A stretch of DNA of 64,000 nt from Rubrivivax sp. GTDB lineage: Bacteria; Pseudomonadota; Gammaproteobacteria; Burkholderiales; Burkholderiaceae_C. The notes under the pieces are model-generated. The model was not told the origin of the DNA, ran no database searches, and saw only the letters and a list, made by a program, of their open reading frames with translations. Shown here piece after piece: positions 1 through 64,000 of this stretch (its first letter is position 1; the number at the start of each line of letters is the position of its first letter). Position numbers and translations under genes: made by a program. The stretch is taken from the NCBI GenBank assembly GCA_027490215.1, contig JAIXYO010000029.1:124001-188000 (forward strand), given 5' to 3'.

Positions 1-992
1 CATTCGCTCGCCGCCACGACGGGCCTGCCCATCGCCATGGCTTCCAGGATCTTGTTCTGGATGCCGCGCGCCAGCCGCAGCGGCGCCACCACCACCGCCG
101 CATGTTGAAGGTAGGGGCGCATGTCGGGGACCGTGCCGGTGACGCTGACAGCATCGCCGGCCAAGGCACGCACGGCCGGCGTCGGATTGCGGCCGGCCAC
201 ATGGAAGCGCAACGACGGCCACTGTGTGCGCAATCGCGGCAGGATCTCGGTCGCAAACCAGGTCGCTGCATCGATGTTGGGCCAGTAGTCCATGGCCCCG
301 GTGAACACCACGGGCAGTTCCTGCGGCGCATAGGGCGACGCGCAGGATGGATCGGGGGCGAAGTAATCCGCATCGACCCCGTTGCAGACGGCCTCGCAGG
401 TGTGGACGCTCTCGGGCGCCAGATGGCGAAACAAGGCCGTTTCGTTCTCGGTCACAAAGAACGAGCGCCTCGACCGTGCGGCCACTGCGCGTTCATAGCG
501 CAGCAACTGCAAGCCCTCGCGGCGGTACAACCACGACATCGGCCAGCGGTGATGTTCGGCATATCCGGTCCACTTGGCAGAGTCCACATCGACGAAATCC
601 ACCAGCATCGGCACGTCAAGGCCATCGACGTACTGCGCCATCGAGGAGGAAAAGACCACGGCAGCATCGATGTGCTCGCGGCGCACCGTGTCGCGAACCC
701 ACCGTTGTAACGCAGCATTGCGGTAGTAGTGCAGCGTCAGTGCGTCACCGCCGATCAAGCCCACCAGGCTTTTGATGCGCGCTCGCACCGGAAGCAGACG
801 CGTCACCTGCAAGTCCGCGCACAGGGCACGCAATGTGTCGACATGTCCCTCGTCCTCGGGGTCATCGACAAATGTTCCGACAAACACCCGGTGCCTGGCC
901 AGCAGGTGCTTCAGCAGGTGGTACGAGCGCACCTTGTCGCCCTTGTTGGGCGGGTAAGGCAGCCGATGCACCAGATAAAGCAGGTTGGCCAC
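1..992 (-). CDS. XrtA/PEP-CTERM locus glycosyltransferase (TIGR03087 type), C-terminus cut by window edge
   Basis: This is a GT-B glycosyltransferase that probably adds a sugar to the lipid-linked exopolysaccharide repeat in the cytoplasm. The N-terminus reads LVHRLPYPPNKGDKVRS, the hallmark of the sugar transferase family tied to exosortase loci. The donor-binding C-terminal half (about residues 220-330) contains FTGAMDYWPN and NKILEAMAMGRPVVA. Translation starts at a GTG at 992, three bases after the FemAB stop, so it is the next gene of the same operon. The reading frame is open to position 1; about 330 residues are visible and the last part of the protein lies outside the window. Confidence 0.88.
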   Translation of the reverse strand, partial: MANLLYLVHRLPYPPNKGDKVRSYHLLKHLLARHRVFVGTFVDDPEDEGHVDTLRALCADLQVTRLLPVRARIKSLVGLIGGDALTLHYYRNAALQRWVRDTVRREHIDAAVVFSSSMAQYVDGLDVPMLVDFVDVDSAKWTGYAEHHRWPMSWLYRREGLQLLRYERAVAARSRRSFFVTENETALFRHLAPESVHTCEAVCNGVDADYFAPDPSCASPYAPQELPVVFTGAMDYWPNIDAATWFATEILPRLRTQWPSLRFHVAGRNPTPAVRALAGDAVSVTGTVPDMRPYLQHAAVVVAPLRLARGIQNKILEAMAMGRPVVAASE

Positions 993-995
993 GGG

Positions 996-2033
996 TCAGC
1001 CCAGGTTGCGAACGACGTAGGGGCCAAGCCAGTTCGCCATGCCGATCGGCATGCGGCGCCACGCCTCGATCATCAGGCGGAACTTCGCGTTGGCCGGGTT
1101 GTTCTGGGGCACCGCATCGCGCTTGTAGAGGCAGTACTCATAGTGCAAAGGAGCGGGCTCGAAGCCCCAGTTCTTCTTGAACGCAAACGAGCCGGTGCCC
1201 TGCTTGCTGCGGCCGTAGTCGAACACCTTCAACCCACGTGCGCACGACAGGCGCATCAGCTCCCAGTACTTGAAGTCGTTGGCCGCGAGGTCCCGTGCCG
1301 ATTCGTCGTCACCGGCGTAGTACGGCAGCACCTCGTCTCGGAAATAGAAACTCAGCACGCCGCTCAAGGTCCGACCATCGGGCCCACTGACGATGAGCAC
1401 CTCACAGTCGTCGCCAAACTGCGCCTGCAAGGCCTCGAAGTAGCGCTTGGGCAGCGCCGGCGTGCCATGGCGATGCACGTTGTCCGCATACAGCGCGAAG
1501 AAGCGATCGACCCCCGGATCGATCTCGCTGCGCAGTCCGTTCTTGATGCCCTTGCGCACCATCGCCCGCTGCTTGCGCGGAATGGCCAGCATGTTGGCCT
1601 CTTCTTCGGGCAGGATGGCCTTGCGGAAGGTGACGTACAGGTCCTGGCGTGGCCAGTCGCCGTGGCGCGCATCGACGTGGCGCAGTTCGAGGTGATCGAC
1701 TCCGAGGCGCTGTGCGATGCGCTGAGCCTCGGCTTCCAGCGGGCTGGCGGCATCGGCATTCATTGCGGCTACGCCACCGTACACCGCGAAGGGCAAGCTG
1801 ACCAGGGAGTTGCCGAACAGCATCGACTTCACATGGGCCAGCGGCAGCACACCTTCGATGCGGCCGTCGGTTTCAGCGTACAGGAAGTACGTGTCGTGGC
1901 GAAACACGCCGTTCATGATGCTTTGCCAACCGGCGCGATGGAAGAACGTCGCGGTCGGGCACCCCAGCACGAACGCATCCCAGCGTTGTGCAGTGGCCGT
2001 GTCGTTCAATGCGAGTGTGTTGACGCGGGGCAC
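996..2033 (-). CDS. FemAB-family XrtA/PEP-CTERM system-associated protein
   Basis: A 345-residue GNAT-fold protein of the FemAB class found in exosortase-linked exopolysaccharide loci (TIGR03019 type). FemAB relatives transfer aminoacyl groups to peptidoglycan; in this subfamily the acceptor is not established and may be a polysaccharide sugar. Visible landmarks are the PTATFFHRAGW segment near residue 30 and the central KGIKNGLRSEIDPGVDRFFA helix region. The C-terminal FDYGRSKQGTGSFAFKKNWG stretch is the conserved FemAB signature. Its start overlaps the end of the deacetylase gene by 28 bases, consistent with one polycistronic message. The biochemical role is inferred only from family and context. 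Confidence 0.88.
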   Translation of the reverse strand: MPRVNTLALNDTATAQRWDAFVLGCPTATFFHRAGWQSIMNGVFRHDTYFLYAETDGRIEGVLPLAHVKSMLFGNSLVSLPFAVYGGVAAMNADAASPLEAEAQRIAQRLGVDHLELRHVDARHGDWPRQDLYVTFRKAILPEEEANMLAIPRKQRAMVRKGIKNGLRSEIDPGVDRFFALYADNVHRHGTPALPKRYFEALQAQFGDDCEVLIVSGPDGRTLSGVLSFYFRDEVLPYYAGDDESARDLAANDFKYWELMRLSCARGLKVFDYGRSKQGTGSFAFKKNWGFEPAPLHYEYCLYKRDAVPQNNPANAKFRLMIEAWRRMPIGMANWLGPYVVRNLG

Positions 2034-2929
2034 GGCGAGGCAGATGAGGCGTGATGCGGGGGCAATGGGGGCTGGCGATCAAGAAAGAGATGGTCCATCC
2101 GACCCCATTGAAAATCGCGCAGCAAGCACTCCAGCCGATGCTCCATCCGTTCAATGTTCACGTAATGACGGAATCGTGTCTTGCCATCGATGCCGGCAAT
2201 GCGCGGTTGATCGGCATCGATCTCCCACGGATGGAAATAAAAGATCGCCGATTGCTGGTCGCGCGCCTGCACCTGACGCAGCATCCAGCGGGACAGCGCA
2301 TAAGGCAGCAGCCTGAAATAGCCACCGCCACTGGAAGGCAGGTTGCGCCCGAACATCCTCAGCGTGGTGATCGGCACTTCGATCAGGCTGTCATTGACAC
2401 GGTGCGCGAAACGCGGAGCATCGGGCATGCCGTAATGGTCGTGGGCGATGGGGTAGATGCTCGAGCTGTAGCGGTAGCCGGCACGCGCGAGGCAGTCGAA
2501 GGCCCACAGATTGCCAGTGCCGATCGAAAAGCTCGGTGCGCGATAGCCTGTGACAGCCACACCGCACAGGTCTTCAAGGATGTGCTTGGCGCTTTCGATG
2601 TCAGCGCTGAACTCGGCCTCGGTCAGGTCGCTGGCACGCTGGTGGCCGTAACCATGGCTGGCGACCTCATGCCCCTCATCCGCGATACGGCGGACCAACT
2701 GCGGATAGCGCTGCGCGATCCAGCCGAGGGTGAAGAAAGTGGCCTGGGTGTCGTGACGCGCCAGCAGTGCCAGGATGCGATCGACGTTGCGCTCGACCCG
2801 GCACTCGCGCTGTTCCCAGTCGCTGCGCGCGATGTAGGGCGCAAAGGCGGACACCTGAAAGTAGTCTTCGACATCGATCGTCAGGGCGTTGCGCAGGGGT
2901 GCGCCCTGGCTCACGGCGGGCGAGCGCAT
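2006..2929 (-). CDS. XrtA-system polysaccharide deacetylase
   Basis: A 307-residue NodB-fold (carbohydrate esterase 4) deacetylase that should remove N-acetyl groups from the exopolysaccharide. LTIDVEDYFQV near residue 15 is the start of the NodB domain and carries the catalytic/metal aspartate. GHEVASHGYGH supplies the metal-binding histidines, and YRAPSFSIG and FYFHPWEID match later motifs. The start at 2929 (MRSPAVSQG) is preferred over an upstream in-frame ATG because it overlaps the epimerase stop as ATGA and because the upstream extension is arginine-rich shadow sequence. The C-terminal tail (proline, serine and histidine rich) is a little longer than usual for the family. Confidence 0.92.
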   Translation of the reverse strand: MRSPAVSQGAPLRNALTIDVEDYFQVSAFAPYIARSDWEQRECRVERNVDRILALLARHDTQATFFTLGWIAQRYPQLVRRIADEGHEVASHGYGHQRASDLTEAEFSADIESAKHILEDLCGVAVTGYRAPSFSIGTGNLWAFDCLARAGYRYSSSIYPIAHDHYGMPDAPRFAHRVNDSLIEVPITTLRMFGRNLPSSGGGYFRLLPYALSRWMLRQVQARDQQSAIFYFHPWEIDADQPRIAGIDGKTRFRHYVNIERMEHRLECLLRDFQWGRMDHLFLDRQPPLPPHHASSASPCPASTHSH

Positions 2930-4083
2930 CAACGAGCCTCGGTGCGTGACAACCAAGCCCACAGATCGCTGGCGATGCGATCGGCGGCGTGGCCGTCCCA
3001 CAGCTCGGGTACACGGCCTCGCTTGCCTTGCCCGGCCAGAATCTCGGAGACGCCTTGCAGGATGGCCAGCCGATCGGTGCCAACGAGCGTGTTGGTACCT
3101 TGCTCGATGGTGATGGGTCGTTCGGTGTTCGGGCGCAGCGTCAGACAAGGGACACCGAGGGCCGTGGTCTCTTCCTGCAAGCCCCCCGAATCGGTCAGAA
3201 CGACGGTGGCGCCAGCCATCAAGCCGAGCATCTCCAGATAGCCTTGAGGCGGGAGCACCAGCAGGCGTGTCGGGTCGATCAGCCCGGGCGCAGCCAGCTT
3301 GTCGATCTGGCTGCGCGTGCGCGGGTGCATCGCGAAAATCAATGGCAGTTGCGTGGCCACTTCACCCAGCACGGCCAGCAAGGCACGCAGCGTGTTGGGA
3401 TCGTCCACATTCGAAGGGCGATGCAGCGTCACCACGCCATAGCCATTCTGATGATCGAGCACGGCAGGATCAATGTCGTGCGCACGCAAGGTCGCTGCAG
3501 CGGAATGCGCATGTTGGCGATGAGCGTGCAGCGAATCGATCATCACGTTGCCGCAGAAGCTGACCCGTTCAGCTGCAATGCCTTCTGCCAACAGGTTGTT
3601 CAGCGCACTGCGCTCGGTGGTGTACAGCCGATCGGCCAGCTGGTCGGTGACGACGCGGTTGATCTCTTCAGGCATCTGGCGGTCGTAGCTGCGCAAGCCC
3701 GCCTCGACATGGGCTACTGGCACACCCTTCTTGACCGCGACCAAAGTGCAGGCGAGTGTTGAATTCACATCGCCCACGACCAACACGCATGAGGGGCGAT
3801 GTGCGTCAAGAGCAGGCTCGAATCGGCGCATCACCTCGGCAGTCTGAACCGCATGGCTGCCCGAGCCAACGTCGAGATTCAAATCTGGCAAAGGCAGTCC
3901 GAGGTCGGTGAACAACTGCCCGCTCATGTCCTGGTCATAGTGCTGCCCGGTATGCACCAGCAGCGACGGTAAGGGTGGGGTGTGATTTGCGAGAGCGCGC
4001 AAGATCGGCGCCATCTTCATGAAATTGGGCCTTGCACCCACTACGCACATCACCGGCGCCAGCGCAGCAGAGCGTTCACTCAT
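2929..4083 (-). CDS. wecB: UDP-N-acetylglucosamine 2-epimerase (non-hydrolysing)
   Basis: This 384-residue enzyme interconverts UDP-GlcNAc and UDP-ManNAc in the cytoplasm, providing a precursor for the exopolysaccharide. It starts with VMCVVGARPNFMKMAPI, has HTGQHYDQDMS near residue 45, HVEAGLRSYDRQMPEEINR near 125, and the DSGGLQEE nucleotide-binding motif near 300, all typical of the family. Its length is normal. It overlaps the ATPase gene at its start and the deacetylase at its end by ATGA, so the three are translationally coupled. Location in the XrtA locus suggests ManNAc or a derivative is a building block of the polymer. Confidence 0.95.
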   Translation of the reverse strand: MSERSAALAPVMCVVGARPNFMKMAPILRALANHTPPLPSLLVHTGQHYDQDMSGQLFTDLGLPLPDLNLDVGSGSHAVQTAEVMRRFEPALDAHRPSCVLVVGDVNSTLACTLVAVKKGVPVAHVEAGLRSYDRQMPEEINRVVTDQLADRLYTTERSALNNLLAEGIAAERVSFCGNVMIDSLHAHRQHAHSAAATLRAHDIDPAVLDHQNGYGVVTLHRPSNVDDPNTLRALLAVLGEVATQLPLIFAMHPRTRSQIDKLAAPGLIDPTRLLVLPPQGYLEMLGLMAGATVVLTDSGGLQEETTALGVPCLTLRPNTERPITIEQGTNTLVGTDRLAILQGVSEILAGQGKRGRVPELWDGHAADRIASDLWAWLSRTEAR

Positions 4084-5171
4084 GTGCTGCCTTCATCCGA
4101 CGTCGTCCTGACAGCGCCGACGAGCTTCTGCAAGAGGCCGATGAGTTGCACGTTCTGCCGTTCCAACCTCAGCAGGCTGCGCTCCACGCGCTGCAACTGA
4201 TCGAGCCGCTGTTCGGCCATCAGGCTCGCCAGCTGACCCGACATCTGGATGGACGCCTCGGGAGCCAGGTTGATCTTCGACAGATCGATGTCGGGGACCA
4301 ATCCCGAGTGCCCGGCGTGCAACGCCGAGCCGACCGGTTCAAACGGCTTGGATGGAATGGCCGCCTCTTCGGTGGTCTCCTGGACCACTTCGTCGACGTC
4401 GGCGCGTGTCAGATGGGTTTTCTCGGCCAGGAATCCCAGCAGAAGCAGGCGATCACAGAGCGAATTGATGCGTCTCGGAATGCCGCGCGTGGCCTTGAAG
4501 ATCGCGTTGAACGCCGCCGGTTCGAAACTGGGCTTGCCGTTGGAGCCAGCGCAGACCAGGCGGTGTTCGATGTAACGCTGCGTTTCCTCGGCATCCAATG
4601 GGCCGATATGACAGGTGGCAGCCACACGCTGCCGGAACTGCTCCATCTCCGGGCGCTGCAGGATTTCGCGGAACTCGGGCTGGCCGACCATGAAGCTTTG
4701 CAACAGCGCCTGATTGCCGAACTGGAAGTTCGACAACATGCGCAACTCTTCAACCGCCTGTGCGGTCAGGTTCTGCGCCTCGTCGACGATGAGCAGGCAG
4801 CGCTTGCCCTGACTCGTCTGATTGACCAGAAACGCCTCCAGCGTGATCAGCAACTGAGCCTTCGACACATCCTTGACGTGGAAGCCGAATGCCGCGCCGA
4901 CCATGCGCAGCGTATCTTCTGCACCGAGCTGTGTGGTCACAAGGTGGCCGATCACCACATCACTGCCGTGCAGACTGTCGATCAGGGTGCGCAGGATCGT
5001 GGTCTTGCCAGCACCGATTTCGCCGGTGATGACCACGAAACCCTCATGCCGCGACACGCCGTATTCGAGGTACGCCTTGGCCCGGCTGTGCTGCTTGCTG
5101 CCGAAATAGAAGCTGGGGTCGGGATTGAGCTGGAACGGCTTGCTCGTCAGCCCGTAGAACGCTTCATACAT
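4080..5171 (-). CDS. XrtA/PEP-CTERM system-associated ATPase (ExeA/MshM-like)
   Basis: A 363-residue AAA ATPase of the ExeA/GspA type in the exosortase-associated subfamily (TIGR03015). It opens with MYEAFYGLTSKPFQLNPDP, typical of this family. The Walker A motif GEIGAGKTT lies near residue 50 and Walker B CLLIVDEAQN near residue 125. The C-terminal 90 residues lack the peptidoglycan-binding domain of ExeA and instead hold a short coiled-coil-like leucine/arginine stretch. It probably energises assembly or export of the polysaccharide machinery at the inner membrane. It starts three bases before the end of the outer-membrane protein gene region and overlaps wecB by four bases. Confidence 0.9.
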   Translation of the reverse strand: MYEAFYGLTSKPFQLNPDPSFYFGSKQHSRAKAYLEYGVSRHEGFVVITGEIGAGKTTILRTLIDSLHGSDVVIGHLVTTQLGAEDTLRMVGAAFGFHVKDVSKAQLLITLEAFLVNQTSQGKRCLLIVDEAQNLTAQAVEELRMLSNFQFGNQALLQSFMVGQPEFREILQRPEMEQFRQRVAATCHIGPLDAEETQRYIEHRLVCAGSNGKPSFEPAAFNAIFKATRGIPRRINSLCDRLLLLGFLAEKTHLTRADVDEVVQETTEEAAIPSKPFEPVGSALHAGHSGLVPDIDLSKINLAPEASIQMSGQLASLMAEQRLDQLQRVERSLLRLERQNVQLIGLLQKLVGAVRTTSDEGST

Positions 5172-5173
5172 GG

Positions 5174-6709
5174 TCAGAACCGCATCCTGAGACTGGCCAC
5201 GATGGCGCTTTCGTTGTAGGGATCGAAATCGCTGTGAAACAAGGTTCGGCGTGCTGATAGCGACAGATCGACCTGATTGCTCAGTCGTGTGGTGTAGGCG
5301 GCGCTGAGTGAGCGCAGGCGGGTGGTTCGGTTGTCCCCTGTGGAGCTGTTCCTGCTCAGCGAAAGGTCAGCGCTGAGGGCCGACAAAGGCGTCAGGCGAT
5401 GCGACACGTTGACTCCAAAACCAGTGGAATGGAGGTCGCGACCATTCGACAAGTCACCAGCGTTGGTTGCTGTCTCGTCCACTGCACGCGCGTCGTTACG
5501 CGAAGTGGACAGCAGCAAGGTAGTGCGCAAGCCAAGCAATGCCAGAGACAGGTTCTGTCTCCTCTGGATGGATGCGGCATTGGTGAGAAACCCGCCATTG
5601 ACGAGGGTGCTGCGTGTCAGCCCGTTGTTCTGCAGGAAGGCATCAACCAAGGCGGTGCGCTGCGCCGGATCGGGTGCGATGGATGCGAACTGCGCATACA
5701 ACAGGTCGAACACGCTGCGCGGCGAATTGGTGCCGTTCGCACCGGCAATCGTGTTGACGTCCTGCCCATCAACGAAGCTCCAGACCGTGCGTGGCGTGCG
5801 GTGCTCAAAACGAATGTTGTAGGCGTTGCCAAAGAACCGATGGTCGCGAGTTGCCTCCAGCGTAGTGCGTTCAGTCGGCCTCCAGGTGAAGCCAGCGCTC
5901 CAGTTCGTGGTGCTTTGCTGGCTCGATAACTGGTAATCGTTGCGTTCGCGGCCTGCGCCCGCCGACAGCTGGAACTCCGGGGTGACAGCGAAGGTCAGCC
6001 GACCGTTCAAGCTAGTCGACTCCCGGCTACTCTGGTTTTCAAATTTCGAGCTTTGCCGCGACGCATTCAACGACCAACCGAGGCGTGAAAACAGTGCCTG
6101 ACCGGAACTGAGGACAAAAGACGCAGTGTTGGAGGTCGATCTGGCACTTGAGCCACTGCTGTTGCTGGATGTCCAATCCCACCGCACCTGGTAATTCGCG
6201 AAACTGCCCAGCGGGCCGCGAACATACGGCGCGATCTGGTACGTCGACACCTCGGCGCGATTGCTGTCTGCCAGATTGCGGTCCACCGATCGGGTACCGA
6301 GCGCCGAGATGCTCTGCTGCGCAATGCTGGCGCTGGCATCGACATAGGCCCAATTCTCAACCGCCTCGGCGGTGCCCCGCGCGCTGAGCGACTGCTGCAC
6401 CTCGTTAGCCGACGATCGTCGCGCATAGATCAGCCCGTGCAGGGCGTAGTCGAGGTCACCCACGATTCGCCCGGATCGGCTGCTCAGACGCAGTCCGGGA
6501 CTGATGTCTGTGATCGCATCCGCGCGGGCATCGCTGCCGCTATCAAGCCCCACATTGCTGGTAACAGTCTCGGTGATGCTCAGTGTCGGCTGCAAAAAGA
6601 ACCCTGCCCGCGCGGCTGGCGCTTGCTCTTGAGCATGGGCGGCAAAGGTAGCGATGCCAACCACACCGACCATCTGCGGCAGCACCTGCCGCCCGAGCCA
6701 GCGAAGCAA
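5174..6709 (-). CDS. TIGR03016-type PEP-CTERM-associated outer membrane protein
   Basis: The protein is predicted to be an outer-membrane beta-barrel of the family found only in exosortase/exopolysaccharide loci; its exact role is unknown. A signal peptide (VVGIATFAAHA followed by QEQ) is evident, and the remainder alternates polar and hydrophobic residues, ending in the barrel-type C-terminus ASLRMRF with a final phenylalanine. The start is uncertain. TTG at 6709 gives a standard signal peptide and 511 residues; ATG codons at 6673 or at 6790 (inside the kinase gene) are alternatives, and none has a clear ribosome binding site. It lies between the autokinase and the ATPase genes with almost no spacing. 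Confidence 0.85.
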   Translation of the reverse strand: MLRWLGRQVLPQMVGVVGIATFAAHAQEQAPAARAGFFLQPTLSITETVTSNVGLDSGSDARADAITDISPGLRLSSRSGRIVGDLDYALHGLIYARRSSANEVQQSLSARGTAEAVENWAYVDASASIAQQSISALGTRSVDRNLADSNRAEVSTYQIAPYVRGPLGSFANYQVRWDWTSSNSSGSSARSTSNTASFVLSSGQALFSRLGWSLNASRQSSKFENQSSRESTSLNGRLTFAVTPEFQLSAGAGRERNDYQLSSQQSTTNWSAGFTWRPTERTTLEATRDHRFFGNAYNIRFEHRTPRTVWSFVDGQDVNTIAGANGTNSPRSVFDLLYAQFASIAPDPAQRTALVDAFLQNNGLTRSTLVNGGFLTNAASIQRRQNLSLALLGLRTTLLLSTSRNDARAVDETATNAGDLSNGRDLHSTGFGVNVSHRLTPLSALSADLSLSRNSSTGDNRTTRLRSLSAAYTTRLSNQVDLSLSARRTLFHSDFDPYNESAIVASLRMRF

Positions 6710-6749
6710 GGTCAGGCACAGACGCGGCGCCGACCCTGCTGGCAAGTAC

Positions 6750-7706
6750 TCAGGCCTTCGAATTGCCACCGGGCGCCTCGCCGTACCCATAGCCATAGCC
6801 GTAGCCATACCCGTAACCATCCGAACGGGTGTCGCGGACCTGGTTGAGCACCAGATTGATGTTCGCGCAGGTCTTGATGGTCGACAGTGCGTTCTGCACA
6901 TCGGCTTGAAGCGTTTTTTCGGCCTGGACGATCATGACGATTTGGCCCATTTGGCTGGCAAGCACGCGCGACTCTGTGGTCAGCAGGAGTGGGGGCGAAT
7001 CGAAAATGATGATCCGATCCGGATAGCGCGCTGCCATGTCATCGAGCAGTGCGCTCATCGCTTCGCTGGCCAACAGCTCAGTGGCTTTCGGGTGCGGGGT
7101 GCCGCTGGGAAGGATGGTCAACTTGTCGATGTTGGTTTTCAACAGAACGCTCTGCATGTCGGTGTGGCCATCGAGCAGGTCCAGGAGCCCCGGGCTTGCT
7201 GGCAACCCCAGCATGCGAAGGACGGACGGTCGGGCCACATCGGCATCGACCAGCATCACGGTGTTGTCGAGCTCCATCGCGATGCTCATCGCCAGGTTGA
7301 CCGAATTGAAGCTCTTGCCTTCCCCTGCAAGAGAACTGGTCACCATGATGAGATTGCCGTGCTTGATCGTCTTGGCATCCTTGCCCCTGACGTTGGCAAG
7401 CAGCGGCCGCTTGATCAGCCGGAATTGATCAGCAAGGTAGGACCTCGGCGAATTCGGTGTCACGATTCCCGCCGCACTCAGTGCGTCAAGGTCAAGCGTG
7501 ACGCTTTTCGATGTCGAGATCGAGGCCGGTGCTGCATGGGGAATGGGCAACGACCCTACAGGGGTTGACTTGACGGTGAGCTGGGCGGGCGTTGTGGCGT
7601 GTTCTGCCGCGGCAGAAGCGGGCCCCATCGGGATCTCGGCTCCCGCACGCCGCAATTGCTCCAAACGTTGTGCCGCTTGTTCGATCAAACTGGTCATGCG
7701 CATCAC
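6750..7706 (-). CDS. XrtA-associated tyrosine autokinase
   Basis: A 318-residue bacterial tyrosine kinase (BY-kinase) cytoplasmic domain of the type encoded beside its own chain-length adaptor (TIGR03018 type). Walker A is SSLAGEGKS (about 124-132), Walker A' is MLVDAD (about 151-156), and a Walker B-like IIIFDSPPLL follows near residue 225. The C-terminus has a tyrosine cluster of alternating Gly-Tyr (six tyrosines) before EAPGGNSKA; this is the expected autophosphorylation tail. It probably cycles between phospho-forms to control polymer length with the upstream membrane protein, whose stop overlaps this start by four bases. Confidence 0.93.
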   Translation of the reverse strand: MMRMTSLIEQAAQRLEQLRRAGAEIPMGPASAAAEHATTPAQLTVKSTPVGSLPIPHAAPASISTSKSVTLDLDALSAAGIVTPNSPRSYLADQFRLIKRPLLANVRGKDAKTIKHGNLIMVTSSLAGEGKSFNSVNLAMSIAMELDNTVMLVDADVARPSVLRMLGLPASPGLLDLLDGHTDMQSVLLKTNIDKLTILPSGTPHPKATELLASEAMSALLDDMAARYPDRIIIFDSPPLLLTTESRVLASQMGQIVMIVQAEKTLQADVQNALSTIKTCANINLVLNQVRDTRSDGYGYGYGYGYGYGEAPGGNSKA

Positions 7707-9286
7707 CCCCCAGTGGCTGAGAACAAGGAGATGCCGATCATCGCCATCAGAAATACGCCGAACAATCCCCCCGAAGACAAGAGAAACTTGAACTTGTCGA
7801 TCCTCGCGCGCCGCTGATCGAGCGGGGTTGTGACCAATGACACCATGCCCAGCAGCGGCTGGTTGAGTTTGGTACGCAATTCACTCGCACTGTGAAACAC
7901 CGGTCGCAACTGGCTTGCGGCAAAAGCCGTGGCAAGCCCTGCCGCGAGGGCAGCCAGCATCGCCAACGACAACAGGATCGGGCGGTTCGGAGACACCGGC
8001 TTGCCTGAAACGAGAGGTGGATCGATCAAACGGAAATCGGCAACTCCCGTTGTGGAATCCAGGTCACCTGATATCTCGGCTGACTCTCGACGCGTGACGA
8101 GGCTTTCGTAGTTCTGTTTGTTGATTTGGTAATCACGGTTGAGTTGCGCCGCTTCAGCCTCGAGCTGCGGCGCAATTTTCAGTTGCTCTATGGCCTGCCT
8201 GTAGCGCGATGCGTACTCCCCGACCCTGGCTCTGAGGGCCGCCACCTGCTGCTCGGAATTGGCCTTCAGTTTGTTCAACTCTTGGTAAAGGATATTGCTG
8301 CTGCTACCCAGCGCGCCCGCTGGGTTCGCGGCCGCCTGTTTGCGAAGTTCTTCAATCTCCGTTTTTTTCTGCGCTTCCAGATCGCGAATCAATTTGCGAA
8401 TGGTCACGACGTCGGGGTGTTGGTCGGTGTATCGCTGCAATAACCCGTCAAGATCGCGCTTCTGAGCATTGATGCGGGCGTCTATTTCAGGCGTTTCGAC
8501 TGCAAACGCCAAGTCTTGCTTGGTCGATTCTGTCGATGCTGCGCTCTGGGCTTGAGATTTTTCCAACTCAATTTGCTGACGGCTGGCCTCGAGGGCTTGC
8601 TCCGCCTCGCGCAATTCAAGCTTGGCTTGATCCAACTGGGCCGCGATTTCGCCCAATCGGGATACCGAGTCCTTGCCCTCTGCATTCTGCATTTCAATAT
8701 TTCTTATCCTGAAGTCCTTCAGCCGGGTTTCGGCCTCCAGGAGCTTCCCTTCGTACACCTTGATCTGGTCGTTGATGAACACTTTTGCCGTGTCCGAATC
8801 CTTTCGCGATGCACCGAGACTGGATTCGATGAAGATGGACACGAATGACTGCATGACCCGCTGAGCTTTTGCTGGATCGGAGTCACGGAATGAAAGGGTG
8901 TAAAGGTTGTCACGGCCCACAGACTTGATCTGCAGCGTATTCAGCAAGCTTGTCACCAGTTCCTCTTGTTCCCTCTTGGTCGGGCTCTTCAGATCAAGAT
9001 CGGCCATGCGTACCAGCTTCTCTACATTGGGCCGGCTGATCAACGTGCGACTGAGCATCGCCACCTGCTGGTCAACGTTGGGCTGGACCGTCAGGCCGGA
9101 CATCAGCGGCTTCAGGATGGATGCGGTATCGACAAAAATCCGCGACGATGCTTCGTACTGGTTGGGCACCGAAAACACCACAACGGTACCGGCAATTGCG
9201 ACCAACCAGGCCACCAGCAACGAGGGCCAGCGAAAGCGCCACATGCTGCGAGCGATGGTGTGCAGCTGGGATAACAACTCTTCCAT
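7703..9286 (-). CDS. XrtA-system polysaccharide chain-length determinant (Wzz/GumC-like)
   Basis: A 527-residue inner-membrane polysaccharide co-polymerase. A transmembrane segment (SLLVAWLVAIAGTVVVFSV) lies near residues 20-38 and a second one (LFGVFLMAMIGISLFS) near residue 510. Between them is a long periplasmic region with the Wzz domain at the front and a heptad-rich coiled coil from about residue 190 to 400. It contains no kinase domain; the separate autokinase downstream supplies that function, as in Gram-positive and XrtA-type split systems. The gene is preceded by a 109-base gap after the export gene and overlaps the kinase gene. Confidence 0.93.
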   Translation of the reverse strand: MEELLSQLHTIARSMWRFRWPSLLVAWLVAIAGTVVVFSVPNQYEASSRIFVDTASILKPLMSGLTVQPNVDQQVAMLSRTLISRPNVEKLVRMADLDLKSPTKREQEELVTSLLNTLQIKSVGRDNLYTLSFRDSDPAKAQRVMQSFVSIFIESSLGASRKDSDTAKVFINDQIKVYEGKLLEAETRLKDFRIRNIEMQNAEGKDSVSRLGEIAAQLDQAKLELREAEQALEASRQQIELEKSQAQSAASTESTKQDLAFAVETPEIDARINAQKRDLDGLLQRYTDQHPDVVTIRKLIRDLEAQKKTEIEELRKQAAANPAGALGSSSNILYQELNKLKANSEQQVAALRARVGEYASRYRQAIEQLKIAPQLEAEAAQLNRDYQINKQNYESLVTRRESAEISGDLDSTTGVADFRLIDPPLVSGKPVSPNRPILLSLAMLAALAAGLATAFAASQLRPVFHSASELRTKLNQPLLGMVSLVTTPLDQRRARIDKFKFLLSSGGLFGVFLMAMIGISLFSATGG

Positions 9287-9395
9287 GGGCGTGGGTCGTG
9301 GCTGGATGTAGGGTCGGCTAATCGAAGCAGCGTCTGAAACGCAAGCACCTGACTGGAAGAGGTCCGGCGCCCTTCCGGGTCGGCGAATCAGCGCC

Positions 9396-10031
9396 TTAGA
9401 AGAAGCTCTGCGGGATGATCAAGACATCGCCCGGCTTCATCTCGACATTGGCGGAGATGTCTCCACGCTTGATCAGGTCCTTCAATCGGACCGAATACTG
9501 TTTATTGCCGTCGCCGGCACGCAAGATGATGGCGTCGTTGCCGGCTGCAAAATCGGTCAACCCGCCAACGGCAATCATCACGTCGAGCGCCGTCATTTTT
9601 TGACGATACGGGAGTGCCTGAGGTCGGGACGCTTCTCCGACCACACGGATTTGCTGATCGTAAGGACCCACAAAACCCGTCACGATCACCGTCACAACCG
9701 GATCCCTGACGTATTTCGCCAACTGCTTTTCGATGTCACGCGCGATTTCTATCGGGTTTTTCCCCTGCGCAACCAGCTCGTCGATCAGTGGGGCAGACAG
9801 CTTGCCGTCTGGTCGAACCGGCACGGACAAGGACAACTCGGGATTGCGCCACACGATGATGTTGAGGTTGTCACCGGGTCCGATGATGTAGCTGTAATCC
9901 TGGGTGGCCGCTGTTACCGGTGCCGGCGGAAGGTTGCCAGGGAAAATGCTGCAACCGGCCGACAAAACTGTGCCGATCAAAACCATCGCCCGATGAAGCC
10001 CTAGCGCCTTAAGCGTCGCGAACATACCCAT
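9396..10031 (-). CDS. XrtA/PEP-CTERM system exopolysaccharide export lipoprotein (Wza-like)
   Basis: A 211-residue periplasmic/outer-membrane export protein. The lipobox LSAGC places the lipidated cysteine at residue 27. A poly-export domain follows (DYSYIIGPGDNLNIIVWRNPELS) and then SLBB-like segments ending in MKPGDVLIIPQSFF. It is the outer-membrane end of the polymer export channel. The ATG at 10031 is chosen because it follows a purine-rich GAAGGGGAAG ribosome binding site and gives a proper signal peptide; an in-frame ATG at 10088 would add residues unlike the family. It is the first export gene after a 240-base non-coding stretch carrying a sigma54-like element. Confidence 0.92.
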   Translation of the reverse strand: MGMFATLKALGLHRAMVLIGTVLSAGCSIFPGNLPPAPVTAATQDYSYIIGPGDNLNIIVWRNPELSLSVPVRPDGKLSAPLIDELVAQGKNPIEIARDIEKQLAKYVRDPVVTVIVTGFVGPYDQQIRVVGEASRPQALPYRQKMTALDVMIAVGGLTDFAAGNDAIILRAGDGNKQYSVRLKDLIKRGDISANVEMKPGDVLIIPQSFF

Positions 10032-10162
10032 GATCTTCCCCTTCTTCAAATCAATTAAACCAGGCGACCCGATCGTCTTCGTATGCATTCAAAAAGTTGT
10101 CATTCGGCGCAAAAAAACGCTCATTACGTCAAGTTACGATGATGGCATGACAAATGCGCGCG

Positions 10163-10179
10163 CCACAACCCTCGTGCCG
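10163..10179 (-). promoter_or_regulatory. Candidate sigma54 (-24/-12) promoter of the export operon
   Basis: On the minus strand the sequence CGGCACGAGGGTTGTGG resembles the -24/-12 consensus TGGCACG-N4-TTGCW, with GG and the GT in place of GC at the correct 10-base spacing. It would start transcription near 10154, about 120 bases before the export gene ATG. The sigma54-dependent activator PrsR and its kinase PrsK are encoded in the same locus. Mismatches at the first T and at the C of the -12 GC keep the call tentative. Confidence 0.35.
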
Positions 10180-10273
10180 TGACCGGCACCAAAACCTGGC
10201 CGCGATCGTGAATTTTCGGCATGCAGATGTGGCCGCCTCCGCAACGGTCGCTCCAGACGTTCAGAACTGGCAC

Positions 10274-12385
10274 TCACTCGGCCTTCATCAGGTCCAGGTC
10301 AGAATTGGTCGAGCCGTGAAAAAGCGGTATCAGCAATGTCACTTCGGTTCCTTTGTGCGGTTCGCTGACGACGTTGATTTTTCCGCCGAGCTCCTGGATG
10401 TACTGCGAGCTTTCGTATGCGCCGATGCCCATACCGGTCGGTTTGGTCGATTGAAACGGCTTGAACAAACGATCCCGCAGGAATTCTGGCGTCATCCCAT
10501 GACCGGTGTCACCAACAACGATGCGCGCCCGATCGCCGACGGTGTCGAGCACCAGCCAGACTTCGCCCTGCGGATCGGTGGCATCCAGGGCATTGACGAC
10601 CAAGTGCCCGATGACGCGTTCAATCCGCTCTTCATGGCCACGCGCCACCACGGGATGAACTGACCGCAGCTCCAGCCGGCGGCCTCGGCTGGCGGTCACC
10701 GTTTCGATGCGCCGGACCACGGCGGCGAGATCGACCCCAAACGTCGTCCCTGCCGGCGTCGTGCCTTCCCGCAGCTGCGCCATCAGCTGGCGCATCTTCT
10801 CCAATGAGTTGTCAACAGTGTCCAGCATGTCCTGCTGGAATTCGGGGTTGGCATGCAAACGCTTGGCGTTCTTCATCATCAACGACAGCTGCGTCACGAT
10901 GTTCTTGAGGTCGTGCACGACGAAGGCCGACATTCGATTGAAGGCATCGAATTTGCGCACCTCCAACAAGGACTCGGTTGCCACCATCTGTGCGAGAAAG
11001 CTGGCCGCCTGGCGGCTCGCTGTTTTCAGCAGGTCGTGAACTTCCCAATTGGCATCCAAGGGAGTTCGCGACCGCAGCAGCACGACAAACCCGATCAGCT
11101 TGTCCCCGACGATCAGCGGAACGATCAACCACGCCTGCGGCATCAATTGCAGCCACAGCGGCAAGGTAATCGACCCGTATCGGCCTGGGAAGGATCGGTA
11201 CTCCTCCAGGTTGACAACCGCTTTTTCTCGCTCCAGAACCGTGCTCAGTCCTGAGTCTTCCTCCTCGATGGCAGGCGTGAAATCGATGTTCAATCGAACG
11301 GTTTGCCGAAAGCCACTGGCTACCGGACTCCTCATCCATAAACCGCCCCCAGGGCTTTCCACCAAATCTGCCAAACCTCGGATCACCTGTTGGCCCATTT
11401 CCTGAGGTGTGCCTTGCGCGCAAAGTGCTTCAGTGAATTTGAGCCATTCATCACGGTAGTCATAACGGTACCGGAAAAAGTTCTTACTCAAAAATATTCG
11501 GAGTTTGGCTCGAACGGCTCCAGATACTGTGAGTAACAGCATCAGTATGAGCGAGGCGAAGACGATGCAAAGCTGCAACGCGCGCCCCCAATCCCCGCCG
11601 AAATATTTAACGTAATAACCTACCCCCGATATGAACAGCAGATACACACCACATATCAACAACGTGGCGGAATGAAATGCGGCACTGCGCGACACGCGCA
11701 GCCGGGAAGTCCAGTCGCTGCCCAAGCGCGAGGTCGACACAAACAACAGCGGCGCCATCAGCGCATGAACCAAGCCGCGAATGTTTTGCGCATCTGAGTC
11801 GACACTGCCAAAGATGACCGCCTGCGAGTACATGTAGAGATCAAACGCGAACGATCCGGCCAGAGCCGCGCTGACTGGCTTGACGCTCCAGCGCGAGTCA
11901 GGATCCACGTTGCGGAAAACCTGCTCGATCAACACCAGACCGAAGATCGACAAAGCCATCGACGCCATAGGCAACCCGCGAACCTGCAGAAACGATTCGT
12001 CGGGGTGAAAGTAAAACGTGACCTGCCCTATGAGTGCCAAGGTCACCAACACGAAAGCTGTGCTTGTCAGCGCCGACATCGCTGACGATTTGCCCGGCTC
12101 CTTCTTGGGCCGTAACAGCAGCAGGAACGCCAGCCACAGGCCGTAACGTCCGACATCGAAGATCGACGCCAGGAATCCGAGCCTTGCGCTTTCGTGCAAC
12201 ACACTGACCATCGTCAGCCAGCCCCACAGCGAGCTGCAACTGACGGCACCGAAAAGCAGCCTGCCCGCCTGGCTGATGGGAAGACGCCATTGCCCGTTGC
12301 GAATCAGCGTCAATGCAAATGCCATGTAGGCAAAACCGACCAGCCCGAAACCCCAGGCCATGAATGCGTTGTCTTGCGGGTTCAT
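10274..12385 (-). CDS. prsK: XrtA/PEP-CTERM system sensor histidine kinase PrsK
   Basis: A 703-residue sensor kinase that should phosphorylate PrsR. About eight transmembrane helices fill residues 1-285. A GAF-type sensor region spans roughly 310-470 (ending in TPLDANWEVHDLLKTASRQA). The phosphoacceptor histidine is H491 in FVVHDLKNIVTQ, and the ATPase domain shows the N box HLVVNALDAT and the G1 motif VGDTGHGMT. Length and architecture match the TIGR02916 family. In Zoogloea-type bacteria PrsK/PrsR with RpoN control PEP-CTERM protein and floc formation; the same role is inferred here. The signal sensed is unknown. The gene is separated from prsR by a 5.2-kb plus-strand island. Confidence 0.95.
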   Translation of the reverse strand: MNPQDNAFMAWGFGLVGFAYMAFALTLIRNGQWRLPISQAGRLLFGAVSCSSLWGWLTMVSVLHESARLGFLASIFDVGRYGLWLAFLLLLRPKKEPGKSSAMSALTSTAFVLVTLALIGQVTFYFHPDESFLQVRGLPMASMALSIFGLVLIEQVFRNVDPDSRWSVKPVSAALAGSFAFDLYMYSQAVIFGSVDSDAQNIRGLVHALMAPLLFVSTSRLGSDWTSRLRVSRSAAFHSATLLICGVYLLFISGVGYYVKYFGGDWGRALQLCIVFASLILMLLLTVSGAVRAKLRIFLSKNFFRYRYDYRDEWLKFTEALCAQGTPQEMGQQVIRGLADLVESPGGGLWMRSPVASGFRQTVRLNIDFTPAIEEEDSGLSTVLEREKAVVNLEEYRSFPGRYGSITLPLWLQLMPQAWLIVPLIVGDKLIGFVVLLRSRTPLDANWEVHDLLKTASRQAASFLAQMVATESLLEVRKFDAFNRMSAFVVHDLKNIVTQLSLMMKNAKRLHANPEFQQDMLDTVDNSLEKMRQLMAQLREGTTPAGTTFGVDLAAVVRRIETVTASRGRRLELRSVHPVVARGHEERIERVIGHLVVNALDATDPQGEVWLVLDTVGDRARIVVGDTGHGMTPEFLRDRLFKPFQSTKPTGMGIGAYESSQYIQELGGKINVVSEPHKGTEVTLLIPLFHGSTNSDLDLMKAE

Positions 12386-12441
12386 TCAGAGTCAAAGGCC
12401 TCTCATTCGGGACGGGGAGCGCTGTCCTGGGAGCAGTGGAA

Positions 12442-12454
12442 GTCTGTGGCAGAC
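12442..12454. promoter_or_regulatory. Short perfect inverted repeat between prsK and epsB
   Basis: GTCTG-TGG-CAGAC lies in the 260-base divergent gap between the prsK start (12385) and epsB start (12646). It has the size and symmetry of a regulator half-site pair, but no second copy was found in the window and no regulator can be assigned. The rest of the gap shows no clear promoter. Confidence 0.2.
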
Positions 12455-12645
12455 CTTGCCTCAATCATGTGCGACAAATGAGCCAAACCAGAGCCAACGT
12501 GCGAAAGGTCGCAGCAGACCCCCTACTCAGGGGATGGCACCTCAAGAATGCCCAACCATAATGAATTTTGCGTTTGACTGTGCCTCGCCAGAACTGGCCG
12601 CACAACGAAGTCGCGCGGCATCCATTCACTCTGAGGCAGCCCATC

Positions 12646-14037
12646 ATGAGGGTCTACCGACACGACGTCCTACCAAGCGCCCCTGCTGGCATGGTGGTTG
12701 ACCTGTCTTTGTGTTTCGTGGCGATGTTGCTGGCGGCGTCGACGTTGACCAGCAGGTACATGACCATCCCGAACGCTGTGCCAGAGATTCCCTTGATCTT
12801 GTTCGGCGCCACGTTTTTTGCGTTGGTCATGGCCTTGATGTACGCGCTGGTCGGACTCTACCGTCCGAAAACCATCTCCCTCGGTGCAAAAGCTCTCCGA
12901 ACAGCAGGCGCGATTTGCATTGGTGGCTACCTCACCAGCCTGGTGTTGAGGTTTGTCGCAGATCGTGGCTACATTGAGCAGTTGATTCCAGCGGCCATTT
13001 CTTACCTCGCCGTTGGTTTGGTTTTGTCCCGCGGATGTTTCTACGTCATGCAGCGTGTGACCACTCTTCCCTCGGTATTGATCGTCGGAACCGGGGAGGA
13101 AGCTCAATCCATAGCGGCTGAATTGCAGTTGCCTGGACGAACCGCCCGCAACGTAGTCGGCTTTTTCGCCACCTCGGACGATGCCGAAGGCAAGAAAAAC
13201 GGCATTCCGATTTTCTCTAGCAAATCATCGTTGATTGATCTGGTATCTCGATATTCGGTCAAAGAGATTGTGATCGCCGCACGTGAGCAACGCGGCGGCA
13301 CCATTCCTATGGATCAGTTGTTGGAGTGCCGAATCAGGGGTATCTCGGTGCTGAATCTTGCTGGGTTCAGCGAAAAAACCAAGCGCGAGGTTCGCATCGA
13401 CAGCCTTAAAGGAAGCTGGCTGGTTTACGGGGATGGCTTCGTTCAAGGCCAGATGCGGCAGTTCATGAAGCGGTCGTTCGACATCGTCAGTTCGGTTGTT
13501 TTGTTGATCCTGACAGCGCCTATCATGGCCGCCGCAGCCCTCGCCATTTGGCTGGAAGGCTCTGGGCCAGTCATTTATCGTCAAGCCCGTGTGGGTTTGG
13601 GCGGGCGCGTGTTCATGTGCATGAAATTTCGAAGCATGCGCGCCGACGCCGAACGAGACGGCGTTGCGCGTTGGGCGTCCAAGAATGATCCTCGTGTTAC
13701 TCGCATAGGTTCGTTCATGCGGAAAACTCGCATTGACGAGCTTCCACAGCTGTTCAGCGTGTTGTTCGGCGAGATGAGCCTGGTCGGGCCGCGCCCGGAA
13801 CGGCCAGCATTCGTGGACAAGTTAAAGACAGATATTCCATTTTATGAATTGCGTCACTCAGTCAAACCCGGCATCACTGGCTGGGCGCAGGTTCGTTATC
13901 ACTATGGCGACTCTATGGACGACGCACGGAAAAAGCATCAGTTTGATTTGTATTATGTGAAGAACAACTCCCTCATCCTAGACATCGTTGTGCTAATTGA
14001 GACGGTCAGCGTGGTTTTATTCCGAGAGGGCCAGTAA
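12646..14037 (+). CDS. epsB: XrtA-system initiating sugar transferase (EpsB, TIGR03013 type)
   Basis: A 463-residue polyprenyl-phosphate sugar-1-phosphate transferase that should load the first sugar on undecaprenyl phosphate at the inner membrane. Four to five transmembrane helices fill residues 15-155, followed by a nucleotide/CoA-binding-like region (LIVGTGEEAQSIAAELQLPG). A further membrane helix and the catalytic WcaJ/WbaP domain come next, with KFRSMRADAE, RIDELPQLFSVLFGEMSLVG and the C-terminal GITGWAQVRY. The ATG at 12646 follows GAGG at proper spacing; upstream in-frame codons lack similarity. It is transcribed away from the rest of the operon and leads a plus-strand gene group. Confidence 0.93.
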   Translation: MRVYRHDVLPSAPAGMVVDLSLCFVAMLLAASTLTSRYMTIPNAVPEIPLILFGATFFALVMALMYALVGLYRPKTISLGAKALRTAGAICIGGYLTSLVLRFVADRGYIEQLIPAAISYLAVGLVLSRGCFYVMQRVTTLPSVLIVGTGEEAQSIAAELQLPGRTARNVVGFFATSDDAEGKKNGIPIFSSKSSLIDLVSRYSVKEIVIAAREQRGGTIPMDQLLECRIRGISVLNLAGFSEKTKREVRIDSLKGSWLVYGDGFVQGQMRQFMKRSFDIVSSVVLLILTAPIMAAAALAIWLEGSGPVIYRQARVGLGGRVFMCMKFRSMRADAERDGVARWASKNDPRVTRIGSFMRKTRIDELPQLFSVLFGEMSLVGPRPERPAFVDKLKTDIPFYELRHSVKPGITGWAQVRYHYGDSMDDARKKHQFDLYYVKNNSLILDIVVLIETVSVVLFREGQ

Positions 14038-14086
14038 ACCAGCGCCCATTTGCACACAGAATAGATATCGATCTATGAGGCCAATT

Positions 14087-14671
14087 ATGAATAAAACGGA
14101 AGATAAAAATCAGCCGCCCGGCTCCGCTCCTTCGGAGGCCTTCGAAGAATCCACGAAAGCGGTCCTTAGACGGAAGTTATTGATCAGTGGAATATCCAAG
14201 GGATCAGCAGTTGCTGCAGCGACGATTCCGATCAAGTCGTTGGCTACACAACCCTATGTCACTGCCAACGGAAAGATTTGCACTGTCTCCGGAACGCAGT
14301 CGGCAGCTCATTCGCAGACGGCCGGTTTCCAAGAATGCGTAGGCGGGCATCCTTCTTACTATTGCGACACGAAGAAGTGGCCGTCCCCGTCCAACTGCAA
14401 AGTGGGCAGCACGAGTTTCACGCCCAAATCGCCTTGCAAGATTCTGTGCGGCGGAAGCTCGAATACACTCCTCATTGACTGCCTGAAGAATACTCCCGAC
14501 CATGATAATTCTGTGATAATTACGGCGATCCTTAATTCCTGCAAAGCGAAGGAATCTACCGCCTTTAGATCAGCCTATAGCCCAGAAGAACTAATGAGTC
14601 GCTTTAGCGACACACGGCGTCAAGCCACTTTGGATTTCTGCAGAGGTTACATGCAGACCAAGCGCTCTTGA
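14087..14671 (+). CDS. Small cysteine-rich protein with twin-arginine-like N-terminus, function unknown
   Basis: I do not recognise this 194-residue protein. Residues 1-25 are polar and acidic. Residues 27-32 read LRRKLL, followed by a weakly hydrophobic stretch to an ALA-like end near residue 53 (SLATQ), resembling a Tat export signal or a leader. The remainder holds nine cysteines at 65, 84, 93, 104, 117, 121, 132, 152 and 185, with a CVGGHPSYYCDTKKWPSPSNC core. The start at 14087 has GAGG six bases upstream; ATG at 14075 is possible. Its base composition is visibly more AT-rich than its neighbours. It sits 50 bases after epsB and just before the PqqD-like gene, so it may be a substrate of that set; this is inference. 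Confidence 0.72.
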   Translation: MNKTEDKNQPPGSAPSEAFEESTKAVLRRKLLISGISKGSAVAAATIPIKSLATQPYVTANGKICTVSGTQSAAHSQTAGFQECVGGHPSYYCDTKKWPSPSNCKVGSTSFTPKSPCKILCGGSSNTLLIDCLKNTPDHDNSVIITAILNSCKAKESTAFRSAYSPEELMSRFSDTRRQATLDFCRGYMQTKRS

Positions 14672-14714
14672 TAAATTAATCGACCACGAATTTATCGATC
14701 GATCGCAGCCAATT

Positions 14715-14990
14715 GTGCGAGTACAGTTGTTTGCCCCCACCACACTCCATTGGCGTCACTGGAGCGATGAGTATGTCGTTTTTGATGAATTCTCTGGCGT
14801 AACTCACTTACTAGATTATTCAACGGCTTGTACGTTACTCTGCATCGAAGACGGAATAACAAATCTCGATGCATTGGTAGAGCGCTTCAGTGAGCATATG
14901 TCACCGACAGATCGCGATATACCCGAAGCGCTGTCAGGTATTTGCGAACGGCTAGTCGCTGCCTCACTGATAAAGATTACCTCTGGATGA
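14715..14990 (+). CDS. PqqD-family protein of the HPr-rel-A system
   Basis: A 91-residue protein with the PqqD winged-helix fold pattern: VFDEFSGVTHLLDYSTACTL followed by a region typical of peptide-chaperone domains, ending in ICERLVAASLIK. PqqD-like domains bind leader peptides of ribosomally made peptides and deliver them to modifying enzymes. This variant (TIGR04353 type) is known from cassettes with an HprK-related kinase and a nucleotidyltransferase, where no substrate has been shown. Translation appears to begin at the GTG at 14715, without a strong ribosome binding site. Its stop overlaps the kinase ATG as ATGA, so the two are coupled. Confidence 0.82.
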   Translation: MRVQLFAPTTLHWRHWSDEYVVFDEFSGVTHLLDYSTACTLLCIEDGITNLDALVERFSEHMSPTDRDIPEALSGICERLVAASLIKITSG

Positions 14991-15904
14991 GGCTCTCGTC
15001 ACTGACAGAACCTGAGTTTCACCAGCGTGTCAACGGGGCCGGCATCGCCGTCCAGACGGGTCCATTCATCTTTCGGGTCCGTTCCAGCATTCCTTCAGTA
15101 GCGAAGGGCCTGCATCTGCTCTACGCCGACTACCCGCTGATGCCAAGCAACGGGTTCGTCGACTTCGATTTGCGCATGGAGCGCGGCCGCGGCTTGCACC
15201 GCATGGTTCATCCTCAAGTGCGCTTCGTCTGTGATGGAGGGTCGCCGTTCAAGCCCCTTCCTATCAGTCACGCCTACCCACTTCTCGAATGGGGGATGAA
15301 CTGGTGCATCTCTACCCAGGCGCATCAGTATTTGATGCTGCACGCCGCTGTGGTCGAGCGCGACGGCCACGCCGCAATACTTCCAGCACCACCCGGGTCG
15401 GGGAAAAGCACCTTGTGTGCCGCACTCATTCACCGTGGATGGAGACTGCTGTCTGACGAGATGACATTGATCTCAACTGTCGACACCACTATCGTCCCGC
15501 TCTGCCGTCCCGTCAGCCTCAAGAACGAGTCCCTTGACATCATCCGGGACTTCGCCCCTTCTGCGGTCTTCAGCGATATCGTTCCCGACACCACCAAAGG
15601 GTCCGTAGGCCTGATGAAAGTTGATAAACACCATCTCGATCGCGTGAAGTCAACGGCCCGCCCCGGTTGGGTGATCTTCCCGAAATACGCGCCTGCCGCT
15701 ACCGCTCGACTGGCACCTCGATCACGCGCTGACAGCATGCTTGAACTGGGTCGCAATGCATTCAACTACGGATTGCTGGGTGCATTGGGATTCCACACAC
15801 TGGCCGACGTTGTGGATCAAAGTGACTGTTACGATTTTGAATACAGCGAGCTAGGTGATGCAGTGCAGATATTCGAAACCCTAGCCGCGTCCCGCAGTTC
15901 TTGA
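14987..15904 (+). CDS. HprK-related kinase A
   Basis: A 305-residue protein related to the C-terminal kinase domain of HPr kinase/phosphorylase. The P-loop PAPPGSGKST is at 133-142, preceded by the LHAAVVE strand that is typical for HprK folds, and LLSDEMTLI follows near 155. It lacks the N-terminal DRTGG domain of true HprK and there is no HPr gene in the window, so the phosphate acceptor is unknown. It is coupled to the PqqD-like gene upstream (ATGA) and to the nucleotidyltransferase downstream (TTGA), giving a tight three-gene unit beside the exopolysaccharide genes. Confidence 0.87.
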   Translation: MRLSSLTEPEFHQRVNGAGIAVQTGPFIFRVRSSIPSVAKGLHLLYADYPLMPSNGFVDFDLRMERGRGLHRMVHPQVRFVCDGGSPFKPLPISHAYPLLEWGMNWCISTQAHQYLMLHAAVVERDGHAAILPAPPGSGKSTLCAALIHRGWRLLSDEMTLISTVDTTIVPLCRPVSLKNESLDIIRDFAPSAVFSDIVPDTTKGSVGLMKVDKHHLDRVKSTARPGWVIFPKYAPAATARLAPRSRADSMLELGRNAFNYGLLGALGFHTLADVVDQSDCYDFEYSELGDAVQIFETLAASRSS

Positions 15905-16983
15905 GCCAGGATCTGTTATCAAGCCTTTGGGCTGACCCCAATCGCCAGCCCAAGTTGAGCCCTCGAGAATGGGAACTGCTGCTCGTGCAGGCTCGGCAGG
16001 CGCGCATGCAAGGGCGACTGGCGCAACATTTCGCCGAGCGTGCCTGGCTGAGCGACGTGCCTGCAGCGCCCCGCTGCCATCTTGAAAGTGGACTCATAGT
16101 CGCCCGCAGACAGTGGCACGAGGTGAGATGGGAGGCTGACTGCATCCGGCGAGCGCTGGCCAGCGTCCGCACGCCAATTGTCTTGCTCAAAGGTGCGGCG
16201 TATCTGCTGGCCGGGCTACCCCCAGCTCCGGGACGGATCTTCAGCGACATCGATATCCTGGTCGAGCAATCGAAGCTCGCCGAAGTCGAATCGGCGCTGT
16301 TTGCTGCGGGATGGATCAGTGAAGAGCGCGACGCATACAACGATCGTTACTACCGCCAGTGGATGCATGAGCTCCCACCGATGCGTCATGTACAGCGAGG
16401 CACCTCCATCGACGTTCACCACACCATCACCCCACCGACGTCTCGATTCAAAGTGGATGGAGCGGAGCTGCTGAAACGAATCCAGGCAATCCCTGAACAT
16501 CCAGGCCTCTACACGCTTTGCCCAACAGACATGGTGCTTCACAGCGCTGCGCATCTGTTCCTCGAAGGGGAGTTCGATCACGGCCTGCGCGACCTGCTGG
16601 ACATGAATGACCTCGTGGTGCATTTCGCCAAAGACGGCAGCTACTGGGATCGGTTGTTGGATCGAGCGGAGGAACTTGAGCTGAAGATTCCGCTATCCCA
16701 CGCACTGATTCACTTGAAGCGCTTGTTCTCAACCGCCCCTCCGACGCGCCTTGACACTCGCATCAAAGCGTTGGATCGCAGCGTGATCTCACGCCGATTG
16801 ATGTCCGCCTTGTTGAGCAGGGCGTTGCGGCCAGACCATCCCAGTTGTGACGAGAGATTCACAGCGTTGGCGCGGTGGCTCCTGTACGTTCGCTCTCATC
16901 ACATGCGCATGCCGATTCACTTGGCAGTTCCGCACTTGGCACGCAAGGCACTGATGCGCATACGGTCAGACAATGACGGGTGA
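15901..16983 (+). CDS. Nucleotidyltransferase-family protein of the HPr-rel-A system
   Basis: A 360-residue protein of the uncharacterised NTP_transf_5 (PF14907-like) nucleotidyltransferase group. The key features are LLKGAAYLLAG (about 95-105) and SDIDIL (115-120), the carboxylate pair expected to bind metal. The C-terminal half is helical with DMVLHSAAHLF and DLLDMNDLV segments. Translation starts at a TTG that overlaps the kinase stop (TTGA). Family members occur next to HprK-related kinases and exosortase-type exopolysaccharide genes. Whether it transfers a nucleotide to the cysteine-rich protein, a sugar or another target is unknown. Confidence 0.85.
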   Translation: MSQDLLSSLWADPNRQPKLSPREWELLLVQARQARMQGRLAQHFAERAWLSDVPAAPRCHLESGLIVARRQWHEVRWEADCIRRALASVRTPIVLLKGAAYLLAGLPPAPGRIFSDIDILVEQSKLAEVESALFAAGWISEERDAYNDRYYRQWMHELPPMRHVQRGTSIDVHHTITPPTSRFKVDGAELLKRIQAIPEHPGLYTLCPTDMVLHSAAHLFLEGEFDHGLRDLLDMNDLVVHFAKDGSYWDRLLDRAEELELKIPLSHALIHLKRLFSTAPPTRLDTRIKALDRSVISRRLMSALLSRALRPDHPSCDERFTALARWLLYVRSHHMRMPIHLAVPHLARKALMRIRSDNDG

Positions 16984-16990
16984 ACTGGAT

Positions 16991-17791
16991 ATGAAAGCAC
17001 TTCCGGCATTGATGTGGGCAGCCTCAAGATACCTGCTGGGCTTAACCATCTTGATGACGTCGTCCTTGTCGACCGCGGCGGATACGCTTCCGGGTCTGAT
17101 CGCCAAGCTCAAGCCATCGGTATTGGCCGTCGGCTTCTACAAGGAAACGCAGACCCCCCGCTTCGGCTTCAGCGGCACAGGCTTCATTGTTGGCGACGGC
17201 AACCTGCTGGTGACCAATGCGCATGTGATCGCGCGCACCACAGGAGATGCCGCAGGTGCCGGCAGCCTGGTCGTCTACACGCCCGGCGCATCAGGACAAG
17301 ACAGCATGCGACGGCTCGAGGTGATCGAGGTCGACAAAGCACATGACCTGGCCCTGCTTCGCTTCGAGGGAAGCGCCTTGCCGGTGCTCACCTTGGGCCC
17401 GGCGCAGGCTGCGCGCGAAGGACAGATGGTCGCCTTCATTGGATTCCCGCTGGGCAGCAGTTTGGGCCTGTCCCCAGTCACCCACCGCGGCATCGTGTCA
17501 GCGATCACCTCGGTGGCGCTGCCCAGCCCGAGCGCGCGACAACTCGACAGCCGCGCCATCAAGGCACTGAAGGATGGTGCTTTCGAGTTGCTACAGCTGG
17601 ATGCGACCGCCTACCCTGGCAACAGCGGTGGCCCCTTGTTTGATGCGGAGTCTGGCGCCGTCGTCGGCGTGGTGAACATGGTTGCACTGAAGGGCACTCG
17701 CGAATCCGCCCTCAGCCAGCCGTCGGGCATCACCTATGCGATCCCGGTGGAACACGTGCTGCGCCTGCTGGCGCGCAACGAGGGCAAATAG
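16991..17791 (+). CDS. Exported trypsin-like serine protease (S1C/DegP-type, no PDZ)
   Basis: A 266-residue periplasmic protease. The N-terminal signal (YLLGLTILMTSSLSTAAD) ends near residue 31. The catalytic triad is H78 (TNAHV), D119 (KAHDLALLRF) and S212 (YPGNSGGPLF). There is no PDZ domain, so it is shorter than DegP/DegQ. ATG at 16991 is preferred; an in-frame ATG at 16973 overlaps the nucleotidyltransferase gene. Its position directly after the HPr-rel-A genes and before prsR suggests a role in maturation or turnover of exported products of this locus, which is inference from context only. Confidence 0.88.
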   Translation: MKALPALMWAASRYLLGLTILMTSSLSTAADTLPGLIAKLKPSVLAVGFYKETQTPRFGFSGTGFIVGDGNLLVTNAHVIARTTGDAAGAGSLVVYTPGASGQDSMRRLEVIEVDKAHDLALLRFEGSALPVLTLGPAQAAREGQMVAFIGFPLGSSLGLSPVTHRGIVSAITSVALPSPSARQLDSRAIKALKDGAFELLQLDATAYPGNSGGPLFDAESGAVVGVVNMVALKGTRESALSQPSGITYAIPVEHVLRLLARNEGK

Positions 17792-17812
17792 CTGGCCTGC
17801 GGAGCGACCGCT

Positions 17813-19222
17813 TCAGTCCGTCGAGGCGGTCACTGACGCGTCAACGTCTTTCCACTGGATTCCCAGTCGGCGCATCAGGTCGTACAGCGTCGGGCGGGTC
17901 ACACCCAACAACTCGGATGCCTTGACGATGTTGCCATTGGCACGCGCCAACGCCATCACGATCGCGCCACGCTCGGCTTGGTCTCGCACGCTGCGCAGAT
18001 CGAGCACCGGGTCTGCGGTCGCCGCAGCGTCACCGGATCGCGGCAAGTTGAGATCGTCGCTGGTGACTCGGTTGCCCTCGGCCATGATCGACACACGCTT
18101 GATCGCGTTGAGCAACTCTCGCACATTGCCCGGCCAGCCGTAGGCATCGATGGCCGACAACGCATCATCGGTGAAGCTCATCGCATTGCGGCTTTGCTCG
18201 CGGGCAAAGCGCCGCAAAAAGGCCTGTGCCAGGAGCACCGCATCGCCCTGCCGGGCGCGCAGAGGCGGAATCTCGACGACGATTTCGGCCAGCCGATAGT
18301 ACAGATCCTGGCGGAAGCGGTTCGTCTTGATGAACTCGCCCAGATCCTGGTGGGTCGCGCAGACGACACGGACATCGACTGGAATTTCCTGCCGACCACC
18401 GATGCGCTCGACGGTGCGTTCCTGCAGGAAACGCAGCAGCTTGGCCTGCAGCGCCATCGGCAAATCGCCGATTTCATCGAGCATCAGCGTTCCACCATGG
18501 GCCGTTTCAATGCGCCCGACTGTGGTTTTTGCCGCACCGGTGAAGGCGCCCTTCTCGTAGCCGAACAACTCGCTCTCGAGAAGGTTCTCGGGAATGGCCG
18601 CGCAATTGATGGCGACGAACTTGCCGCTGCGCTTCGACGCCTGGTGCAGTGCGTTGGCCAGCACCTCCTTGCCTGTGCCACTTTCGCCTAGCAGCAAAAC
18701 GGTCGCGTTGCTGGGCGCCACCTTCTCAACGGTGCGACCGATGCGCAGCATCTGCTGATCGCGTGTGATGAGTCCGCCCGTCGAATCGGGAAACTGCATG
18801 TTACGCAGGCGCCGGTTCTCGCTTTGCAGATCGAACAGCCGGAACGCACGGCCGATGATGAGCCCAAGCATGTCGGGGTCAAATGGCTTGGGCAAGAAGT
18901 CGTAAGCGCCCAGGTCAATGGCCCGCAATGCATTGGCCTGATCGTTCTGCCCCGTCAGAACGATCACCTTGACATCGGGGTTGAGCTCCATCATCTGCTC
19001 CAGCAGCTTGAAGCCCTCCTGGACCGAATCGGGATTCGGTGGCAGTCCGAGGTCCATCGTCACCACGGCGGGCGAGTGGCGTCGAAACTGCGCGAGCGCG
19101 CTGACACGGTCGTCTGCAGTGACAGACTCAAAGCGATCCAGCGACCACTTGATCTGCTTCTGGAGTGCGAAGTCATCCTCCACAATCAGCAACGGTGGCC
19201 GCGTGTCCGAAGTCATGGTCAT
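17813..19222 (-). CDS. prsR: PEP-CTERM-box response regulator PrsR (sigma54 activator)
   Basis: A 469-residue NtrC-type regulator and partner of PrsK. The receiver domain has the phosphoacceptor D57 in VVTMDLGLP. The AAA+ domain carries Walker A GESGTGKE (about 179-186) and an intact GAFTGA loop (225-230), so it can contact sigma54. The C-terminal Fis-type helix-turn-helix reads GNIVKASELLGVTRPTLYD. It should activate sigma54 promoters of exopolysaccharide and PEP-CTERM genes. Two in-frame ATGs (19222 and 19216) are possible; the second has GGA at better spacing. The gene converges with the protease gene, 21 bases apart, and is divergent from gmk. Confidence 0.95.
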   Translation of the reverse strand: MTMTSDTRPPLLIVEDDFALQKQIKWSLDRFESVTADDRVSALAQFRRHSPAVVTMDLGLPPNPDSVQEGFKLLEQMMELNPDVKVIVLTGQNDQANALRAIDLGAYDFLPKPFDPDMLGLIIGRAFRLFDLQSENRRLRNMQFPDSTGGLITRDQQMLRIGRTVEKVAPSNATVLLLGESGTGKEVLANALHQASKRSGKFVAINCAAIPENLLESELFGYEKGAFTGAAKTTVGRIETAHGGTLMLDEIGDLPMALQAKLLRFLQERTVERIGGRQEIPVDVRVVCATHQDLGEFIKTNRFRQDLYYRLAEIVVEIPPLRARQGDAVLLAQAFLRRFAREQSRNAMSFTDDALSAIDAYGWPGNVRELLNAIKRVSIMAEGNRVTSDDLNLPRSGDAAATADPVLDLRSVRDQAERGAIVMALARANGNIVKASELLGVTRPTLYDLMRRLGIQWKDVDASVTASTD

Positions 19223-19310
19223 CCAAAAAAATAGCGCGGAGAACCCCGTGTCCCCACCCGAATTCTCACACCCGCACCCGCCAACACTGGCGCGTTTATT
19301 GATGAATATG

Positions 19311-19325
19311 TGGCAATGCGTGCCA
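19311..19325. promoter_or_regulatory. Inverted repeat TGGCA-N5-TGCCA in the prsR-gmk divergent gap
   Basis: TGGCAATGCGTGCCA is a five-base palindromic arm pair about 90 bases upstream of prsR and 60 bases upstream of gmk. It could be an operator. On the minus strand it superficially looks like a sigma54 site but the GG to GC spacing is eight instead of ten bases, so it is not called a promoter. Confidence 0.25.
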
Positions 19326-19382
19326 ATGTCGAGGTCGCCATCTGTGGCCGACTCATCCGCTCGTCCCCTGGAGTGACTACCC

Positions 19383-20003
19383 ATGCAGCAAGCAGGCAGC
19401 CTTTTCGTGGTCGCAGCGCCCAGCGGAGCGGGTAAATCAAGTCTTGTCAAGGCGCTGCTGGAGATGGATTCCCACCTGGGTGTGTCGGTGTCGCACACCA
19501 CGCGGCCGCCTCGAGGTCAGGAGCAGGAGGGGCGTGAATACCACTTCGTCAGCGAGCCCGAATTCCGCGCGATGATCGCCGCCGGGGGGTTCATTGAATG
19601 GGCCGAAGTCCACGGCAACCTTTACGGCACCTCACACGCTGCCATCGACAGCCGCATCTCGCAGGGTCACGATGTGGTGCTGGAGATCGACTGGCAGGGG
19701 GCGCTGCAGATCAAGCAGTTGTTCCCGGACACGGTGCTGGTGTTCATCCTGCCGCCGAGTTGGGAGGAGCTGGCGCAGCGTCTGAATCGGCGTGGGGAAG
19801 ATCGTCCTGACGTGATCGCGCAGCGGCTGGTGAATGCCCGTCATGAAGTGGCTCAGGCTCGGCACTTCGACTTTGTTATCATCAACGCACTATTCGAGAC
19901 GGCGGTTTTCGACCTGAAAACCATCGTTCACTCGCAACGACTGCGTTACGCGGTGTTGTCCAAGAACAAACCCGCCGTATTTCAGGCACTTGGCCTCGAT
20001 TGA
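19383..20003 (+). CDS. gmk: Guanylate kinase
   Basis: This 206-residue cytosolic enzyme converts GMP and ATP to GDP and ADP. The P-loop [10 protein letters not shown] is at the start, [19 protein letters not shown] supplies the GMP-binding loop, and [15 protein letters not shown] follows, all canonical. Its length is normal. It starts the gmk-rpoZ-spoT group, a conserved order in betaproteobacteria in which guanine nucleotide supply, the RNA polymerase omega subunit and ppGpp metabolism are linked. Confidence 0.97.
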
Positions 20004-20046
20004 TCCTTGGGTCGAGGACGCCACCGTCACATTTCTGGAGCACCGC

Positions 20047-20250
20047 ATGGCCCGCATCACCGTGGAAGATTGTCTCGTTCAGATTCCCAACCGATTTCAA
20101 CTGGTGCTGGCGGCCACCTACCGTGCCCGCATGCTCAGCCAAGGCCACGCCCCGAAGATCGAAACCAAGAACAAGCCGGGCGTGACCGCGTTGCGCGAGA
20201 TCGCCGCCGGCGAAGTCGGCATTGAGATGCTGCGCAAGGTGCCGGTCTGA
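20047..20250 (+). CDS. rpoZ: RNA polymerase omega subunit
   Basis: A 67-residue omega subunit that assists assembly of RNA polymerase and forms part of a ppGpp site. The sequence [20 protein letters not shown] and the following [10 protein letters not shown] are characteristic. The ATG at 20047 is preceded by GGAG and matches family N-termini; an upstream in-frame ATG is ignored. It lies 43 bases after gmk and is followed by a strong terminator. Confidence 0.96.
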
Positions 20251-20277
20251 TCGACAACCTTTGCACACGATGAAATG

Positions 20278-20298
20278 CGGCCCTGAGGGGCCGTTTTT
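20278..20298 (+). terminator. Rho-independent terminator after rpoZ
   Basis: A six-base GC stem (CGGCCC/GGGCCG) with loop TGAG is followed by five thymines, and a matching A-rich stretch precedes it. It lies 27 bases after the rpoZ stop and separates gmk-rpoZ from spoT, which therefore probably has its own promoter. Confidence 0.85.
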
Positions 20299-20366
20299 CA
20301 TGGCTGGAACCTGCTGTTGATGACAGCCCGATGTCGGGCCCATTCAATACGGGATAAATTAGGCGG

Positions 20367-22643
20367 ATGGGCAATCTGATCGGCGACACCGTCAAGGAAG
20401 CGATCAACGCGGTGCGGCGCCGACCGGCCAACGCGACTGCGCCCACCGACGCTGCCGCCGCATCGTTCGACGCGCTGACCAGCAAGCTCGACTATCTGGA
20501 CCCAGCCGACATCCGCCGGGTTCGCGATGCCTATCGCTTCGCTGACGAGGCGCATCTGGGCCAGTACCGCGCAAGCGGCGAGCCTTACATCACGCACCCG
20601 ATCGCAGTGGCCGGCCTGTGCGCCGAATGGAAGCTCGACGCGCAAGCCATCATGGCCGCGTTGATGCACGACGCGATGGAAGATTGCGGCACCACCAAGG
20701 CCGAGCTGATCGAGCGCTTCGGTGCACCGACGGCCGAACTCGTCGACGGGCTGACCAAGCTGGACAAGTTGCAGTTCTCGACCCGCGAGGAATCGCAGGC
20801 CGAGTCCTTCCGCAAGATGCTGCTGGCGATGGCGCGCGATGTGCGCGTGATTCTGATCAAGCTCGCCGATCGGCTGCACAACATGCGCACGATGGAGTCG
20901 GTCGCGGCAGATAAGCGGGTGCGCATCGCCCGCGAAACGCTGGACATCTACGCACCGATCGCACACAGACTGGGGCTGAACCAGACCTACCGCCAGTTGC
21001 AGGAACTGTCGTTCCAGCACCTGCGACCCTGGCGCTACAGCGCCTTGTCGAAAGCGGTCTTCAAGGCGCGTGGTAACCGGCGCGACCTGGTCGAGCGAAT
21101 CCAGCGCGATGTCGAGAAGTCGTTCGTCCAGGCAAACCTCAAAGTACAGGTCTATGGCCGGGAAAAGACGCTGTTTTCCATCTACGGGAAGATGCGATCG
21201 AAGCACCTGAGCTTTGCCCAGGTCAGTGACATCTTCGGCTTTCGCATCGTCGTCGCCACGCTCCCCGAGTGCTATCTGGCGCTGGGTGTGCTGCATCAGC
21301 TGTACAAACCGCTGCCAGGTCGCTTCAAGGACTACATCGCGATCCCGAAGGCCAACGGCTACCAGTCCCTGCACACCACGCTGGTCAGCCCGCTGGGCAC
21401 CGCGGTCGAGTTCCAGATCCGCACCGAGCCGATGCACGCCGTGGCCGAAAAAGGCATTGCCGCGCACTGGATGTACAAGGCCAAGGGCAACGGCCCGCAG
21501 CACGCGCAGGAAGCGCAGCGGCTGGGCGCGATGTGGCTGCAGTCGCTGATCGACATCCAGGACGAGACCCGCGACGCCAGCGAATTCCTGGAACACGTCA
21601 AGATTGATCTGTTTCCCGACGCGGTGTACGTATTCACACCGAAGTCGAAGATCCTGGCGTTGCCGCGCGGCGCCACGCCGGTCGATTTCGCCTACGCGAT
21701 CCACTCCGATGTCGGTGATCACTGCGTGGCAGCCAAGGTCAATGGTGAGCCGGTCGCGTTGCGCACCGAACTGCGCAGCGGCGATGTGGTCGACATCGTC
21801 ATCGCGCCCGGCGCGCGGCCGAACCCGGGCTGGCTGAATTTCGTGCGTACCGGTCGTGCGCGCTCCAAGATCAGGCACCACCTGAAGACCATGGAGCAGG
21901 AAGAGTCGCAGGACCTCGGCGCCAAGATGCTGGCCCAGGCACTGCGGGCCGAGGGCATGACGATGCCGCAGGATGAGGGCCCCGGCGGGCCGTCGACTGT
22001 CTGGCCGACGCTGCTGCGCTGGAGCGGCAACCGCAGCCGCGAAGAGTTGCTCACCGACATCGGCGTCGGGCGCAAGATCGCATCGATGGTCGCCAAACGT
22101 CTGGCTCGGCTGCTGACCGAACGGGGGGTGCGCCCCGATGCGGTGACGCTGACGCTGGGGCGCTACGGCACCGACGAGGCTGCGCCCACGCAAGGCATGG
22201 TGCTGATCGATGGCAGCGAAGGCGCATCGATTCAGCTGGCCATCTGCTGCCGGCCCATACCGGGTGATTCGATCATGGGCTACCTCGGCCGCGGTGAAGG
22301 TCTGCAGATCCACACCACCGACTGCACGGCCGGCAAGCGCTTGCTCGGGCGCGACAGCGAAGACGGGCTGAGCGTGGACTGGGCCGAGCAGCCCACACGC
22401 GCGTTCGAAACCGGCGTTTCGCTGCTGCTGAAAAACGGCAAGGGCGTGCTGGCCGAAGTGGCCACCGCCGTCGCTGCGGCCGAGGCCGACATCACCCACA
22501 TCGACATGGGCGATCAAGCCGCCGCAGAAACCGCTGAACTGAAGCTGCTGCTGGCAGTGCGTGATCGGCTGCATCTGGCCGATGTGATGCGCACACTGAA
22601 AAGATCGGCCGCGGTGCTGCGCATCAACCGCATCAAGCCTTGA
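20367..22643 (+). CDS. spoT: Bifunctional (p)ppGpp synthetase/hydrolase SpoT (Rel)
   Basis: A 758-residue stringent-response enzyme. The N-terminal hydrolase domain is intact, with H77 (ITHP) and H101-D102 (HDAMED). The synthetase domain around 230-390 has DIFGFRIVV and PKANGYQSLHTTL. A TGS domain (VYVFTPKSKILALPRGATPV) follows near residue 412, and a C-terminal ACT domain ends the protein. An intact HD site means it can degrade as well as make ppGpp. The gene lies 70 bases after the rpoZ terminator and converges with greB, leaving 27 bases. Confidence 0.96.
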   Translation: MGNLIGDTVKEAINAVRRRPANATAPTDAAAASFDALTSKLDYLDPADIRRVRDAYRFADEAHLGQYRASGEPYITHPIAVAGLCAEWKLDAQAIMAALMHDAMEDCGTTKAELIERFGAPTAELVDGLTKLDKLQFSTREESQAESFRKMLLAMARDVRVILIKLADRLHNMRTMESVAADKRVRIARETLDIYAPIAHRLGLNQTYRQLQELSFQHLRPWRYSALSKAVFKARGNRRDLVERIQRDVEKSFVQANLKVQVYGREKTLFSIYGKMRSKHLSFAQVSDIFGFRIVVATLPECYLALGVLHQLYKPLPGRFKDYIAIPKANGYQSLHTTLVSPLGTAVEFQIRTEPMHAVAEKGIAAHWMYKAKGNGPQHAQEAQRLGAMWLQSLIDIQDETRDASEFLEHVKIDLFPDAVYVFTPKSKILALPRGATPVDFAYAIHSDVGDHCVAAKVNGEPVALRTELRSGDVVDIVIAPGARPNPGWLNFVRTGRARSKIRHHLKTMEQEESQDLGAKMLAQALRAEGMTMPQDEGPGGPSTVWPTLLRWSGNRSREELLTDIGVGRKIASMVAKRLARLLTERGVRPDAVTLTLGRYGTDEAAPTQGMVLIDGSEGASIQLAICCRPIPGDSIMGYLGRGEGLQIHTTDCTAGKRLLGRDSEDGLSVDWAEQPTRAFETGVSLLLKNGKGVLAEVATAVAAAEADITHIDMGDQAAAETAELKLLLAVRDRLHLADVMRTLKRSAAVLRINRIKP

Positions 22644-22670
22644 TCCAGCGCCTGCGCGCACGCTCGATGT

Positions 22671-23237
22671 TCAGCTCACGCCAGCGCTCGGGTAACTCAC
22701 CACCAGCACCTCGACCAGATCCACACCCGCCGGCGTCTGCACACGGACTTCGTCACCGACGCGGGCACCGAGCAGCGCACGCGCCATCGGGGCGATCCAG
22801 CTGATTTCACCGGCCGCGCTGTCGGACTCATCGACGCCCTTGATCGTGATCGTGCGCTCCTCGTCCCGGGCATTGACGTAGCGCACCGTTGCGCCGAAAA
22901 ACACCTGATCGGCACCACGGTGCACCGACGGATCGACCACCTCGGCAATGTCCAGCCGCTTGGTCAGGAAGCGGATACGGCGGTCGATCTCACGCAACCG
23001 CTTCTTGCCGTAGAGGTAGTCACCGTTCTCGGAACGGTCGCCGTTCTTCGCCGCCCACGACACGATCTCGACCACTTTCGGGCGCTCCACGTCCAGCAGG
23101 CTCAGCAACTCGGCACGCAACCGGGCGTAGCCGGCTGGCGTGATGTAGTTCTTGACGCCCGCCGGCGTCGCTGGCGCGGACGATTCGGCATCGTCGTCAT
23201 CGGCGTCGTCGGATTCCTTGGTGAAGGCTTTGTTCAT
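22671..23237 (-). CDS. greB: Transcription elongation factor GreB
   Basis: A 188-residue cleavage factor that rescues backtracked RNA polymerase. After an acidic 28-residue N-terminal extension (DDADDDDAESS), the coiled-coil domain begins with YITPAGYARLRAEL and contains the tip acidic pair in DRSENGDYLYGKKRLREID. The latter tyrosine-rich variant is the GreB form. The C-terminal FKBP-like domain shows EISWIAPMARALLGARVGDE. It lies downstream of imuB on the same strand but 51 bases away, so whether it shares that SOS-controlled message is unclear. Confidence 0.95.
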   Translation of the reverse strand: MNKAFTKESDDADDDDAESSAPATPAGVKNYITPAGYARLRAELLSLLDVERPKVVEIVSWAAKNGDRSENGDYLYGKKRLREIDRRIRFLTKRLDIAEVVDPSVHRGADQVFFGATVRYVNARDEERTITIKGVDESDSAAGEISWIAPMARALLGARVGDEVRVQTPAGVDLVEVLVVSYPSAGVS

Positions 23238-23288
23238 GGGCGGTGTCTGAAGGCGTGAATGTCGCTGATGTGGATCAACAGATGCGGC

Positions 23289-24866
23289 TCAGCCGAAGCG
23301 GCCGTGCACAAACCAGCCTTGCGCATCCTCGGCGACCGACAGCGGCAGGCGTGCCCGGTACAACCACACCAGGGCGCCATCCGGCGTCTGCGCGATGAAG
23401 TAATCGCGCCCGGCAAGTTGCGCATCCCACCAGCCCGCCTCGATGCGCTCCGGACCACACAACAACTGCAGCGGCTGCCCGTCGAGCAGTGGACGTGATT
23501 GTCGTTCGGCCAGACGCTGTGGCTCATCCAGCAGCCAGACCGGGCGCTGGGCGGTACTGCGCTCAGGTTCAGGCACCGCAGGTCGAGCAGGCGATGGTCG
23601 TCGCCCAGTTTGGCGTGAGGCCGATCCCACCGCATCGGCCGACACCGCATGGAACGCCGCATCGCACTCGGGACGGTGGTCGGCCATCGGGCGCAATTGC
23701 TGTACCTGTCCTGCGCCCAGGCGGGCCTGCAGGCGTTCGATCAGCCGAACCAGGCCTTCGCGTTCGCCACGCGCCGAGGCAAACAGCTCAGCGCTGTGCG
23801 GCGAGCCCCGAACCACGTCGGCGCAATGCAGGCGCAATTCCAGCGTCGGGGCAGGCAGCGACAGGTGCGCCAGGCGCTCACGCAGCAGCAGCGACAGATG
23901 CGCCGCATCGCACGAGGCTTCGGCGAGTGCGATCGACAGCTCGGTGGCCACCGGCACCTCTTCTCCCTGCCGACGATGCCGCTCGTGGTGCATGAACAGC
24001 GTATAGCGCCGCACCCGCGCCTGCTGCGCGCGTGCCCAGGCGAGCAAGGGCTCGATCAGCAATTGGGCGCCATGCAGCAGTTGGTCGGTGGTGTCGGCTC
24101 GGGTCTGCAACTCGATGCGCACCTCGAAGGTCTCGGGCAAGGTGATCCAGGCTGGCGGTGGTTCACAGCGCATGCCCAACACCGTGTCGAGCTCATCGAG
24201 CAGGGCCGGGCCGAAGCGGCGCCGCAAGGCCGGGCGCGGCAGACGGCGCAAGGCACCGAAGGTGCCCAGACCCATGCTGTCGAGAACGGCCCACTGCGCA
24301 CGGCCGGTGCCGATCAGCCACAGCGGGGCCGCACCAAGCAAACCTTCGAGCTGCGGGAGATCGGTCGCATGAAGCTCGTCGCTGCCATTACCGGCGCAAC
24401 AAGCCAGCACCGCCGCGCCTTGGGCCGTGGGCGCACTGGCGAATTGCAGCGTGCAGTTCAGGGGTGCGAGCGCCGCGCGCAGGCGCTGCAGCAGTGGCGT
24501 CAGCCCGCCAAAGTAACGCAGGCTGGCCTGCACCTGCAGCAGCACCGTGCCCGGTTCGGCAACCGGTCCGGACGTCTCCGCCCAGCAGACCGCAGGCGTG
24601 AATGCCAGAGCCACATGCGCCACGCTGGTGAGCACCTGCCGATCGCGCGCCGCATCGATGCGACCGAGTTGCAACTGTGGCGCCAGCGCCAGTGCAGTGA
24701 CGCGCTGCAGCCCGGGCCGCACGCCCAGCCGCTGCGCTGCGGGGTTGCACATCAGCACCTCGCGGGCACCCATCAACGCGGCGGGCTGCTCACGCTGCTC
24801 AGGTGGCAGAACGGCCAGCCATGATTCGAATGACAGGCGCGGCAGGTGCAGCGCGATCCACAGCAT
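23289..24866 (-). CDS. imuB: ImuB, inactive Y-family polymerase-like SOS mutagenesis protein
   Basis: A 525-residue DinB-like protein that acts as an adaptor linking the beta clamp and DnaE2 in translesion synthesis. The N-terminus WIALHLPRLSFESW shows that the catalytic aspartate of real Y-family polymerases is missing, as is normal for ImuB. CNPAAQRLGVRPGLQ and the little-finger region follow. The ATG at 24866 is chosen over a TTG at 24872. It follows imuA by 21 bases. No dnaE2 follows it here: the next gene is greB. Confidence 0.92.
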   Translation of the reverse strand: MLWIALHLPRLSFESWLAVLPPEQREQPAALMGAREVLMCNPAAQRLGVRPGLQRVTALALAPQLQLGRIDAARDRQVLTSVAHVALAFTPAVCWAETSGPVAEPGTVLLQVQASLRYFGGLTPLLQRLRAALAPLNCTLQFASAPTAQGAAVLACCAGNGSDELHATDLPQLEGLLGAAPLWLIGTGRAQWAVLDSMGLGTFGALRRLPRPALRRRFGPALLDELDTVLGMRCEPPPAWITLPETFEVRIELQTRADTTDQLLHGAQLLIEPLLAWARAQQARVRRYTLFMHHERHRRQGEEVPVATELSIALAEASCDAAHLSLLLRERLAHLSLPAPTLELRLHCADVVRGSPHSAELFASARGEREGLVRLIERLQARLGAGQVQQLRPMADHRPECDAAFHAVSADAVGSASRQTGRRPSPARPAVPEPERSTAQRPVWLLDEPQRLAERQSRPLLDGQPLQLLCGPERIEAGWWDAQLAGRDYFIAQTPDGALVWLYRARLPLSVAEDAQGWFVHGRFG

Positions 24867-24887
24867 GACCAATGCCGCGCGACAAGA

Positions 24888-25748
24888 TCAGACGAGGCTG
24901 ATGAAGGTGGCCGCCGGCAGCGGCATGGCTTCGACACGGCTCGAGCGGGTCATGCCGCCGACCCGGCTGGGTTCGTGAGCATGGTGCTCGACAACCTGCG
25001 GGGCTGGCTGTGCCGTGTCTCGTTGGCGCCGCCAGGCCTGCGCGCGCAAGGCATCAGACAGCACCGGCGGCAAGGTCAAAACGATGGGCGATGCCAGCGG
25101 TGGCCCACGCCGCTTGAGTATCTTCAGCTCCAGCCTGTCGGCGCCCCCTGCGCGCAGCGCCAGCCGCAGTGGTGCAGCCGTGGGGCGTTGCTGTGCCGCC
25201 CACTCCCGCAGAACGAAAGCCGGCCCGTCGTGCGCCTGTGCAGCCAGTTGCAAGCGGCGCAGCCGGTCGGCGCGCAAGCGAGCCGGTAGCCAGGCGAGCA
25301 CCCCACCGACGTGGCCGCTCTTCAAGGCCTGCTCGAAAGCCCAGAGGCTGTCAGAGCCGGGGATGACGCGGGCGCGGGTGTGCACGACCAGCAACTGCGC
25401 CACATCGAAACCCAGCTGCGCGAGTGCCTGGGCTGACAGCTTGGCCGGCGGATCGAACAGCATCACCAGTCGGCCTTGTTGCTGCATGGCGGTCAGGCAG
25501 GGGCCGAGCAGGCGGATCTCGCCGACACCGGGATGCGGCAGCAACAGTTCGGTCAATGCGCGGCGTGGCCAACCACCGCCAGGCAGCTGCGCGTCAAGCG
25601 TGGCAAAGCCCGAGGGCAAGGCGCGACCGACCGCGCTGTCCATCTGATCGCCGCGCCACAGCACCGGGCGCAGGCTCTCAGGAATGGCGTCGAATGCAGA
25701 AGCAGTGCAGACAGCAGAAGGTGGAAGTGGAGGAGAAGGCGCAGACAT
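24888..25748 (-). CDS. imuA: ImuA, RecA-like SOS translesion-synthesis protein
   Basis: A 286-residue protein related to RecA/SulA that stimulates mutagenic translesion synthesis together with ImuB. LPSGFATLDAQLPGGGWPRR is the family signature, but the P-loop is degenerate. The central part (LFDPPAKLSAQALAQLGFD) and the C-terminal arginine-rich segment match ImuA. The start at 25748 (MSAPSPPL) is supported by the LexA box directly upstream; the longer in-frame form would put the operator inside the gene. Confidence 0.92.
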   Translation of the reverse strand: MSAPSPPLPPSAVCTASAFDAIPESLRPVLWRGDQMDSAVGRALPSGFATLDAQLPGGGWPRRALTELLLPHPGVGEIRLLGPCLTAMQQQGRLVMLFDPPAKLSAQALAQLGFDVAQLLVVHTRARVIPGSDSLWAFEQALKSGHVGGVLAWLPARLRADRLRRLQLAAQAHDGPAFVLREWAAQQRPTAAPLRLALRAGGADRLELKILKRRGPPLASPIVLTLPPVLSDALRAQAWRRQRDTAQPAPQVVEHHAHEPSRVGGMTRSSRVEAMPLPAATFISLV

Positions 25749-25762
25749 GGCGCCCCAATATA

Positions 25763-25778
25763 CTGTTTTTTTATACAG
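25763..25778 (-). promoter_or_regulatory. LexA box (SOS operator) of imuA-imuB
   Basis: CTGT-N8-ACAG with an AT-only spacer (CTGTTTTTTTATACAG on the plus strand) matches the Gram-negative LexA consensus exactly. Its edge is 14 bases from the imuA ATG, a position that blocks transcription. It predicts DNA-damage induction of imuAB. Confidence 0.9.
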
Positions 25779-25821
25779 CACTCATGAGGAACAAGCCTCG
25801 AATGACTCCCCACAAACAAGA

Positions 25822-25948
25822 ACCCCTCCCGACCATGACGGTGGGAGGGGTCAGGTGGCTGACGCCACCCATTCGGAGCGCCGGAGGGTGAGAGTCCTTT
25901 GCTCCTGGGCGCAGTGACTGCGCCTCGGGGTTGGCCTGCTGAGCAGGC
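25822..25948. repeat. Cluster of four consecutive hairpins between imuA and ubiD
   Basis: Four perfect stems follow one another in a gene-free stretch of about 230 bases. They are ACCCCTCCC/GGGAGGGGT (25822-25851), GGTGGC-TGAC-GCCACC (25854-25869), GGCGCAG-TGA-CTGCGCC (25908-25924) and GCCTGC-TGA-GCAGGC (25934-25948). Three loops begin with TGA. None is followed by a thymine run, so they are not simple terminators, although they could limit transcription from ubiD. They look like intergenic palindromic repeats. Confidence 0.6.
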
Positions 25949-26008
25949 ATCGCCACATTACGCCTGCGGCATGCGAAGCGCAAGCGCTGTTTCAGCTTCT
26001 CACGCCGG

Positions 26009-27583
26009 TCAGCGTTGCGCCCGCATGATCTGGTCGAACACAGCTGCCACCTTGTCTTCCACCGCCGTATCCATCGCGATCGTGCGACCCCATTCGCGCG
26101 GTGTTTCACCGGGCCACTTGTTCGTGGCGTCCAGTCCCATCTTGCCGCCGAGACCACTGACCGGCGAAGCAAAGTCGAGGTAGTCGATCGGCGTGTTCTC
26201 GACCAGCGTGACATCGCGCACCGGATCCATGCGGGTGGTGATAGCCCAGATCACGTCCTGCCAGTTGCGGATGTCCACGTCATCATCGGTCACCACGATG
26301 AACTTGGTGTACATGAACTGCCTCAGGAAGCTCCACAGGCCGAACATCAGCCGCTTGGCGTGGCCAGGGTAGGCCTTCTTGATGCTGATGATCGCCATCC
26401 GGTAACTGCAGCCTTCGGGCGGCAGGTAGAAGTCGACGATCTCCGGAAACTGCTTTTGCAGGATCGGCACGAACACCTCGTTCAGCGCCACGCCCAGGAT
26501 CGCTGGCTCGTCGGGCGGCTTGCCGGTGTAAGTGGAGTGGTAGATCGGGTCGCGGCGGTGCGTCAGGCGGCTGATCTCGAAGACCGGAAACCAGTCCTGC
26601 TCGTTGTAATAGCCGGTGTGGTCGCCGAACGGACCTTCCAGCGCATGCAGATAGCCACCGATCTCCTTCAGCGCAATGCCGTGTTCGCTGTGGCCGGTGT
26701 AGCCAGGCGCGGCAATCGGGATGTGGCCTTCAAGCACGATCTCGGCACTGGCTGGCACCTGCAGCATCACACCCGCATCGCCGACACCCGAGTCGACCAC
26801 CTCGGTGCGGCTGCCTCGCAGCAGACCGGCAAACTGGTATTCCCCCAGGGTGTCAGGCACCGGTGTGACGGCGCCGAGGATCGTCGCTGGATCGGCGCCC
26901 AAGGCCACGGCGATCGGAAACGGCTGGCCCGGATTGGCGCGAGCGAAGTCACGGAAATCAAGCGCCCCGCCCCGATGCGCCAGCCAACGCATGATGACCT
27001 GGTGGCGGGCAATGACCTGCTGGCGGTAGATGCCCAGGTTCTGCCGGCGACGCGGATTCGGCCCGCCCTGCGGCCCGCGCGTGACGACCAGCCCCCAGGT
27101 GATCAGCGGCCCCACATCGCCTGGCCAGCAGGTCTGCACCGGCAGCAGGCCCAGCAGATCAATGTCCGCGGCATCGATGACAACCTGCTGGCAGGCCGCC
27201 TGTCGCACCGTCGCCGGTTTCATGTCCCACAGCGATTTGACCAGGTGAAGCAGCCGGCCGGTGTCTTTCAGTCCCTTGGGCGGCTCGGGCTCCTTCAGGC
27301 TGGCGAGCACGCGCCCGATGTCGCGCAGTTCGCCGACATCGGCCGCGCCCATTCCCATCGCAACCCGCTTGGTCGTTCCGAACAGATTTGTCAAGGCCGG
27401 AATTTTGTAACTCCCCCCCGAATCGAGGGGGCGCTCGAACCACAGCGCCGGACCACCTGCACGCAGCACCCGATCGCTGAGCGCTGTCATCTCAAGCCGC
27501 GCCGATACGGGCTCAGCGACCCGTCGGAGTTCGCCGGCCGCTTCCAGACCGGCACAAAACTCTCGGAGGTCACGGTATTTCAT
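26009..27583 (-). CDS. ubiD: 4-hydroxy-3-polyprenylbenzoate decarboxylase UbiD
   Basis: A 524-residue prenyl-FMN-dependent decarboxylase of ubiquinone synthesis. It starts [14 protein letters not shown] as in the family; [16 protein letters not shown] near residue 175 and the [11 protein letters not shown] segment near 260 line the cofactor and active site. Length is slightly above the E. coli enzyme (497). It needs prenyl-FMN made by UbiX, which is not in the window. It stands alone, divergent from the lytic transglycosylase. Confidence 0.96.
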
Positions 27584-27616
27584 ATCGATTAATAGTTAGA
27601 GATTGATTTCTAATGG

Positions 27617-27646
27617 TTGACTGGTTATGTTTTTGCTTTCTAGAAT
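27617..27646 (+). promoter_or_regulatory. Predicted sigma70 promoter of the lytic transglycosylase gene
   Basis: TTGACT and TAGAAT are separated by 18 bases in an AT-rich part of the ubiD divergent gap. Transcription would start near 27653, leaving a 5' leader of about 190 bases with two small hairpins (GCCCGTC-ATGAA-GACGGGC at 27734-27752 and AGGC/GCCT near 27810). Confidence 0.55.
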
Positions 27647-27843
27647 TTCGCCCATTGGCGCCTCATTCGCGTTTACCCTAGGCGCCACCACTGTTCATCA
27701 GAGAGGTATCGAGCGAATTCATGTCGGTTGTGCGCCCGTCATGAAGACGGGCCTGAACCGCCAGCGCGACCGATTATGTTCGGCGCGAAGCTCGAACCAC
27801 CCCGACAGGCTTGCGCCTGGAGGGGCCAAGAGGCAAGAGAGTC

Positions 27844-28743
27844 ATGTCCATCGTTCACGAGTTTTCTTCGACATTGCAGAACTGGGGTCGAGCTTCGGTG
27901 CGCTCGACCGCCGTCTTCCTGCAGGACGTGGGGCACGGCATGCTGGAAGTCAGCCACAACACGCTGGCCCTGCTGGGGCTGATCGCCGTGGCGCTGGTGG
28001 TCTTCGTGGCCGGCCATTCCGAACTGCGTCATACCGTCGAGCTGCAGGCGCTGGGCTGGCTGCAGGCGCGCCAGGTGGCCCGTACCGATCCAGCTGAGCA
28101 ACTGGCCAGTGACCTGAAAGAGCCCGACGCCATCGCGCGAGCTACCGCGAGCGATCCGAATGAGCTGACGCGTCAGCAGGCCGCCGTCGCCCAGTGGCTG
28201 GCACGTCGCTACAGAGTGGCACCCGAGCCGGTCAGCCGGCTGGTCACCGAGGCCTGGCAGGTGGGCGCCCGTGTGGGTCTGGACCCCACGCTGATCCTGG
28301 CGATCATGGCCATCGAGTCCAGTTTCAACCCGTTTGCACAAAGCGCCGTCGGCGCGCAGGGGCTGATGCAGGTGATGACCCGCGTGCACGATGACAAGTA
28401 CGAGGCATTTGGCGGCAACTTCGCGGCCTTCGATCCGGTCACCAACCTGCGCGTTGGCGTACAGGTGCTCAAGGAATGCATTACCCGAGCGGGCAGTGTC
28501 GAAGCCGGCCTGCGCGCCTATGTGGGCGCGGCGAACCTGAACGACGATGGCGGCTACGCCTCCAAGGTGCTAAGCGAGCAATCGCATCTGCTGGCAGTCG
28601 CAGGAGGCAAGCTGGTGGCAGTCAACGCGCCGAATGTCATCTTGTCGGCGCCGCGCGCGACGGGAGAAGTTGGCGATCCAGCACCAGCGGTGAGCGATCA
28701 ACCCGAGCGGAAAATCGACGAGCATCTGGCCTCGTTGCACTGA
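27844..28743 (+). CDS. Membrane-anchored lytic transglycosylase (SLT domain)
   Basis: A 299-residue murein-cleaving enzyme. A single transmembrane segment (LALLGLIAVALVVFVAG, about 41-57) anchors it in the inner membrane with the domain in the periplasm. The SLT domain has the catalytic glutamate E158 in AIMAIESSFNP and the GAQGLMQVM motif. The ATG at 27844 follows a purine-rich site. The C-terminal 60 residues are low-complexity. It could open the cell wall for pilus or secretion assembly, but the gene is next to glyA, so no specific partner is indicated. Confidence 0.92.
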   Translation: MSIVHEFSSTLQNWGRASVRSTAVFLQDVGHGMLEVSHNTLALLGLIAVALVVFVAGHSELRHTVELQALGWLQARQVARTDPAEQLASDLKEPDAIARATASDPNELTRQQAAVAQWLARRYRVAPEPVSRLVTEAWQVGARVGLDPTLILAIMAIESSFNPFAQSAVGAQGLMQVMTRVHDDKYEAFGGNFAAFDPVTNLRVGVQVLKECITRAGSVEAGLRAYVGAANLNDDGGYASKVLSEQSHLLAVAGGKLVAVNAPNVILSAPRATGEVGDPAPAVSDQPERKIDEHLASLH

Positions 28744-28866
28744 AGCCGCGAAAATACGGCCTGTCGGCGTCGGGAGTCCGTGGCCTCCTGGCGTCTCGCT
28801 TGCCACCGGTCGTGCGATATTCCGTCGCAAACTGACCCCTGAATCCCCGTTGTAGAGGACCGTTCC

Positions 28867-30117
28867 ATGTTCGACCGCAGCCAGTCCACCCTCGCCCACA
28901 TCGACCCTGAGCTCTGGTCGGTCGTGCAGCGCGAGAACCAGCGCCAGGAAGACCATATCGAGCTGATCGCCTCCGAGAACTACACCTCGCCCGCCGTCAT
29001 GCAGGCGCAAGGCAGCCAGCTGACCAACAAGTACGCCGAGGGCTACCCAGGAAAGCGCTACTACGGGGGCTGCGAGTTCGTGGACATTGCCGAACAGCTT
29101 GCCATCGACCGGCTGAAGGAACTGTTCGGCGCGGGCTACGCCAACGTGCAGCCCAACTCAGGCTCGCAGGCCAACCAGGCCGTGTTCTTCGCGCTGCTGC
29201 AGCCAGGCGACACCATCATGGGCATGAGCTTGGCCGAAGGTGGCCACCTGACGCACGGCATGCCGCTGAACATGAGCGGCAAGTGGTTCAAGGTCGTCAG
29301 CTACGGCCTGAATGCCCAGGAAGAGATCGACTACGACGCGATGGAGCGCCTGGCGCACGAGCACAAGCCCAAGCTGATCATCGCCGGAGCATCGGCCTAC
29401 GCCCTGCGCATCGACTTCGAGCGCTTCGCTCGCGTGGCCAAGTCCATCGGCGCGATCTTCATGGTCGACATGGCGCACTACTCGGGCCTGATCGCCGGCG
29501 GCGTCTACCCCAACCCGGTGCCGCACGCCGATGTCGTCACCAGCACCACCCACAAGGGCCTGCGCGGCCCGCGCGGCGGCATCATCGTGATGAACGACGA
29601 GACCATCGCCAAGAAGGTCAACAGCGCCATCTTTCCCGGCATCCAGGGCGGGCCGCTGATGCACGTCATCGCCGCCAAGGCGGTGGCCTTCAAGGAAGCG
29701 CTGTCGCCGGAATTCAAGGTCTACCAGCAGCAAGTCGTGACAAACGCCAAGGTGCTGGCCGAGACCTTGATCTCTCGTGGCCTTCGCATCGTCAGCGGTC
29801 GCACCGAAAGCCATGTGATGCTGGTCGATCTGCGGCCGAAGAACCTGACCGGCAAGGAAGCCGAGACATTGCTGGGTCTGGCGCACATGACCTGCAACAA
29901 GAACGGCATCCCGAACGACCCGCAAAAGCCGATGGTCACCAGCGGCATTCGGCTCGGCACGCCGGCGCTGACCACGCGCGGCTTCCGGGAAGAGCAGACC
30001 CGCATCACTGCCCATCTAATCGCCGATGTGCTGGACAACCCGCACGACGAAGCGAACCTGGCCGCGGTGCGCAGCAAGGTCGCGGCATTGACGCGCGACT
30101 TCCCGGTGTACCGTTGA
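28867..30117 (+). CDS. glyA: Serine hydroxymethyltransferase
   Basis: A 416-residue PLP enzyme that converts serine and tetrahydrofolate to glycine and methylene-tetrahydrofolate. [16 protein letters not shown] near residue 35, [15 protein letters not shown] and the PLP lysine in [13 protein letters not shown] (about 225) are diagnostic. Its length is normal. An AGAGGA site precedes the ATG. It is followed by a hairpin terminator that ends just before nrdR. Confidence 0.98.
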
Positions 30118-30148
30118 AGCGCGCTGCTTCAGTGCGTTGATCGGTACC

Positions 30149-30184
30149 GGCCCGTCCTGTTGAACTCGCAGCGACGGGCCTTTT
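30149..30184 (+). terminator. Rho-independent terminator between glyA and nrdR
   Basis: An eight-base stem GGCCCGTC/GACGGGCC with a 16-base loop is followed by TTTT. It ends three bases before the nrdR ATG, so the hairpin also covers the nrdR ribosome-binding region in any read-through transcript. Confidence 0.75.
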
Positions 30185-30187
30185 CAC

Positions 30188-30631
30188 ATGCGTTGTCCCT
30201 ATTGCAGCCACGAAGACACGCAGGTCGTCGAGACGCGGGAGTCCGATGAGGGCGACGTGGTGCGCCGCCGCCGCCGCTGCCACAGTTGCGACAAGCGCTT
30301 CACCACCTATGAGCGCGCCGAAATCGCGCTGCCAGCCGTCGTCAAGAAGGACGGTACGCGTGCCGAGTTCGATCTCTCGAAGCTGCGTGCGTCAATGACG
30401 CTGGCCCTGCGCAAGCGGCCGGTCAGCGTCGAGCAGATCGACGCCGCACTCGAGCGCATGCAGGAAAAGATCCTCAACAGCGGCGCCAAGGAGGTGCCGT
30501 CGACTCGGCTGGGTGAGCTGGTGATGCGCGAGCTCAAGCGCATCGACAAGGTGGCCTATGTGCGCTTCGCCTCGGTCTACCGCAGCTTCGAGGATGTCGA
30601 CGAGTTCAGGCAGCTGATCCGCGACATCTGA
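30188..30631 (+). CDS. nrdR: Transcriptional repressor NrdR
   Basis: A 147-residue nucleotide-sensing repressor of ribonucleotide reductase genes. The zinc ribbon is MRCPYCSH with CHSCDKRF, followed by the basic RRRRRC region, and then the ATP-cone domain from about residue 49 ([11 protein letters not shown]). The start is fixed by the zinc-ribbon N-terminus, yet no ribosome binding site is visible because the glyA terminator occupies the upstream bases. The glyA-nrdR order is common in betaproteobacteria. Confidence 0.97.
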
Positions 30632-30754
30632 GCGCACAGCGGCGGCAGGTCAACCGCCGGGGCGCCCACCCCCGGGTGAGGGCCCTCCAGCGAGGACGGC
30701 CCGACCCCACCTCCTGGGGTCGCGCGACCTGGGCGTGATTTCTACAGTGAGCCC

Positions 30755-31318
30755 ATGGACTCACTGCATCTCGTCACCCGAACAGCCAAGCGGCAGCGCG
30801 GCATCACGCTGGTCGAGGCGGCCATCACACTGGCCATCCTTGCGGTGTTGATCTGGGGTGCCGCTCCGAGCTTCAGCGGACTGATCGAGCGCCAGCGTCT
30901 GGCCGGCCTGGCGGCTCAGGTGGCGACCGACGTGCAATGGGTGCGCAGTGCATCGGTGTGGCGCAGTGAGCCGCTGCGCCTGAGCTTCTACAGCGCCGCC
31001 TGGGGCAGCTGCTACGTCGTCCACAGCGGCGCGCGCAACCAGTGTTCCTGTGTCGCCAACACGACCGCCGCCGCCTGCATGGGCGATGCGGTACAGCTGA
31101 AAACGGTTGCCGTGCCCACATCGAGCGGCCTGAGCGTGCAGGCCAATGTTTCTTCGATCCTGTTCGATCCGCTGCACGGCACCAGCACACCGACCGGCAC
31201 GCTGAGGGTCGTGTCAGCGAAGGCAGGTTCGATCCATCACATCGTCAACGTGCTGGGGCGCGTGCGCACCTGCACACCCAGCGGCAGCCCCGCCCTGCCG
31301 GGCTACCGAAGCTGCTGA
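30755..31318 (+). CDS. fimT: Type IV pilus minor pilin FimT/GspH-like
   Basis: A 187-residue prepilin. The prepilin peptidase site is RG-ITLVEAAITLAILAVL, near residue 20, followed by the GspH domain with a C-terminal cysteine pair. It would be cleaved and methylated by PilD and sit at the pilus tip. It begins a five-gene minor pilin cluster after a 123-base gap that contains a GC stem (CGACCCC/GGGGTCG, 30701-30721) and no thymine run. Confidence 0.85.
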   Translation: MDSLHLVTRTAKRQRGITLVEAAITLAILAVLIWGAAPSFSGLIERQRLAGLAAQVATDVQWVRSASVWRSEPLRLSFYSAAWGSCYVVHSGARNQCSCVANTTAAACMGDAVQLKTVAVPTSSGLSVQANVSSILFDPLHGTSTPTGTLRVVSAKAGSIHHIVNVLGRVRTCTPSGSPALPGYRSC

Positions 31319-31343
31319 TCCTTCACTCACCGAGGAGCCCGCC

Positions 31344-31814
31344 ATGTCACCGTCTGAATTGATTGCCCAGCCAACGCACCGACGCCGCAGCGGGCGCGGC
31401 TTCACGCTCATCGAGCTGATGATCTGCATCGCCATCGTCGGCGTGCTGTCCTCGATCGCCTACCCCGCCTTCAGCAGCACGATGGTCAGTACCCGGCGCT
31501 CCGACGCCTTGCTCGCATTGATGAAGGTGCAACTCCTGCAGGAGCGGTTCCGCTCCGAACACCCGAGCTACGGCGAACTGTCGCAGCTTGGCCTGGGCAG
31601 CTCCTCGCCATCCCGGCACTACGAGATCACGTTGATTGCCCGTTCTGCCGACGGCTATGTGGTGCGTGCCTCCGCCATCGGCAGCCAGCAGCAGGACACG
31701 CGCTGCCGCCACCTGCGGCTCTCCGTCGACGGGCTCAACGTCGTCTATGCCTCTGGCGCGACCGAGGCGACTGATAACGCAGCGGCCTTGAACAGCCGCT
31801 GCTGGAGGCTGTGA
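31344..31814 (+). CDS. pilE: PilE-like type IV pilin (minor pilin)
   Basis: A 156-residue prepilin with the cleavage site RG-FTLIELMICIAIVGVLSS and the PilE-type downstream SIAYPAFSSTMVSTRRSDAL helix. The C-terminus CRHLRLSV...SRCWRL carries the disulfide pair of type IVa pilins. GAGGAG lies just upstream of the ATG. In related species a pilE gene closes this cluster; here it is second. Confidence 0.87.
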   Translation: MSPSELIAQPTHRRRSGRGFTLIELMICIAIVGVLSSIAYPAFSSTMVSTRRSDALLALMKVQLLQERFRSEHPSYGELSQLGLGSSSPSRHYEITLIARSADGYVVRASAIGSQQQDTRCRHLRLSVDGLNVVYASGATEATDNAAALNSRCWRL

Positions 31815-31815
31815 G

Positions 31816-32517
31816 ATGACCACGCTTGCGACGCGCCGCATACGGGAGCAGGCCGGCGTGTCGCTGGTCGAGTTGCTGATCGGCATCACGATCGGGCTCT
31901 TCATCGTCGGCGCCAGCGTGACGGCACTGCTGATCCACCTGCGCGAGAGCCGCTCTCTGATCGCGCAAAGCCGCCTCATGCAGGACCTTCGCGCCACCAC
32001 CGACCTGATGGCGCGCGATCTGCGGCGCGTCGGCTACTGGGGTGCCGCTGACCATGGCGTTTGGCATCGCGAGTCGACAACCGCGCACGGCCCAGCGGTC
32101 AACCCCTACACCGCACTGGCGACAACGGCCTCTCCGGTCTCCGCCGTCACTTTCCGCTATTCCCGTGACACGGTGGAAAACGACCGCGTCGACGACAACG
32201 AGCAGTTCGGCTACCGGCTGCGCAACGGCGTCCTCGAACTGCAGCTGGGCACCTCACCATGGCAGGCGATGACCGACATCACGACGATGAAGGTCACGCG
32301 CTTCGACATCACCCCGACCGAACAGCTGCGCAGCTTGGCAGGCTCGTGCACCGCACCCTGCCCGAGCAGCGACACGAACTGCCCGCCGAAACTGCATGTG
32401 CGCAGCCTGATGCTGACGCTGACAGCCCAAGGCATCGGCGAATCCACGGTCGAGCGCAGCGTGCGCACCAGCGTGCGCTTGCGCAACGACGCCGTCACCG
32501 GCCATTGCCCAGCGTGA
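31816..32517 (+). CDS. pilW: Type IV pilus assembly protein PilW
   Basis: A 233-residue minor pilin. The prepilin motif AG-VSLVELLIGITIGLFIVG is near residue 15, and LMQDLRATTDLMARDLRRVG is the standard PilW continuation. It starts one base after the previous stop (TGAGATG), with GGAGG upstream. It probably forms part of the pilus initiation complex with PilV, PilX and FimT. Confidence 0.9.
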   Translation: MTTLATRRIREQAGVSLVELLIGITIGLFIVGASVTALLIHLRESRSLIAQSRLMQDLRATTDLMARDLRRVGYWGAADHGVWHRESTTAHGPAVNPYTALATTASPVSAVTFRYSRDTVENDRVDDNEQFGYRLRNGVLELQLGTSPWQAMTDITTMKVTRFDITPTEQLRSLAGSCTAPCPSSDTNCPPKLHVRSLMLTLTAQGIGESTVERSVRTSVRLRNDAVTGHCPA

Positions 32518-32525
32518 GGTCTGTC

Positions 32526-33821
32526 ATGTCGCCCTCCACCATCACAAGCCACACGGTGCATCGCCAGCGCGGCGTCGCGGCGCTGTCGGTCACCTTGCTG
32601 CTGTTCTTCGCGATGTGCCTCGTCGCCGCCTACGCCAATCGGGGCCTGCTGTTCGAGCAGCGGGCGTCCGCCAACCAGTACCGCGCAGCGCAGGCCTTCG
32701 AGGCGGCCGAAGCCGGGATCGAATGGGCCATCGCACAGCTGAACCAGTCACAGCGCATCGATGGGCAATGCCTGCCGAGTGCCAACGCCACCGACACTTC
32801 TTTCCGCGAAAGGTTCGTTCGATCCCACGCCGACAGCGGCAGGCTGGAACCGGTGAGCTGGACGTCAGGCACCACACCCGTCGCGCTGCAGGCGGCCTGC
32901 GTGCGCGGGACCGCGGGCTGGTCGTGCAGTTGCCCATCGAACGGCTTGCCTTCACTGGATGCAGTTGATACAGGCGACGGCATGCCGCACCCGGCCTTCG
33001 CGGTGCAGTTCAGCGCCGAGGCGCAGCCAGGCCTGATCCGCATCACGTCGAGCGGCTGTTCCAGCGCCGACGGACCGTGCCGACCTGGGTCTGCTGGGCG
33101 CCCTGATGCGTCGGCGCGCCTGCAGGTGGTGCTCGGTCTGCTGCCCGGATTGCGGGCCGCGCCGAGCGCCGCGCTGACGGTGAAGGGCTCGGTCGATGTG
33201 GGGGCTGCCACGCTCGGCGTACACAACCCCGATGTCGCTTCGGGAGGAATCACCGTGCGTGCCGGCGGCAACCTGATCGGCTCGGCGCTGCGGCTGACCA
33301 CCGCGCCCGGCGGCGTGGCTGGCGCTTCGGTATCGACGCAGGACGCAGCGTTGTCCTCGATCGACAGCGACCGCCTGTTCGCCACTCACTTCGGGCTCGA
33401 CAAGGCCAACTGGAACACCCACGCCGCCGTGCTGGCGATCGACTGCCGCAGCGAGTGCGCAGCGCGGGTGGCCTCGGCGATCAATGGCGTGGCGGCCAAC
33501 CGCATGGTCTCGATCACCGGCGACGCACGACTGAGCGGCCCGGTGACGCTGGGCTCGGCCGCGCGACCGGTGGTGCTGGTCGTCGATGGCACGCTGACGC
33601 TGAGCGGCGATGTGACGCTCTACGGACTGGTGTACGCCAGCAAGATCCACTGGGATGACAGCAGCCGTCCGCAGGCGCAAGCGCGTGGCGCACTGATCTC
33701 GGCATCCACTTACAGCGGCAATGGTGCGTCCGACCTGCATTACGACGCAGAGATGCTGCGCGCGCTGCAACTGCACACCGGCAGCTTTGCCCGCGTTCCC
33801 GGCAGTTGGAGGGACTTCTGA
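32526..33821 (+). CDS. pilX: PilX-like minor pilin with long C-terminal region
   Basis: A 431-residue protein with the PilX N-terminal helix (RGVAALSVTLLLFFAMCLVA and then QAFEAAEAGIEWA). Typical PilX proteins are about 170-220 residues. The extra C-terminal half (about 200-431) is repetitive in hydrophobic strands (for example GSVDVGAATLGVHN and VLVVDGTLTLSGDVTLYG) and suggests a beta-helix-like or polymer-forming fold. The prepilin site is atypical, as in other PilX proteins. The gene ends in a TGATG overlap with pilV. Confidence 0.82.
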   Translation: MSPSTITSHTVHRQRGVAALSVTLLLFFAMCLVAAYANRGLLFEQRASANQYRAAQAFEAAEAGIEWAIAQLNQSQRIDGQCLPSANATDTSFRERFVRSHADSGRLEPVSWTSGTTPVALQAACVRGTAGWSCSCPSNGLPSLDAVDTGDGMPHPAFAVQFSAEAQPGLIRITSSGCSSADGPCRPGSAGRPDASARLQVVLGLLPGLRAAPSAALTVKGSVDVGAATLGVHNPDVASGGITVRAGGNLIGSALRLTTAPGGVAGASVSTQDAALSSIDSDRLFATHFGLDKANWNTHAAVLAIDCRSECAARVASAINGVAANRMVSITGDARLSGPVTLGSAARPVVLVVDGTLTLSGDVTLYGLVYASKIHWDDSSRPQAQARGALISASTYSGNGASDLHYDAEMLRALQLHTGSFARVPGSWRDF

Positions 33822-35134
33822 TGACAACCCCTCGCGCTTCATCTCTGACCTTCCCGCGCCGCGGTGCACACAGACAACGCGGTGTCACGCTGATCGAAGC
33901 ATTGCTGGCCTTCCTGGTACTGGCAGGCGGTGTGCTGTCCATGGCAAAACTTCAGCCTCATCTGCAGGCGCATGGCGACCTGTCCCGTCAACGCTCCGAG
34001 GCGACACGCATCGCGCAGGAGGACATCGAGTCGTTGCGTGCCTTCGCGCTACTGCAAGCCGACGCCGCGGCTTCCGGCGTGACGCCCTACGAGCGCATCG
34101 CGACCGTCACCTCGACGGTCGAGCGCTTGAACAGTGCCGCCCTCAACACGGTGTTCCGGCTGACCAGGCAGATCGAAGACAGCAGCTCGGCTCGCCTGAA
34201 AGCGGCCGCCGTCAGCGTTGCCTGGACTGCGCGCGACGGCAGCCCTCAGCGGGTGGCGCTGGATTCTGTGGTCGCAGGCGAAAACCCCGCGCTGGCAGGT
34301 GCGCTCACCTTGCCACCCAGCCTGCGCACACCAGCCAGCGGCTACGCGCGGTCGCCCGGCATTCCGGCAAGCGCGAAGACCCTCGGTGACGGTCGCAGCG
34401 TCTTGAAGACTGGCGTCGCCAGCACCATCGCCCATGTGTTCGACAACCTCAGCGCGCAGGTGACGCAACGCTGCACCGACCTGCCCAGCGACCTGGCGGC
34501 GGAACAACTGAGCGCCTCCGATCTGACCCAGTGCCGCGAGCTGCGCGGCCGGTGGCTCAGTGGCACTGTTCGCTTCTCGAACGCCAGTCCACCCAACCCG
34601 CAAGAGGCCAATGACAGCCCTCTCGACCTGACTTTGTCGGTCACCCTGACCGATGTCGCCGATGCCGCGTCGCCGTCGTGCAGCACCGAAGCGTTGAAGA
34701 CCGTGCAGTACCGCACTGCTGATGGCTTGCGCCGCGAGGCGGTGCCGCTGCTCGCCACGCCAGCCAGCATCGGCGTGGCCGAATGGCTTGAACTCGGCGA
34801 ACGCTACGTGGCCTATCAGTGCGTCGTGCCAATCCGGGGCGCTGCGGGGCGCTGGTCCGGACGCAGCGACATCGTGCCCCTGGGCTGGTCTCTCGGCACA
34901 ACGGCTGCAGACCACCAGGTGTGCCGCTACACCGCCGACCTCGACCGCAGCGGTGCGATCGACCGCAACGAGGAGCATCCTCCCGCCTACACCGCCGTCG
35001 ACCGGACGTTGCAGCAGCAGAACTTTCTGGTGATTCGTGGCGATCAACGCTGTCCGGAGAGCACTGCCATGAGAATCGAGACCCGCGACGTCGCCGGCGC
35101 CACCGCGTTTTCGACCGCCCAACATCAACCCTGA
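33821..35134 (+). CDS. pilV: PilV-like minor pilin, enlarged
   Basis: A 437-residue protein with the prepilin motif RG-VTLIEALLAFLVLAGGV and the PilV-type IAQEDIESLRAFA segment. Normal PilV is about 150-200 residues; the extra part is cysteine-bearing and of unknown fold. GGAGG precedes the ATG, which overlaps the pilX stop. pilY1, usually next in the cluster, is missing; the following gene is ribD. Confidence 0.82.
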   Translation: MTTPRASSLTFPRRGAHRQRGVTLIEALLAFLVLAGGVLSMAKLQPHLQAHGDLSRQRSEATRIAQEDIESLRAFALLQADAAASGVTPYERIATVTSTVERLNSAALNTVFRLTRQIEDSSSARLKAAAVSVAWTARDGSPQRVALDSVVAGENPALAGALTLPPSLRTPASGYARSPGIPASAKTLGDGRSVLKTGVASTIAHVFDNLSAQVTQRCTDLPSDLAAEQLSASDLTQCRELRGRWLSGTVRFSNASPPNPQEANDSPLDLTLSVTLTDVADAASPSCSTEALKTVQYRTADGLRREAVPLLATPASIGVAEWLELGERYVAYQCVVPIRGAAGRWSGRSDIVPLGWSLGTTAADHQVCRYTADLDRSGAIDRNEEHPPAYTAVDRTLQQQNFLVIRGDQRCPESTAMRIETRDVAGATAFSTAQHQP

Positions 35135-35152
35135 CACCGCCCACCGCTGCCG

Positions 35153-36286
35153 ATGAGCTCGACACCTGCAGATCCCGACGGCCCCTGCGAGCGCTGGATG
35201 GCCGAGGCGCTGTCACTGGCGGAGAAAGCCATTGCGCTGAGTGAACCGAACCCGCGCGTCGGCTGCGTGATCGTGTCCGGTGATGGCAAGGTGATCGGCC
35301 GCGGCCATACCCAACAGGCCGGCGGCCCGCACGCGGAGGTGATGGCGCTGCGCGATGCAGCCGAGCATGGCCATTCGGTGCGCGGCGCCACCGTCGTCGT
35401 CACGCTCGAGCCCTGCGCCCATCACGGCCGCACGCCGCCCTGCTGCGATGCCTTGGTGCAAGCCGGCGTGAGCCACGTCGTGATGGCGATCGAAGACCCG
35501 AACCCGCTGGTCGCAGGGCTTGGCGCCGAGCGCTTGCGAGCCGCCGGGATCCATGTGACCCATGGCGTGGGAGCGCAGGCTGCGCGCGAACTCAATATCG
35601 GGTTCCTTTCGCGGATGGAGCGTCAGCGTCCGTGGGTGCGGCTGAAGGTAGCGGCTTCGCTCGACGGACGCACAGCGCTGCCGAACGGGGTCAGCCAGTG
35701 GATCACCGGCGAGTCTGCCCGCACCGATGGCCATGCCTGGCGGCGCCGCGCCAGCGCGGTGCTGACCGGCGTAGGCACTGTGCTCGACGACAACCCACGG
35801 CTCGACGTGCGGCTCGTCCCCACACCTTGGCAGCCGCTGCGCGTGGTGGTGGATTCACACCTCGCCGCGCCACTCGACGCACGCATCTTTGATGCACCCG
35901 GGTCGGTGCTGGTTTATGCGGCCAGCCCTTCAGCCGAGCGCCGCGCAGCGTTCGCCGATCGCGGCATCGAGGTAGCGTACGTCGCGGGCGCCGATGGCAA
36001 GGTTGATCTGGCGGCGATGCTGGCCGATCTGGCCGCACGTGGCGTCAACGAACTGCATGTCGAAGCCGGACGCAAGCTCAATGGATCGTTCGTGCGTGAG
36101 CGGCTGGTCGACGAGTACTTGATTTACGTTGCACCCAAACTGCTGGGCGCGGGCCTCGACATCGCGGCGATCGGTCCGTTTGAAGATCTCACCGACGCCG
36201 TGGCGCTGCGTTTTCATCAGATTGAGCGCGTCGGCGACGACCTGCGCGTGCTGGCGCGTCCGCAGACAGCGGAACACCGCGGCTGA
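35153..36286 (+). CDS. ribD: Bifunctional riboflavin deaminase/reductase RibD
   Basis: A 377-residue enzyme for two steps of riboflavin synthesis. The N-terminal zinc deaminase has GGPHAEVMAL and PCAHHGRTPPCC; the C-terminal reductase begins near residue 160 with RPWVRLKVAASLDGRTAL. It starts the ribD-ribE-ribBX-ribH run. No FMN riboswitch was recognised in the short 18-base gap upstream. Confidence 0.96.
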   Translation: MSSTPADPDGPCERWMAEALSLAEKAIALSEPNPRVGCVIVSGDGKVIGRGHTQQAGGPHAEVMALRDAAEHGHSVRGATVVVTLEPCAHHGRTPPCCDALVQAGVSHVVMAIEDPNPLVAGLGAERLRAAGIHVTHGVGAQAARELNIGFLSRMERQRPWVRLKVAASLDGRTALPNGVSQWITGESARTDGHAWRRRASAVLTGVGTVLDDNPRLDVRLVPTPWQPLRVVVDSHLAAPLDARIFDAPGSVLVYAASPSAERRAAFADRGIEVAYVAGADGKVDLAAMLADLAARGVNELHVEAGRKLNGSFVRERLVDEYLIYVAPKLLGAGLDIAAIGPFEDLTDAVALRFHQIERVGDDLRVLARPQTAEHRG

Positions 36287-36298
36287 GACAATCCGACG

Positions 36299-36946
36299 AT
36301 GTTCACAGGCATCATCACCGGCGTCGGCCGGATCTCCGACGTACGCGCCCTGGGCGCCGACGCCTCCCACGGCAAGCAGCTGACCATTGCCACGCCGCCA
36401 CAGTACCTGGGCGATGTCGGTCTGGGCGACAGCATCGCGATCAACGGCGCGTGCATGACCGTCACCTCGTTCGATGCCGCCCGCGATGTCTTCACGGTCG
36501 ATGTTTCTGCCGAAAGCCTGGACAAAACCGCAGGGCTCGCTGTGACCGGCCCGGTCAATCTCGAGAAGGCGCTGCGCGCCAACGACCGACTGGGTGGCCA
36601 CCTGGTCAGCGGGCACGTCGATGGCGTCGGTCAGGTGACCCACTTCGCGGCCGTCGGCGAATCCTGGACGCTGCGCATTGAGGTACCTCCGGCGCTGGCG
36701 AAATTCCTCGCCTACAAAGGCTCGATCACCGTCAACGGCGTGAGCCTGACGGTCAACCGCGTGGTCGATCACGTCACCAAAGACACCGCAGGCTGTGAGA
36801 TCAGCATCAACCTGATCCCGCACACTATCGAGAACACCGCGCTGGGTCATCTGAAGGTCGGTGCCGCAGTCAATCTCGAAGTCGATCTGATCGCCCGGTA
36901 CGTGGAACGCATGCAATCGGTGGCGCCTGCCGTTCGGCCCGCCTGA
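36299..36946 (+). CDS. ribE: Riboflavin synthase alpha chain
   Basis: A 215-residue enzyme that dismutates lumazine to riboflavin. Two homologous lumazine-binding halves are visible: MFTGIITGVGRI with CMTVTSFD, then GHLVSGHVDGVG and NGVSLTVNRV. It follows ribD by 12 bases. Confidence 0.96.
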   Translation: MFTGIITGVGRISDVRALGADASHGKQLTIATPPQYLGDVGLGDSIAINGACMTVTSFDAARDVFTVDVSAESLDKTAGLAVTGPVNLEKALRANDRLGGHLVSGHVDGVGQVTHFAAVGESWTLRIEVPPALAKFLAYKGSITVNGVSLTVNRVVDHVTKDTAGCEISINLIPHTIENTALGHLKVGAAVNLEVDLIARYVERMQSVAPAVRPA

Positions 36947-37006
36947 GCGCGGGGTCGCGCCCAGCCTGTACGCGGAGTCGCGGGGAGCGCGACCTACAAT
37001 CCGTTG

Positions 37007-38113
37007 ATGTCGATATCCCCGATTCCCGAGCTCCTGACGGAGCTGGCCGCAGGCCGAATGGTCATCCTCGTCGATGAGGAAGACCGCGAAAACGAAGGCG
37101 ATCTGGTCATGGCCGCCGAACACGTGACGGCCGAGTCGGTCAATTTCATGGCGCGCTTCGGGCGCGGCCTGATCTGCCTGACCCTGACCCGCGAGCGCTG
37201 CGAGCGCCTGCAATTGCCGCCGATGGCCAGCCGCAACGGCACCAAGCACGGCACCGCCTTCACCGTGTCCATCGAAGCTGCCGAGGGCGTCACCACCGGC
37301 ATCTCCGCTGCCGACCGTGCGCGTACGGTGCAGGCTGCGGTCGCGCGAGACGCCAAACCCGGCGACCTGGTGCAACCCGGTCACATCTTCCCGTTGCAGG
37401 CGCAAGATGGCGGCGTGCTGATGCGCGCCGGCCATACCGAAGCCGGCTGCGACCTGTCCGCGATGGCCGGGCTCACTCCCGCCGCCGTGATCTGCGAGAT
37501 CATGAACGACGACGGCACGATGGCGCGCTTGCCGGACCTTGAAGTCTTTGCCAAGCAGCACAGCCTGAAGATCGGCACCATCGCCGACCTGATCGAATAC
37601 CGCAGTCGCAACGAGACCCTCATCGAGCGCGTCGGCCAGCGCGAACTGGTGACTGAGCAAGGCAGCTTCCGGTGCACCTCCTTCGTCGACCGCACCGGTG
37701 GCCTGCACATGGCGCTGGCTCACGGCCACTGGACCTCCCGTGACGAAGTGCTGGTGCGGGTGCACGAGCCTCTGTCGGTCATGGACCTGCTCGACGTGGG
37801 GCCCAGCGCCCATTCGTGGCCGCTTCCACGCGCACTGGCCATGCTGCAAGCCAGTGAGCGTGGTGTCGCGGTGCTTCTGAACTGTGGCGAAGGAACCCCC
37901 GCACTCCTGGGCAAGCTGACGCCACACGGTGATTCCGGCTCACGACCCCAGGCGCAGATGGATCTGCGCACCTACGGCATTGGCGCGCAGATCCTGCGCG
38001 AGATGGGTGTGTCGAAAATGAAGTTGCTGGGCAGCCCACGCCGCATGCCCAGCATGGTTGGCTACGGCCTCGAGGTCACCGGCTTCGTCGCCGCCGAAAC
38101 GGCCAGCCACTGA
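37007..38113 (+). CDS. ribBA: 3,4-dihydroxy-2-butanone-4-phosphate synthase with degenerate GTP cyclohydrolase domain (RibBX type)
   Basis: A 368-residue fusion. The N-terminal 205 residues are an intact Rib[26 protein letters not shown]. The C-terminal half aligns with RibA, but the zinc-binding cysteines of GTP cyclohydrolase II (normally ECLTGD and RCDCG) are absent; the same region reads [17 protein letters not shown]. This is the RibBX variant known in Proteobacteria, where a separate RibA supplies cyclohydrolase activity. The ATG at 37007 is preferred over a TTG three bases earlier. Confidence 0.93.
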
Positions 38114-38143
38114 TGAACCCTATTCACTCCACGCAGGTGACCC

Positions 38144-38614
38144 ATGCAACTCGCTGACCAGGGAAAAGCTGCGGATGACGAACTCGACGGCAGCGATCTG
38201 CGCATCGGGATCGTGCAGGCACGCTTCAACGCCGACATCACGCAGCGCATGGCCACGGTGTGCATCGCCGAACTGCGGCGCCTGGGTGTCGACGCCGAAC
38301 TGATCGATCACGTCACGGTGCCGGGGGCGCTGGAAGTTCCGGTCGCGCTGATGGCAATGGCCGACAGCGACGATTTCGATGCGCTGATCGCCATCGGCTG
38401 CATCATCCGTGGCGAGACCTACCACTTCGAGCTCGTGGCCAACGAAAGCGGCGCCGGCGTCACCCGCGTCTCGCTCGACCACCAGCTGCCGGTGGCCAAC
38501 GCGATCCTGACCGTCGAGGACGAAGCCCAGGCCTGGGAACGTGCCGAAGACAAGGCGCGCGATGCCGCCCGAGTGGCCATCGAGATGGCGCGCCTGATGG
38601 AAGACCTGTCGTGA
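38144..38614 (+). CDS. ribH: 6,7-dimethyl-8-ribityllumazine synthase
   Basis: A 156-residue subunit of the icosahedral or pentameric lumazine synthase, the penultimate step to riboflavin. [27 protein letters not shown] and [19 protein letters not shown] are signature segments. Its stop overlaps the nusB GTG start (GTGA). Confidence 0.96.
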
Positions 38615-39126
38615 CCGAAACCGAACCGAAGCTCGACATCGCAGCACCCAGTCCAGCAGCACGCCCGGCAGCGAAGAAGGCCTCGCAGAAGTCGACCCGT
38701 CGCCGCTCGCGCGAGTTGGCCTTGCAGGGCTTGTATGAGTGGCTGCTGTCGGGTGAGCGCGCCACGGTGATCGGTGCACACGTTCGTGAGCGCGACGGTT
38801 TCGAGCGCTGCGATCCCGCGCATTTCGAGATGCTGCTGCACGGCTGCATCGACGAAGCCGCCACGATAGACAAGGCTCTGGCGCGTCATGTCGATCGCAA
38901 GACCAGCCAGCTGTCGCCCGTCGAGCATGGTGTCCTGATGATCGGGGCCTACGAGCTGATGCACTGCCTCGACATTCCCTACCGTGTCGTCATCAACGAA
39001 GCGGTCGAATTGGCCAAGATTTTCGGGGGCACCGATGGCCACAAGTACGTCAACGGCGTGATCGACAAGGCCGCCGCCGACCTGCGGCCCGCCGAAGTCG
39101 AGGCGGCGCGCGCAGCCCGACGCTGA
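38611..39126 (+). CDS. nusB: Transcription antitermination factor NusB
   Basis: A 171-residue RNA-binding factor for rRNA operon antitermination. An approximately 27-residue N-terminal extension rich in alanine and lysine precedes [32 protein letters not shown] and [10 protein letters not shown] close the domain. Translation begins at the GTG overlapping the ribH stop. ribH-nusB pairing is typical. Confidence 0.95.
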
Positions 39127-39142
39127 AGCGACACCATCCGAC

Positions 39143-40348
39143 ATGAGGTCGTCGCCACGCCTGTCGCGCCGTCTGAGTTTCATCGAGCCGTTCTACGTGA
39201 TGGAGTGCGCCAAGGCCGCGGCAGCACTGTCCCGCGGCCCGCTGTGCGACCCCAAGCAAGGGGGCCGGCCGATGATCTTCCTGAACATCGGCGAGCCCGA
39301 CTTCACCGCACCGCCGCTGGTCCAGGAAGCCGCGCAGCGCGCCATCCGCGACGGCAGCACGCAGTACACCGATGCCTGCGGGCTGATAGCCTTGCGCGAA
39401 CGCATCAGCAGCTGGTATTCACAGCGGTTCGCGCTCGACATCGCGCCCGAGCGCATCGTCATCACCGCCGGCGCCTCGGCCGCGCTGCAACTGGCCTGCC
39501 TGGCCTTGATCGACCCTGGTGACGAAGTGCTGCTGCCCGACCCCGGCTACCCCTGCAATCGGCATTTCGTGGCCGCCGCCGACGGCGTCGCGGTGCTGCT
39601 GCCGACGACCGCTGCCGATCGCTTCCAGCTCAATGCCAATGCAGTCAGCCAGGCCTGGGGCGACAACACCCGCGGCGTGCTGCTGGCCTCGCCGTCGAAC
39701 CCCACCGGCACCTCGATCGCCCCGGCCGAGATGGGCCGCATCGTCGATGTGGTGCGCGAACGCGGTGGCTTCACCATCGTCGACGAGATCTACCTGGGCC
39801 TGAGTCACGACGAGCGCTTCAGCGATTCCGCGCTGCGCCACGGCGACGATGTGATCTCGATCAACAGTTTCTCCAAGTACTTCAGCATGACGGGCTGGCG
39901 GCTTGGCTGGCTGGTCGTGCCCGAGGCCCTGGTGCCGGCCATCGAGAAGTTGTCGCAGAACCTGTTCATCTGCCCCTCGTCGATCGCGCAACATGCGGCG
40001 CTGGCCTGTTTCGAGCCCGACTCGCTGGCCGAGTACGAACGGCGCCGGCTGGCGTTTCGCGCGCGCCGCGACTTCCTCGTTCCCGCCCTGAATGCGCTCG
40101 GCCTGACCGTGCCGGTCGAGCCCGACGGCGCGTTCTACGTCTGGGCGGACTGTTCCGCGCACAGCGCACACCTGCCCGGCGGCAGCTGGGATTTCGCCTT
40201 CGAGCTGATGCAACGCGCGCAGGTGGGTGTCACCCCCGGGCGCGACTTCGGCCGCCATGAGCCGCAACGCTATCTGCGCCTGTCGTACGCCAGTTCAATG
40301 GAGCAGCTGCAGCAGGCCATGGATCGATTCCGTCAGCTCCTGTCATGA
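39143..40348 (+). CDS. Pyridoxal-phosphate aminotransferase (class I/II)
   Basis: A 401-residue fold-type I aminotransferase. NIGEPDFTAPPLV near residue 50, ASPSNPTGT near 190, and the PLP lysine in NSFSKYFSMTGWRLGW near 245 are clear. Substrate is not defined by sequence; homologues are annotated as aspartate- or aromatic-type transaminases. Start at 39143 fits the family N-terminus (SRRLSFIEPFYVMEC). It overlaps ybgC by ATGA. Confidence 0.9.
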   Translation: MRSSPRLSRRLSFIEPFYVMECAKAAAALSRGPLCDPKQGGRPMIFLNIGEPDFTAPPLVQEAAQRAIRDGSTQYTDACGLIALRERISSWYSQRFALDIAPERIVITAGASAALQLACLALIDPGDEVLLPDPGYPCNRHFVAAADGVAVLLPTTAADRFQLNANAVSQAWGDNTRGVLLASPSNPTGTSIAPAEMGRIVDVVRERGGFTIVDEIYLGLSHDERFSDSALRHGDDVISINSFSKYFSMTGWRLGWLVVPEALVPAIEKLSQNLFICPSSIAQHAALACFEPDSLAEYERRRLAFRARRDFLVPALNALGLTVPVEPDGAFYVWADCSAHSAHLPGGSWDFAFELMQRAQVGVTPGRDFGRHEPQRYLRLSYASSMEQLQQAMDRFRQLLS

Positions 40349-40755
40349 CCGACTCGCCCGACTTCGAGATCACGCTGCGCATCTACTGGGAAGACACCGA
40401 TGCGGGCGGCGTCGTCTTCTATGCCAACTACCTGAAGTTCTTCGAGCGTGCCCGTACCGAATGGCTGCGCGCGCTCGGTCACGGTCAGGAACAACTTCGC
40501 CTGAGCGAAAGCGCGATGTTCGTGGTCAGCGACACCACCATGCGCTACCGTCGTCCGGCACGGCTCGACGACCTGCTGCGGGTCACCGTGACGCTGGCCG
40601 AGGTCCGGCGTGTGTCGATGACGCTCGCGCAGCAGGCGTGGCGCGGCGACGAGCTGCTCACTGAAGGCACGATCCGCATCGTGTGCGTCGATGCCGGAAC
40701 CTTCCTGCCGCGCAGTATTCCGAACGCCATCACCACCGCACTTCCGCAGAAATAA
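40345..40755 (+). CDS. ybgC: Tol-Pal system acyl-CoA thioesterase YbgC
   Basis: A 136-residue hotdog-fold thioesterase. YWEDTDAGGVVFYANYLKFF contains the catalytic aspartate, and the RARTEWLRALG segment is canonical. It overlaps the aminotransferase stop and precedes tolQ by 13 bases, the usual Tol order. Confidence 0.95.
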   Translation: MTDSPDFEITLRIYWEDTDAGGVVFYANYLKFFERARTEWLRALGHGQEQLRLSESAMFVVSDTTMRYRRPARLDDLLRVTVTLAEVRRVSMTLAQQAWRGDELLTEGTIRIVCVDAGTFLPRSIPNAITTALPQK

Positions 40756-40768
40756 TCAAGCCGATTCC

Positions 40769-41476
40769 ATGAACCAAGACCTCTCGATTTTCAGCCTCGT
40801 ATTGCAGGCCAGCCTGGTGGTTCAGCTGGTGATGGCGGGCCTGTTGATCACCTCGCTGGCGAGCTGGACGGTGATCTTCGGCAAGCTCTTTGGCCTGCGC
40901 AAGGTGCGCGCGGAGAACGAAGTCTTCGAACGCGATTTCTGGGCCGGCAAGAACCTGAACGATCTGTACGACGAAGCCACGAAGCGGGGGACGTCGTCGG
41001 CCCCGATGGAGCGCATCTTCGCTTCCGGCATGCGCGAATTCATGAAGCTGCGTGAGCGGCGGGTCACGGACTCGGGCGCCCTGCTCGACGGCTCGCGCCG
41101 CGCGATGCGCGCGAGCTTCCAGCGCGAACTCGACACCATCGAATCGAACCTGTCCTTCCTCGCCTCGGTCGGCTCGGTGTCGCCGTACGTGGGGCTGTTC
41201 GGCACGGTCTGGGGGATCATGCATGCCTTCATCGGCCTCGCGAACCTGACACAAGTGACGCTGGCCACTGTCGCACCGGGCATCGCCGAGGCGCTGGTCG
41301 CCACCGCCATCGGCCTGTTCGCGGCGATCCCGGCGGTGATCGCCTACAACCGCTTCGCCCGCGACATCGATCGCATCGCGATCCAGCTCGAGACCTTCAT
41401 CGAGGAGTTCTCGAACATCCTGCAGCGCAACCTGGGGCAACCCGCGCAAGCGTCCACGGTGGCCGGAGGCCGCTGA
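40769..41476 (+). CDS. tolQ: TolQ, inner-membrane proton-channel subunit
   Basis: A 235-residue MotA/ExbB-family protein. Three transmembrane helices are predicted, with the first near residues 12-36 and the later pair around 135-195 (GTVWGIMHAFIGLANL and IGLFAAIPAVIAYNRF). With TolR it uses the proton gradient to drive TolA during cell division. It is followed by the unusual 581-base region before tolR, instead of the normal direct junction. Confidence 0.95.
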   Translation: MNQDLSIFSLVLQASLVVQLVMAGLLITSLASWTVIFGKLFGLRKVRAENEVFERDFWAGKNLNDLYDEATKRGTSSAPMERIFASGMREFMKLRERRVTDSGALLDGSRRAMRASFQRELDTIESNLSFLASVGSVSPYVGLFGTVWGIMHAFIGLANLTQVTLATVAPGIAEALVATAIGLFAAIPAVIAYNRFARDIDRIAIQLETFIEEFSNILQRNLGQPAQASTVAGGR

Positions 41477-41593
41477 GATGAAACTTGCCGTGTCGACTTT
41501 GGCTTGCGGTTCTATGCTGAAGTTTGCAGACAGTCGGCTGCAGGCGTCTGCTGGCGCGCGAGCGCTGCGGCGGGGTGCCGTGTTGCGTTCATG

Positions 41594-41831
41594 TCCCCCG
41601 GGCCGGTTGCCGACTCAAGCGCTTCTCGCGAATCCATCCGGCCCTCCTCCTTTACTTCACTCCACACGGCACCCCACCACACCGCTCTGGGTACCGCCGT
41701 GGCAGTGGAAGGCCGATGCAGGCAACCGCGGTTCCCGGCGGAGGATGCCGGGTGACCGGCGCAGCGAAGTAAAGGAGGAGGGCCGGATCGGCTTGCCCCG
41801 AAGCGCCTGGGCAGTGAACCGGCCCGGGGGA
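41594..41831. repeat. Long imperfect palindrome within the tolQ-tolR interval
   Basis: The left arm (41594-41658) and right arm (41766-41831) are inverted copies. The outer 15 bases (TCCCCCGGGCCGGTT) and inner 23 bases (41636-41658 versus 41766-41788, core GCCCTCCTCCTTTAC) match perfectly, with a GCGCTTC block conserved between. The arms enclose about 107 bases. An RNA from either strand would form a very stable hairpin. Confidence 0.85.
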
Positions 41832-41933
41832 GCAAGCCCGGACACAAACAGTCCTGAGGACTGTTTGTGCCTGGCGAGCGCCTGGGGCTATGCCCCCAGG
41901 CATGAGCGGAGCCGGTCACCCGGTAGCCTCCGC
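41738..41933. repeat. Second inverted repeat pair and two compact hairpins in the tolQ-tolR interval
   Basis: A 23-base segment at 41738-41760 (core CCGGGTGACCGGC) reappears inverted at 41911-41933 with two mismatches. Between them lie a 12-base stem with a TGA loop, CACAAACAGTCC/GGACTGTTTGTG (41843-41869), and the stem GCCTGGGG/CCCCAGGC (41880-41901). The pairs interlock with the long palindrome, so alternative folds are possible. Confidence 0.8.
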
Positions 41934-42057
41934 TCGGGCAGGCCAACGCACGCTGCGAATTCCTTTCGAACAACCACCATGGAACGCAAGCCGAGCGTCT
42001 CTCGCGCCCTGTCGTTTCGTGCGTCGTGGGTCGTGCTGAACATGGAGAAAAACTGAG

Positions 42058-42486
42058 ATGCCCGCCGTCAGCCACCGCGGCGGAGGCCGCCGACGCACGA
42101 TCAACGAGATCAACATGGTCCCGTTCATCGACGTGATGCTCGTGCTGCTGATCATCTTCATGGTCAGCGCGCCGCTGATCACCACCGGCGTGGTCGATCT
42201 GCCCACGGTAGGCAAGAGCAAGCAGCGGCCGGAGCATGTGGTCGAGCTGATCGTCGGCAAGGACGAGCGGGTGCGCATCCGCGTCGACAACAAGGACGAA
42301 GGCCAGCCCGTCGCGCTCGACCGGGTGGCCGCGCGCGTGCGCGATCTGCAGGCGGGCAATGCCAACACACCGGTGGTGATCTCGGCCGATCAGTCGGTCA
42401 AGTACCAGACGGTCGTCGATGTGATGAACCGACTCCAGAAGTCCGGCGTGCAGCGTGTCGGGCTGTCGGTGAAGAACGGCGCATGA
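42058..42486 (+). CDS. tolR: TolR, biopolymer transport protein
   Basis: A 142-residue ExbD-family protein. EINMVPFIDVMLVLLIIFMV holds the single membrane helix and the proton-binding aspartate; the rest is the periplasmic dimer domain ending in VQRVGLSVKNGA. A GGAG site in the inserted DNA lies nine bases before the ATG and may drive translation. Confidence 0.95.
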   Translation: MPAVSHRGGGRRRTINEINMVPFIDVMLVLLIIFMVSAPLITTGVVDLPTVGKSKQRPEHVVELIVGKDERVRIRVDNKDEGQPVALDRVAARVRDLQAGNANTPVVISADQSVKYQTVVDVMNRLQKSGVQRVGLSVKNGA

Positions 42487-42502
42487 ACGGGCCGCGGAGT
42501 CG

Positions 42503-43381
42503 ATGCTGATGGCAGCAGGCGCCCTGGAACGCGACATCTTCCTGCCGCGCACCCAGGTCGGGCTGGGCCGTGGCCTCTTGCTGGCACTGATCGCGCATGG
42601 GCTGCTGATCGCCGCGCTGTCGCTGGGGGTGAGCTGGCGTGCCAGCCCGCCCGAGGGCGTGGAGGCCGAGTTGTGGGCCTCGGTACCGCAGATCGCCGCG
42701 CCGCGCGCTGCCGAACCGGAACCCCCGCCGCCACCGCCGCCGCAGCCCGTGAAGCCCGTGCCGACGCCAGAACCGGTGAAGCCAGTGGTCAAGGAGGAAC
42801 CCGTTCCCGACGCACAGATCGCGATCGAAAAGGCCAGGCGGCTGGAAGACAAGCGCAAGAAGGAGTTGGCCGAGCAAGCCGCCGCCGACAAACTCGCCAA
42901 GCAGCGCAAGGAAGAAGCGGACAAGGCCAAGGCCGAGAAGCTCGCCGAGCAAAAGCGCAAGGACGCAGCTGACAAGGCGAAGGCCGAACTGGCGAAGAAA
43001 CAGGACGCCGCACTGGCCAAGGCACGCGAAGCGCAGATGCAGCGCATCGCCAGCCTGGCTGGCGCCACTGGCGATGCCAATGCCACCGGCACCGCCCTGC
43101 AGAACGCTGGCCCCAGTGCCAGTTACATCGGCCGGATCAAGGGCCGCATCCGCCCGAATGTGTCCTTCCCCGACACGATCCCCGGCAACCCGAAGGTCGA
43201 GGTCGATGTCCGGCTGGCGCCAGACGGCCGGATCATGTCCAGCCGCATCGTCAAGGGCAGCGGCGTGCCCGAATGGGACAGCGCGGTGGTGCGCGCCATC
43301 GAGCGGACCGAGGTGCTGCCGCGCGACGAGTACGGCAAGGTGCCGCCCGCACTGATCATCGAGTACCAGCTGCGCGACTGA
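42503..43381 (+). CDS. tolA: TolA-like cell-envelope integrity protein
   Basis: A 292-residue TolA: one N-terminal membrane helix (GLLLALIAHGLLIAALSLG, about 25-45), a proline-rich linker (PPPPPPPQPVKPVPTPEPVK), a long charged Lys/Ala/Glu helix (about 105-185) and a C-terminal TonB-like domain ending ALIIEYQLRD. It should span the periplasm to contact Pal/TolB. Neither tolB nor pal follows; a GC hairpin at 43419-43438 and an MSHA-type ATPase gene come next. Confidence 0.9.
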   Translation: MLMAAGALERDIFLPRTQVGLGRGLLLALIAHGLLIAALSLGVSWRASPPEGVEAELWASVPQIAAPRAAEPEPPPPPPPQPVKPVPTPEPVKPVVKEEPVPDAQIAIEKARRLEDKRKKELAEQAAADKLAKQRKEEADKAKAEKLAEQKRKDAADKAKAELAKKQDAALAKAREAQMQRIASLAGATGDANATGTALQNAGPSASYIGRIKGRIRPNVSFPDTIPGNPKVEVDVRLAPDGRIMSSRIVKGSGVPEWDSAVVRAIERTEVLPRDEYGKVPPALIIEYQLRD

Positions 43382-43418
43382 CTCTGACCGCGCACGGAGC
43401 CGCGGAACTGCGGGCATC

Positions 43419-43438
43419 AGCCCCGGCTTATCGGGGCT
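43419..43438 (+). terminator. Possible terminator after tolA
   Basis: AGCCCCG/CGGGGCT with a six-base loop stands 38 bases after the tolA stop. The thymine run is very weak (TCGCT), so termination efficiency is doubtful. A second GC stem (CGCCCCC/GGGGGCG, 43487-43515) follows in the same 189-base gap. Confidence 0.4.
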
Positions 43439-43570
43439 TCGCTAGCAGCCCGGACGGGCAATATCTGCGCGCAGGCTCCCTGTTCGCCCCCACCGCCCTG
43501 TCCGCAGGGGGCGATCGCGGGGAATGCATGTCTCATCGCCCCGCGGCCGACCGCGCTTTTCGAGAACTTC

Positions 43571-46087
43571 ATGGCCGACATGCTGACACCGCTGCAATGG
43601 GGCAGCGACGAACGCCCCGACGGCAGCGCTCCGTCTGCGTTCTGCTGGCCAACGCCCCCGTTCGCCGTCTACCCACAGGCGCTGCCACAGACGGCCCCTC
43701 TCGACTGCACGATCACCGGACTGAACGACAAGCTGATGCCCGGGCAGCTGCTCTTGCTGAAGCCGGATCTGGGGATCGCACTGGTCCAGCTGCCGCCCTC
43801 GCGCCGTGGCGTGCAGCTGCGTTTCGACCAGTTCCGGTCGCTCGAACTGACTGCCCCGATCCAGGCCTTGCCGATCGATGGCGACGACACCACACCACCC
43901 GCTCCGAGCGCTGCACCGACACCTTTCTGCCTGAGCTGGACGACAGGCGGCGAGTGGCGTGGCCTGACGCAAGGCCACGTGGCCACCCCCTTCGGCCTGT
44001 TCCTGTTTCCACCGGTTGCAGACTCGGCAAAGGCTGCCGTGACCCGGGTCTTCGTGCCTGCGACAACCTACAGCGCATTCGACATCGGCTCGCGCATCGG
44101 CGACGTGCTGATCGAGCAGCACGCGGCCACGCCCCGGCAAGTCGAGCAGGCGGCAGCGCAGCAGGCGCAGTTGCGCCAGCAGAAGCTGGGCGACATCCTC
44201 GTCACGCGCAACATCGTCACGCCCGAGCAGTTGCTCGCTGCGCTGGACCATCAGTCTCGGATGCCACTGGTTCGCATCGGCGAGGCGCTGCTGTCGCTGG
44301 GGTTGATCACCGACGCTGAGCTGCAGGCTGCACTGGAGCAGCAGCAGCACGATCGCAGCGTGCCGCTGGGCGAGATCCTGGTGCGCGATGGCGTCATCAC
44401 CCGTCCCGAACTGCAGGTGGCGATGGCCCGCAAGATGGGCTACCCGCTGGTCGACGTCGACACCTTCCCGGTCGATGCGCAGGCGCTGCGCAAGCTGCCG
44501 TTCGCGATCGCCTCGCGGCTGCGCGTGCTGCCGCTGCTGGTGCGCGACGGGCGGCTGGTCATCGCGCTTGAAGACCCGGAACGCCGGCGCGCGGTCACCG
44601 AGGAGGTCGAGTTCTCCGCGCAGATGAAGGTACTGCCCGTGCTGGCGCAAAGCCGCTCGATGGAGCTGCGCATGCATGCGGTCTACGAACAGATCGGTGC
44701 GGTGGACGTCACCCGGCCGCGCAGCGACGAGCCCGACAGCGTGCTCCCACCCGAACTGATCGGCACCGAGCAGCTGGTGGAGACGCTGGAGCGAGAGAAC
44801 GACGCCAGCACGCCCGACGACCGCCCGATCGAGCAGTCGGACAACTCGCTGGTGCGCCTGATCAACAACATGATCATCGAGGCGCACAAGGACGGTGTCT
44901 CCGACATCCACATCGAAAGCTATCCGGGGCGCGAAAAGATCCGCATCCGCTTCCGCAAGGACGGGGTGCTGCGCACCTACCTCGAGCTGCCACCGAATTA
45001 CCGCTCGTCGCTGATCGCTCGCATCAAGATCATGTGCGACCTCGACATCTCCGAGCGCCGCAAGCCGCAGGACGGCAAGATCAACTTCGCCCGCTTCTCG
45101 GCCCAGCACAAGCTGGAACTGCGCGTGGCCACGATCCCGACCAACAACAGCCTCGAAGACGTGGTGATGCGGATCCTGGCCTCGGCCAAGCCGATTCCGC
45201 TGGAACAGATCGGCATGTCGCCACACAACCTCGCCCAGCTGAAGACGGCGATCAACCGGCCCTACGGCATGGTGCTTTGCGTGGGCCCCACCGGCTCAGG
45301 AAAGACGACCACGCTGCATTCGGCGCTGGCCTCGATCAACGTGCCCGAGCGCAAGATCTGGACGGCCGAAGACCCGGTCGAAATCACCCAGGCCGGCCTG
45401 CGCCAGGTGCAGGTGAACCCGCGCATCGACTGGACGTTTGCGAAGGCGCTGCGCGCCTTCCTGCGCGCCGACCCCGACGTGATCATGGTCGGCGAAATCC
45501 GCGACGAAGAGACTGCGCACATGGCGGTCGAGGCCTCGCTGACCGGCCACCTGGTGCTCAGCACGCTGCACACCAACAGCGCGCCCGAAACCGTGACCCG
45601 CCTGCTCGACATGGGCATGGACCCGTTCAACTTCGCCGACTCGCTGCTGGCGGTGCTGGCGCAGCGTCTGGTGCGCCGCCTTTGCAGCGGCTGCCGCCAG
45701 AGCCGGCCGGCCACCGAGGCCGAGGTCGATGAGTGGCTCGACAACTACCTGCATGCCTTCATGGGCGATCCCGAAGGTACCCCGGACCGACAGGCGCTTC
45801 GCGCCGAATGGATCGAACACCACGGCAGCGACGGCCACTTGTTGAAGTACCACAGCCCCGGCTGCGCCCGCTGCGACAACACCGGCTACAAGGGCCGTGC
45901 CGGCTTGCACGAGCTGATGATCATCTCGCGGGGGCTGCGCCGCATGGTGCAGACCGGCGAGCGCGCCGAAGCGCTGCAGCAGCTCGCGCTGCGCGAAGGC
46001 ATGCGCACGCTGCGCCAGGATGGCATCACCAAGGTGCTCGCCGGCATCACCTCCATCGAGGACGTGCACGCCACCAGCAACCACTGA
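43571..46087 (+). CDS. GspE/PulE-family pilus assembly ATPase with four MshEN motifs
   Basis: An 838-residue traffic ATPase, much longer than MshE (about 570). Residues 1-170 are an uncharacterised N-terminal region starting MADMLTPLQW. Four c-di-GMP-receptor-type motifs begin at residues 175 (RIGDVL), 205 (KLGDIL), 235 (RIGEAL) and 265 (PLGEIL), exactly 30 apart. Walker A GPTGSGKT is at 572-579, the Asp box and Walker B follow, and a CSGC...CARC zinc tetracysteine lies near residue 700-780. It should power extension of the MSHA-type pilus. It starts the cluster. Confidence 0.9.
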   Translation: MADMLTPLQWGSDERPDGSAPSAFCWPTPPFAVYPQALPQTAPLDCTITGLNDKLMPGQLLLLKPDLGIALVQLPPSRRGVQLRFDQFRSLELTAPIQALPIDGDDTTPPAPSAAPTPFCLSWTTGGEWRGLTQGHVATPFGLFLFPPVADSAKAAVTRVFVPATTYSAFDIGSRIGDVLIEQHAATPRQVEQAAAQQAQLRQQKLGDILVTRNIVTPEQLLAALDHQSRMPLVRIGEALLSLGLITDAELQAALEQQQHDRSVPLGEILVRDGVITRPELQVAMARKMGYPLVDVDTFPVDAQALRKLPFAIASRLRVLPLLVRDGRLVIALEDPERRRAVTEEVEFSAQMKVLPVLAQSRSMELRMHAVYEQIGAVDVTRPRSDEPDSVLPPELIGTEQLVETLERENDASTPDDRPIEQSDNSLVRLINNMIIEAHKDGVSDIHIESYPGREKIRIRFRKDGVLRTYLELPPNYRSSLIARIKIMCDLDISERRKPQDGKINFARFSAQHKLELRVATIPTNNSLEDVVMRILASAKPIPLEQIGMSPHNLAQLKTAINRPYGMVLCVGPTGSGKTTTLHSALASINVPERKIWTAEDPVEITQAGLRQVQVNPRIDWTFAKALRAFLRADPDVIMVGEIRDEETAHMAVEASLTGHLVLSTLHTNSAPETVTRLLDMGMDPFNFADSLLAVLAQRLVRRLCSGCRQSRPATEAEVDEWLDNYLHAFMGDPEGTPDRQALRAEWIEHHGSDGHLLKYHSPGCARCDNTGYKGRAGLHELMIISRGLRRMVQTGERAEALQQLALREGMRTLRQDGITKVLAGITSIEDVHATSNH

Positions 46088-46274
46088 TCCGGTGGCGGCT
46101 CGGCATGGCCGATCGCAGGAATTGGGGGCTGAGTCGGGCGGATATCGGGCCTTGCGCCAGCGCCGTCCACACCATCATTAAGCAGAGGAGGATGTGCGCC
46201 GCTTGCGCCTGTGCGCGGGCACCGCAGCGCCCTCCACGGGAACGCACACAACACTGAGATCACCGAGTACCGCC

Positions 46275-48086
46275 ATGGCCGACATGCTGACCCCACTGCA
46301 ATGGGCTGCGACCGAGGACCTCACCGCCTCGGCCATCGCCGCGGCGGCCACGCCCGCAGCGACTCCGGCGCCGATGCCAGCGCCCGCCCCGGCGCGGCGC
46401 GAGAAGCTGCGGCTGGGCGACGTGCTGGTCAAGCAGATGCTGATCACCGAGGAGCAGCTGCAAAAGGCACTCGAAATGCAGCGCGGCTCCGGCAAACGGC
46501 TGGGACGGTTGCTGATCGAAGCCGGTTTCGTCACTGAAGAGGCGGTGGCCCACGGACTGGCGCGCCAGCTGCGCGTGCCGGCAGTCAACCTCAAGAACTA
46601 CACGCTCAAGAGCGAGGCCGTTCGTCTGTTGTCCGAGTCACCAGCGCGCCGTCTGCGCGCCATCGTGCTCGAAGACCAGGGCGAGCATCTGCTGGTCGGC
46701 TTCGTCGATCCGCTCGATCTGGTGGCCTACGATGAGCTGAGCCGATTGCTCAAACGCCAGGTGCGCGTGGCAGTGGTGCCCGAGAGCCAGCTGGTGCCGG
46801 CACTCGACCGCCACTACCGGCGCACCGAAGAGATCACCGGGCTGGCCAAGGCGCTCGAGATCGACGTCGGCGCCGTTGTCGATACCAGCACGCTGGACGC
46901 CAGTGCCGCCGCCGAAAGCGCACCGGTGGTGCGGCTGCTGCAAAGCATCTTCGAAGACGCGGTGCAGATGGGCGCATCCGACATCCACATCGAGCCGCAG
47001 GATGGCGGCCTGGTGATCCGCAGCCGTGTCGATGGCGTGCTGCAGACCCAGACGCAGGCCGACAAGCGCATCGCCGGCGCGCTGGCGCAGCGCTTGAAGC
47101 TGATGGCCGGGCTCGACATCTCCGAAAAACGCCTGCCGCAGGACGGCCGCTTCACCGTGCGCGTGCGCGACAACGGCATCGATGTGCGGATCTCGACCAT
47201 GCCCTCGCACCACGGTGAGTCGGTGGTCATGCGGCTCTTGGGCCACGGCAAGGGCATGCGCCGCCTCGACGAGATCGGCATGCCGCAGGACCTGCTGATC
47301 CGCTTCCAGGAAATCCTGAGCCGCACCTCGGGCATGGTGCTGGTCACCGGACCGACCGGCGCCGGCAAGACCACCACGCTGTATGCGGCGCTGGCCGAGA
47401 TCGATGCCGAGCGGCTGAAGGTCATCACCGTCGAAGACCCGATCGAGTACCGGCTGCCCGGCCTGACCCAGGTGCAGGTCAACGAAAAGATCGAGCTGAG
47501 CTTCGCCCGCGTGCTGCGCGCCACCTTGCGGCAGGACCCGGACGTGATCCTCGTCGGCGAAATCCGCGACCCTGAAACTGCCGACATCGGCCTGCGCGCC
47601 GCCATCACCGGGCACATGGTCCTGTCGTCGCTGCACACCCGTGATGCGCTCAGCGCACCGTTCCGGCTGCTCGACATGGGCGCACCTGCCTTCATGGTGG
47701 CCAGCTCGCTGCAGGCGGTGATCGCACAGCGGCTGGTGCGCGCGAATTGCAGCAACTGCGCCGAACCCCACATTCCCACCCCTCAGGAGGCCGGCTGGCT
47801 GACCGCGATGGGCGGCGAAGGCGCAGCCAGCGAACGCACGTTGCGTGGTCGCGGCTGTGCCGGCTGCAACGGCTCGGGCTACGTGGGTCGCATCGGCGTC
47901 TACGAGATGCTGGAGATGAACATCCAGTTGGCTCAGGCGGCCACCCGAGCCGACCCGGTCGAGTTCTCGAAGCTGGCCCGCGAGCAGATGCAGGGCCGCA
48001 CGATGGCGCACCGCGCGCTCGCACTGGTGCGTGGCGGATCCACCTCGGTGGCCGAAGCGATGCGCCTGGCCACGGAATGCGATTGA
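46275..48086 (+). CDS. mshE: MSHA biogenesis ATPase MshE
   Basis: A 603-residue GspE-family ATPase. It also begins MADMLTPLQW, then an alanine/proline linker and one MshEN domain with motifs at residue 46 (RLGDVL) and 75 (RLGRLL). Walker A GPTGAGKT is at 359-366, and CSNC...CAGC gives the zinc site. It is probably the true MshE powering pilus extension. The 187-base gap upstream holds no recognised element. Its stop is followed by mshG after one base (TGAGATG). Confidence 0.92.
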   Translation: MADMLTPLQWAATEDLTASAIAAAATPAATPAPMPAPAPARREKLRLGDVLVKQMLITEEQLQKALEMQRGSGKRLGRLLIEAGFVTEEAVAHGLARQLRVPAVNLKNYTLKSEAVRLLSESPARRLRAIVLEDQGEHLLVGFVDPLDLVAYDELSRLLKRQVRVAVVPESQLVPALDRHYRRTEEITGLAKALEIDVGAVVDTSTLDASAAAESAPVVRLLQSIFEDAVQMGASDIHIEPQDGGLVIRSRVDGVLQTQTQADKRIAGALAQRLKLMAGLDISEKRLPQDGRFTVRVRDNGIDVRISTMPSHHGESVVMRLLGHGKGMRRLDEIGMPQDLLIRFQEILSRTSGMVLVTGPTGAGKTTTLYAALAEIDAERLKVITVEDPIEYRLPGLTQVQVNEKIELSFARVLRATLRQDPDVILVGEIRDPETADIGLRAAITGHMVLSSLHTRDALSAPFRLLDMGAPAFMVASSLQAVIAQRLVRANCSNCAEPHIPTPQEAGWLTAMGGEGAASERTLRGRGCAGCNGSGYVGRIGVYEMLEMNIQLAQAATRADPVEFSKLAREQMQGRTMAHRALALVRGGSTSVAEAMRLATECD

Positions 48087-48087
48087 G

Positions 48088-49332
48088 ATGACGACCTTCA
48101 GCTGGACGGGAAGAAGGCCGGGCGGCGAAGCAGCGCTCGGCGAGATCGAGGCCGACAACGCCGGTGCCGCAGCCGCGCTGCTGCAGGCCAACGGCACGAT
48201 CCTGGTGTCGCTGACCGAGAAGCAGGCACCCGCTCCCAGCGCTGGCGCCAGCATCAGCCTGTGGCCGGGCATGGGCAGCGCACCCATCAAGGACGAAGAC
48301 ATCCTGATCTTCTCGCGCCAGATGCACACCCTGCAACGCGCCGGCGTGCCGATCCTGCGGGCGCTGTCCAGCCTGCAGGCGTCGGCGAGCAAGCCCTCGC
48401 TGGGCACGATGCTGGCCGACCTGCGGGCGAACCTGGAACAGGGCCACGAACTCGGCACCGCGATGAAGCGCCACACCGAGGCCTTCAACGGTTTCTATGT
48501 GGCGATGGTGCGTGTGGGCGAAATCAGCGGCCGGCTGACCGAGGTGTTCGACCGGCTGGCCAAGCACATCGAGTTCGAACTCGACGTGCGCGCACGCATC
48601 AAGCAGGCGCTGCGCTACCCGACGATGGTGCTGATCGCCATCTTCATCGCGATGATGGTGATCAATTTGTTCGTGATCCCGACCTTTGCCACCGTCTTCG
48701 CGCAGTTCAAGGCCGAGTTGCCTCCCGTCACCCGGCTGCTGATGGCCATCTCGAAATTCACCGTCGACGCCTGGCCGCTGCTGCTGGCCGGTGGCGTCGG
48801 CCTCTGGTGGGGCGTGCGCGCCTGGCTGGCAACCGCGCCCGGCCGGCTGATCTGGGACGGCCTCAAGCTGAAACTGCCGATCGCCGGGCCGATCGTGCTG
48901 AAGGGCACGCTCGCACGCTTCGCACGCAGCTTCGCGATCGCCAGCCGCAGCGGGGTGCCGATCAGCCGCGCCATGTCGGTGGTGGCCAACACGGTCGACA
49001 ACGCGTACATCGCCCAGCGCATCGAGCAGATGCGCGAAGGCATCGAACGCGGCGAAACCGTCTCGCGCTGCGCAGCCGCCGCAGGCATCTTCACGCCGGT
49101 GGTGCTGCAGATGATTGCGATCGGCGAGGAAACCGGCGACCTCGACAGCCTGATGATCGAAGTCGCCGACATGTACGAACGCGAGACCGATTACGCGATC
49201 AAGGGCCTCTCGGCCAGCATCGAGCCACTGTTGCTCACCGTCATCGGCGCGATGGTGCTGGTGCTGGCACTCGGCATCTTCCTGCCGCTGTGGAATCTGG
49301 GCGGCGCCGCACAGGGCCGGGGTGGTGGCTGA
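48088..49332 (+). CDS. mshG: MSHA biogenesis inner-membrane platform protein MshG
   Basis: A 414-residue GspF/PilC-family protein. Two repeated domains are visible (DILIFSRQMHTLQRAGVPIL and ARFARSFAIASRSGVPISRA), each followed by long membrane helices (MVLIAIFIAMMVINLFVIPT and a C-terminal LLTVIGAMVLVLALGIFLPL). It is the membrane platform on which the ATPase acts. Confidence 0.94.
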   Translation: MTTFSWTGRRPGGEAALGEIEADNAGAAAALLQANGTILVSLTEKQAPAPSAGASISLWPGMGSAPIKDEDILIFSRQMHTLQRAGVPILRALSSLQASASKPSLGTMLADLRANLEQGHELGTAMKRHTEAFNGFYVAMVRVGEISGRLTEVFDRLAKHIEFELDVRARIKQALRYPTMVLIAIFIAMMVINLFVIPTFATVFAQFKAELPPVTRLLMAISKFTVDAWPLLLAGGVGLWWGVRAWLATAPGRLIWDGLKLKLPIAGPIVLKGTLARFARSFAIASRSGVPISRAMSVVANTVDNAYIAQRIEQMREGIERGETVSRCAAAAGIFTPVVLQMIAIGEETGDLDSLMIEVADMYERETDYAIKGLSASIEPLLLTVIGAMVLVLALGIFLPLWNLGGAAQGRGGG

Positions 49333-49472
49333 GCCAATGCCCGGTGTTTTTTGAGGCAAATCGTGATGAAACGCTCAAGAAACCCGCCGGGGCATCCGAT
49401 ATGACAAGCACGGGCCGAGGCCGTCATTCCGACCCCGGCGTTCCACCCCTTATTCCAAACTGGAGATTAGTC

Positions 49473-49886
49473 ATGCGCTCCCGCCAAACCGGTTTCACCC
49501 TGATCGAATTGATCATGGTCATCGTCATCCTCGGCGTGTTGTCCGCCGTGGCCATTCCCAAGTATCTGGACCTGAAGTCCGATGCGAACCAGGCCGCTGT
49601 ACAGGGCGTGGCCGGCTCGCTGGGCGCTGCTGCCGCAGTCAACTTCGCTGCCCGGACCGCAAACAGTGGCAAGGGCATCGCCGTGACCGACTGCCAGGAT
49701 GTCGCCAAGGCGCTGCAAAGCTACACCACGGGCGCTTACACCACGGCGTTGCCGATACAAGGCGGCACCTACACCATCGGATCCGCGACGATCGCCAACG
49801 GCGCGTCAACCGAGTGCACTCTGACCTTCACACCGAGCGCGGGCTCAGCCGTCACGGCCACGTTCGTCGGCATGGGCATCAGCTGA
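49473..49886 (+). CDS. mshA: MSHA-type major pilin-like protein
   Basis: A 137-residue prepilin with a very short leader (MRSRQTG) before FTLIELIMVIVILGVLSAVA. One cysteine pair (near residues 71 and 112) could form the pilin disulfide loop. The ATG follows GGAG at good spacing after a 140-base gap, as expected for a strongly expressed major subunit. It is likely the shaft subunit, but the distinction between major and minor pilin is inference. Confidence 0.85.
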   Translation: MRSRQTGFTLIELIMVIVILGVLSAVAIPKYLDLKSDANQAAVQGVAGSLGAAAAVNFAARTANSGKGIAVTDCQDVAKALQSYTTGAYTTALPIQGGTYTIGSATIANGASTECTLTFTPSAGSAVTATFVGMGIS

Positions 49887-50407
49887 TGTTTCTGGGTTGG
49901 CAGTCGCCAACCCGTCGCACGATGGCACCGAATCACGCCGCAGCGTCCGCACCGACCTGCGGCGTCTTCCATCGCCAGGCCGGCTTCACGCTGGTCGAGC
50001 TGGTGATGGTGATCGTGATCATCGGTGTGCTGGCGGTGTTTGCGTTGCCGGCGCTCGACCTGACGACCTTCCGCCTGCGTGCCTTCGCCGACGAGCTGAA
50101 GGCCCAGACCGCTGCGATGCAGCGACTGGCGCTGACCCAGCGGCGGCCTGTCGTCGGCACCTTCACGACCACTGGCGCCACCTTCGACTATCTGGCCGGC
50201 GGCACGATCGTCTCGGTCAGCTGCCCGGTCAGCACCTCGCCTTGCCTGGCGGAGGCTGGAACCCGCACCGTCACCTTCAACGCCAGCAACAGCGGCCGCG
50301 CGGTCACCTCGACCGGCAGCGCGCTGCCGGTCACCATCAGCCACAGTTCGACCACCCTGGCCTACCAGATCGAGACGGAAACAGGCCTGTTTCGCGCCGC
50401 TCCTTGA
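49886..50407 (+). CDS. mshC: MSHA pilin-like protein MshC
   Basis: A 173-residue prepilin with a long leader before AG-FTLVELVMVIVIIGVLAVFA. It ends in ETGLFRAAP. The start overlapping the previous stop (TGATG at 49884) is favoured; ATG at 49922 is an alternative. Its final 30 bases reappear after mshQ, see the repeat at 56022. Confidence 0.82.
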   Translation: MFLGWQSPTRRTMAPNHAAASAPTCGVFHRQAGFTLVELVMVIVIIGVLAVFALPALDLTTFRLRAFADELKAQTAAMQRLALTQRRPVVGTFTTTGATFDYLAGGTIVSVSCPVSTSPCLAEAGTRTVTFNASNSGRAVTSTGSALPVTISHSSTTLAYQIETETGLFRAAP

Positions 50408-50463
50408 GACATCACCGCTGACGGACCTACCTAGCATCGACCCCGGAACACTCCGAGGCCACG

Positions 50464-51048
50464 ATGTACCCGTTGTCCACGCACTGCCGCAACCCGGTTT
50501 CGACTCGCCGCGTTCGCGGCCTCTCACTGATTGAACTGGTGATCTTCATCGCCGTGGTCAGCGCTGCGCTGGCTGCGGTGCTGAGCGTGTTCATCCAGAC
50601 CACCGGCACCAGCGCCGACCCCATGCTGCGCCGGCAGTCCTTGGCCATCGCCGAATCCGTGCTGGAAGAAGTGAGCCTGATGCCGTTCACCTTCTGCGAC
50701 GGTGACGACACCAACGTCACCACCGCCACCAGCACGGCCGGCTGCGCAGGCGGCGCCGATGCCATCGGGCCAGAGGGCGGCGAGAACCGCTTCGCCACGC
50801 CGCAGTTCGACAACGTGAACGACTATGGCAGCTATTCGATGAACGGCATCGTCGACATCACCAACACCGCGGTGGCCGGCCTGTCGGGCTACAGCGCCAG
50901 CGTGTCCGTGACCGCTACGGCCTTGAACACCATGACCGCCGCCAGCGGCGATGCGCTGCGCATCAGCGTGACCGTCACCGACCCGCGGGGCGGCACGCTG
51001 ACGTTGGACGGTTACCGCACCCGCCTTGCGCCCAATGACTCGCTCTGA
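50464..51048 (+). CDS. mshD: MSHA pilin-like protein MshD
   Basis: A 194-residue prepilin with the cleavage site RG-LSLIELVIFIAVVSAALAAV and the MshD-type ESVLEEVSLMPFTFCDGDD region. A possible promoter (TTGAGA 50404 to TACCTA 50428, 18 bases apart) precedes it. The next gene starts one base after its stop. Confidence 0.85.
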   Translation: MYPLSTHCRNPVSTRRVRGLSLIELVIFIAVVSAALAAVLSVFIQTTGTSADPMLRRQSLAIAESVLEEVSLMPFTFCDGDDTNVTTATSTAGCAGGADAIGPEGGENRFATPQFDNVNDYGSYSMNGIVDITNTAVAGLSGYSASVSVTATALNTMTAASGDALRISVTVTDPRGGTLTLDGYRTRLAPNDSL

Positions 51049-51049
51049 G

Positions 51050-51892
51050 ATGCCACGAGCACGCCGCACCTCGCACGGCTTCACGCTGGTCGAGGTGGTG
51101 ATGGTGATCGCCGTCACCGGCGTGCTGTTCGCGGTGGTCGGCCGCTTCATCGTGCAACCGATCCAGGGCTATATGGCCGCGGTGGCACGCGCCGGTCTGG
51201 TCGACACGGCTGACCTGTCGATGCGCCGCATCGGCCGCGACCTGGCGATCGCCCTGCCCAACAGCGTGCGCGTCACCGCATCCGGCCTGGGGCTGGAACT
51301 GATCCCGACCACCGGCGCGGCGCGATACGCCACCGAGGGCGGCGATCCGCTCGACTTCGGCACGCTCGACACCAGCTTCGACATCGTCGGCCCGCCGTTG
51401 ACCGTGACGGGCTCCCAGGAGCTGGTCTTCTACAACCTCGGCCCGAACGTGACCGGCTCCAACGCCTATGCCGACAACAGCAGCGCCGCTGCCCAGGCCA
51501 CATCCAACCGCCGCACCGCCACCAACGGGGCAGGAGCAGCCACCTCGATCACATTGAGCTCGCTGGCCGGCCTGCCGGTCGGCGACTACGCCCCGCCGTA
51601 CCGCGTGATGGCAGTGAGCACGCCCGTCACCTACCGCTGCGATCTGGCGGCCGGCACCTTGAGGCGCTACCAGGGCTACGGCTTCGTCGCGGCGCAGCCC
51701 GACCCGCCCAGCGGCGGCAGCAGTGCGGTGCTGGCCACCGGCGTCACCGCCTGCCGCTTCAGCGTCGAAGGCACGCTGGTGGCCGCGCGCGCCGCCCTCG
51801 TCAACCTGACGCTCACGCTGTCGGGCAACACCTCCACCGACACCGAAAGCGTGAGCCTGCAGCATGCGGTCTACGTCAGCAACCAGCCCTGA
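51050..51892 (+). CDS. mshO: MSHA biogenesis protein MshO
   Basis: A 280-residue prepilin-type protein. The motif HG-FTLVEVVMVIAVTGVLFAVVG is near the start, and SMRRIGRDLAIALPNSVRV is the family continuation. Start at 51050 (TGAGATG junction) is preferred over an in-frame ATG at 51035. It is comparable to GspJ/PilW minor pilins. Confidence 0.85.
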   Translation: MPRARRTSHGFTLVEVVMVIAVTGVLFAVVGRFIVQPIQGYMAAVARAGLVDTADLSMRRIGRDLAIALPNSVRVTASGLGLELIPTTGAARYATEGGDPLDFGTLDTSFDIVGPPLTVTGSQELVFYNLGPNVTGSNAYADNSSAAAQATSNRRTATNGAGAATSITLSSLAGLPVGDYAPPYRVMAVSTPVTYRCDLAAGTLRRYQGYGFVAAQPDPPSGGSSAVLATGVTACRFSVEGTLVAARAALVNLTLTLSGNTSTDTESVSLQHAVYVSNQP

Positions 51893-52331
51893 GCACCGCG
51901 CCGCTGGCTTCACGCTGGTGTCGGTGCTCTTCATCATCGTGGTGCTCGCCGCCCTGGGCGCAGCGATCGCGAGCGTCAGCACGCGCCAGCATCTGGGCTC
52001 GGCCGCCGAAGTCGAGTCGGCCCGCGCCCTGCAGGCTGCGCGCGCCGGGCTGGAATGGGCTGCCTTCCAGGTGCTGCGCAACCCCGCGCCGCCAGCAGCC
52101 GCACCCTCATGCTTCGGCACCGCCAGCTTCACCGTGACTGGCTTGACCAACTACACCATCACCGTCAGCTGCAGCCAAACGGCAGGCACCGATGGCAGCA
52201 CCGCATTGAGCTTTTACCAACTGACTGCGAACGCCTGCAACGCGCCGAGCAGCGGGGCCTGCCCGAACACCGGTGCCAGCCCAAGCAACACCTACGTCGA
52301 GCGCCAGCTGACATGGACGGTGGTGCGATGA
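51864..52331 (+). CDS. mshP: MSHA biogenesis protein MshP
   Basis: A 155-residue membrane protein with a PilX-like N-terminal helix (TLVSVLFIIVVLAALGAAIA) and the SARALQAARAGLEWAAF segment. The gene starts inside the last 29 bases of mshO. Its stop overlaps mshQ by ATGA. Confidence 0.85.
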   Translation: MRSTSATSPEHRAAGFTLVSVLFIIVVLAALGAAIASVSTRQHLGSAAEVESARALQAARAGLEWAAFQVLRNPAPPAAAPSCFGTASFTVTGLTNYTITVSCSQTAGTDGSTALSFYQLTANACNAPSSGACPNTGASPSNTYVERQLTWTVVR

Positions 52332-55300
52332 AGACGTCCTCGGTTCTGCGTCGCCTGCTTGCCATGCTGAGGTGGATGGGCATGGCCGTCCTGATGGGCC
52401 TCGGCACGGCAGCACTCGCCCAGACCTACACCAGTGCCTCCACCACCTACAGCTTCATCGACTCGAGCACGCACAGCAAGATCGGCTTCAACACGACGCC
52501 CTACAAGTTCAATGGCACCGGCTGCGGCACCGCGCCCCCAACGCTCGATGACACGCTGAGCGACGCGATCCCGATCGGCTTCACTTTCACCTTCGGCACC
52601 ACCGGCTACACCACGGTGCGGGTGATGACCAACGGGCGGCTGCAGTTCAACAACACGACCTGCGGTTCAGGCACCGCCAACATCGGCCCGCCGCAGACCT
52701 ACCCGTACGGGTATCCCAACGGCAGCATGAACGCCACGATGAAGGTGTTCGGTGTCGACCTGGACCCGACCAATCTGGTCGACAGGCCGAACTACCCCTC
52801 CGCCGCCAACAAGACGCCCTGCACCAGCAGCAGCACCTGCTACATGAGTTTCGCGACGATCGGCACCGCGCCTTCGCGGCAGTTTGTGGTGACCTGGAAA
52901 AACGTACCCGAGTGGGTCGCTGCCTCGAACACCAGCGGCTCCTTCGACCTGCAGGTGATCCTCAACGAGGACGGCACCTTCGTTTATCAGTACGGCAACA
53001 TCGTCCACGGCGGCACAGGCATCGCCCAGATCGGCTGGCAGCTCACGACGACCAACTTCCAGGTCCTGGCCTTCGGTGCGTCGGCCGAGCCGCCACCGTT
53101 CACCGCCATCAAGTTCTACCTGCCGGCACCGCTGGCCGCCTACGCCTTCGACGAAGGGTCCTGGGCCCGCGGAGTCGCGAGCGAGGTGAAGGACTCATCA
53201 ACAGCCGTCCGCCATGGCACAGCGCTGGGCAGCGCACAGACGACCTCGACCGGCAAACTCTGTCGCGCCGCCAACATACCGGCGCACACAGCGACGTCAA
53301 CCGTTGACGCCGTCCAGACCGGACTCAACCTCTCGACCGGCGCGCTGAACCTGCTGGGCACCGGCTCGATCGGCTTCTGGTACCGATCAAACCTCGCCTG
53401 GAGCGGCGCGACCGCGCAATCTGCACAGTTGCTCGACGCCACGACGGCGAACGGCCAGTGGTTCTTTCTCAGCAAGACCGCCTCGGGTGCGCTGGTGTTC
53501 AAGGTCACGGACAGCACCGGCGCCGTTCGCTCGGTCACTTCGGCGGCCCAAAGCTTTGCTGCCAACACCTGGGTGCATGTGGCCATCACCTGGAACTTCA
53601 ACGGAAGTGCCGGCGTCAACCAGGACAACCTGCAGATCCTCATCAACGCCGGCACCCCCACAGCCTCGGCGTTCACCAGCGATGGCACGGTGACGACACA
53701 AGCCGGCCTTCTCTACGTTGGCGACAACCCGATCGGCGTGGCGGACACGCTGGGCAGCGTCAACTCGGCCAATGGCCAGATCGATGAGGTCGAGATCTTC
53801 AACTACGTGCTCACGCAAGCGCAGGTCAACACACTGTCGGGCAAGACGCGCACGTGTCCCGTCTTCAACGTCGATCACCTCGAGATCCTTCACGCCAGCG
53901 GCAGTGGCGTCACCTGCGCCCAGGGAACAGTGACTGTTCGCGCCTGCGCCAATCTGGCCTGCACATCGCTCTACACCGGTGGCGTCTCAGGCACGCTGAC
54001 TGCGACAGGTGCCGCCACCGTCAACTGGGATGGCAGCACCGGCTTCGGACCGGGTGCCACGTTCGCCATCCCGTCAGGCAGCAGTTCAGTCACCAAGAGC
54101 TTTCAGGTCACGAGCGTTGGCAGCGTCGTGCTCGGTATTGGCAGCCTGTCACCTTCATCGACCAACGCCACCACATGCAACTTCGGCACACCCGGATGCA
54201 CCTGGACGGCCGCCGATTCGGGCTTCATCTTCAACGTGCCGAACCATGTCGCCGAGACCTCACAGAGTGTGACGGTGAGCGCGGTCAGGACCTCGTCGAG
54301 CAGCCTGGCCTGCACGCCTGCCTTCGGCAGCGTCAGCAAGACGGTGAACTTCAGCTGCGCGTACGCCAACCCGAACAGCGGCACGCTTGCGGTCAGGGTG
54401 GGCGGCAAGGCGCTGAACGCCGGCAACAGCGCAGCGGCCGCTTGCGACGCAACAGGTACTGGCGTCAGCCTGGCTTTTGACAGCACGGGTGTGGCCACGA
54501 CGACGGTGCAGTACGCCGACGTCGGCAGCGTCGGGCTCACAGCAAGCTACACCGGCGGCAGCATCGGCACAGAGAGCGGGCTGGTGATGCAAGGCACGGC
54601 TTCGTTCGTATCACGTCCGTCGACCTTCACCGTCTCGTCCGTCAAGTGCACCTCCACTGCCAGCGGCAACTGCGCTGTCGCAGGCGGCAACAACCCAGCC
54701 GCCACCTCAGCCGGTGATCAAGCCTTCATTCAGGCCGGCGGCAACTTCTCGGCCAGCATCGCGGCCGTCAACGCAGCGGGCTTGGCCACCCCGAACTTCG
54801 GCCGCGAAAGCACGCCCGAAGGCGTGACGCTGGGCAGCAGCCTGGTGCTGCCCAGCGGCGGCAGTCTTGGCACCCTGTCGAACGGAACGATCGCTGGCGG
54901 GAGCTTTTCCAATGGGGTCGCAGTGGTGAGCACCTTGAGCTACAGCGAGGTGGGCATCATCACCTTGAATCCAAGCCTCACCAGCGGGAGCTACCTCAAC
55001 ACCGGCAGCGTGAGCGGCACAGCCAGTGGCAACGTCGGCCGCTTCATCCCGGCCAAGTTCGTGCTCAGCAGCCCCTCGGTCACCCACCGCAGCGGCCGGG
55101 CCTGCTCACCCGCCTCGGCCTTCACCCACCTCGGCGAGAACTTCAGCATCGGCTTCACGCTCACGGCGCAGAACACTTCCGGTACCACCACCGCCAACTA
55201 CACCGGCAGCTTCGCCAAGCTGGACCCCTCCTCAGCCAGCGGCTGGAACCTGGCCGGACTCGGCGGCACCACCACCTTCTCGGTCGCCAGCGGGCGTCTG

Positions 55301-55996
55301 TCTCTGGGCACCGCTACCGGCAGCTGGTCCAACGGCGTGGCCAGCGGCGTGTCGGTGATTGCCAGCGCGACGCGGGCGGCCACGCCGGACGGCCCGTTCA
55401 ACGCCAGCTTCGGCATCGCACCCACCGACAGCGATGGCGTGACGATCTCGGCCTTCGACATGGCCAGCACCGCGGGCGGCAGCAACGACCGCGCGGGCGT
55501 CGCCAGCGTGGCGCTGCGCTTTGGTCGCCTGAGGCTGTCGAGCGCGGTCGGCCCGGCCGATCGAACGCTGTCGCTGCCGGTGACAGCGCAGTACTGGAGC
55601 GGCAGCGCCTGGGACACCAACACGCTCGACAGCTGCACCACCGTACCCACCACCGCCTTCAACTTCGGCAACCTGATGCGCACGATCAGTGCCACCGACA
55701 CCGCAGCCACGGGCGCGATCACGATCACGAGCGGCACCGGCCTGCTGAGGCTGGCCGCACCGCCGGCAGGCCATGTCGGCACCTACGACGTGGCGCTCAG
55801 CCTGGGCAGCAGTGCGACCGATGCCTCGTGCCTGCAGAGCTGGACGCCCGCCACGGCGGCGACCACGGCAGGCAACCTCGCTTACCTGCGTGGCGCCTGG
55901 TGCGGCAGCAGCTACGCCAAGGATCCGTCGGCACGAGTGACCTTCGGGCAGCAAAGCACCCAGCAGAACCTCTTGTACCGGCGCGAGAGCTACTGA
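52328..55996 (+). CDS. mshQ: MshQ-like giant exported protein with LamG domain
   Basis: A 1222-residue secreted protein. A signal sequence (WMGMAVLMGLGTAALAQ) ends near residue 36. An N-terminal beta-domain with paired cysteines follows, then a LamG/concanavalin-like region (about 270-510: WVHVAITWNFNGSAGVNQD), then the long MshQ/DUF6701 region with Ig-like strands to the end. It is probably a surface or pilus-tip adhesin. Its length is near that of Vibrio MshQ. The C-terminus ends LYRRESY. Confidence 0.88.
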   Translation: MKTSSVLRRLLAMLRWMGMAVLMGLGTAALAQTYTSASTTYSFIDSSTHSKIGFNTTPYKFNGTGCGTAPPTLDDTLSDAIPIGFTFTFGTTGYTTVRVMTNGRLQFNNTTCGSGTANIGPPQTYPYGYPNGSMNATMKVFGVDLDPTNLVDRPNYPSAANKTPCTSSSTCYMSFATIGTAPSRQFVVTWKNVPEWVAASNTSGSFDLQVILNEDGTFVYQYGNIVHGGTGIAQIGWQLTTTNFQVLAFGASAEPPPFTAIKFYLPAPLAAYAFDEGSWARGVASEVKDSSTAVRHGTALGSAQTTSTGKLCRAANIPAHTATSTVDAVQTGLNLSTGALNLLGTGSIGFWYRSNLAWSGATAQSAQLLDATTANGQWFFLSKTASGALVFKVTDSTGAVRSVTSAAQSFAANTWVHVAITWNFNGSAGVNQDNLQILINAGTPTASAFTSDGTVTTQAGLLYVGDNPIGVADTLGSVNSANGQIDEVEIFNYVLTQAQVNTLSGKTRTCPVFNVDHLEILHASGSGVTCAQGTVTVRACANLACTSLYTGGVSGTLTATGAATVNWDGSTGFGPGATFAIPSGSSSVTKSFQVTSVGSVVLGIGSLSPSSTNATTCNFGTPGCTWTAADSGFIFNVPNHVAETSQSVTVSAVRTSSSSLACTPAFGSVSKTVNFSCAYANPNSGTLAVRVGGKALNAGNSAAAACDATGTGVSLAFDSTGVATTTVQYADVGSVGLTASYTGGSIGTESGLVMQGTASFVSRPSTFTVSSVKCTSTASGNCAVAGGNNPAATSAGDQAFIQAGGNFSASIAAVNAAGLATPNFGRESTPEGVTLGSSLVLPSGGSLGTLSNGTIAGGSFSNGVAVVSTLSYSEVGIITLNPSLTSGSYLNTGSVSGTASGNVGRFIPAKFVLSSPSVTHRSGRACSPASAFTHLGENFSIGFTLTAQNTSGTTTANYTGSFAKLDPSSASGWNLAGLGGTTTFSVASGRLSLGTATGSWSNGVASGVSVIASATRAATPDGPFNASFGIAPTDSDGVTISAFDMASTAGGSNDRAGVASVALRFGRLRLSSAVGPADRTLSLPVTAQYWSGSAWDTNTLDSCTTVPTTAFNFGNLMRTISATDTAATGAITITSGTGLLRLAAPPAGHVGTYDVALSLGSSATDASCLQSWTPATAATTAGNLAYLRGAWCGSSYAKDPSARVTFGQQSTQQNLLYRRESY

Positions 55997-56021
55997 GGTT
56001 CGCAGCTGTCGCGCCGGCGCA

Positions 56022-56110
56022 GAAACGGGCTTGTTTCACGCCGCTCCTTGAGGCATTGACCCGCTGTTACATCCATAGCATCGGACGCGTCACTCCCCAA
56101 GGCGTCGATG
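56022..56110 (+). repeat. Diverged second copy of the mshC 3' end and mshD leader, located after mshQ
   Basis: This 89-base stretch matches 50378-50466 at the same length: 27 of the first 30 bases are identical. It would encode TGLFHAAP and a stop, as the mshC end encodes TGLFRAAP and a stop. The conserved part continues through CTCCTTGAG and TAGCATCG. It looks like the remnant of a lost pilin gene, or a duplicated leader with a promoter for mshI. The rest of the 170-base gap is featureless. Confidence 0.75.
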
Positions 56111-56166
56111 CACCCGTGGTCAACGCCTGATCAAAAAGCGGTCAATCGGCGGAAGCACCAACGATC

Positions 56167-57195
56167 ATGAAGTTTCCCTGGAACAAGAAGCCCATCAGCT
56201 CGGCCGGTCGGCTGGCGATCGCGATCGGCAGCGACGCGTTCAGCTACGTTGAAGTGCTTGGCCGACAGATCGTGCGCAGTGGCACCGAGCCCTGCGGTGC
56301 CGACAGTCCGCAGCAATTGACCAAGCTCGTGCAGGCACTGAATCTACCGGGCGCCAATGTGATCACCGTGCTCGGCCTGTCGGATTGCCAGTTGCTGCAG
56401 ATCGACGCGCCTGCGGTGCCTGCCGATGAAATGAAGGCGGCAGCGCGCTGGCAGATCAAGGACAAGGTCGACATCCCCGTCGAGGAACTGACGCTGGACG
56501 TGCTGGCCGTTGGCGATCAGCGCGCCCAGCACAAGCGCCAGTTGTTCGTGGCCGCGGCGCGCAATGCGCATGTGGTCGAGCTCAGTGCCTGGATGGAGAC
56601 CGCGGGCTTGCAGCCCTCGGTGTTCGACATCACCGAACTGGCGCAGCGAAACCTGCAGTGCGCGCTGGCCGAGCAACAAGGCCGGGGCGCCAACGCCAGC
56701 GCCGCCTTGATGGTTCATGGATCGCAATGCCTGTTGACGATCTGCGCCAACGGCGAGCTGTTCTACGCCCGCCGGCTCGACTGGAATTCGCAGTCGCTCG
56801 GCGACACGCCGGCGCCGGCACCCGTGGCTGCGGCAACGTCGGCCAAGGCACAGGGGCTGATGTCGATGGAGCTCGAAGGCGTGGACATCGTCGACTACGG
56901 TGCCGAGCCCGACGACAGCAGCGTTCCGGAATCCGACAGCACACCGCGGCTTGCCATCGAGATGCAACGCTCGCTGGACGCCTGGGATCGCTCCTGGCCT
57001 GACCTGCCGCTGCAGTGCCTGTGGGTGGAGGCCGGTGACCGCACCGAGGCGCTGCAAGGCCTGCTGATGCGCACGCTGTCGATCGCCGTCGAGGCCTTCG
57101 ACAGCAATGCGCTCTTCACTGGCGGTCCGACGTCTGAACGTCCCCCGCTGATGCTGCTCGGTGGCCTGCTGCGCGACGGCGACCGAACTCACTGA
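56167..57195 (+). CDS. mshI: MSHA biogenesis protein MshI (PilM-like)
   Basis: A 342-residue actin-like-fold protein. LAIAIGSDAFSYVEV at the start, the AARWQIKDKVDIPVEELTLD segment near 100 and the DITELAQRNLQ region near 165 fit PilM/MshI. It would be a cytoplasmic linker of the inner-membrane pilus complex. It precedes the pilN-like gene by seven bases. Confidence 0.85.
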   Translation: MKFPWNKKPISSAGRLAIAIGSDAFSYVEVLGRQIVRSGTEPCGADSPQQLTKLVQALNLPGANVITVLGLSDCQLLQIDAPAVPADEMKAAARWQIKDKVDIPVEELTLDVLAVGDQRAQHKRQLFVAAARNAHVVELSAWMETAGLQPSVFDITELAQRNLQCALAEQQGRGANASAALMVHGSQCLLTICANGELFYARRLDWNSQSLGDTPAPAPVAAATSAKAQGLMSMELEGVDIVDYGAEPDDSSVPESDSTPRLAIEMQRSLDAWDRSWPDLPLQCLWVEAGDRTEALQGLLMRTLSIAVEAFDSNALFTGGPTSERPPLMLLGGLLRDGDRTH

Positions 57196-57202
57196 GGCTG
57201 CC

Positions 57203-57850
57203 ATGTCACAACAGATCAACCTCTACAGCACGGCCCTCAAGGCACCCGCACAGCGCTTCGCGGCCGAAATGGTCGTTGCCAGCCTGGCGGTGACTGCACT
57301 GGTCGTCGTTGCAGCATGCCTCTGGGCGCAGGCCCTCACACGCGGCATGCAGCAAGACATGGCTGCGGTGCGCGCCAGTCAGGTCCAGGAAAAGCAGCAA
57401 CTGTCCGCCAGACTGCCCTCCAGCGAGAACCAGGCCGGCGCGCTCGAGCAGCAACTGGCTCAAGTCGATGCCGCGCTGCTGCAGCGGCGCGCTGTGCTCG
57501 ACGAGCTGACCCGCGGCCGACTCGACGACAAACACCGCCGCTCGGTGCTGCTGCGCCGCGTGGCACAGACGCTGCCGAAGTCGGTGTGGCTGACGAAGAT
57601 CGACATCACCGACAACCGCCTCGAGCTGCACGGCCGCACGCTGGAGCCGGAGAGCCTGCGCCCCTGGCTGGCGCAGCTGGCCGCCGACCCGATCCTGCCC
57701 GGCCAGCCTCTGGCTGCGCTGAAGATCGAGCGCGACAACGCGTCGGCCGCATTGAACCCGGGTGCGCAGGAGCCGTGGGTCTTCACGATGGTCAGCAAGG
57801 CCGACACCGGCCCGCGCATCGTGGCCGATGCCTCAGGAGCGGTGCGATGA
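57203..57850 (+). CDS. PilN-like MSHA biogenesis protein
   Basis: A 215-residue bitopic protein of the PilN/GspL C-terminal type. It begins QQINLYSTALKAP (the INLY motif binds PilM) and has one membrane helix (VASLAVTALVVVAACLWA) followed by a coiled coil. It should bridge MshI to MshJ. It overlaps mshJ by ATGA. Confidence 0.85.
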   Translation: MSQQINLYSTALKAPAQRFAAEMVVASLAVTALVVVAACLWAQALTRGMQQDMAAVRASQVQEKQQLSARLPSSENQAGALEQQLAQVDAALLQRRAVLDELTRGRLDDKHRRSVLLRRVAQTLPKSVWLTKIDITDNRLELHGRTLEPESLRPWLAQLAADPILPGQPLAALKIERDNASAALNPGAQEPWVFTMVSKADTGPRIVADASGAVR

Positions 57851-58482
57851 AAGCAGACTGGAAAAAGCAGCTGGCGCGCATCAATGCGCTGAGCCTGCGC
57901 GAACGGGTGATGCTGTTCGCCTCGGTCGCCTTCGTGATGGTGGCGCTGGCTGACACGCTGGTGTGGTCGCCAGCGGCGGCGAAGCGCAAGTCGCTGATGG
58001 CCGAACAGGCCACCGCCGCGAAGGAGCTCGATACGCTGCGGCAGCGTCTGGCCGACGCCAGCGCCACTTCGCAGCCGGACTCCCCGCGTGGACAGATGCT
58101 GGCCAGGATCGCACAAAGCCGCGCCGAATTGCAGGCCGTGGACAGCCAGATCACCGCCAACCTGGGCGACGGCAAGCGATTGGCCAACCTGCCTGACCTG
58201 ATGGATCAGGTGTTGCGCCGGCACGAGCGGTTGACGCTGACACACCTGAGAACCACCGACGAACGGCCCGCGGACAAGACCGCCGACAAATCCACCGAAA
58301 CCGCACTGCGCTGGCAGGCGGTGGATCTGGGCGTCAGCGGCGGCTACCTCGATCTGGTGCAGTACCTGGCCGATCTGGAACACGCCCTGCCCGAGCTGCG
58401 CTGGGGCCCGATGCAGATCAACACCAAGCAGATGCCGCCGGAACTCACGGTGCGCCTGTTCCTCGCCGGAGACGCGCGATGA
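57847..58482 (+). CDS. mshJ: MSHA biogenesis protein MshJ (PilO/GspM-like)
   Basis: A 211-residue bitopic protein: short cytoplasmic part, one helix (VMLFASVAFVMVALADTLVW), a heptad-rich region and a ferredoxin-like domain with DLVQYLADLEHALPELRWG, a MshJ/GspM hallmark. It forms the periplasmic alignment complex. It overlaps mshK by four bases. Confidence 0.88.
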   Translation: MKADWKKQLARINALSLRERVMLFASVAFVMVALADTLVWSPAAAKRKSLMAEQATAAKELDTLRQRLADASATSQPDSPRGQMLARIAQSRAELQAVDSQITANLGDGKRLANLPDLMDQVLRRHERLTLTHLRTTDERPADKTADKSTETALRWQAVDLGVSGGYLDLVQYLADLEHALPELRWGPMQINTKQMPPELTVRLFLAGDAR

Positions 58483-58934
58483 CAAAACGCAGCAGGACCC
58501 ACCTGCCCGGTCTGGCCTGGGCTCTGGCAATTGCCAGCACGGCGCTGCCCGCGTCCGCGCAAAACGCCCCTGGGCTGCGCGACCCGATGGTGCCGCCGCT
58601 GGCGATCGCCCGACCTGCCGCCAGCCAGGCAGAGGTCGCACCAGAGCCCCCACCCACGCCGCAGCAACTGCTGACGGTCGATGGTCAGCGCTACGTGGTC
58701 GACGGACGCCGCCGGCTCGGTGTCGGCGACGCACTGGGCGGCACACGCATCGAACGGATCACCGATTCAGCGGTCTGGGTCCGCGAGGGCAACACCGTCA
58801 CACGATTGCCTTTCTATGGCGGCGTGGTCAAGCACAACGTGAGCAGCCTGCCGGCATCCGCGCCCGCGGCAGGCAGCCGCCCCAAGAAACCCGTTCCACC
58901 TTTCCACCCTTCGACACGAAGCGAGTCGCCATGA
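58479..58934 (+). CDS. mshK: MSHA biogenesis protein MshK (PilP-like)
   Basis: A 151-residue exported protein. The signal peptide ends at ASAQ near residue 28, and LRDPMVPP is the PilP-like segment. A short beta-domain (LLTVDGQRYVVDGRRRLGVGD) follows, and the tail is proline rich. It likely connects MshJ to the secretin MshL. The mshL ATG overlaps its stop. Confidence 0.85.
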   Translation: MTKRSRTHLPGLAWALAIASTALPASAQNAPGLRDPMVPPLAIARPAASQAEVAPEPPPTPQQLLTVDGQRYVVDGRRRLGVGDALGGTRIERITDSAVWVREGNTVTRLPFYGGVVKHNVSSLPASAPAAGSRPKKPVPPFHPSTRSESP

Positions 58935-60790
58935 ACGCCATCCAAGCTCCTCACGCTGCAGCATCAACGCAACGCGTTGCCCTGCTGTTGCTGACCCTGG
59001 GGGTTATCGCTGCACTGCCAGGCTGCGGTCTGCAGCCCGTCACCAGAAGCCCGAACGCGCGGGAAAGTGTGCAGGCCGAGTTGCAGGCCAGTCGTGTCGC
59101 ACCGGCCGCCACCGCACCCAGGCCTGCGGCCTCAGCGGCACCGCAAGAGGCCCCACCGCCAGCACCGCGGCCTGATGCCACCCCCGAGCCTCGCTTCGAT
59201 CTCAGCGTCAGCGGCGCCGCGGCGCGCGATGTCTTCCTGTCGATGGTGACCGACACCCGCTACAGCATGCTGATGCACCCCGAGCTCACCGGCACGCTGT
59301 CAGTGACCCTGCGCGGCGTGACAGTGCGCGAGGCGCTGGAATCGATCCGCGATGTGTACGGTTACGAGTTCAAGATCGAAGGGCGCCGCATCACCGTGTT
59401 CCCGGCCACGATGCAGACCCGCATCTTCATGGTGAACTACCTGCAGGCCAAGCGCCAGGGGCGCAGCGACACGCGGGTCAGTTCAGGCGCAGCCCCCTCG
59501 AACAACCCCAGCCAGTCGGGTACGACTCAGACCTCGTCGGCGTCGGGCGGTGAGACGCTGGACAGCAGCCAGGTCTCGACGACCTCCAGCTCCGACATCT
59601 GGGGCGAGACCACCGAGGCGCTGCGCAGCATCGTCGGCACCGGCAACGGACGCAATGTGATCACCAGCCCGCAATCAGGAACCATCGCCGTGCGCGGCAT
59701 GCCGGAGGAACTGCGGCAAGTGGAGAACTACCTGCGCGCTTCACGGATGGCGCTCGAGCGCCAGGTCATGCTGGAGGCGAAGATCGTCGAAGTTGAGTTG
59801 CGCGAGGGCTACCAGAGCGGCATCGACTGGTCGCTGCTGCGTCGCACCCGCACCATCGGCCAGACGAGCGGCGGCAGCAGCAATGCGCTGGTGTCGAACA
59901 CGGGCGGATTGCCCACGCTGCCTGCGGCGGTGTCGTCACTGCTGATCGACAGCGTCTCGTTGCCCACCGCGGGCTCGGGCACGCTGGGCCTGGCCATCGC
60001 GAGCAACGGCTTCCAGGCGGTTCTGGGCTTCCTGGAAACGCACGGCGATGTGCAGATCCTGTCGAGCCCACGGGTGGCCACGCTGAACAACCAGAAGGCC
60101 GTGCTGAAGGTCGGCACCGATGAATACTTCGTCACCAATGTGTCGGGCGGCTCGATCAACTCCGGCAACTCCAACAACAACAGCGGCACGACCACGCTGC
60201 CCTCGCTGACGCTCACGCCGTTCTTCTCGGGCATCGCGCTCGACGTGACACCGCAGATTGACGACGCCAACACCATCACCTTGCATGTGCACCCGTCGGT
60301 GACGGCCGTCACCGAGGTCACCAAGCGCATCGACCTGGGAACGATCGGCAGCTACAAGCTGCCGCTGGCATCGAGCAGCGTCAACGAAACAGACACGGTG
60401 GTGCGCGTGACCGACGGCAACATCGTTGCCATCGGCGGGCTGATGCAGGTGGAAGCGGTGGGTCAGAACTCCGGCCTGCCGGGCAGTTCGAGCAACCGGG
60501 TGACGCAGACGCTGTTCGGCAACAACAGCAGCAGCAGCCGCAAGAAGGAACTGGTGGTGCTGATCAAGCCGACCATCATCCGCAATGCCGATGACTGGCA
60601 AGAAGCCAACCATCAGGCGGCCAGCACTTTCGACGAAACGCCAGGCACGCCGCGCCGGGTGATCACGGTGACCGGTCAGGGACCCGTGGCTGCCTTGCCC
60701 GCGCCCGCCGCCGCACCCACCGGGCCGACGACAGCCACGCCCGCCGTCTTCACCCCACCGGCCGCGACGGTCGCAGCGGTCGCCAAGTAA
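58931..60790 (+). CDS. mshL: MSHA-type secretin MshL
   Basis: A 619-residue outer-membrane secretin. The lipobox ALPGC gives a lipidated cysteine near residue 33. A secretin/STN domain starts near 95 (RFDLSVSGAAARDVFLSM), N1-type domains follow, and the secretin core ends with VVLIKPTIIRNADDW. A long serine/asparagine loop near 185-220 is typical of the MshL gate region. It is the pilus exit pore. mshM and mshN do not follow it. Confidence 0.93.
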   Translation: MNAIQAPHAAASTQRVALLLLTLGVIAALPGCGLQPVTRSPNARESVQAELQASRVAPAATAPRPAASAAPQEAPPPAPRPDATPEPRFDLSVSGAAARDVFLSMVTDTRYSMLMHPELTGTLSVTLRGVTVREALESIRDVYGYEFKIEGRRITVFPATMQTRIFMVNYLQAKRQGRSDTRVSSGAAPSNNPSQSGTTQTSSASGGETLDSSQVSTTSSSDIWGETTEALRSIVGTGNGRNVITSPQSGTIAVRGMPEELRQVENYLRASRMALERQVMLEAKIVEVELREGYQSGIDWSLLRRTRTIGQTSGGSSNALVSNTGGLPTLPAAVSSLLIDSVSLPTAGSGTLGLAIASNGFQAVLGFLETHGDVQILSSPRVATLNNQKAVLKVGTDEYFVTNVSGGSINSGNSNNNSGTTTLPSLTLTPFFSGIALDVTPQIDDANTITLHVHPSVTAVTEVTKRIDLGTIGSYKLPLASSSVNETDTVVRVTDGNIVAIGGLMQVEAVGQNSGLPGSSSNRVTQTLFGNNSSSSRKKELVVLIKPTIIRNADDWQEANHQAASTFDETPGTPRRVITVTGQGPVAALPAPAAAPTGPTTATPAVFTPPAATVAAVAK

Positions 60791-60850
60791 CTCGTCGCCA
60801 GCGGCCTGCATCAAGGCCCGCGCGTTCGATTTGCACGGTTCCGTGGGCTG

Positions 60851-61189
60851 TCACGCGCCGCCCTCTGGTTCGATGCGCCGTGTCGGGTGATTGATGCGCT
60901 CATCGCCGTAGCTGCGCAGCACCTTCGACACGATCACCTGATAGCCGTCGAGCCACTGCGCCTGCCCGGCCTTGGCCCGCAAATGCGACGGGTGATGCAT
61001 CAGTTGCCGCAGGCCGATCTCATCGGCCCAGTAATAGACATTGCACAGGCGTCCGGTGTTCGGGTCCTCCCAGGACTCGTCTCCGAGAAAGCCAACGGTC
61101 TCGCGCGCCGCGGCTGCGATCTGCGCATCGAGCGCATGGAACTCGTCGTCGAACTGCTTCTTGTCGAAGATGAAGGTGGCGCTGTACAT
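60851..61189 (-). CDS. Small antibiotic-biosynthesis-monooxygenase-like protein
   Basis: A 112-residue dimeric alpha-beta barrel (ABM-fold) protein. ETVGFLGDESWEDPNTG and VYYWADEIGLRQLMHHPSH are the conserved parts of the family. Members handle reactive small molecules or haem; the substrate is not known. Start at 61189 (MYSATFIF) is favoured over an arginine-rich upstream extension. It follows the RlmN-like gene on the same strand by 13 bases. Confidence 0.8.
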   Translation of the reverse strand: MYSATFIFDKKQFDDEFHALDAQIAAAARETVGFLGDESWEDPNTGRLCNVYYWADEIGLRQLMHHPSHLRAKAGQAQWLDGYQVIVSKVLRSYGDERINHPTRRIEPEGGA

Positions 61190-61202
61190 CAGTCTGCCCT
61201 GC

Positions 61203-62321
61203 TCATGTCGGCGTTGAAAGCGATGGTGCCCGCTCGCGCCACACCACTGGGCGAGGCAAGTCGGTCGACCCTGCGGCAACTGACGAGGTGCGCGCCCTCA
61301 ATTGGCCGCAACCACCGTCAACATCCTGCCCGGCCGACTGGCGCAGCTTGGTGAGCACACCACGCCGATGCAGCGTCTGCGCGATCTCGCGTGCGCGCTC
61401 GGCGGTGGGCCGCTGGAAGTCGAGGCCATCGACGGTGTTGTACGGAATCATGTTCAGGATGGCCCGCTTGCCGGCGAGCAGGCGGACGATGCCGTCGATT
61501 TCGTCGTCGCCGTCGTTGATGCCGGCCAGCAGCGTCCACTGCACCTGCACCGGGTAGCCGCTGCCCTGTGCGTAGCGCTCGCCGAGTTCGACCAGTTCGT
61601 CGGGCTCGATGGCCGGGGCGCGCGGCAGCAGCTGCGCGCGGCGAGCGGCATTGGTCGAATGCAGCGACAAGGCCAGCGCCGGCTTCACCGCGCCCATCGG
61701 CAAGCGCTCGAACACGCGTCGATCGCCGACGGTGGAGAACACCAGGTTCTTGTGGCCGATGCCGCCTTCAATGCCCAGCAGATCGATCGCGTCCATCACG
61801 TTGTCGAGGTTGTGCGCCGGCTCGCCCATGCCCATGAACACGACCTTCTTCACCACCCGACGGCTGCGCGCCAGCGCCACCTGCGCCACGATCTCGGCAC
61901 TGCCCAGCTGACGCAGCAGACCGCCCTGCCCCGTCATGCAGAACACGCAGCCGACCGCGCAGCCCACCTGGGTGGACACGCACACGCCATCGCGCGGCAG
62001 CAGCACCGCCTCGACCGTCTGCCCATCGTGCAGGCCGACCAAGAGCCGCGCCGAGCCATCGTCGCCCGGATGTTCCGACAGCAGCCGCGCGAGCCCCGCC
62101 AGATCGGCCTCGATACCCGGCATTTCGGCACGCACGCCCAGCGGCAGAAAGTCCTGTGGCTTGCGCTTGCCGCTGCCTTGCGACAGCGCGTTCGACCACA
62201 ACCGCAGCACCCGGTGCTCATGGCAAGGCATGGCGCCGTGGGCGCGCAGGCGGTGTCGGATGTGGTGGAGGCAGACTGGCGGGCTGGGGACCACCTTGTC
62301 GTCGCCTACGTGCGTCGTCAC
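61203..62321 (-). CDS. RlmN-family radical SAM RNA methyltransferase
   Basis: A 372-residue radical SAM enzyme. The cluster motif is CAVGCVFC (CX3CX2C), GMGEPAHN binds SAM, and the C-terminal cysteine for the methyl-transfer mechanism lies in GGCGQLRAR. It would methylate adenine in rRNA or tRNA. It is a paralogue-like branch of RlmN, so the target is uncertain. The start is the GTG at 62321; a later ATG at 62231 lies after the conserved IRHRLRAHGA region and is less likely. The start lies seven bases from the end of the HEPN remnant. Confidence 0.85.
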   Translation of the reverse strand: MTTHVGDDKVVPSPPVCLHHIRHRLRAHGAMPCHEHRVLRLWSNALSQGSGKRKPQDFLPLGVRAEMPGIEADLAGLARLLSEHPGDDGSARLLVGLHDGQTVEAVLLPRDGVCVSTQVGCAVGCVFCMTGQGGLLRQLGSAEIVAQVALARSRRVVKKVVFMGMGEPAHNLDNVMDAIDLLGIEGGIGHKNLVFSTVGDRRVFERLPMGAVKPALALSLHSTNAARRAQLLPRAPAIEPDELVELGERYAQGSGYPVQVQWTLLAGINDGDDEIDGIVRLLAGKRAILNMIPYNTVDGLDFQRPTAERAREIAQTLHRRGVLTKLRQSAGQDVDGGCGQLRARTSSVAAGSTDLPRPVVWRERAPSLSTPT

Positions 62322-62327
62322 TTGGGA

Positions 62328-62480
62328 TCAGTCGGGGTAATTGGACCGTCCATGCGCAAACGCAAAATCTTGGCCCCGCTCAGCAACAAACTGTTCAAAG
62401 TTGCTCCATGCGGTCATGCGCTCGATCTTTTCCGCGCTGGCAATCAGGTCGTCCAGATAGAGAAGCCAACTACGTGACAC
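62328..62480 (-). pseudogene. Truncated HEPN (DUF86) toxin gene fragment
   Basis: From a GTG at 62480, overlapping the end of the nucleotidyltransferase, the frame reads SRSWLLYLDDLIASAEKIER, matching the start of HEPN toxins. Similarity stops after about 33 residues (FEQFVAE) and the frame ends at 62328 after 50 codons. The catalytic R-X4-6-H motif is missing, so the toxin is dead. It was too short to stand out by length. Confidence 0.75.
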
Positions 62481-62763
62481 GGATCAAGTCCTGCTCAACG
62501 TGCTTCCGGGCCCTGGGCTTCAGCCCCTTGCTGGTCACCAGATCGACAGGCCGACTCAACAAGGCCTCAAGGCATTCCTTGAGGTCGAAATAGCCGTCGT
62601 AGGTGGCCGGGCCATCGAATTCAACCAACACATCGACATCGCTGTCCGGACGCATGTCGTCGCGTGCAGCCGAGCCGAAGAGCGACAGGTGCCGAGCACC
62701 GAATCGTTCGGCCAACATGTCGCGGTTGTCCGACAGCAGCGCGATGATGGTTTCGCGGTTCAT
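62470..62763 (-). CDS. mntA: MNT-domain nucleotidyltransferase antitoxin
   Basis: A 97-residue minimal nucleotidyltransferase. GSAARDDMRPDSDVDVLVEF contains the GS and the D-X-D metal-binding aspartates, so the active site is intact. In HEPN/MNT modules this protein AMPylates the HEPN toxin. Here the partner is truncated, leaving the antitoxin orphaned. The ATG at 62763 is supported by MNRETIIALL, the usual N-terminus. Confidence 0.88.
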   Translation of the reverse strand: MNRETIIALLSDNRDMLAERFGARHLSLFGSAARDDMRPDSDVDVLVEFDGPATYDGYFDLKECLEALLSRPVDLVTSKGLKPRARKHVEQDLIRVT

Positions 62764-62859
62764 GGCGTCGGATTTTGCGGCATCCTCGGTTATGCGCAAG
62801 CACCGAGCTGACAACTCGAACGACCCTCCGTCCCGGCGCATGCCAGTGAACAATTCGCC

Positions 62860-64000
62860 ATGCACATCATGATTTCCTGTGTCGGCAGCGCCGGCGACGT
62901 GCACCCGTTCATTGCAATTGGCCAGGCGCTGGCGCGGCGAGGGCACGAGGTGGAGTTGCTCACCTCGACGCATTTCGCCGCACGCATCGAAGCGGCGGGC
63001 CTCGCCTGCACCCCCGTGGGCACCGAGGCCGATTTCGAGAACGTGGTGCACCACCCTGACCTGTGGAACCCGCGCACCTGCTTTCCGGTGCTGTGGCAGG
63101 CCGTTTCGCAACGAATGATCGAGGCGCACAGCCTGCTGATTTCCCGCGCGCAGCCGGGCCGCACGGTGCTGGTCGGCAGCACCCTGGCGATGCCTGTGCG
63201 GCTGGCGCAGGAAACCCACCGCATCCCGGCGGTGATGGTGCACCTGTCGCCGGTGTGCATGTGGTCGGCGCAGGCACCGGCCGTGATCCCCGGGCTGGGC
63301 GACCTGAGTGGCTGGCCACCGGCACTGGTGCGACTGATCCAGGCCGCAGTGGAGCGTGGCTACATCGACCGCGTGGTGGCGCCCGACTTCGACCGCATCC
63401 GGCGTGACCTCGGCCTGCCGCCGGTACGCCGGCTGCTGAGCCAGTGGATCAACAGCCCGGGCCGTGTGGTGTGCGCCTGGCCGGAATGGTTTTCACCGAA
63501 GCAGACTGACTGGCCTGTGCAGGCGGTCACCTCCGGCTTTGCACGATGGTCGGGCACGGCAGGCCAGTCGCTCGACCCTGCGCTGCTGAACTTTCTGAAC
63601 GCCGGCCCGGCACCGATCGGCTTCACGCCAGGGTCAGCCATGGCGAGGGGCCGCGACTTCTTTGCACGGGCAGTGGCCGCCTCGGCCGCGTTGAACCAGC
63701 GCGCGCTGCTGATCACACCCTTTGCCGACCAGCTGCCCCACCCGCTGCCATCGCACGCCCATGCGGTGGGCTACGCGCCCTTCGACGCGCTGCTGCCCCG
63801 GCTGGCCGCGCTGGTGCACCACGGCGGCATCGGCACCACCGCGCAGGCGCTGGCCGCCGGCCTGCCGCAGGGCGTGGTGCCCTTCGCGCACGACCAGTTC
63901 GACAACGCCACCCGCCTCGTCAAGCGCGGCGTGGGACTGCGGCTGAGCCCGCGCAGTTCGGTGCGGCAGTGGGCGGCCACCCTCGACCGCCTGCTGCGCG
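62860..64000 (+). CDS. GT1-family glycosyltransferase, C-terminus cut by window edge
   Basis: About 380 residues are visible of a UGT/rhamnosyltransferase-like GT-B enzyme. The N-terminus MHIMISCVGSAGDVHPFIA is the acceptor-domain start, and VHHGGIGTTAQALAAGLPQG with HDQFDNA is the nucleotide-sugar binding signature. Such enzymes glycosylate lipids or small molecules. It is divergent from the nucleotidyltransferase gene, separated by 96 bases without a clear promoter. Confidence 0.9.
   Translation, partial: MHIMISCVGSAGDVHPFIAIGQALARRGHEVELLTSTHFAARIEAAGLACTPVGTEADFENVVHHPDLWNPRTCFPVLWQAVSQRMIEAHSLLISRAQPGRTVLVGSTLAMPVRLAQETHRIPAVMVHLSPVCMWSAQAPAVIPGLGDLSGWPPALVRLIQAAVERGYIDRVVAPDFDRIRRDLGLPPVRRLLSQWINSPGRVVCAWPEWFSPKQTDWPVQAVTSGFARWSGTAGQSLDPALLNFLNAGPAPIGFTPGSAMARGRDFFARAVAASAALNQRALLITPFADQLPHPLPSHAHAVGYAPFDALLPRLAALVHHGGIGTTAQALAAGLPQGVVPFAHDQFDNATRLVKRGVGLRLSPRSSVRQWAATLDRLLR

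Follow-up and report, generated by a model that had tools for sequence, protein, structure and literature searches.

The closest described relatives of the locus studied here act on small peptides. In the lasso-peptide clusters of paeninodin and pseudomycoidin, a homologous HprK-like kinase phosphorylates a C-terminal serine, and an annotated nucleotidyltransferase (PsmN) is required for the hexoses on that phosphoserine, as reported in the part of PMC9266682 drawn on here. The linear polyphosphorylated peptides (LPPs) of Bacillota, which were discovered via a search starting from capsular-polysaccharide loci, are encoded with a discrete RiPP recognition element (RRE), an HprK-like kinase and an NTP transferase, without a cyclase. 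According to the main text of PMC13381572, their kinase phosphorylates a serine and does not phosphorylate S3T, the precursors carry the sequence YxxPxVLxHQxIxFETxxS, and the clusters include an archaeal-type (SipW-like) signal peptidase and an MsbA-like transporter. A third system, HPr-rel-A, is defined in NCBIfam. Here we found only the model names TIGR04352 and TIGR04353, no name for a substrate family in Pfam and NCBIfam scans, and no paper in the openly licensed PMC literature.

The window, i.e., the whole 64,000-nucleotide stretch of Rubrivivax sp. DNA analysed here (contig JAIXYO010000029.1, positions 124,001 to 188,000), contains a four-gene module at 14087-16983. It encodes a twin-arginine protein, a PqqD/RRE domain, an HprK-related kinase A and a nucleotidyltransferase; this module and its two flanking genes lie on the plus strand. 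The PqqD-like gene overlaps the kinase gene by ATGA (14987-14990) and the kinase gene overlaps the nucleotidyltransferase gene by TTGA (15901-15904). The features on which the original prediction was built, namely a 194-residue protein with nine cysteines and an RRKLL sequence, the three following genes with their overlaps and a protease behind them, are all present. As the TIGR04352 kinase and the adjacent TIGR04353 PqqD-like chaperone both score above their cut-offs, the window holds a member of the HPr-rel-A system. We consider it probable that these genes form a protein-modification and export module, in which the RRE recruits the Tat protein, the kinase and the nucleotidyltransferase modify its serines, and Tat exports it to a role in the exopolysaccharide (EPS) matrix.

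The putative substrate (14087..14671, ATG at 14087) carries a Tat-type leader, 'LRRKLLISG', whose R28-R29 are encoded at 14168..14173. In an alignment of 111 family rows the RR pair is invariant (107/107 rows that extend to these columns) and is followed by a hydrophobic stretch, the last residue of which is small. A second alignment, A2, has 90 rows chosen for containing RR, so that its RR count of 90/90 follows from the selection. TatC is encoded in the genome, but the Pfam TAT model matched only 1/90 members at E <= 0.01. Directly behind the export signal lies the conserved motif C65-T-V-S68-G-T-Q-S72-A-A-H-S76 (14279..14314), which in the family reads C-x2-S-[GA]-x2-S-x3-S and contains the serines that we propose as modification sites. 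Among occupied cells of the 111 rows, the cysteine is found in 105/109, the first serine in 105/109, the second in 108/109 and the third in 93/105, and threonine replaces the second serine in none. The corresponding counts in A2 are 88/90 (C65), 87/90 (S68), 87/90 (S72) and 66/90 (S76). The protein had been described as cysteine-rich, and this is true of the window protein with its nine cysteines (residues 65, 84, 93, 104, 117, 121, 132, 152 and 185). As a family trait, however, cysteine-richness is ruled out, as only C65 and C84 stand out as conserved.

The mature part comprises a conserved, confidently predicted domain of ~110 residues (block pLDDT 83-94), including W98 (82/90 members), L149 (84/90) and N150 (82/90). 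Residues 1-80, i.e., the leader and the serine motif, are modelled with low confidence (block means 48-66). We found no known fold for the protein (best Foldseek E 2.1; no PDB sequence at E <= 1), no convincing Pfam or NCBIfam assignment among the 90 members scanned, and, in the family alignment, no position before the RR conserved enough for an obvious RRE site like YxxP. Seven proteins share the C-terminal domain and lack the cassette, and the C-S-S-S motif is absent in 7/7 of them. One of these (L195) has an RR within an N-terminal signal-like stretch, and the N-termini of three others (L167, L192 and L210) lie at or near the edge of their stretch; for the cassette-less proteins, we therefore claim only the missing serine motif.

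The second gene (GTG at 14715, TGA ending at 14990; 14715..14990) encodes the PqqD/RRE protein (TIGR04353, 40 bits; cut-off 35), a predicted leader-binding adaptor. Its AlphaFold2 model (pLDDT 92.5) adopts a predicted RRE fold, with Foldseek matches to TbiB1 (E 2.2e-4), TfuB1 (0.011) and PqqD (0.049); the top matches are RRE-leader complexes, lasso-peptide RREs among them. RREs bind peptide leaders, and we predict the same of this protein. The kinase (ATG at 14987, TGA ending at 15904; 14987..15904) matches TIGR04352 with 386.6 bits against a cut-off of 200. Aligned with HprK (1jb1), it retains the His, the Lys and the first Asp of the HKDD motif, while Glu replaces the second Asp; these residues (H119, K140, D157 and E158) are invariant in 20 sequences. 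Its distant similarity to HprK (E 0.001) would be consistent with an HPr(Ser) kinase/phosphorylase that regulates sugar metabolism and has incidental neighbours. We nevertheless rejected this identity and regard that reading as very improbable, since the kinase reaches only 21.1 bits with the hpr-ser model (cut-off 240), against 386.6 bits with HprK_rel_A, and an RRE gene lies directly upstream of the kinase at 105/108 loci. Elsewhere, short twin-arginine peptides of 57-90 residues, with GS right behind the signal, adjoin divergent HprK-like kinases. The nucleotidyltransferase (TTG at 15901; 15901..16983) belongs to NTP_transf_5 (PF14907, E 3.2e-52), and its K93, G94, D112, D114 and D167 are invariant in 27 sequences (numbering from 15913). 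A PDB search for its relatives gave two short matches only (E 0.74 and 0.90), which we judged spurious.

Co-occurrence of the small protein with the kinase had been set in advance as the point on which the original prediction could fail. We found a member of the small-protein family at all 108 non-redundant kinase loci, a tie far beyond chance, and a nucleotidyltransferase downstream of the kinase at 107/108. In a class-wide sample, 38/41 over-cut-off kinases adjoin a small-protein profile match, and in a phylum sample the kinase lies within 1.5 kb of 22/24 leader-bearing small-protein matches. The 108/108 and 38/41 counts support a protein-modification module whose likely substrate is the twin-arginine protein. 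Moreover, across 104 cassettes the similarity matrix of the substrate correlates with those of the kinase (Spearman 0.39) and the nucleotidyltransferase (0.45), the former above all 1000 permutations (maximum 0.15). Such a correlation is expected for co-inherited genes and thus carries little weight.

The enzymes might instead act on an EPS intermediate or another protein, with the Tat protein as a co-transferred effector. Modification of the Tat protein is argued from its neighbourhood, and the kinase also tracks XrtA genome-wide, which would suit this alternative. We hold it to be unlikely, since RREs bind leaders, the Tat family is present at every kinase locus (a count that covers this family alone), serines and a cysteine are the residues conserved behind its signal, and its cassette-less domain relatives do without the motif.

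Under the favoured reading, the RRE would bind the twin-arginine leader of the 194-residue protein in the cytoplasm and present the protein to the kinase, which would phosphorylate at least one serine of the C-x2-S-x3-S-x3-S motif. By analogy with lasso-peptide tailoring, the nucleotidyltransferase may then attach a sugar or a nucleotide to the phosphoserine as a second group. The modified, folded protein would leave through Tat, followed by removal of the leader. Outside the cell it would act together with exosortase A/PEP-CTERM and the exopolysaccharide, and a place in the matrix or on the surface is most likely.

The setting of the module is partly in line with this. The adjoining EPS locus is of the XrtA/PEP-CTERM type, with a TIGR03013 transferase, PrsK, an export protein and a chain-length protein within the window and the XrtA gene ~300 bases to its left. 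In a family sample, XrtA is present in 35/37 kinase genomes; in a class sample, XrtA over cut-off is absent from 6/41 kinase genomes and the kinase from 38/73 XrtA genomes. Sigma-54-like sites lie upstream of 48/104 family genes, against 126/922, and the window's own small-protein gene has no such site upstream. Tat chaperones gate the export of cofactor enzymes. In a further-reaching proposal, to which we give little credence, the serines would carry a phosphate-linked sugar to which the exosortase-A exopolysaccharide is covalently grafted or from which it is primed, and the RRE would in addition hold back Tat export until the protein is modified.

Comparison with a congener (G103) delimits the module. 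The sugar transferase on its left flank (12568..14037; profile match to the XrtA/PEP-CTERM family TIGR03013) is 90% identical over the 294 columns compared, and the exported trypsin-like protease on its right (16991..17791) is 87% identical, so that the flanks are conserved at 87-90%, whereas substrate, kinase and nucleotidyltransferase share only 23-42% identity. Long nucleotide similarity ends at 14035 and restarts at 16990, which places the exchanged stretch at 14036..16989. For this one congener pair, the difference is best read as a swap of the whole module, protease excluded. Separate ancestry had been suggested from an AT-rich composition relative to the neighbours; it gains more support from this comparison, in which the two congeners diverge across the entire module while its flanks are conserved. 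The AT-richness holds for 14000-14999 (49.5% GC) and relative to the following protease (63.0%). It does not hold for the module as a whole (55.8%) relative to the preceding transferase (54.6%), and the idea of an AT-rich island was dropped because the composition barely differs from the EPS side.

The protease (ORF listed as 16973-17791, with ATG 16991 as a possible start; Trypsin_2 E 1.3e-28) had been proposed to clip the small protein. This is not supported, because the protease lies outside the exchanged stretch and is seldom found behind the nucleotidyltransferase: within 4 kb it occurs in 3/75 loci with room, and its beginning is seen in 4/33 loci with less room (L018, L019, L020 and L031). 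We thus set it aside as a module part despite its presence there in 7/108 loci (the window, these four, L082 and L112) and in G103. Its occurrence anywhere in the locus in 24/75 loci with room fits membership of the EPS locus, and it may still cut the small protein in those loci that have it. Here a RiPP-type precursor has to be weighed, which would undergo the same modification and then be cut by a protease, releasing a short modified peptide as the active product and leaving the remainder as a scaffold. The enzyme trio shared with the lasso and LPP pathways, the short GS-bearing peptides beside divergent kinases, and the protease directly behind the module in the window, at least six other of the 108 loci and G103 speak for such a precursor. 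We judge it improbable, given that the mature part forms a domain that is conserved and predicted with confidence, and that the protease lies outside the exchanged module and directly downstream in so few loci.

Within the openly licensed PMC papers, searched by titles and abstract starts, we found none linking an RRE/HprK cassette to Tat or PEP-CTERM, and the main text of PMC13381572 makes no mention of twin-arginine, Proteobacteria, Pseudomonadota, PEP-CTERM or PqqD. To call the chemistry undescribed was nevertheless too strong, because lasso-peptide tailoring and the LPPs are both known to involve the same enzyme trio. With lasso tailoring (PMC9266682, in part), the module shares the RRE fold (RRE B1), an HprK-like serine kinase and an annotated nucleotidyltransferase. 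It differs in its substrate, here a protein of ~200 residues with a Tat-type leader. The genome (99.6% complete) holds no match to PF13471, which we take to be the lasso leader peptidase (B2) family. A macrolactam cyclase (Asn synthetase-like, PF00733) is absent from the window; the genome has six matches, the nearest ~18 kb left of the module. The LPP clusters likewise share the RRE, the HprK-like kinase and the NTP transferase. In contrast to LPP precursors, the window protein has an RR leader and, read by eye, no YxxPxVLxHQxIxFETxxS. Furthermore, its four-gene module has neither peptidase nor exporter and is flanked by the sugar transferase and the trypsin-like protease. To the HPr-rel-A system, our analysis adds a substrate family, a serine motif, the link to XrtA and the exchange of the module; it also points to residues that may be modified and gives the system a biological context. 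The exosortase/PEP-CTERM matrix system, relevant to flocs and biofilms, gains a tightly linked component. Taken together, the module seems to grip an export-bound protein, decorate its conserved serines with phosphate-type groups and release it folded, a kind of modification linked to the biofilm matrix. If true, RRE-guided serine phosphorylation would extend from the small peptides of the lasso and LPP pathways to a folded, Tat-exported protein.

We sought to place the small twin-arginine protein of the window within its gene neighborhood. Its 194 residues are encoded by the first gene of a four-gene unit at 14087-16983 on the + strand, followed by genes for a PqqD-like protein (TIGR04353), HprK-related kinase A (TIGR04352) and a nucleotidyltransferase (PF14907). 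These last three genes are joined by ATGA and TTGA overlaps, and the unit belongs to the HPr-rel-A system defined by NCBI. A TIGR03013 sugar transferase lies on one side of the unit and a trypsin-like protease on the other, and the setting is an XrtA/PEP-CTERM exopolysaccharide (EPS) locus with exosortase A (XrtA) ~300 bases to the left of the window. Counterparts of the protease (16991-17791) occur near 24 of the 75 kinase loci with room, more often before the module than behind it.

By its predicted fold, the PqqD-like protein is an RRE. For its model (pLDDT 92.5; alignment of 47 of 106 sequences), Foldseek ranks the leader-bound TbiB1 and TfuB1 structures first, followed by a sactipeptide-enzyme structure (5why) and PqqD, and the RRE profile reaches TfuB1 and TbiB1 weakly by sequence (E 0.007 and 0.03). 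In the nucleotidyltransferase (residues numbered from base 15913), K93-G94, D112, D114 and D167, which we take from general knowledge of the fold to be the catalytic set, are kept in 27/27 aligned sequences (27 of 80 sequences). The best PDB matches of the kinase profile are HPr kinases (E 0.001); the invariant H119, K140 and D157-E158 align with the HprK His, P-loop Lys and Asp-Asp, an HKDD motif that PMC9266682 gives for lasso kinases.

The original prediction had the small protein travelling with this kinase, and a survey across genomes bore it out. A single-sequence search found the protein in 12 of 150 family genomes, always about 1 kb away from a kinase hit; 41 of the 150 have the kinase (37 over the cut-off). 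We then compared kinase loci from two sources, these genomes and 80 named genome loci. The window and L014-L122 (110 loci), minus two with kinases ≥95% identical to another, gave 108 loci, a biased set as the 80 are the best of at least 176 confirmed matches to the kinase alignment. With an iterated profile, a family member was found at 108/108 loci, 5' of the PqqD gene at 104 and downstream of the nucleotidyltransferase at four (L025, L075, L096, L097), with no further family match on the fetched stretches of the 108 loci. L096:5689-7107 and L097:2541-4043 each place two substrate genes in tandem after the nucleotidyltransferase rather than a single one in front. The RRE directly precedes the kinase at 105/108 loci and was undetected upstream of it at L076, L108 and L120, while the nucleotidyltransferase follows at 107/108, the L054 stretch ending before it.

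A class-wide sample of 369 genomes, selected independently of the kinase, gave a similar picture: 38 of 41 genomes with an over-cut-off kinase had an adjoining family-profile match, as judged from coordinates compared by hand (G000 and G114 also contributed to building the profile). The other three are G406, whose kinase lies 640 bases from a contig end, and G240 and G461, whose flanks hold a weak RR-protein match adjoining the kinase (E 0.0019 at L173 and 6.9e-6 at L174). Conversely, 38 of 55 family-profile matches adjoin such a kinase. Among the remaining 17, four are domain-only, one (G443:C20) is a stray full-length copy whose genome has a cassette elsewhere, five adjoin divergent HprK-like kinases (G250 twice, G465:C112, G432, G332), four are short peptides whose fetched stretch showed no kinase (G433:C464, G507, G465:C239, G185) and one (G487) did not yield an ORF; this breakdown leaves out G504 and G164:C32. 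At L168:1405-2601, a full-length member with RR leader and serine motif has no kinase on its fetched stretch and a complete cassette elsewhere in its genome, and is possibly a second substrate in trans. In a phylum sample of 398 genomes, partly overlapping the earlier ones, 24 of 27 matches at E ≤ 1e-5 include the leader and three are domain-only; a kinase lies within 1.5 kb of 22 of the 24, and the others have an RRE only (L197) or neither gene (L208).

In the substrate alignment, members of this very divergent family are 15-34% identical to the window protein; kinase identity is 41-65%. The 111-row profile alignment shows RR in 107/107 rows reaching those columns (four are gapped), and the motif Cys (105/109), the three motif serines (105/109, 108/109, 93/105) and a second Cys (94/108) are kept in most occupied cells. 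For the substrate alignment, we required RR (4/111 hits dropped), thinned at 70% identity (105), filtered by length (104) and excluded 14 of 104 rows by eye. In its 90 rows, where RR is 90/90 by construction because rows were chosen for containing it, we find C65 in 88, C84 in 79, S68 in 87 (Thr in three), S72 in 87 (no Thr), S76 in 66, W98 in 82, L149 in 84 and N150 in 82. For the 90 members, Pfam and NCBIfam each gave two stray hits to single members and nothing convincing, and no PDB relative was found. The structure model of the window protein, confident for ~residues 81-190 only, had no fold match by Foldseek (best E 2.1).

Seven proteins (L164-L167, L192, L195, L210) share only the C-terminal GYW...LN domain, from profile position ~86. 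They look exported, with the domain reading GYWK...W...HxxAAxLN. The C-S-S-S motif is absent from all seven ORFs, and no module genes were found in their short flanks; L164 has a loose S-[GA]-x2-S-x3-S at residue 68, lacking the Cys and distant from the domain. What distinguishes the cassette partners is thus the serine motif, as a rule preceded by an RR leader. We do not claim leader absence for all seven, since L195 has RR within an N-terminal signal-like stretch and the N-termini of L167, L192 and L210 fall on or close to the boundary of the available sequence.

Peptides of 57-90 residues adjoin divergent HprK-like kinases at L180:4576-4749, L180:6212-6391, L181:7346-7564, L182:7653-8885 and L183:10446-10709. 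Their leader is approximately SRRxFLKKxAYVAPxxLTLxAxPxxA, with GS directly after, and at L182 and L183 a PqqD-like protein is also present. Possibly, they represent a small-peptide branch of the same chemistry. Similar short GS peptides at L176-L179 had no module genes detected on the fetched stretch.

Comparison with a congener (G103, L185) shows conserved flanks around a divergent module. The TIGR03013 transferase on the left is 90% identical over 294 columns and the protease on the right 87%, versus 23% over 109 columns for the substrate, 42% for the kinase and 40% for the nucleotidyltransferase; the RRE aligns along 24 columns only (42%). Long nucleotide similarity ends at 14035 and returns at 16990, one base 5' of an ATG of the protease, and inside the module alignment is limited to two segments, 99 and 134 bases long. 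Substrate and kinase of the window have their nearest neighbors in one group (L019, L029 and L043 among the top five), those of the congener in another (L109 first for both). The simplest reading, from this one genome pair, is a joint replacement of all four genes that spared the protease.

Kinase and XrtA co-occur. Over the cut-off, the 150 family genomes contain 37 with the kinase, 39 with XrtA and 35 with both (Fisher p 2.7e-27), and the 369 class genomes 41, 73 and 35 (p 1.4e-22), both p values being inflated by genome relatedness; the 38 class-sample XrtA genomes without kinase count against the tie. In the 35 family genomes with both, the two lie <60 kb apart in eight, on one contig but ≥1.9 Mb apart in three, and on different contigs, mostly of draft assemblies, in 24. 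Linkage therefore accounts for part of the tie but, in at least three genomes, not for all. EPS marker genes, sought with single-sequence profiles built from the window, occur at 29 of the 48 loci with ≥9 kb of sequence to either side; the window is among the 29. The trypsin-like protease may also belong to the EPS locus.

Sigma-54 recognizes the consensus TGGCAC-N5-TTGC. Sites with GG-N10-GC and ≤2 mismatches to it, ≤300 bases upstream, precede the substrate gene at 48/104 loci versus 126/922 further large ORFs in these loci (p 1.2e-13), 11.5% of random stretches and 7/104 on the opposite strand; the window's substrate gene has none within 300 bases upstream. In Aquincola, according to PMC9850573, floc formation involves a PEP-CTERM gene that depends on RpoN and has such a site, and the mapped floc loci include a TIGR03013 transferase and PrsK/PrsR.

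Going beyond the predicted RRE fold and the conserved serines, we infer by analogy with lasso and LPP (linear polyphosphorylated peptide) tailoring that the RRE would hold the Tat protein, the kinase would mark its motif serines, the nucleotidyltransferase would extend this mark and Tat would carry the product out to the matrix; TatC was found in the genome. In lasso peptides, PMC9266682 describes Ser phosphorylation by an HprK-like kinase and a requirement of the annotated nucleotidyltransferase PsmN, which may or may not itself add them, for hexoses on the phosphoserine. For the LPP of Bacillota, PMC13381572 reports RRE, HprK-like kinase and NTP transferase without a cyclase, and a phosphorylated Ser not replaceable by Thr or Tyr. 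We found no match to the lasso B2 peptidase family in the genome, no Asn-synthetase-like (lasso cyclase) match within the window and no LPP leader motif in the window protein. The module would work like the lasso and LPP tailoring trio, whereas its likely substrate is a protein of ~200 residues.
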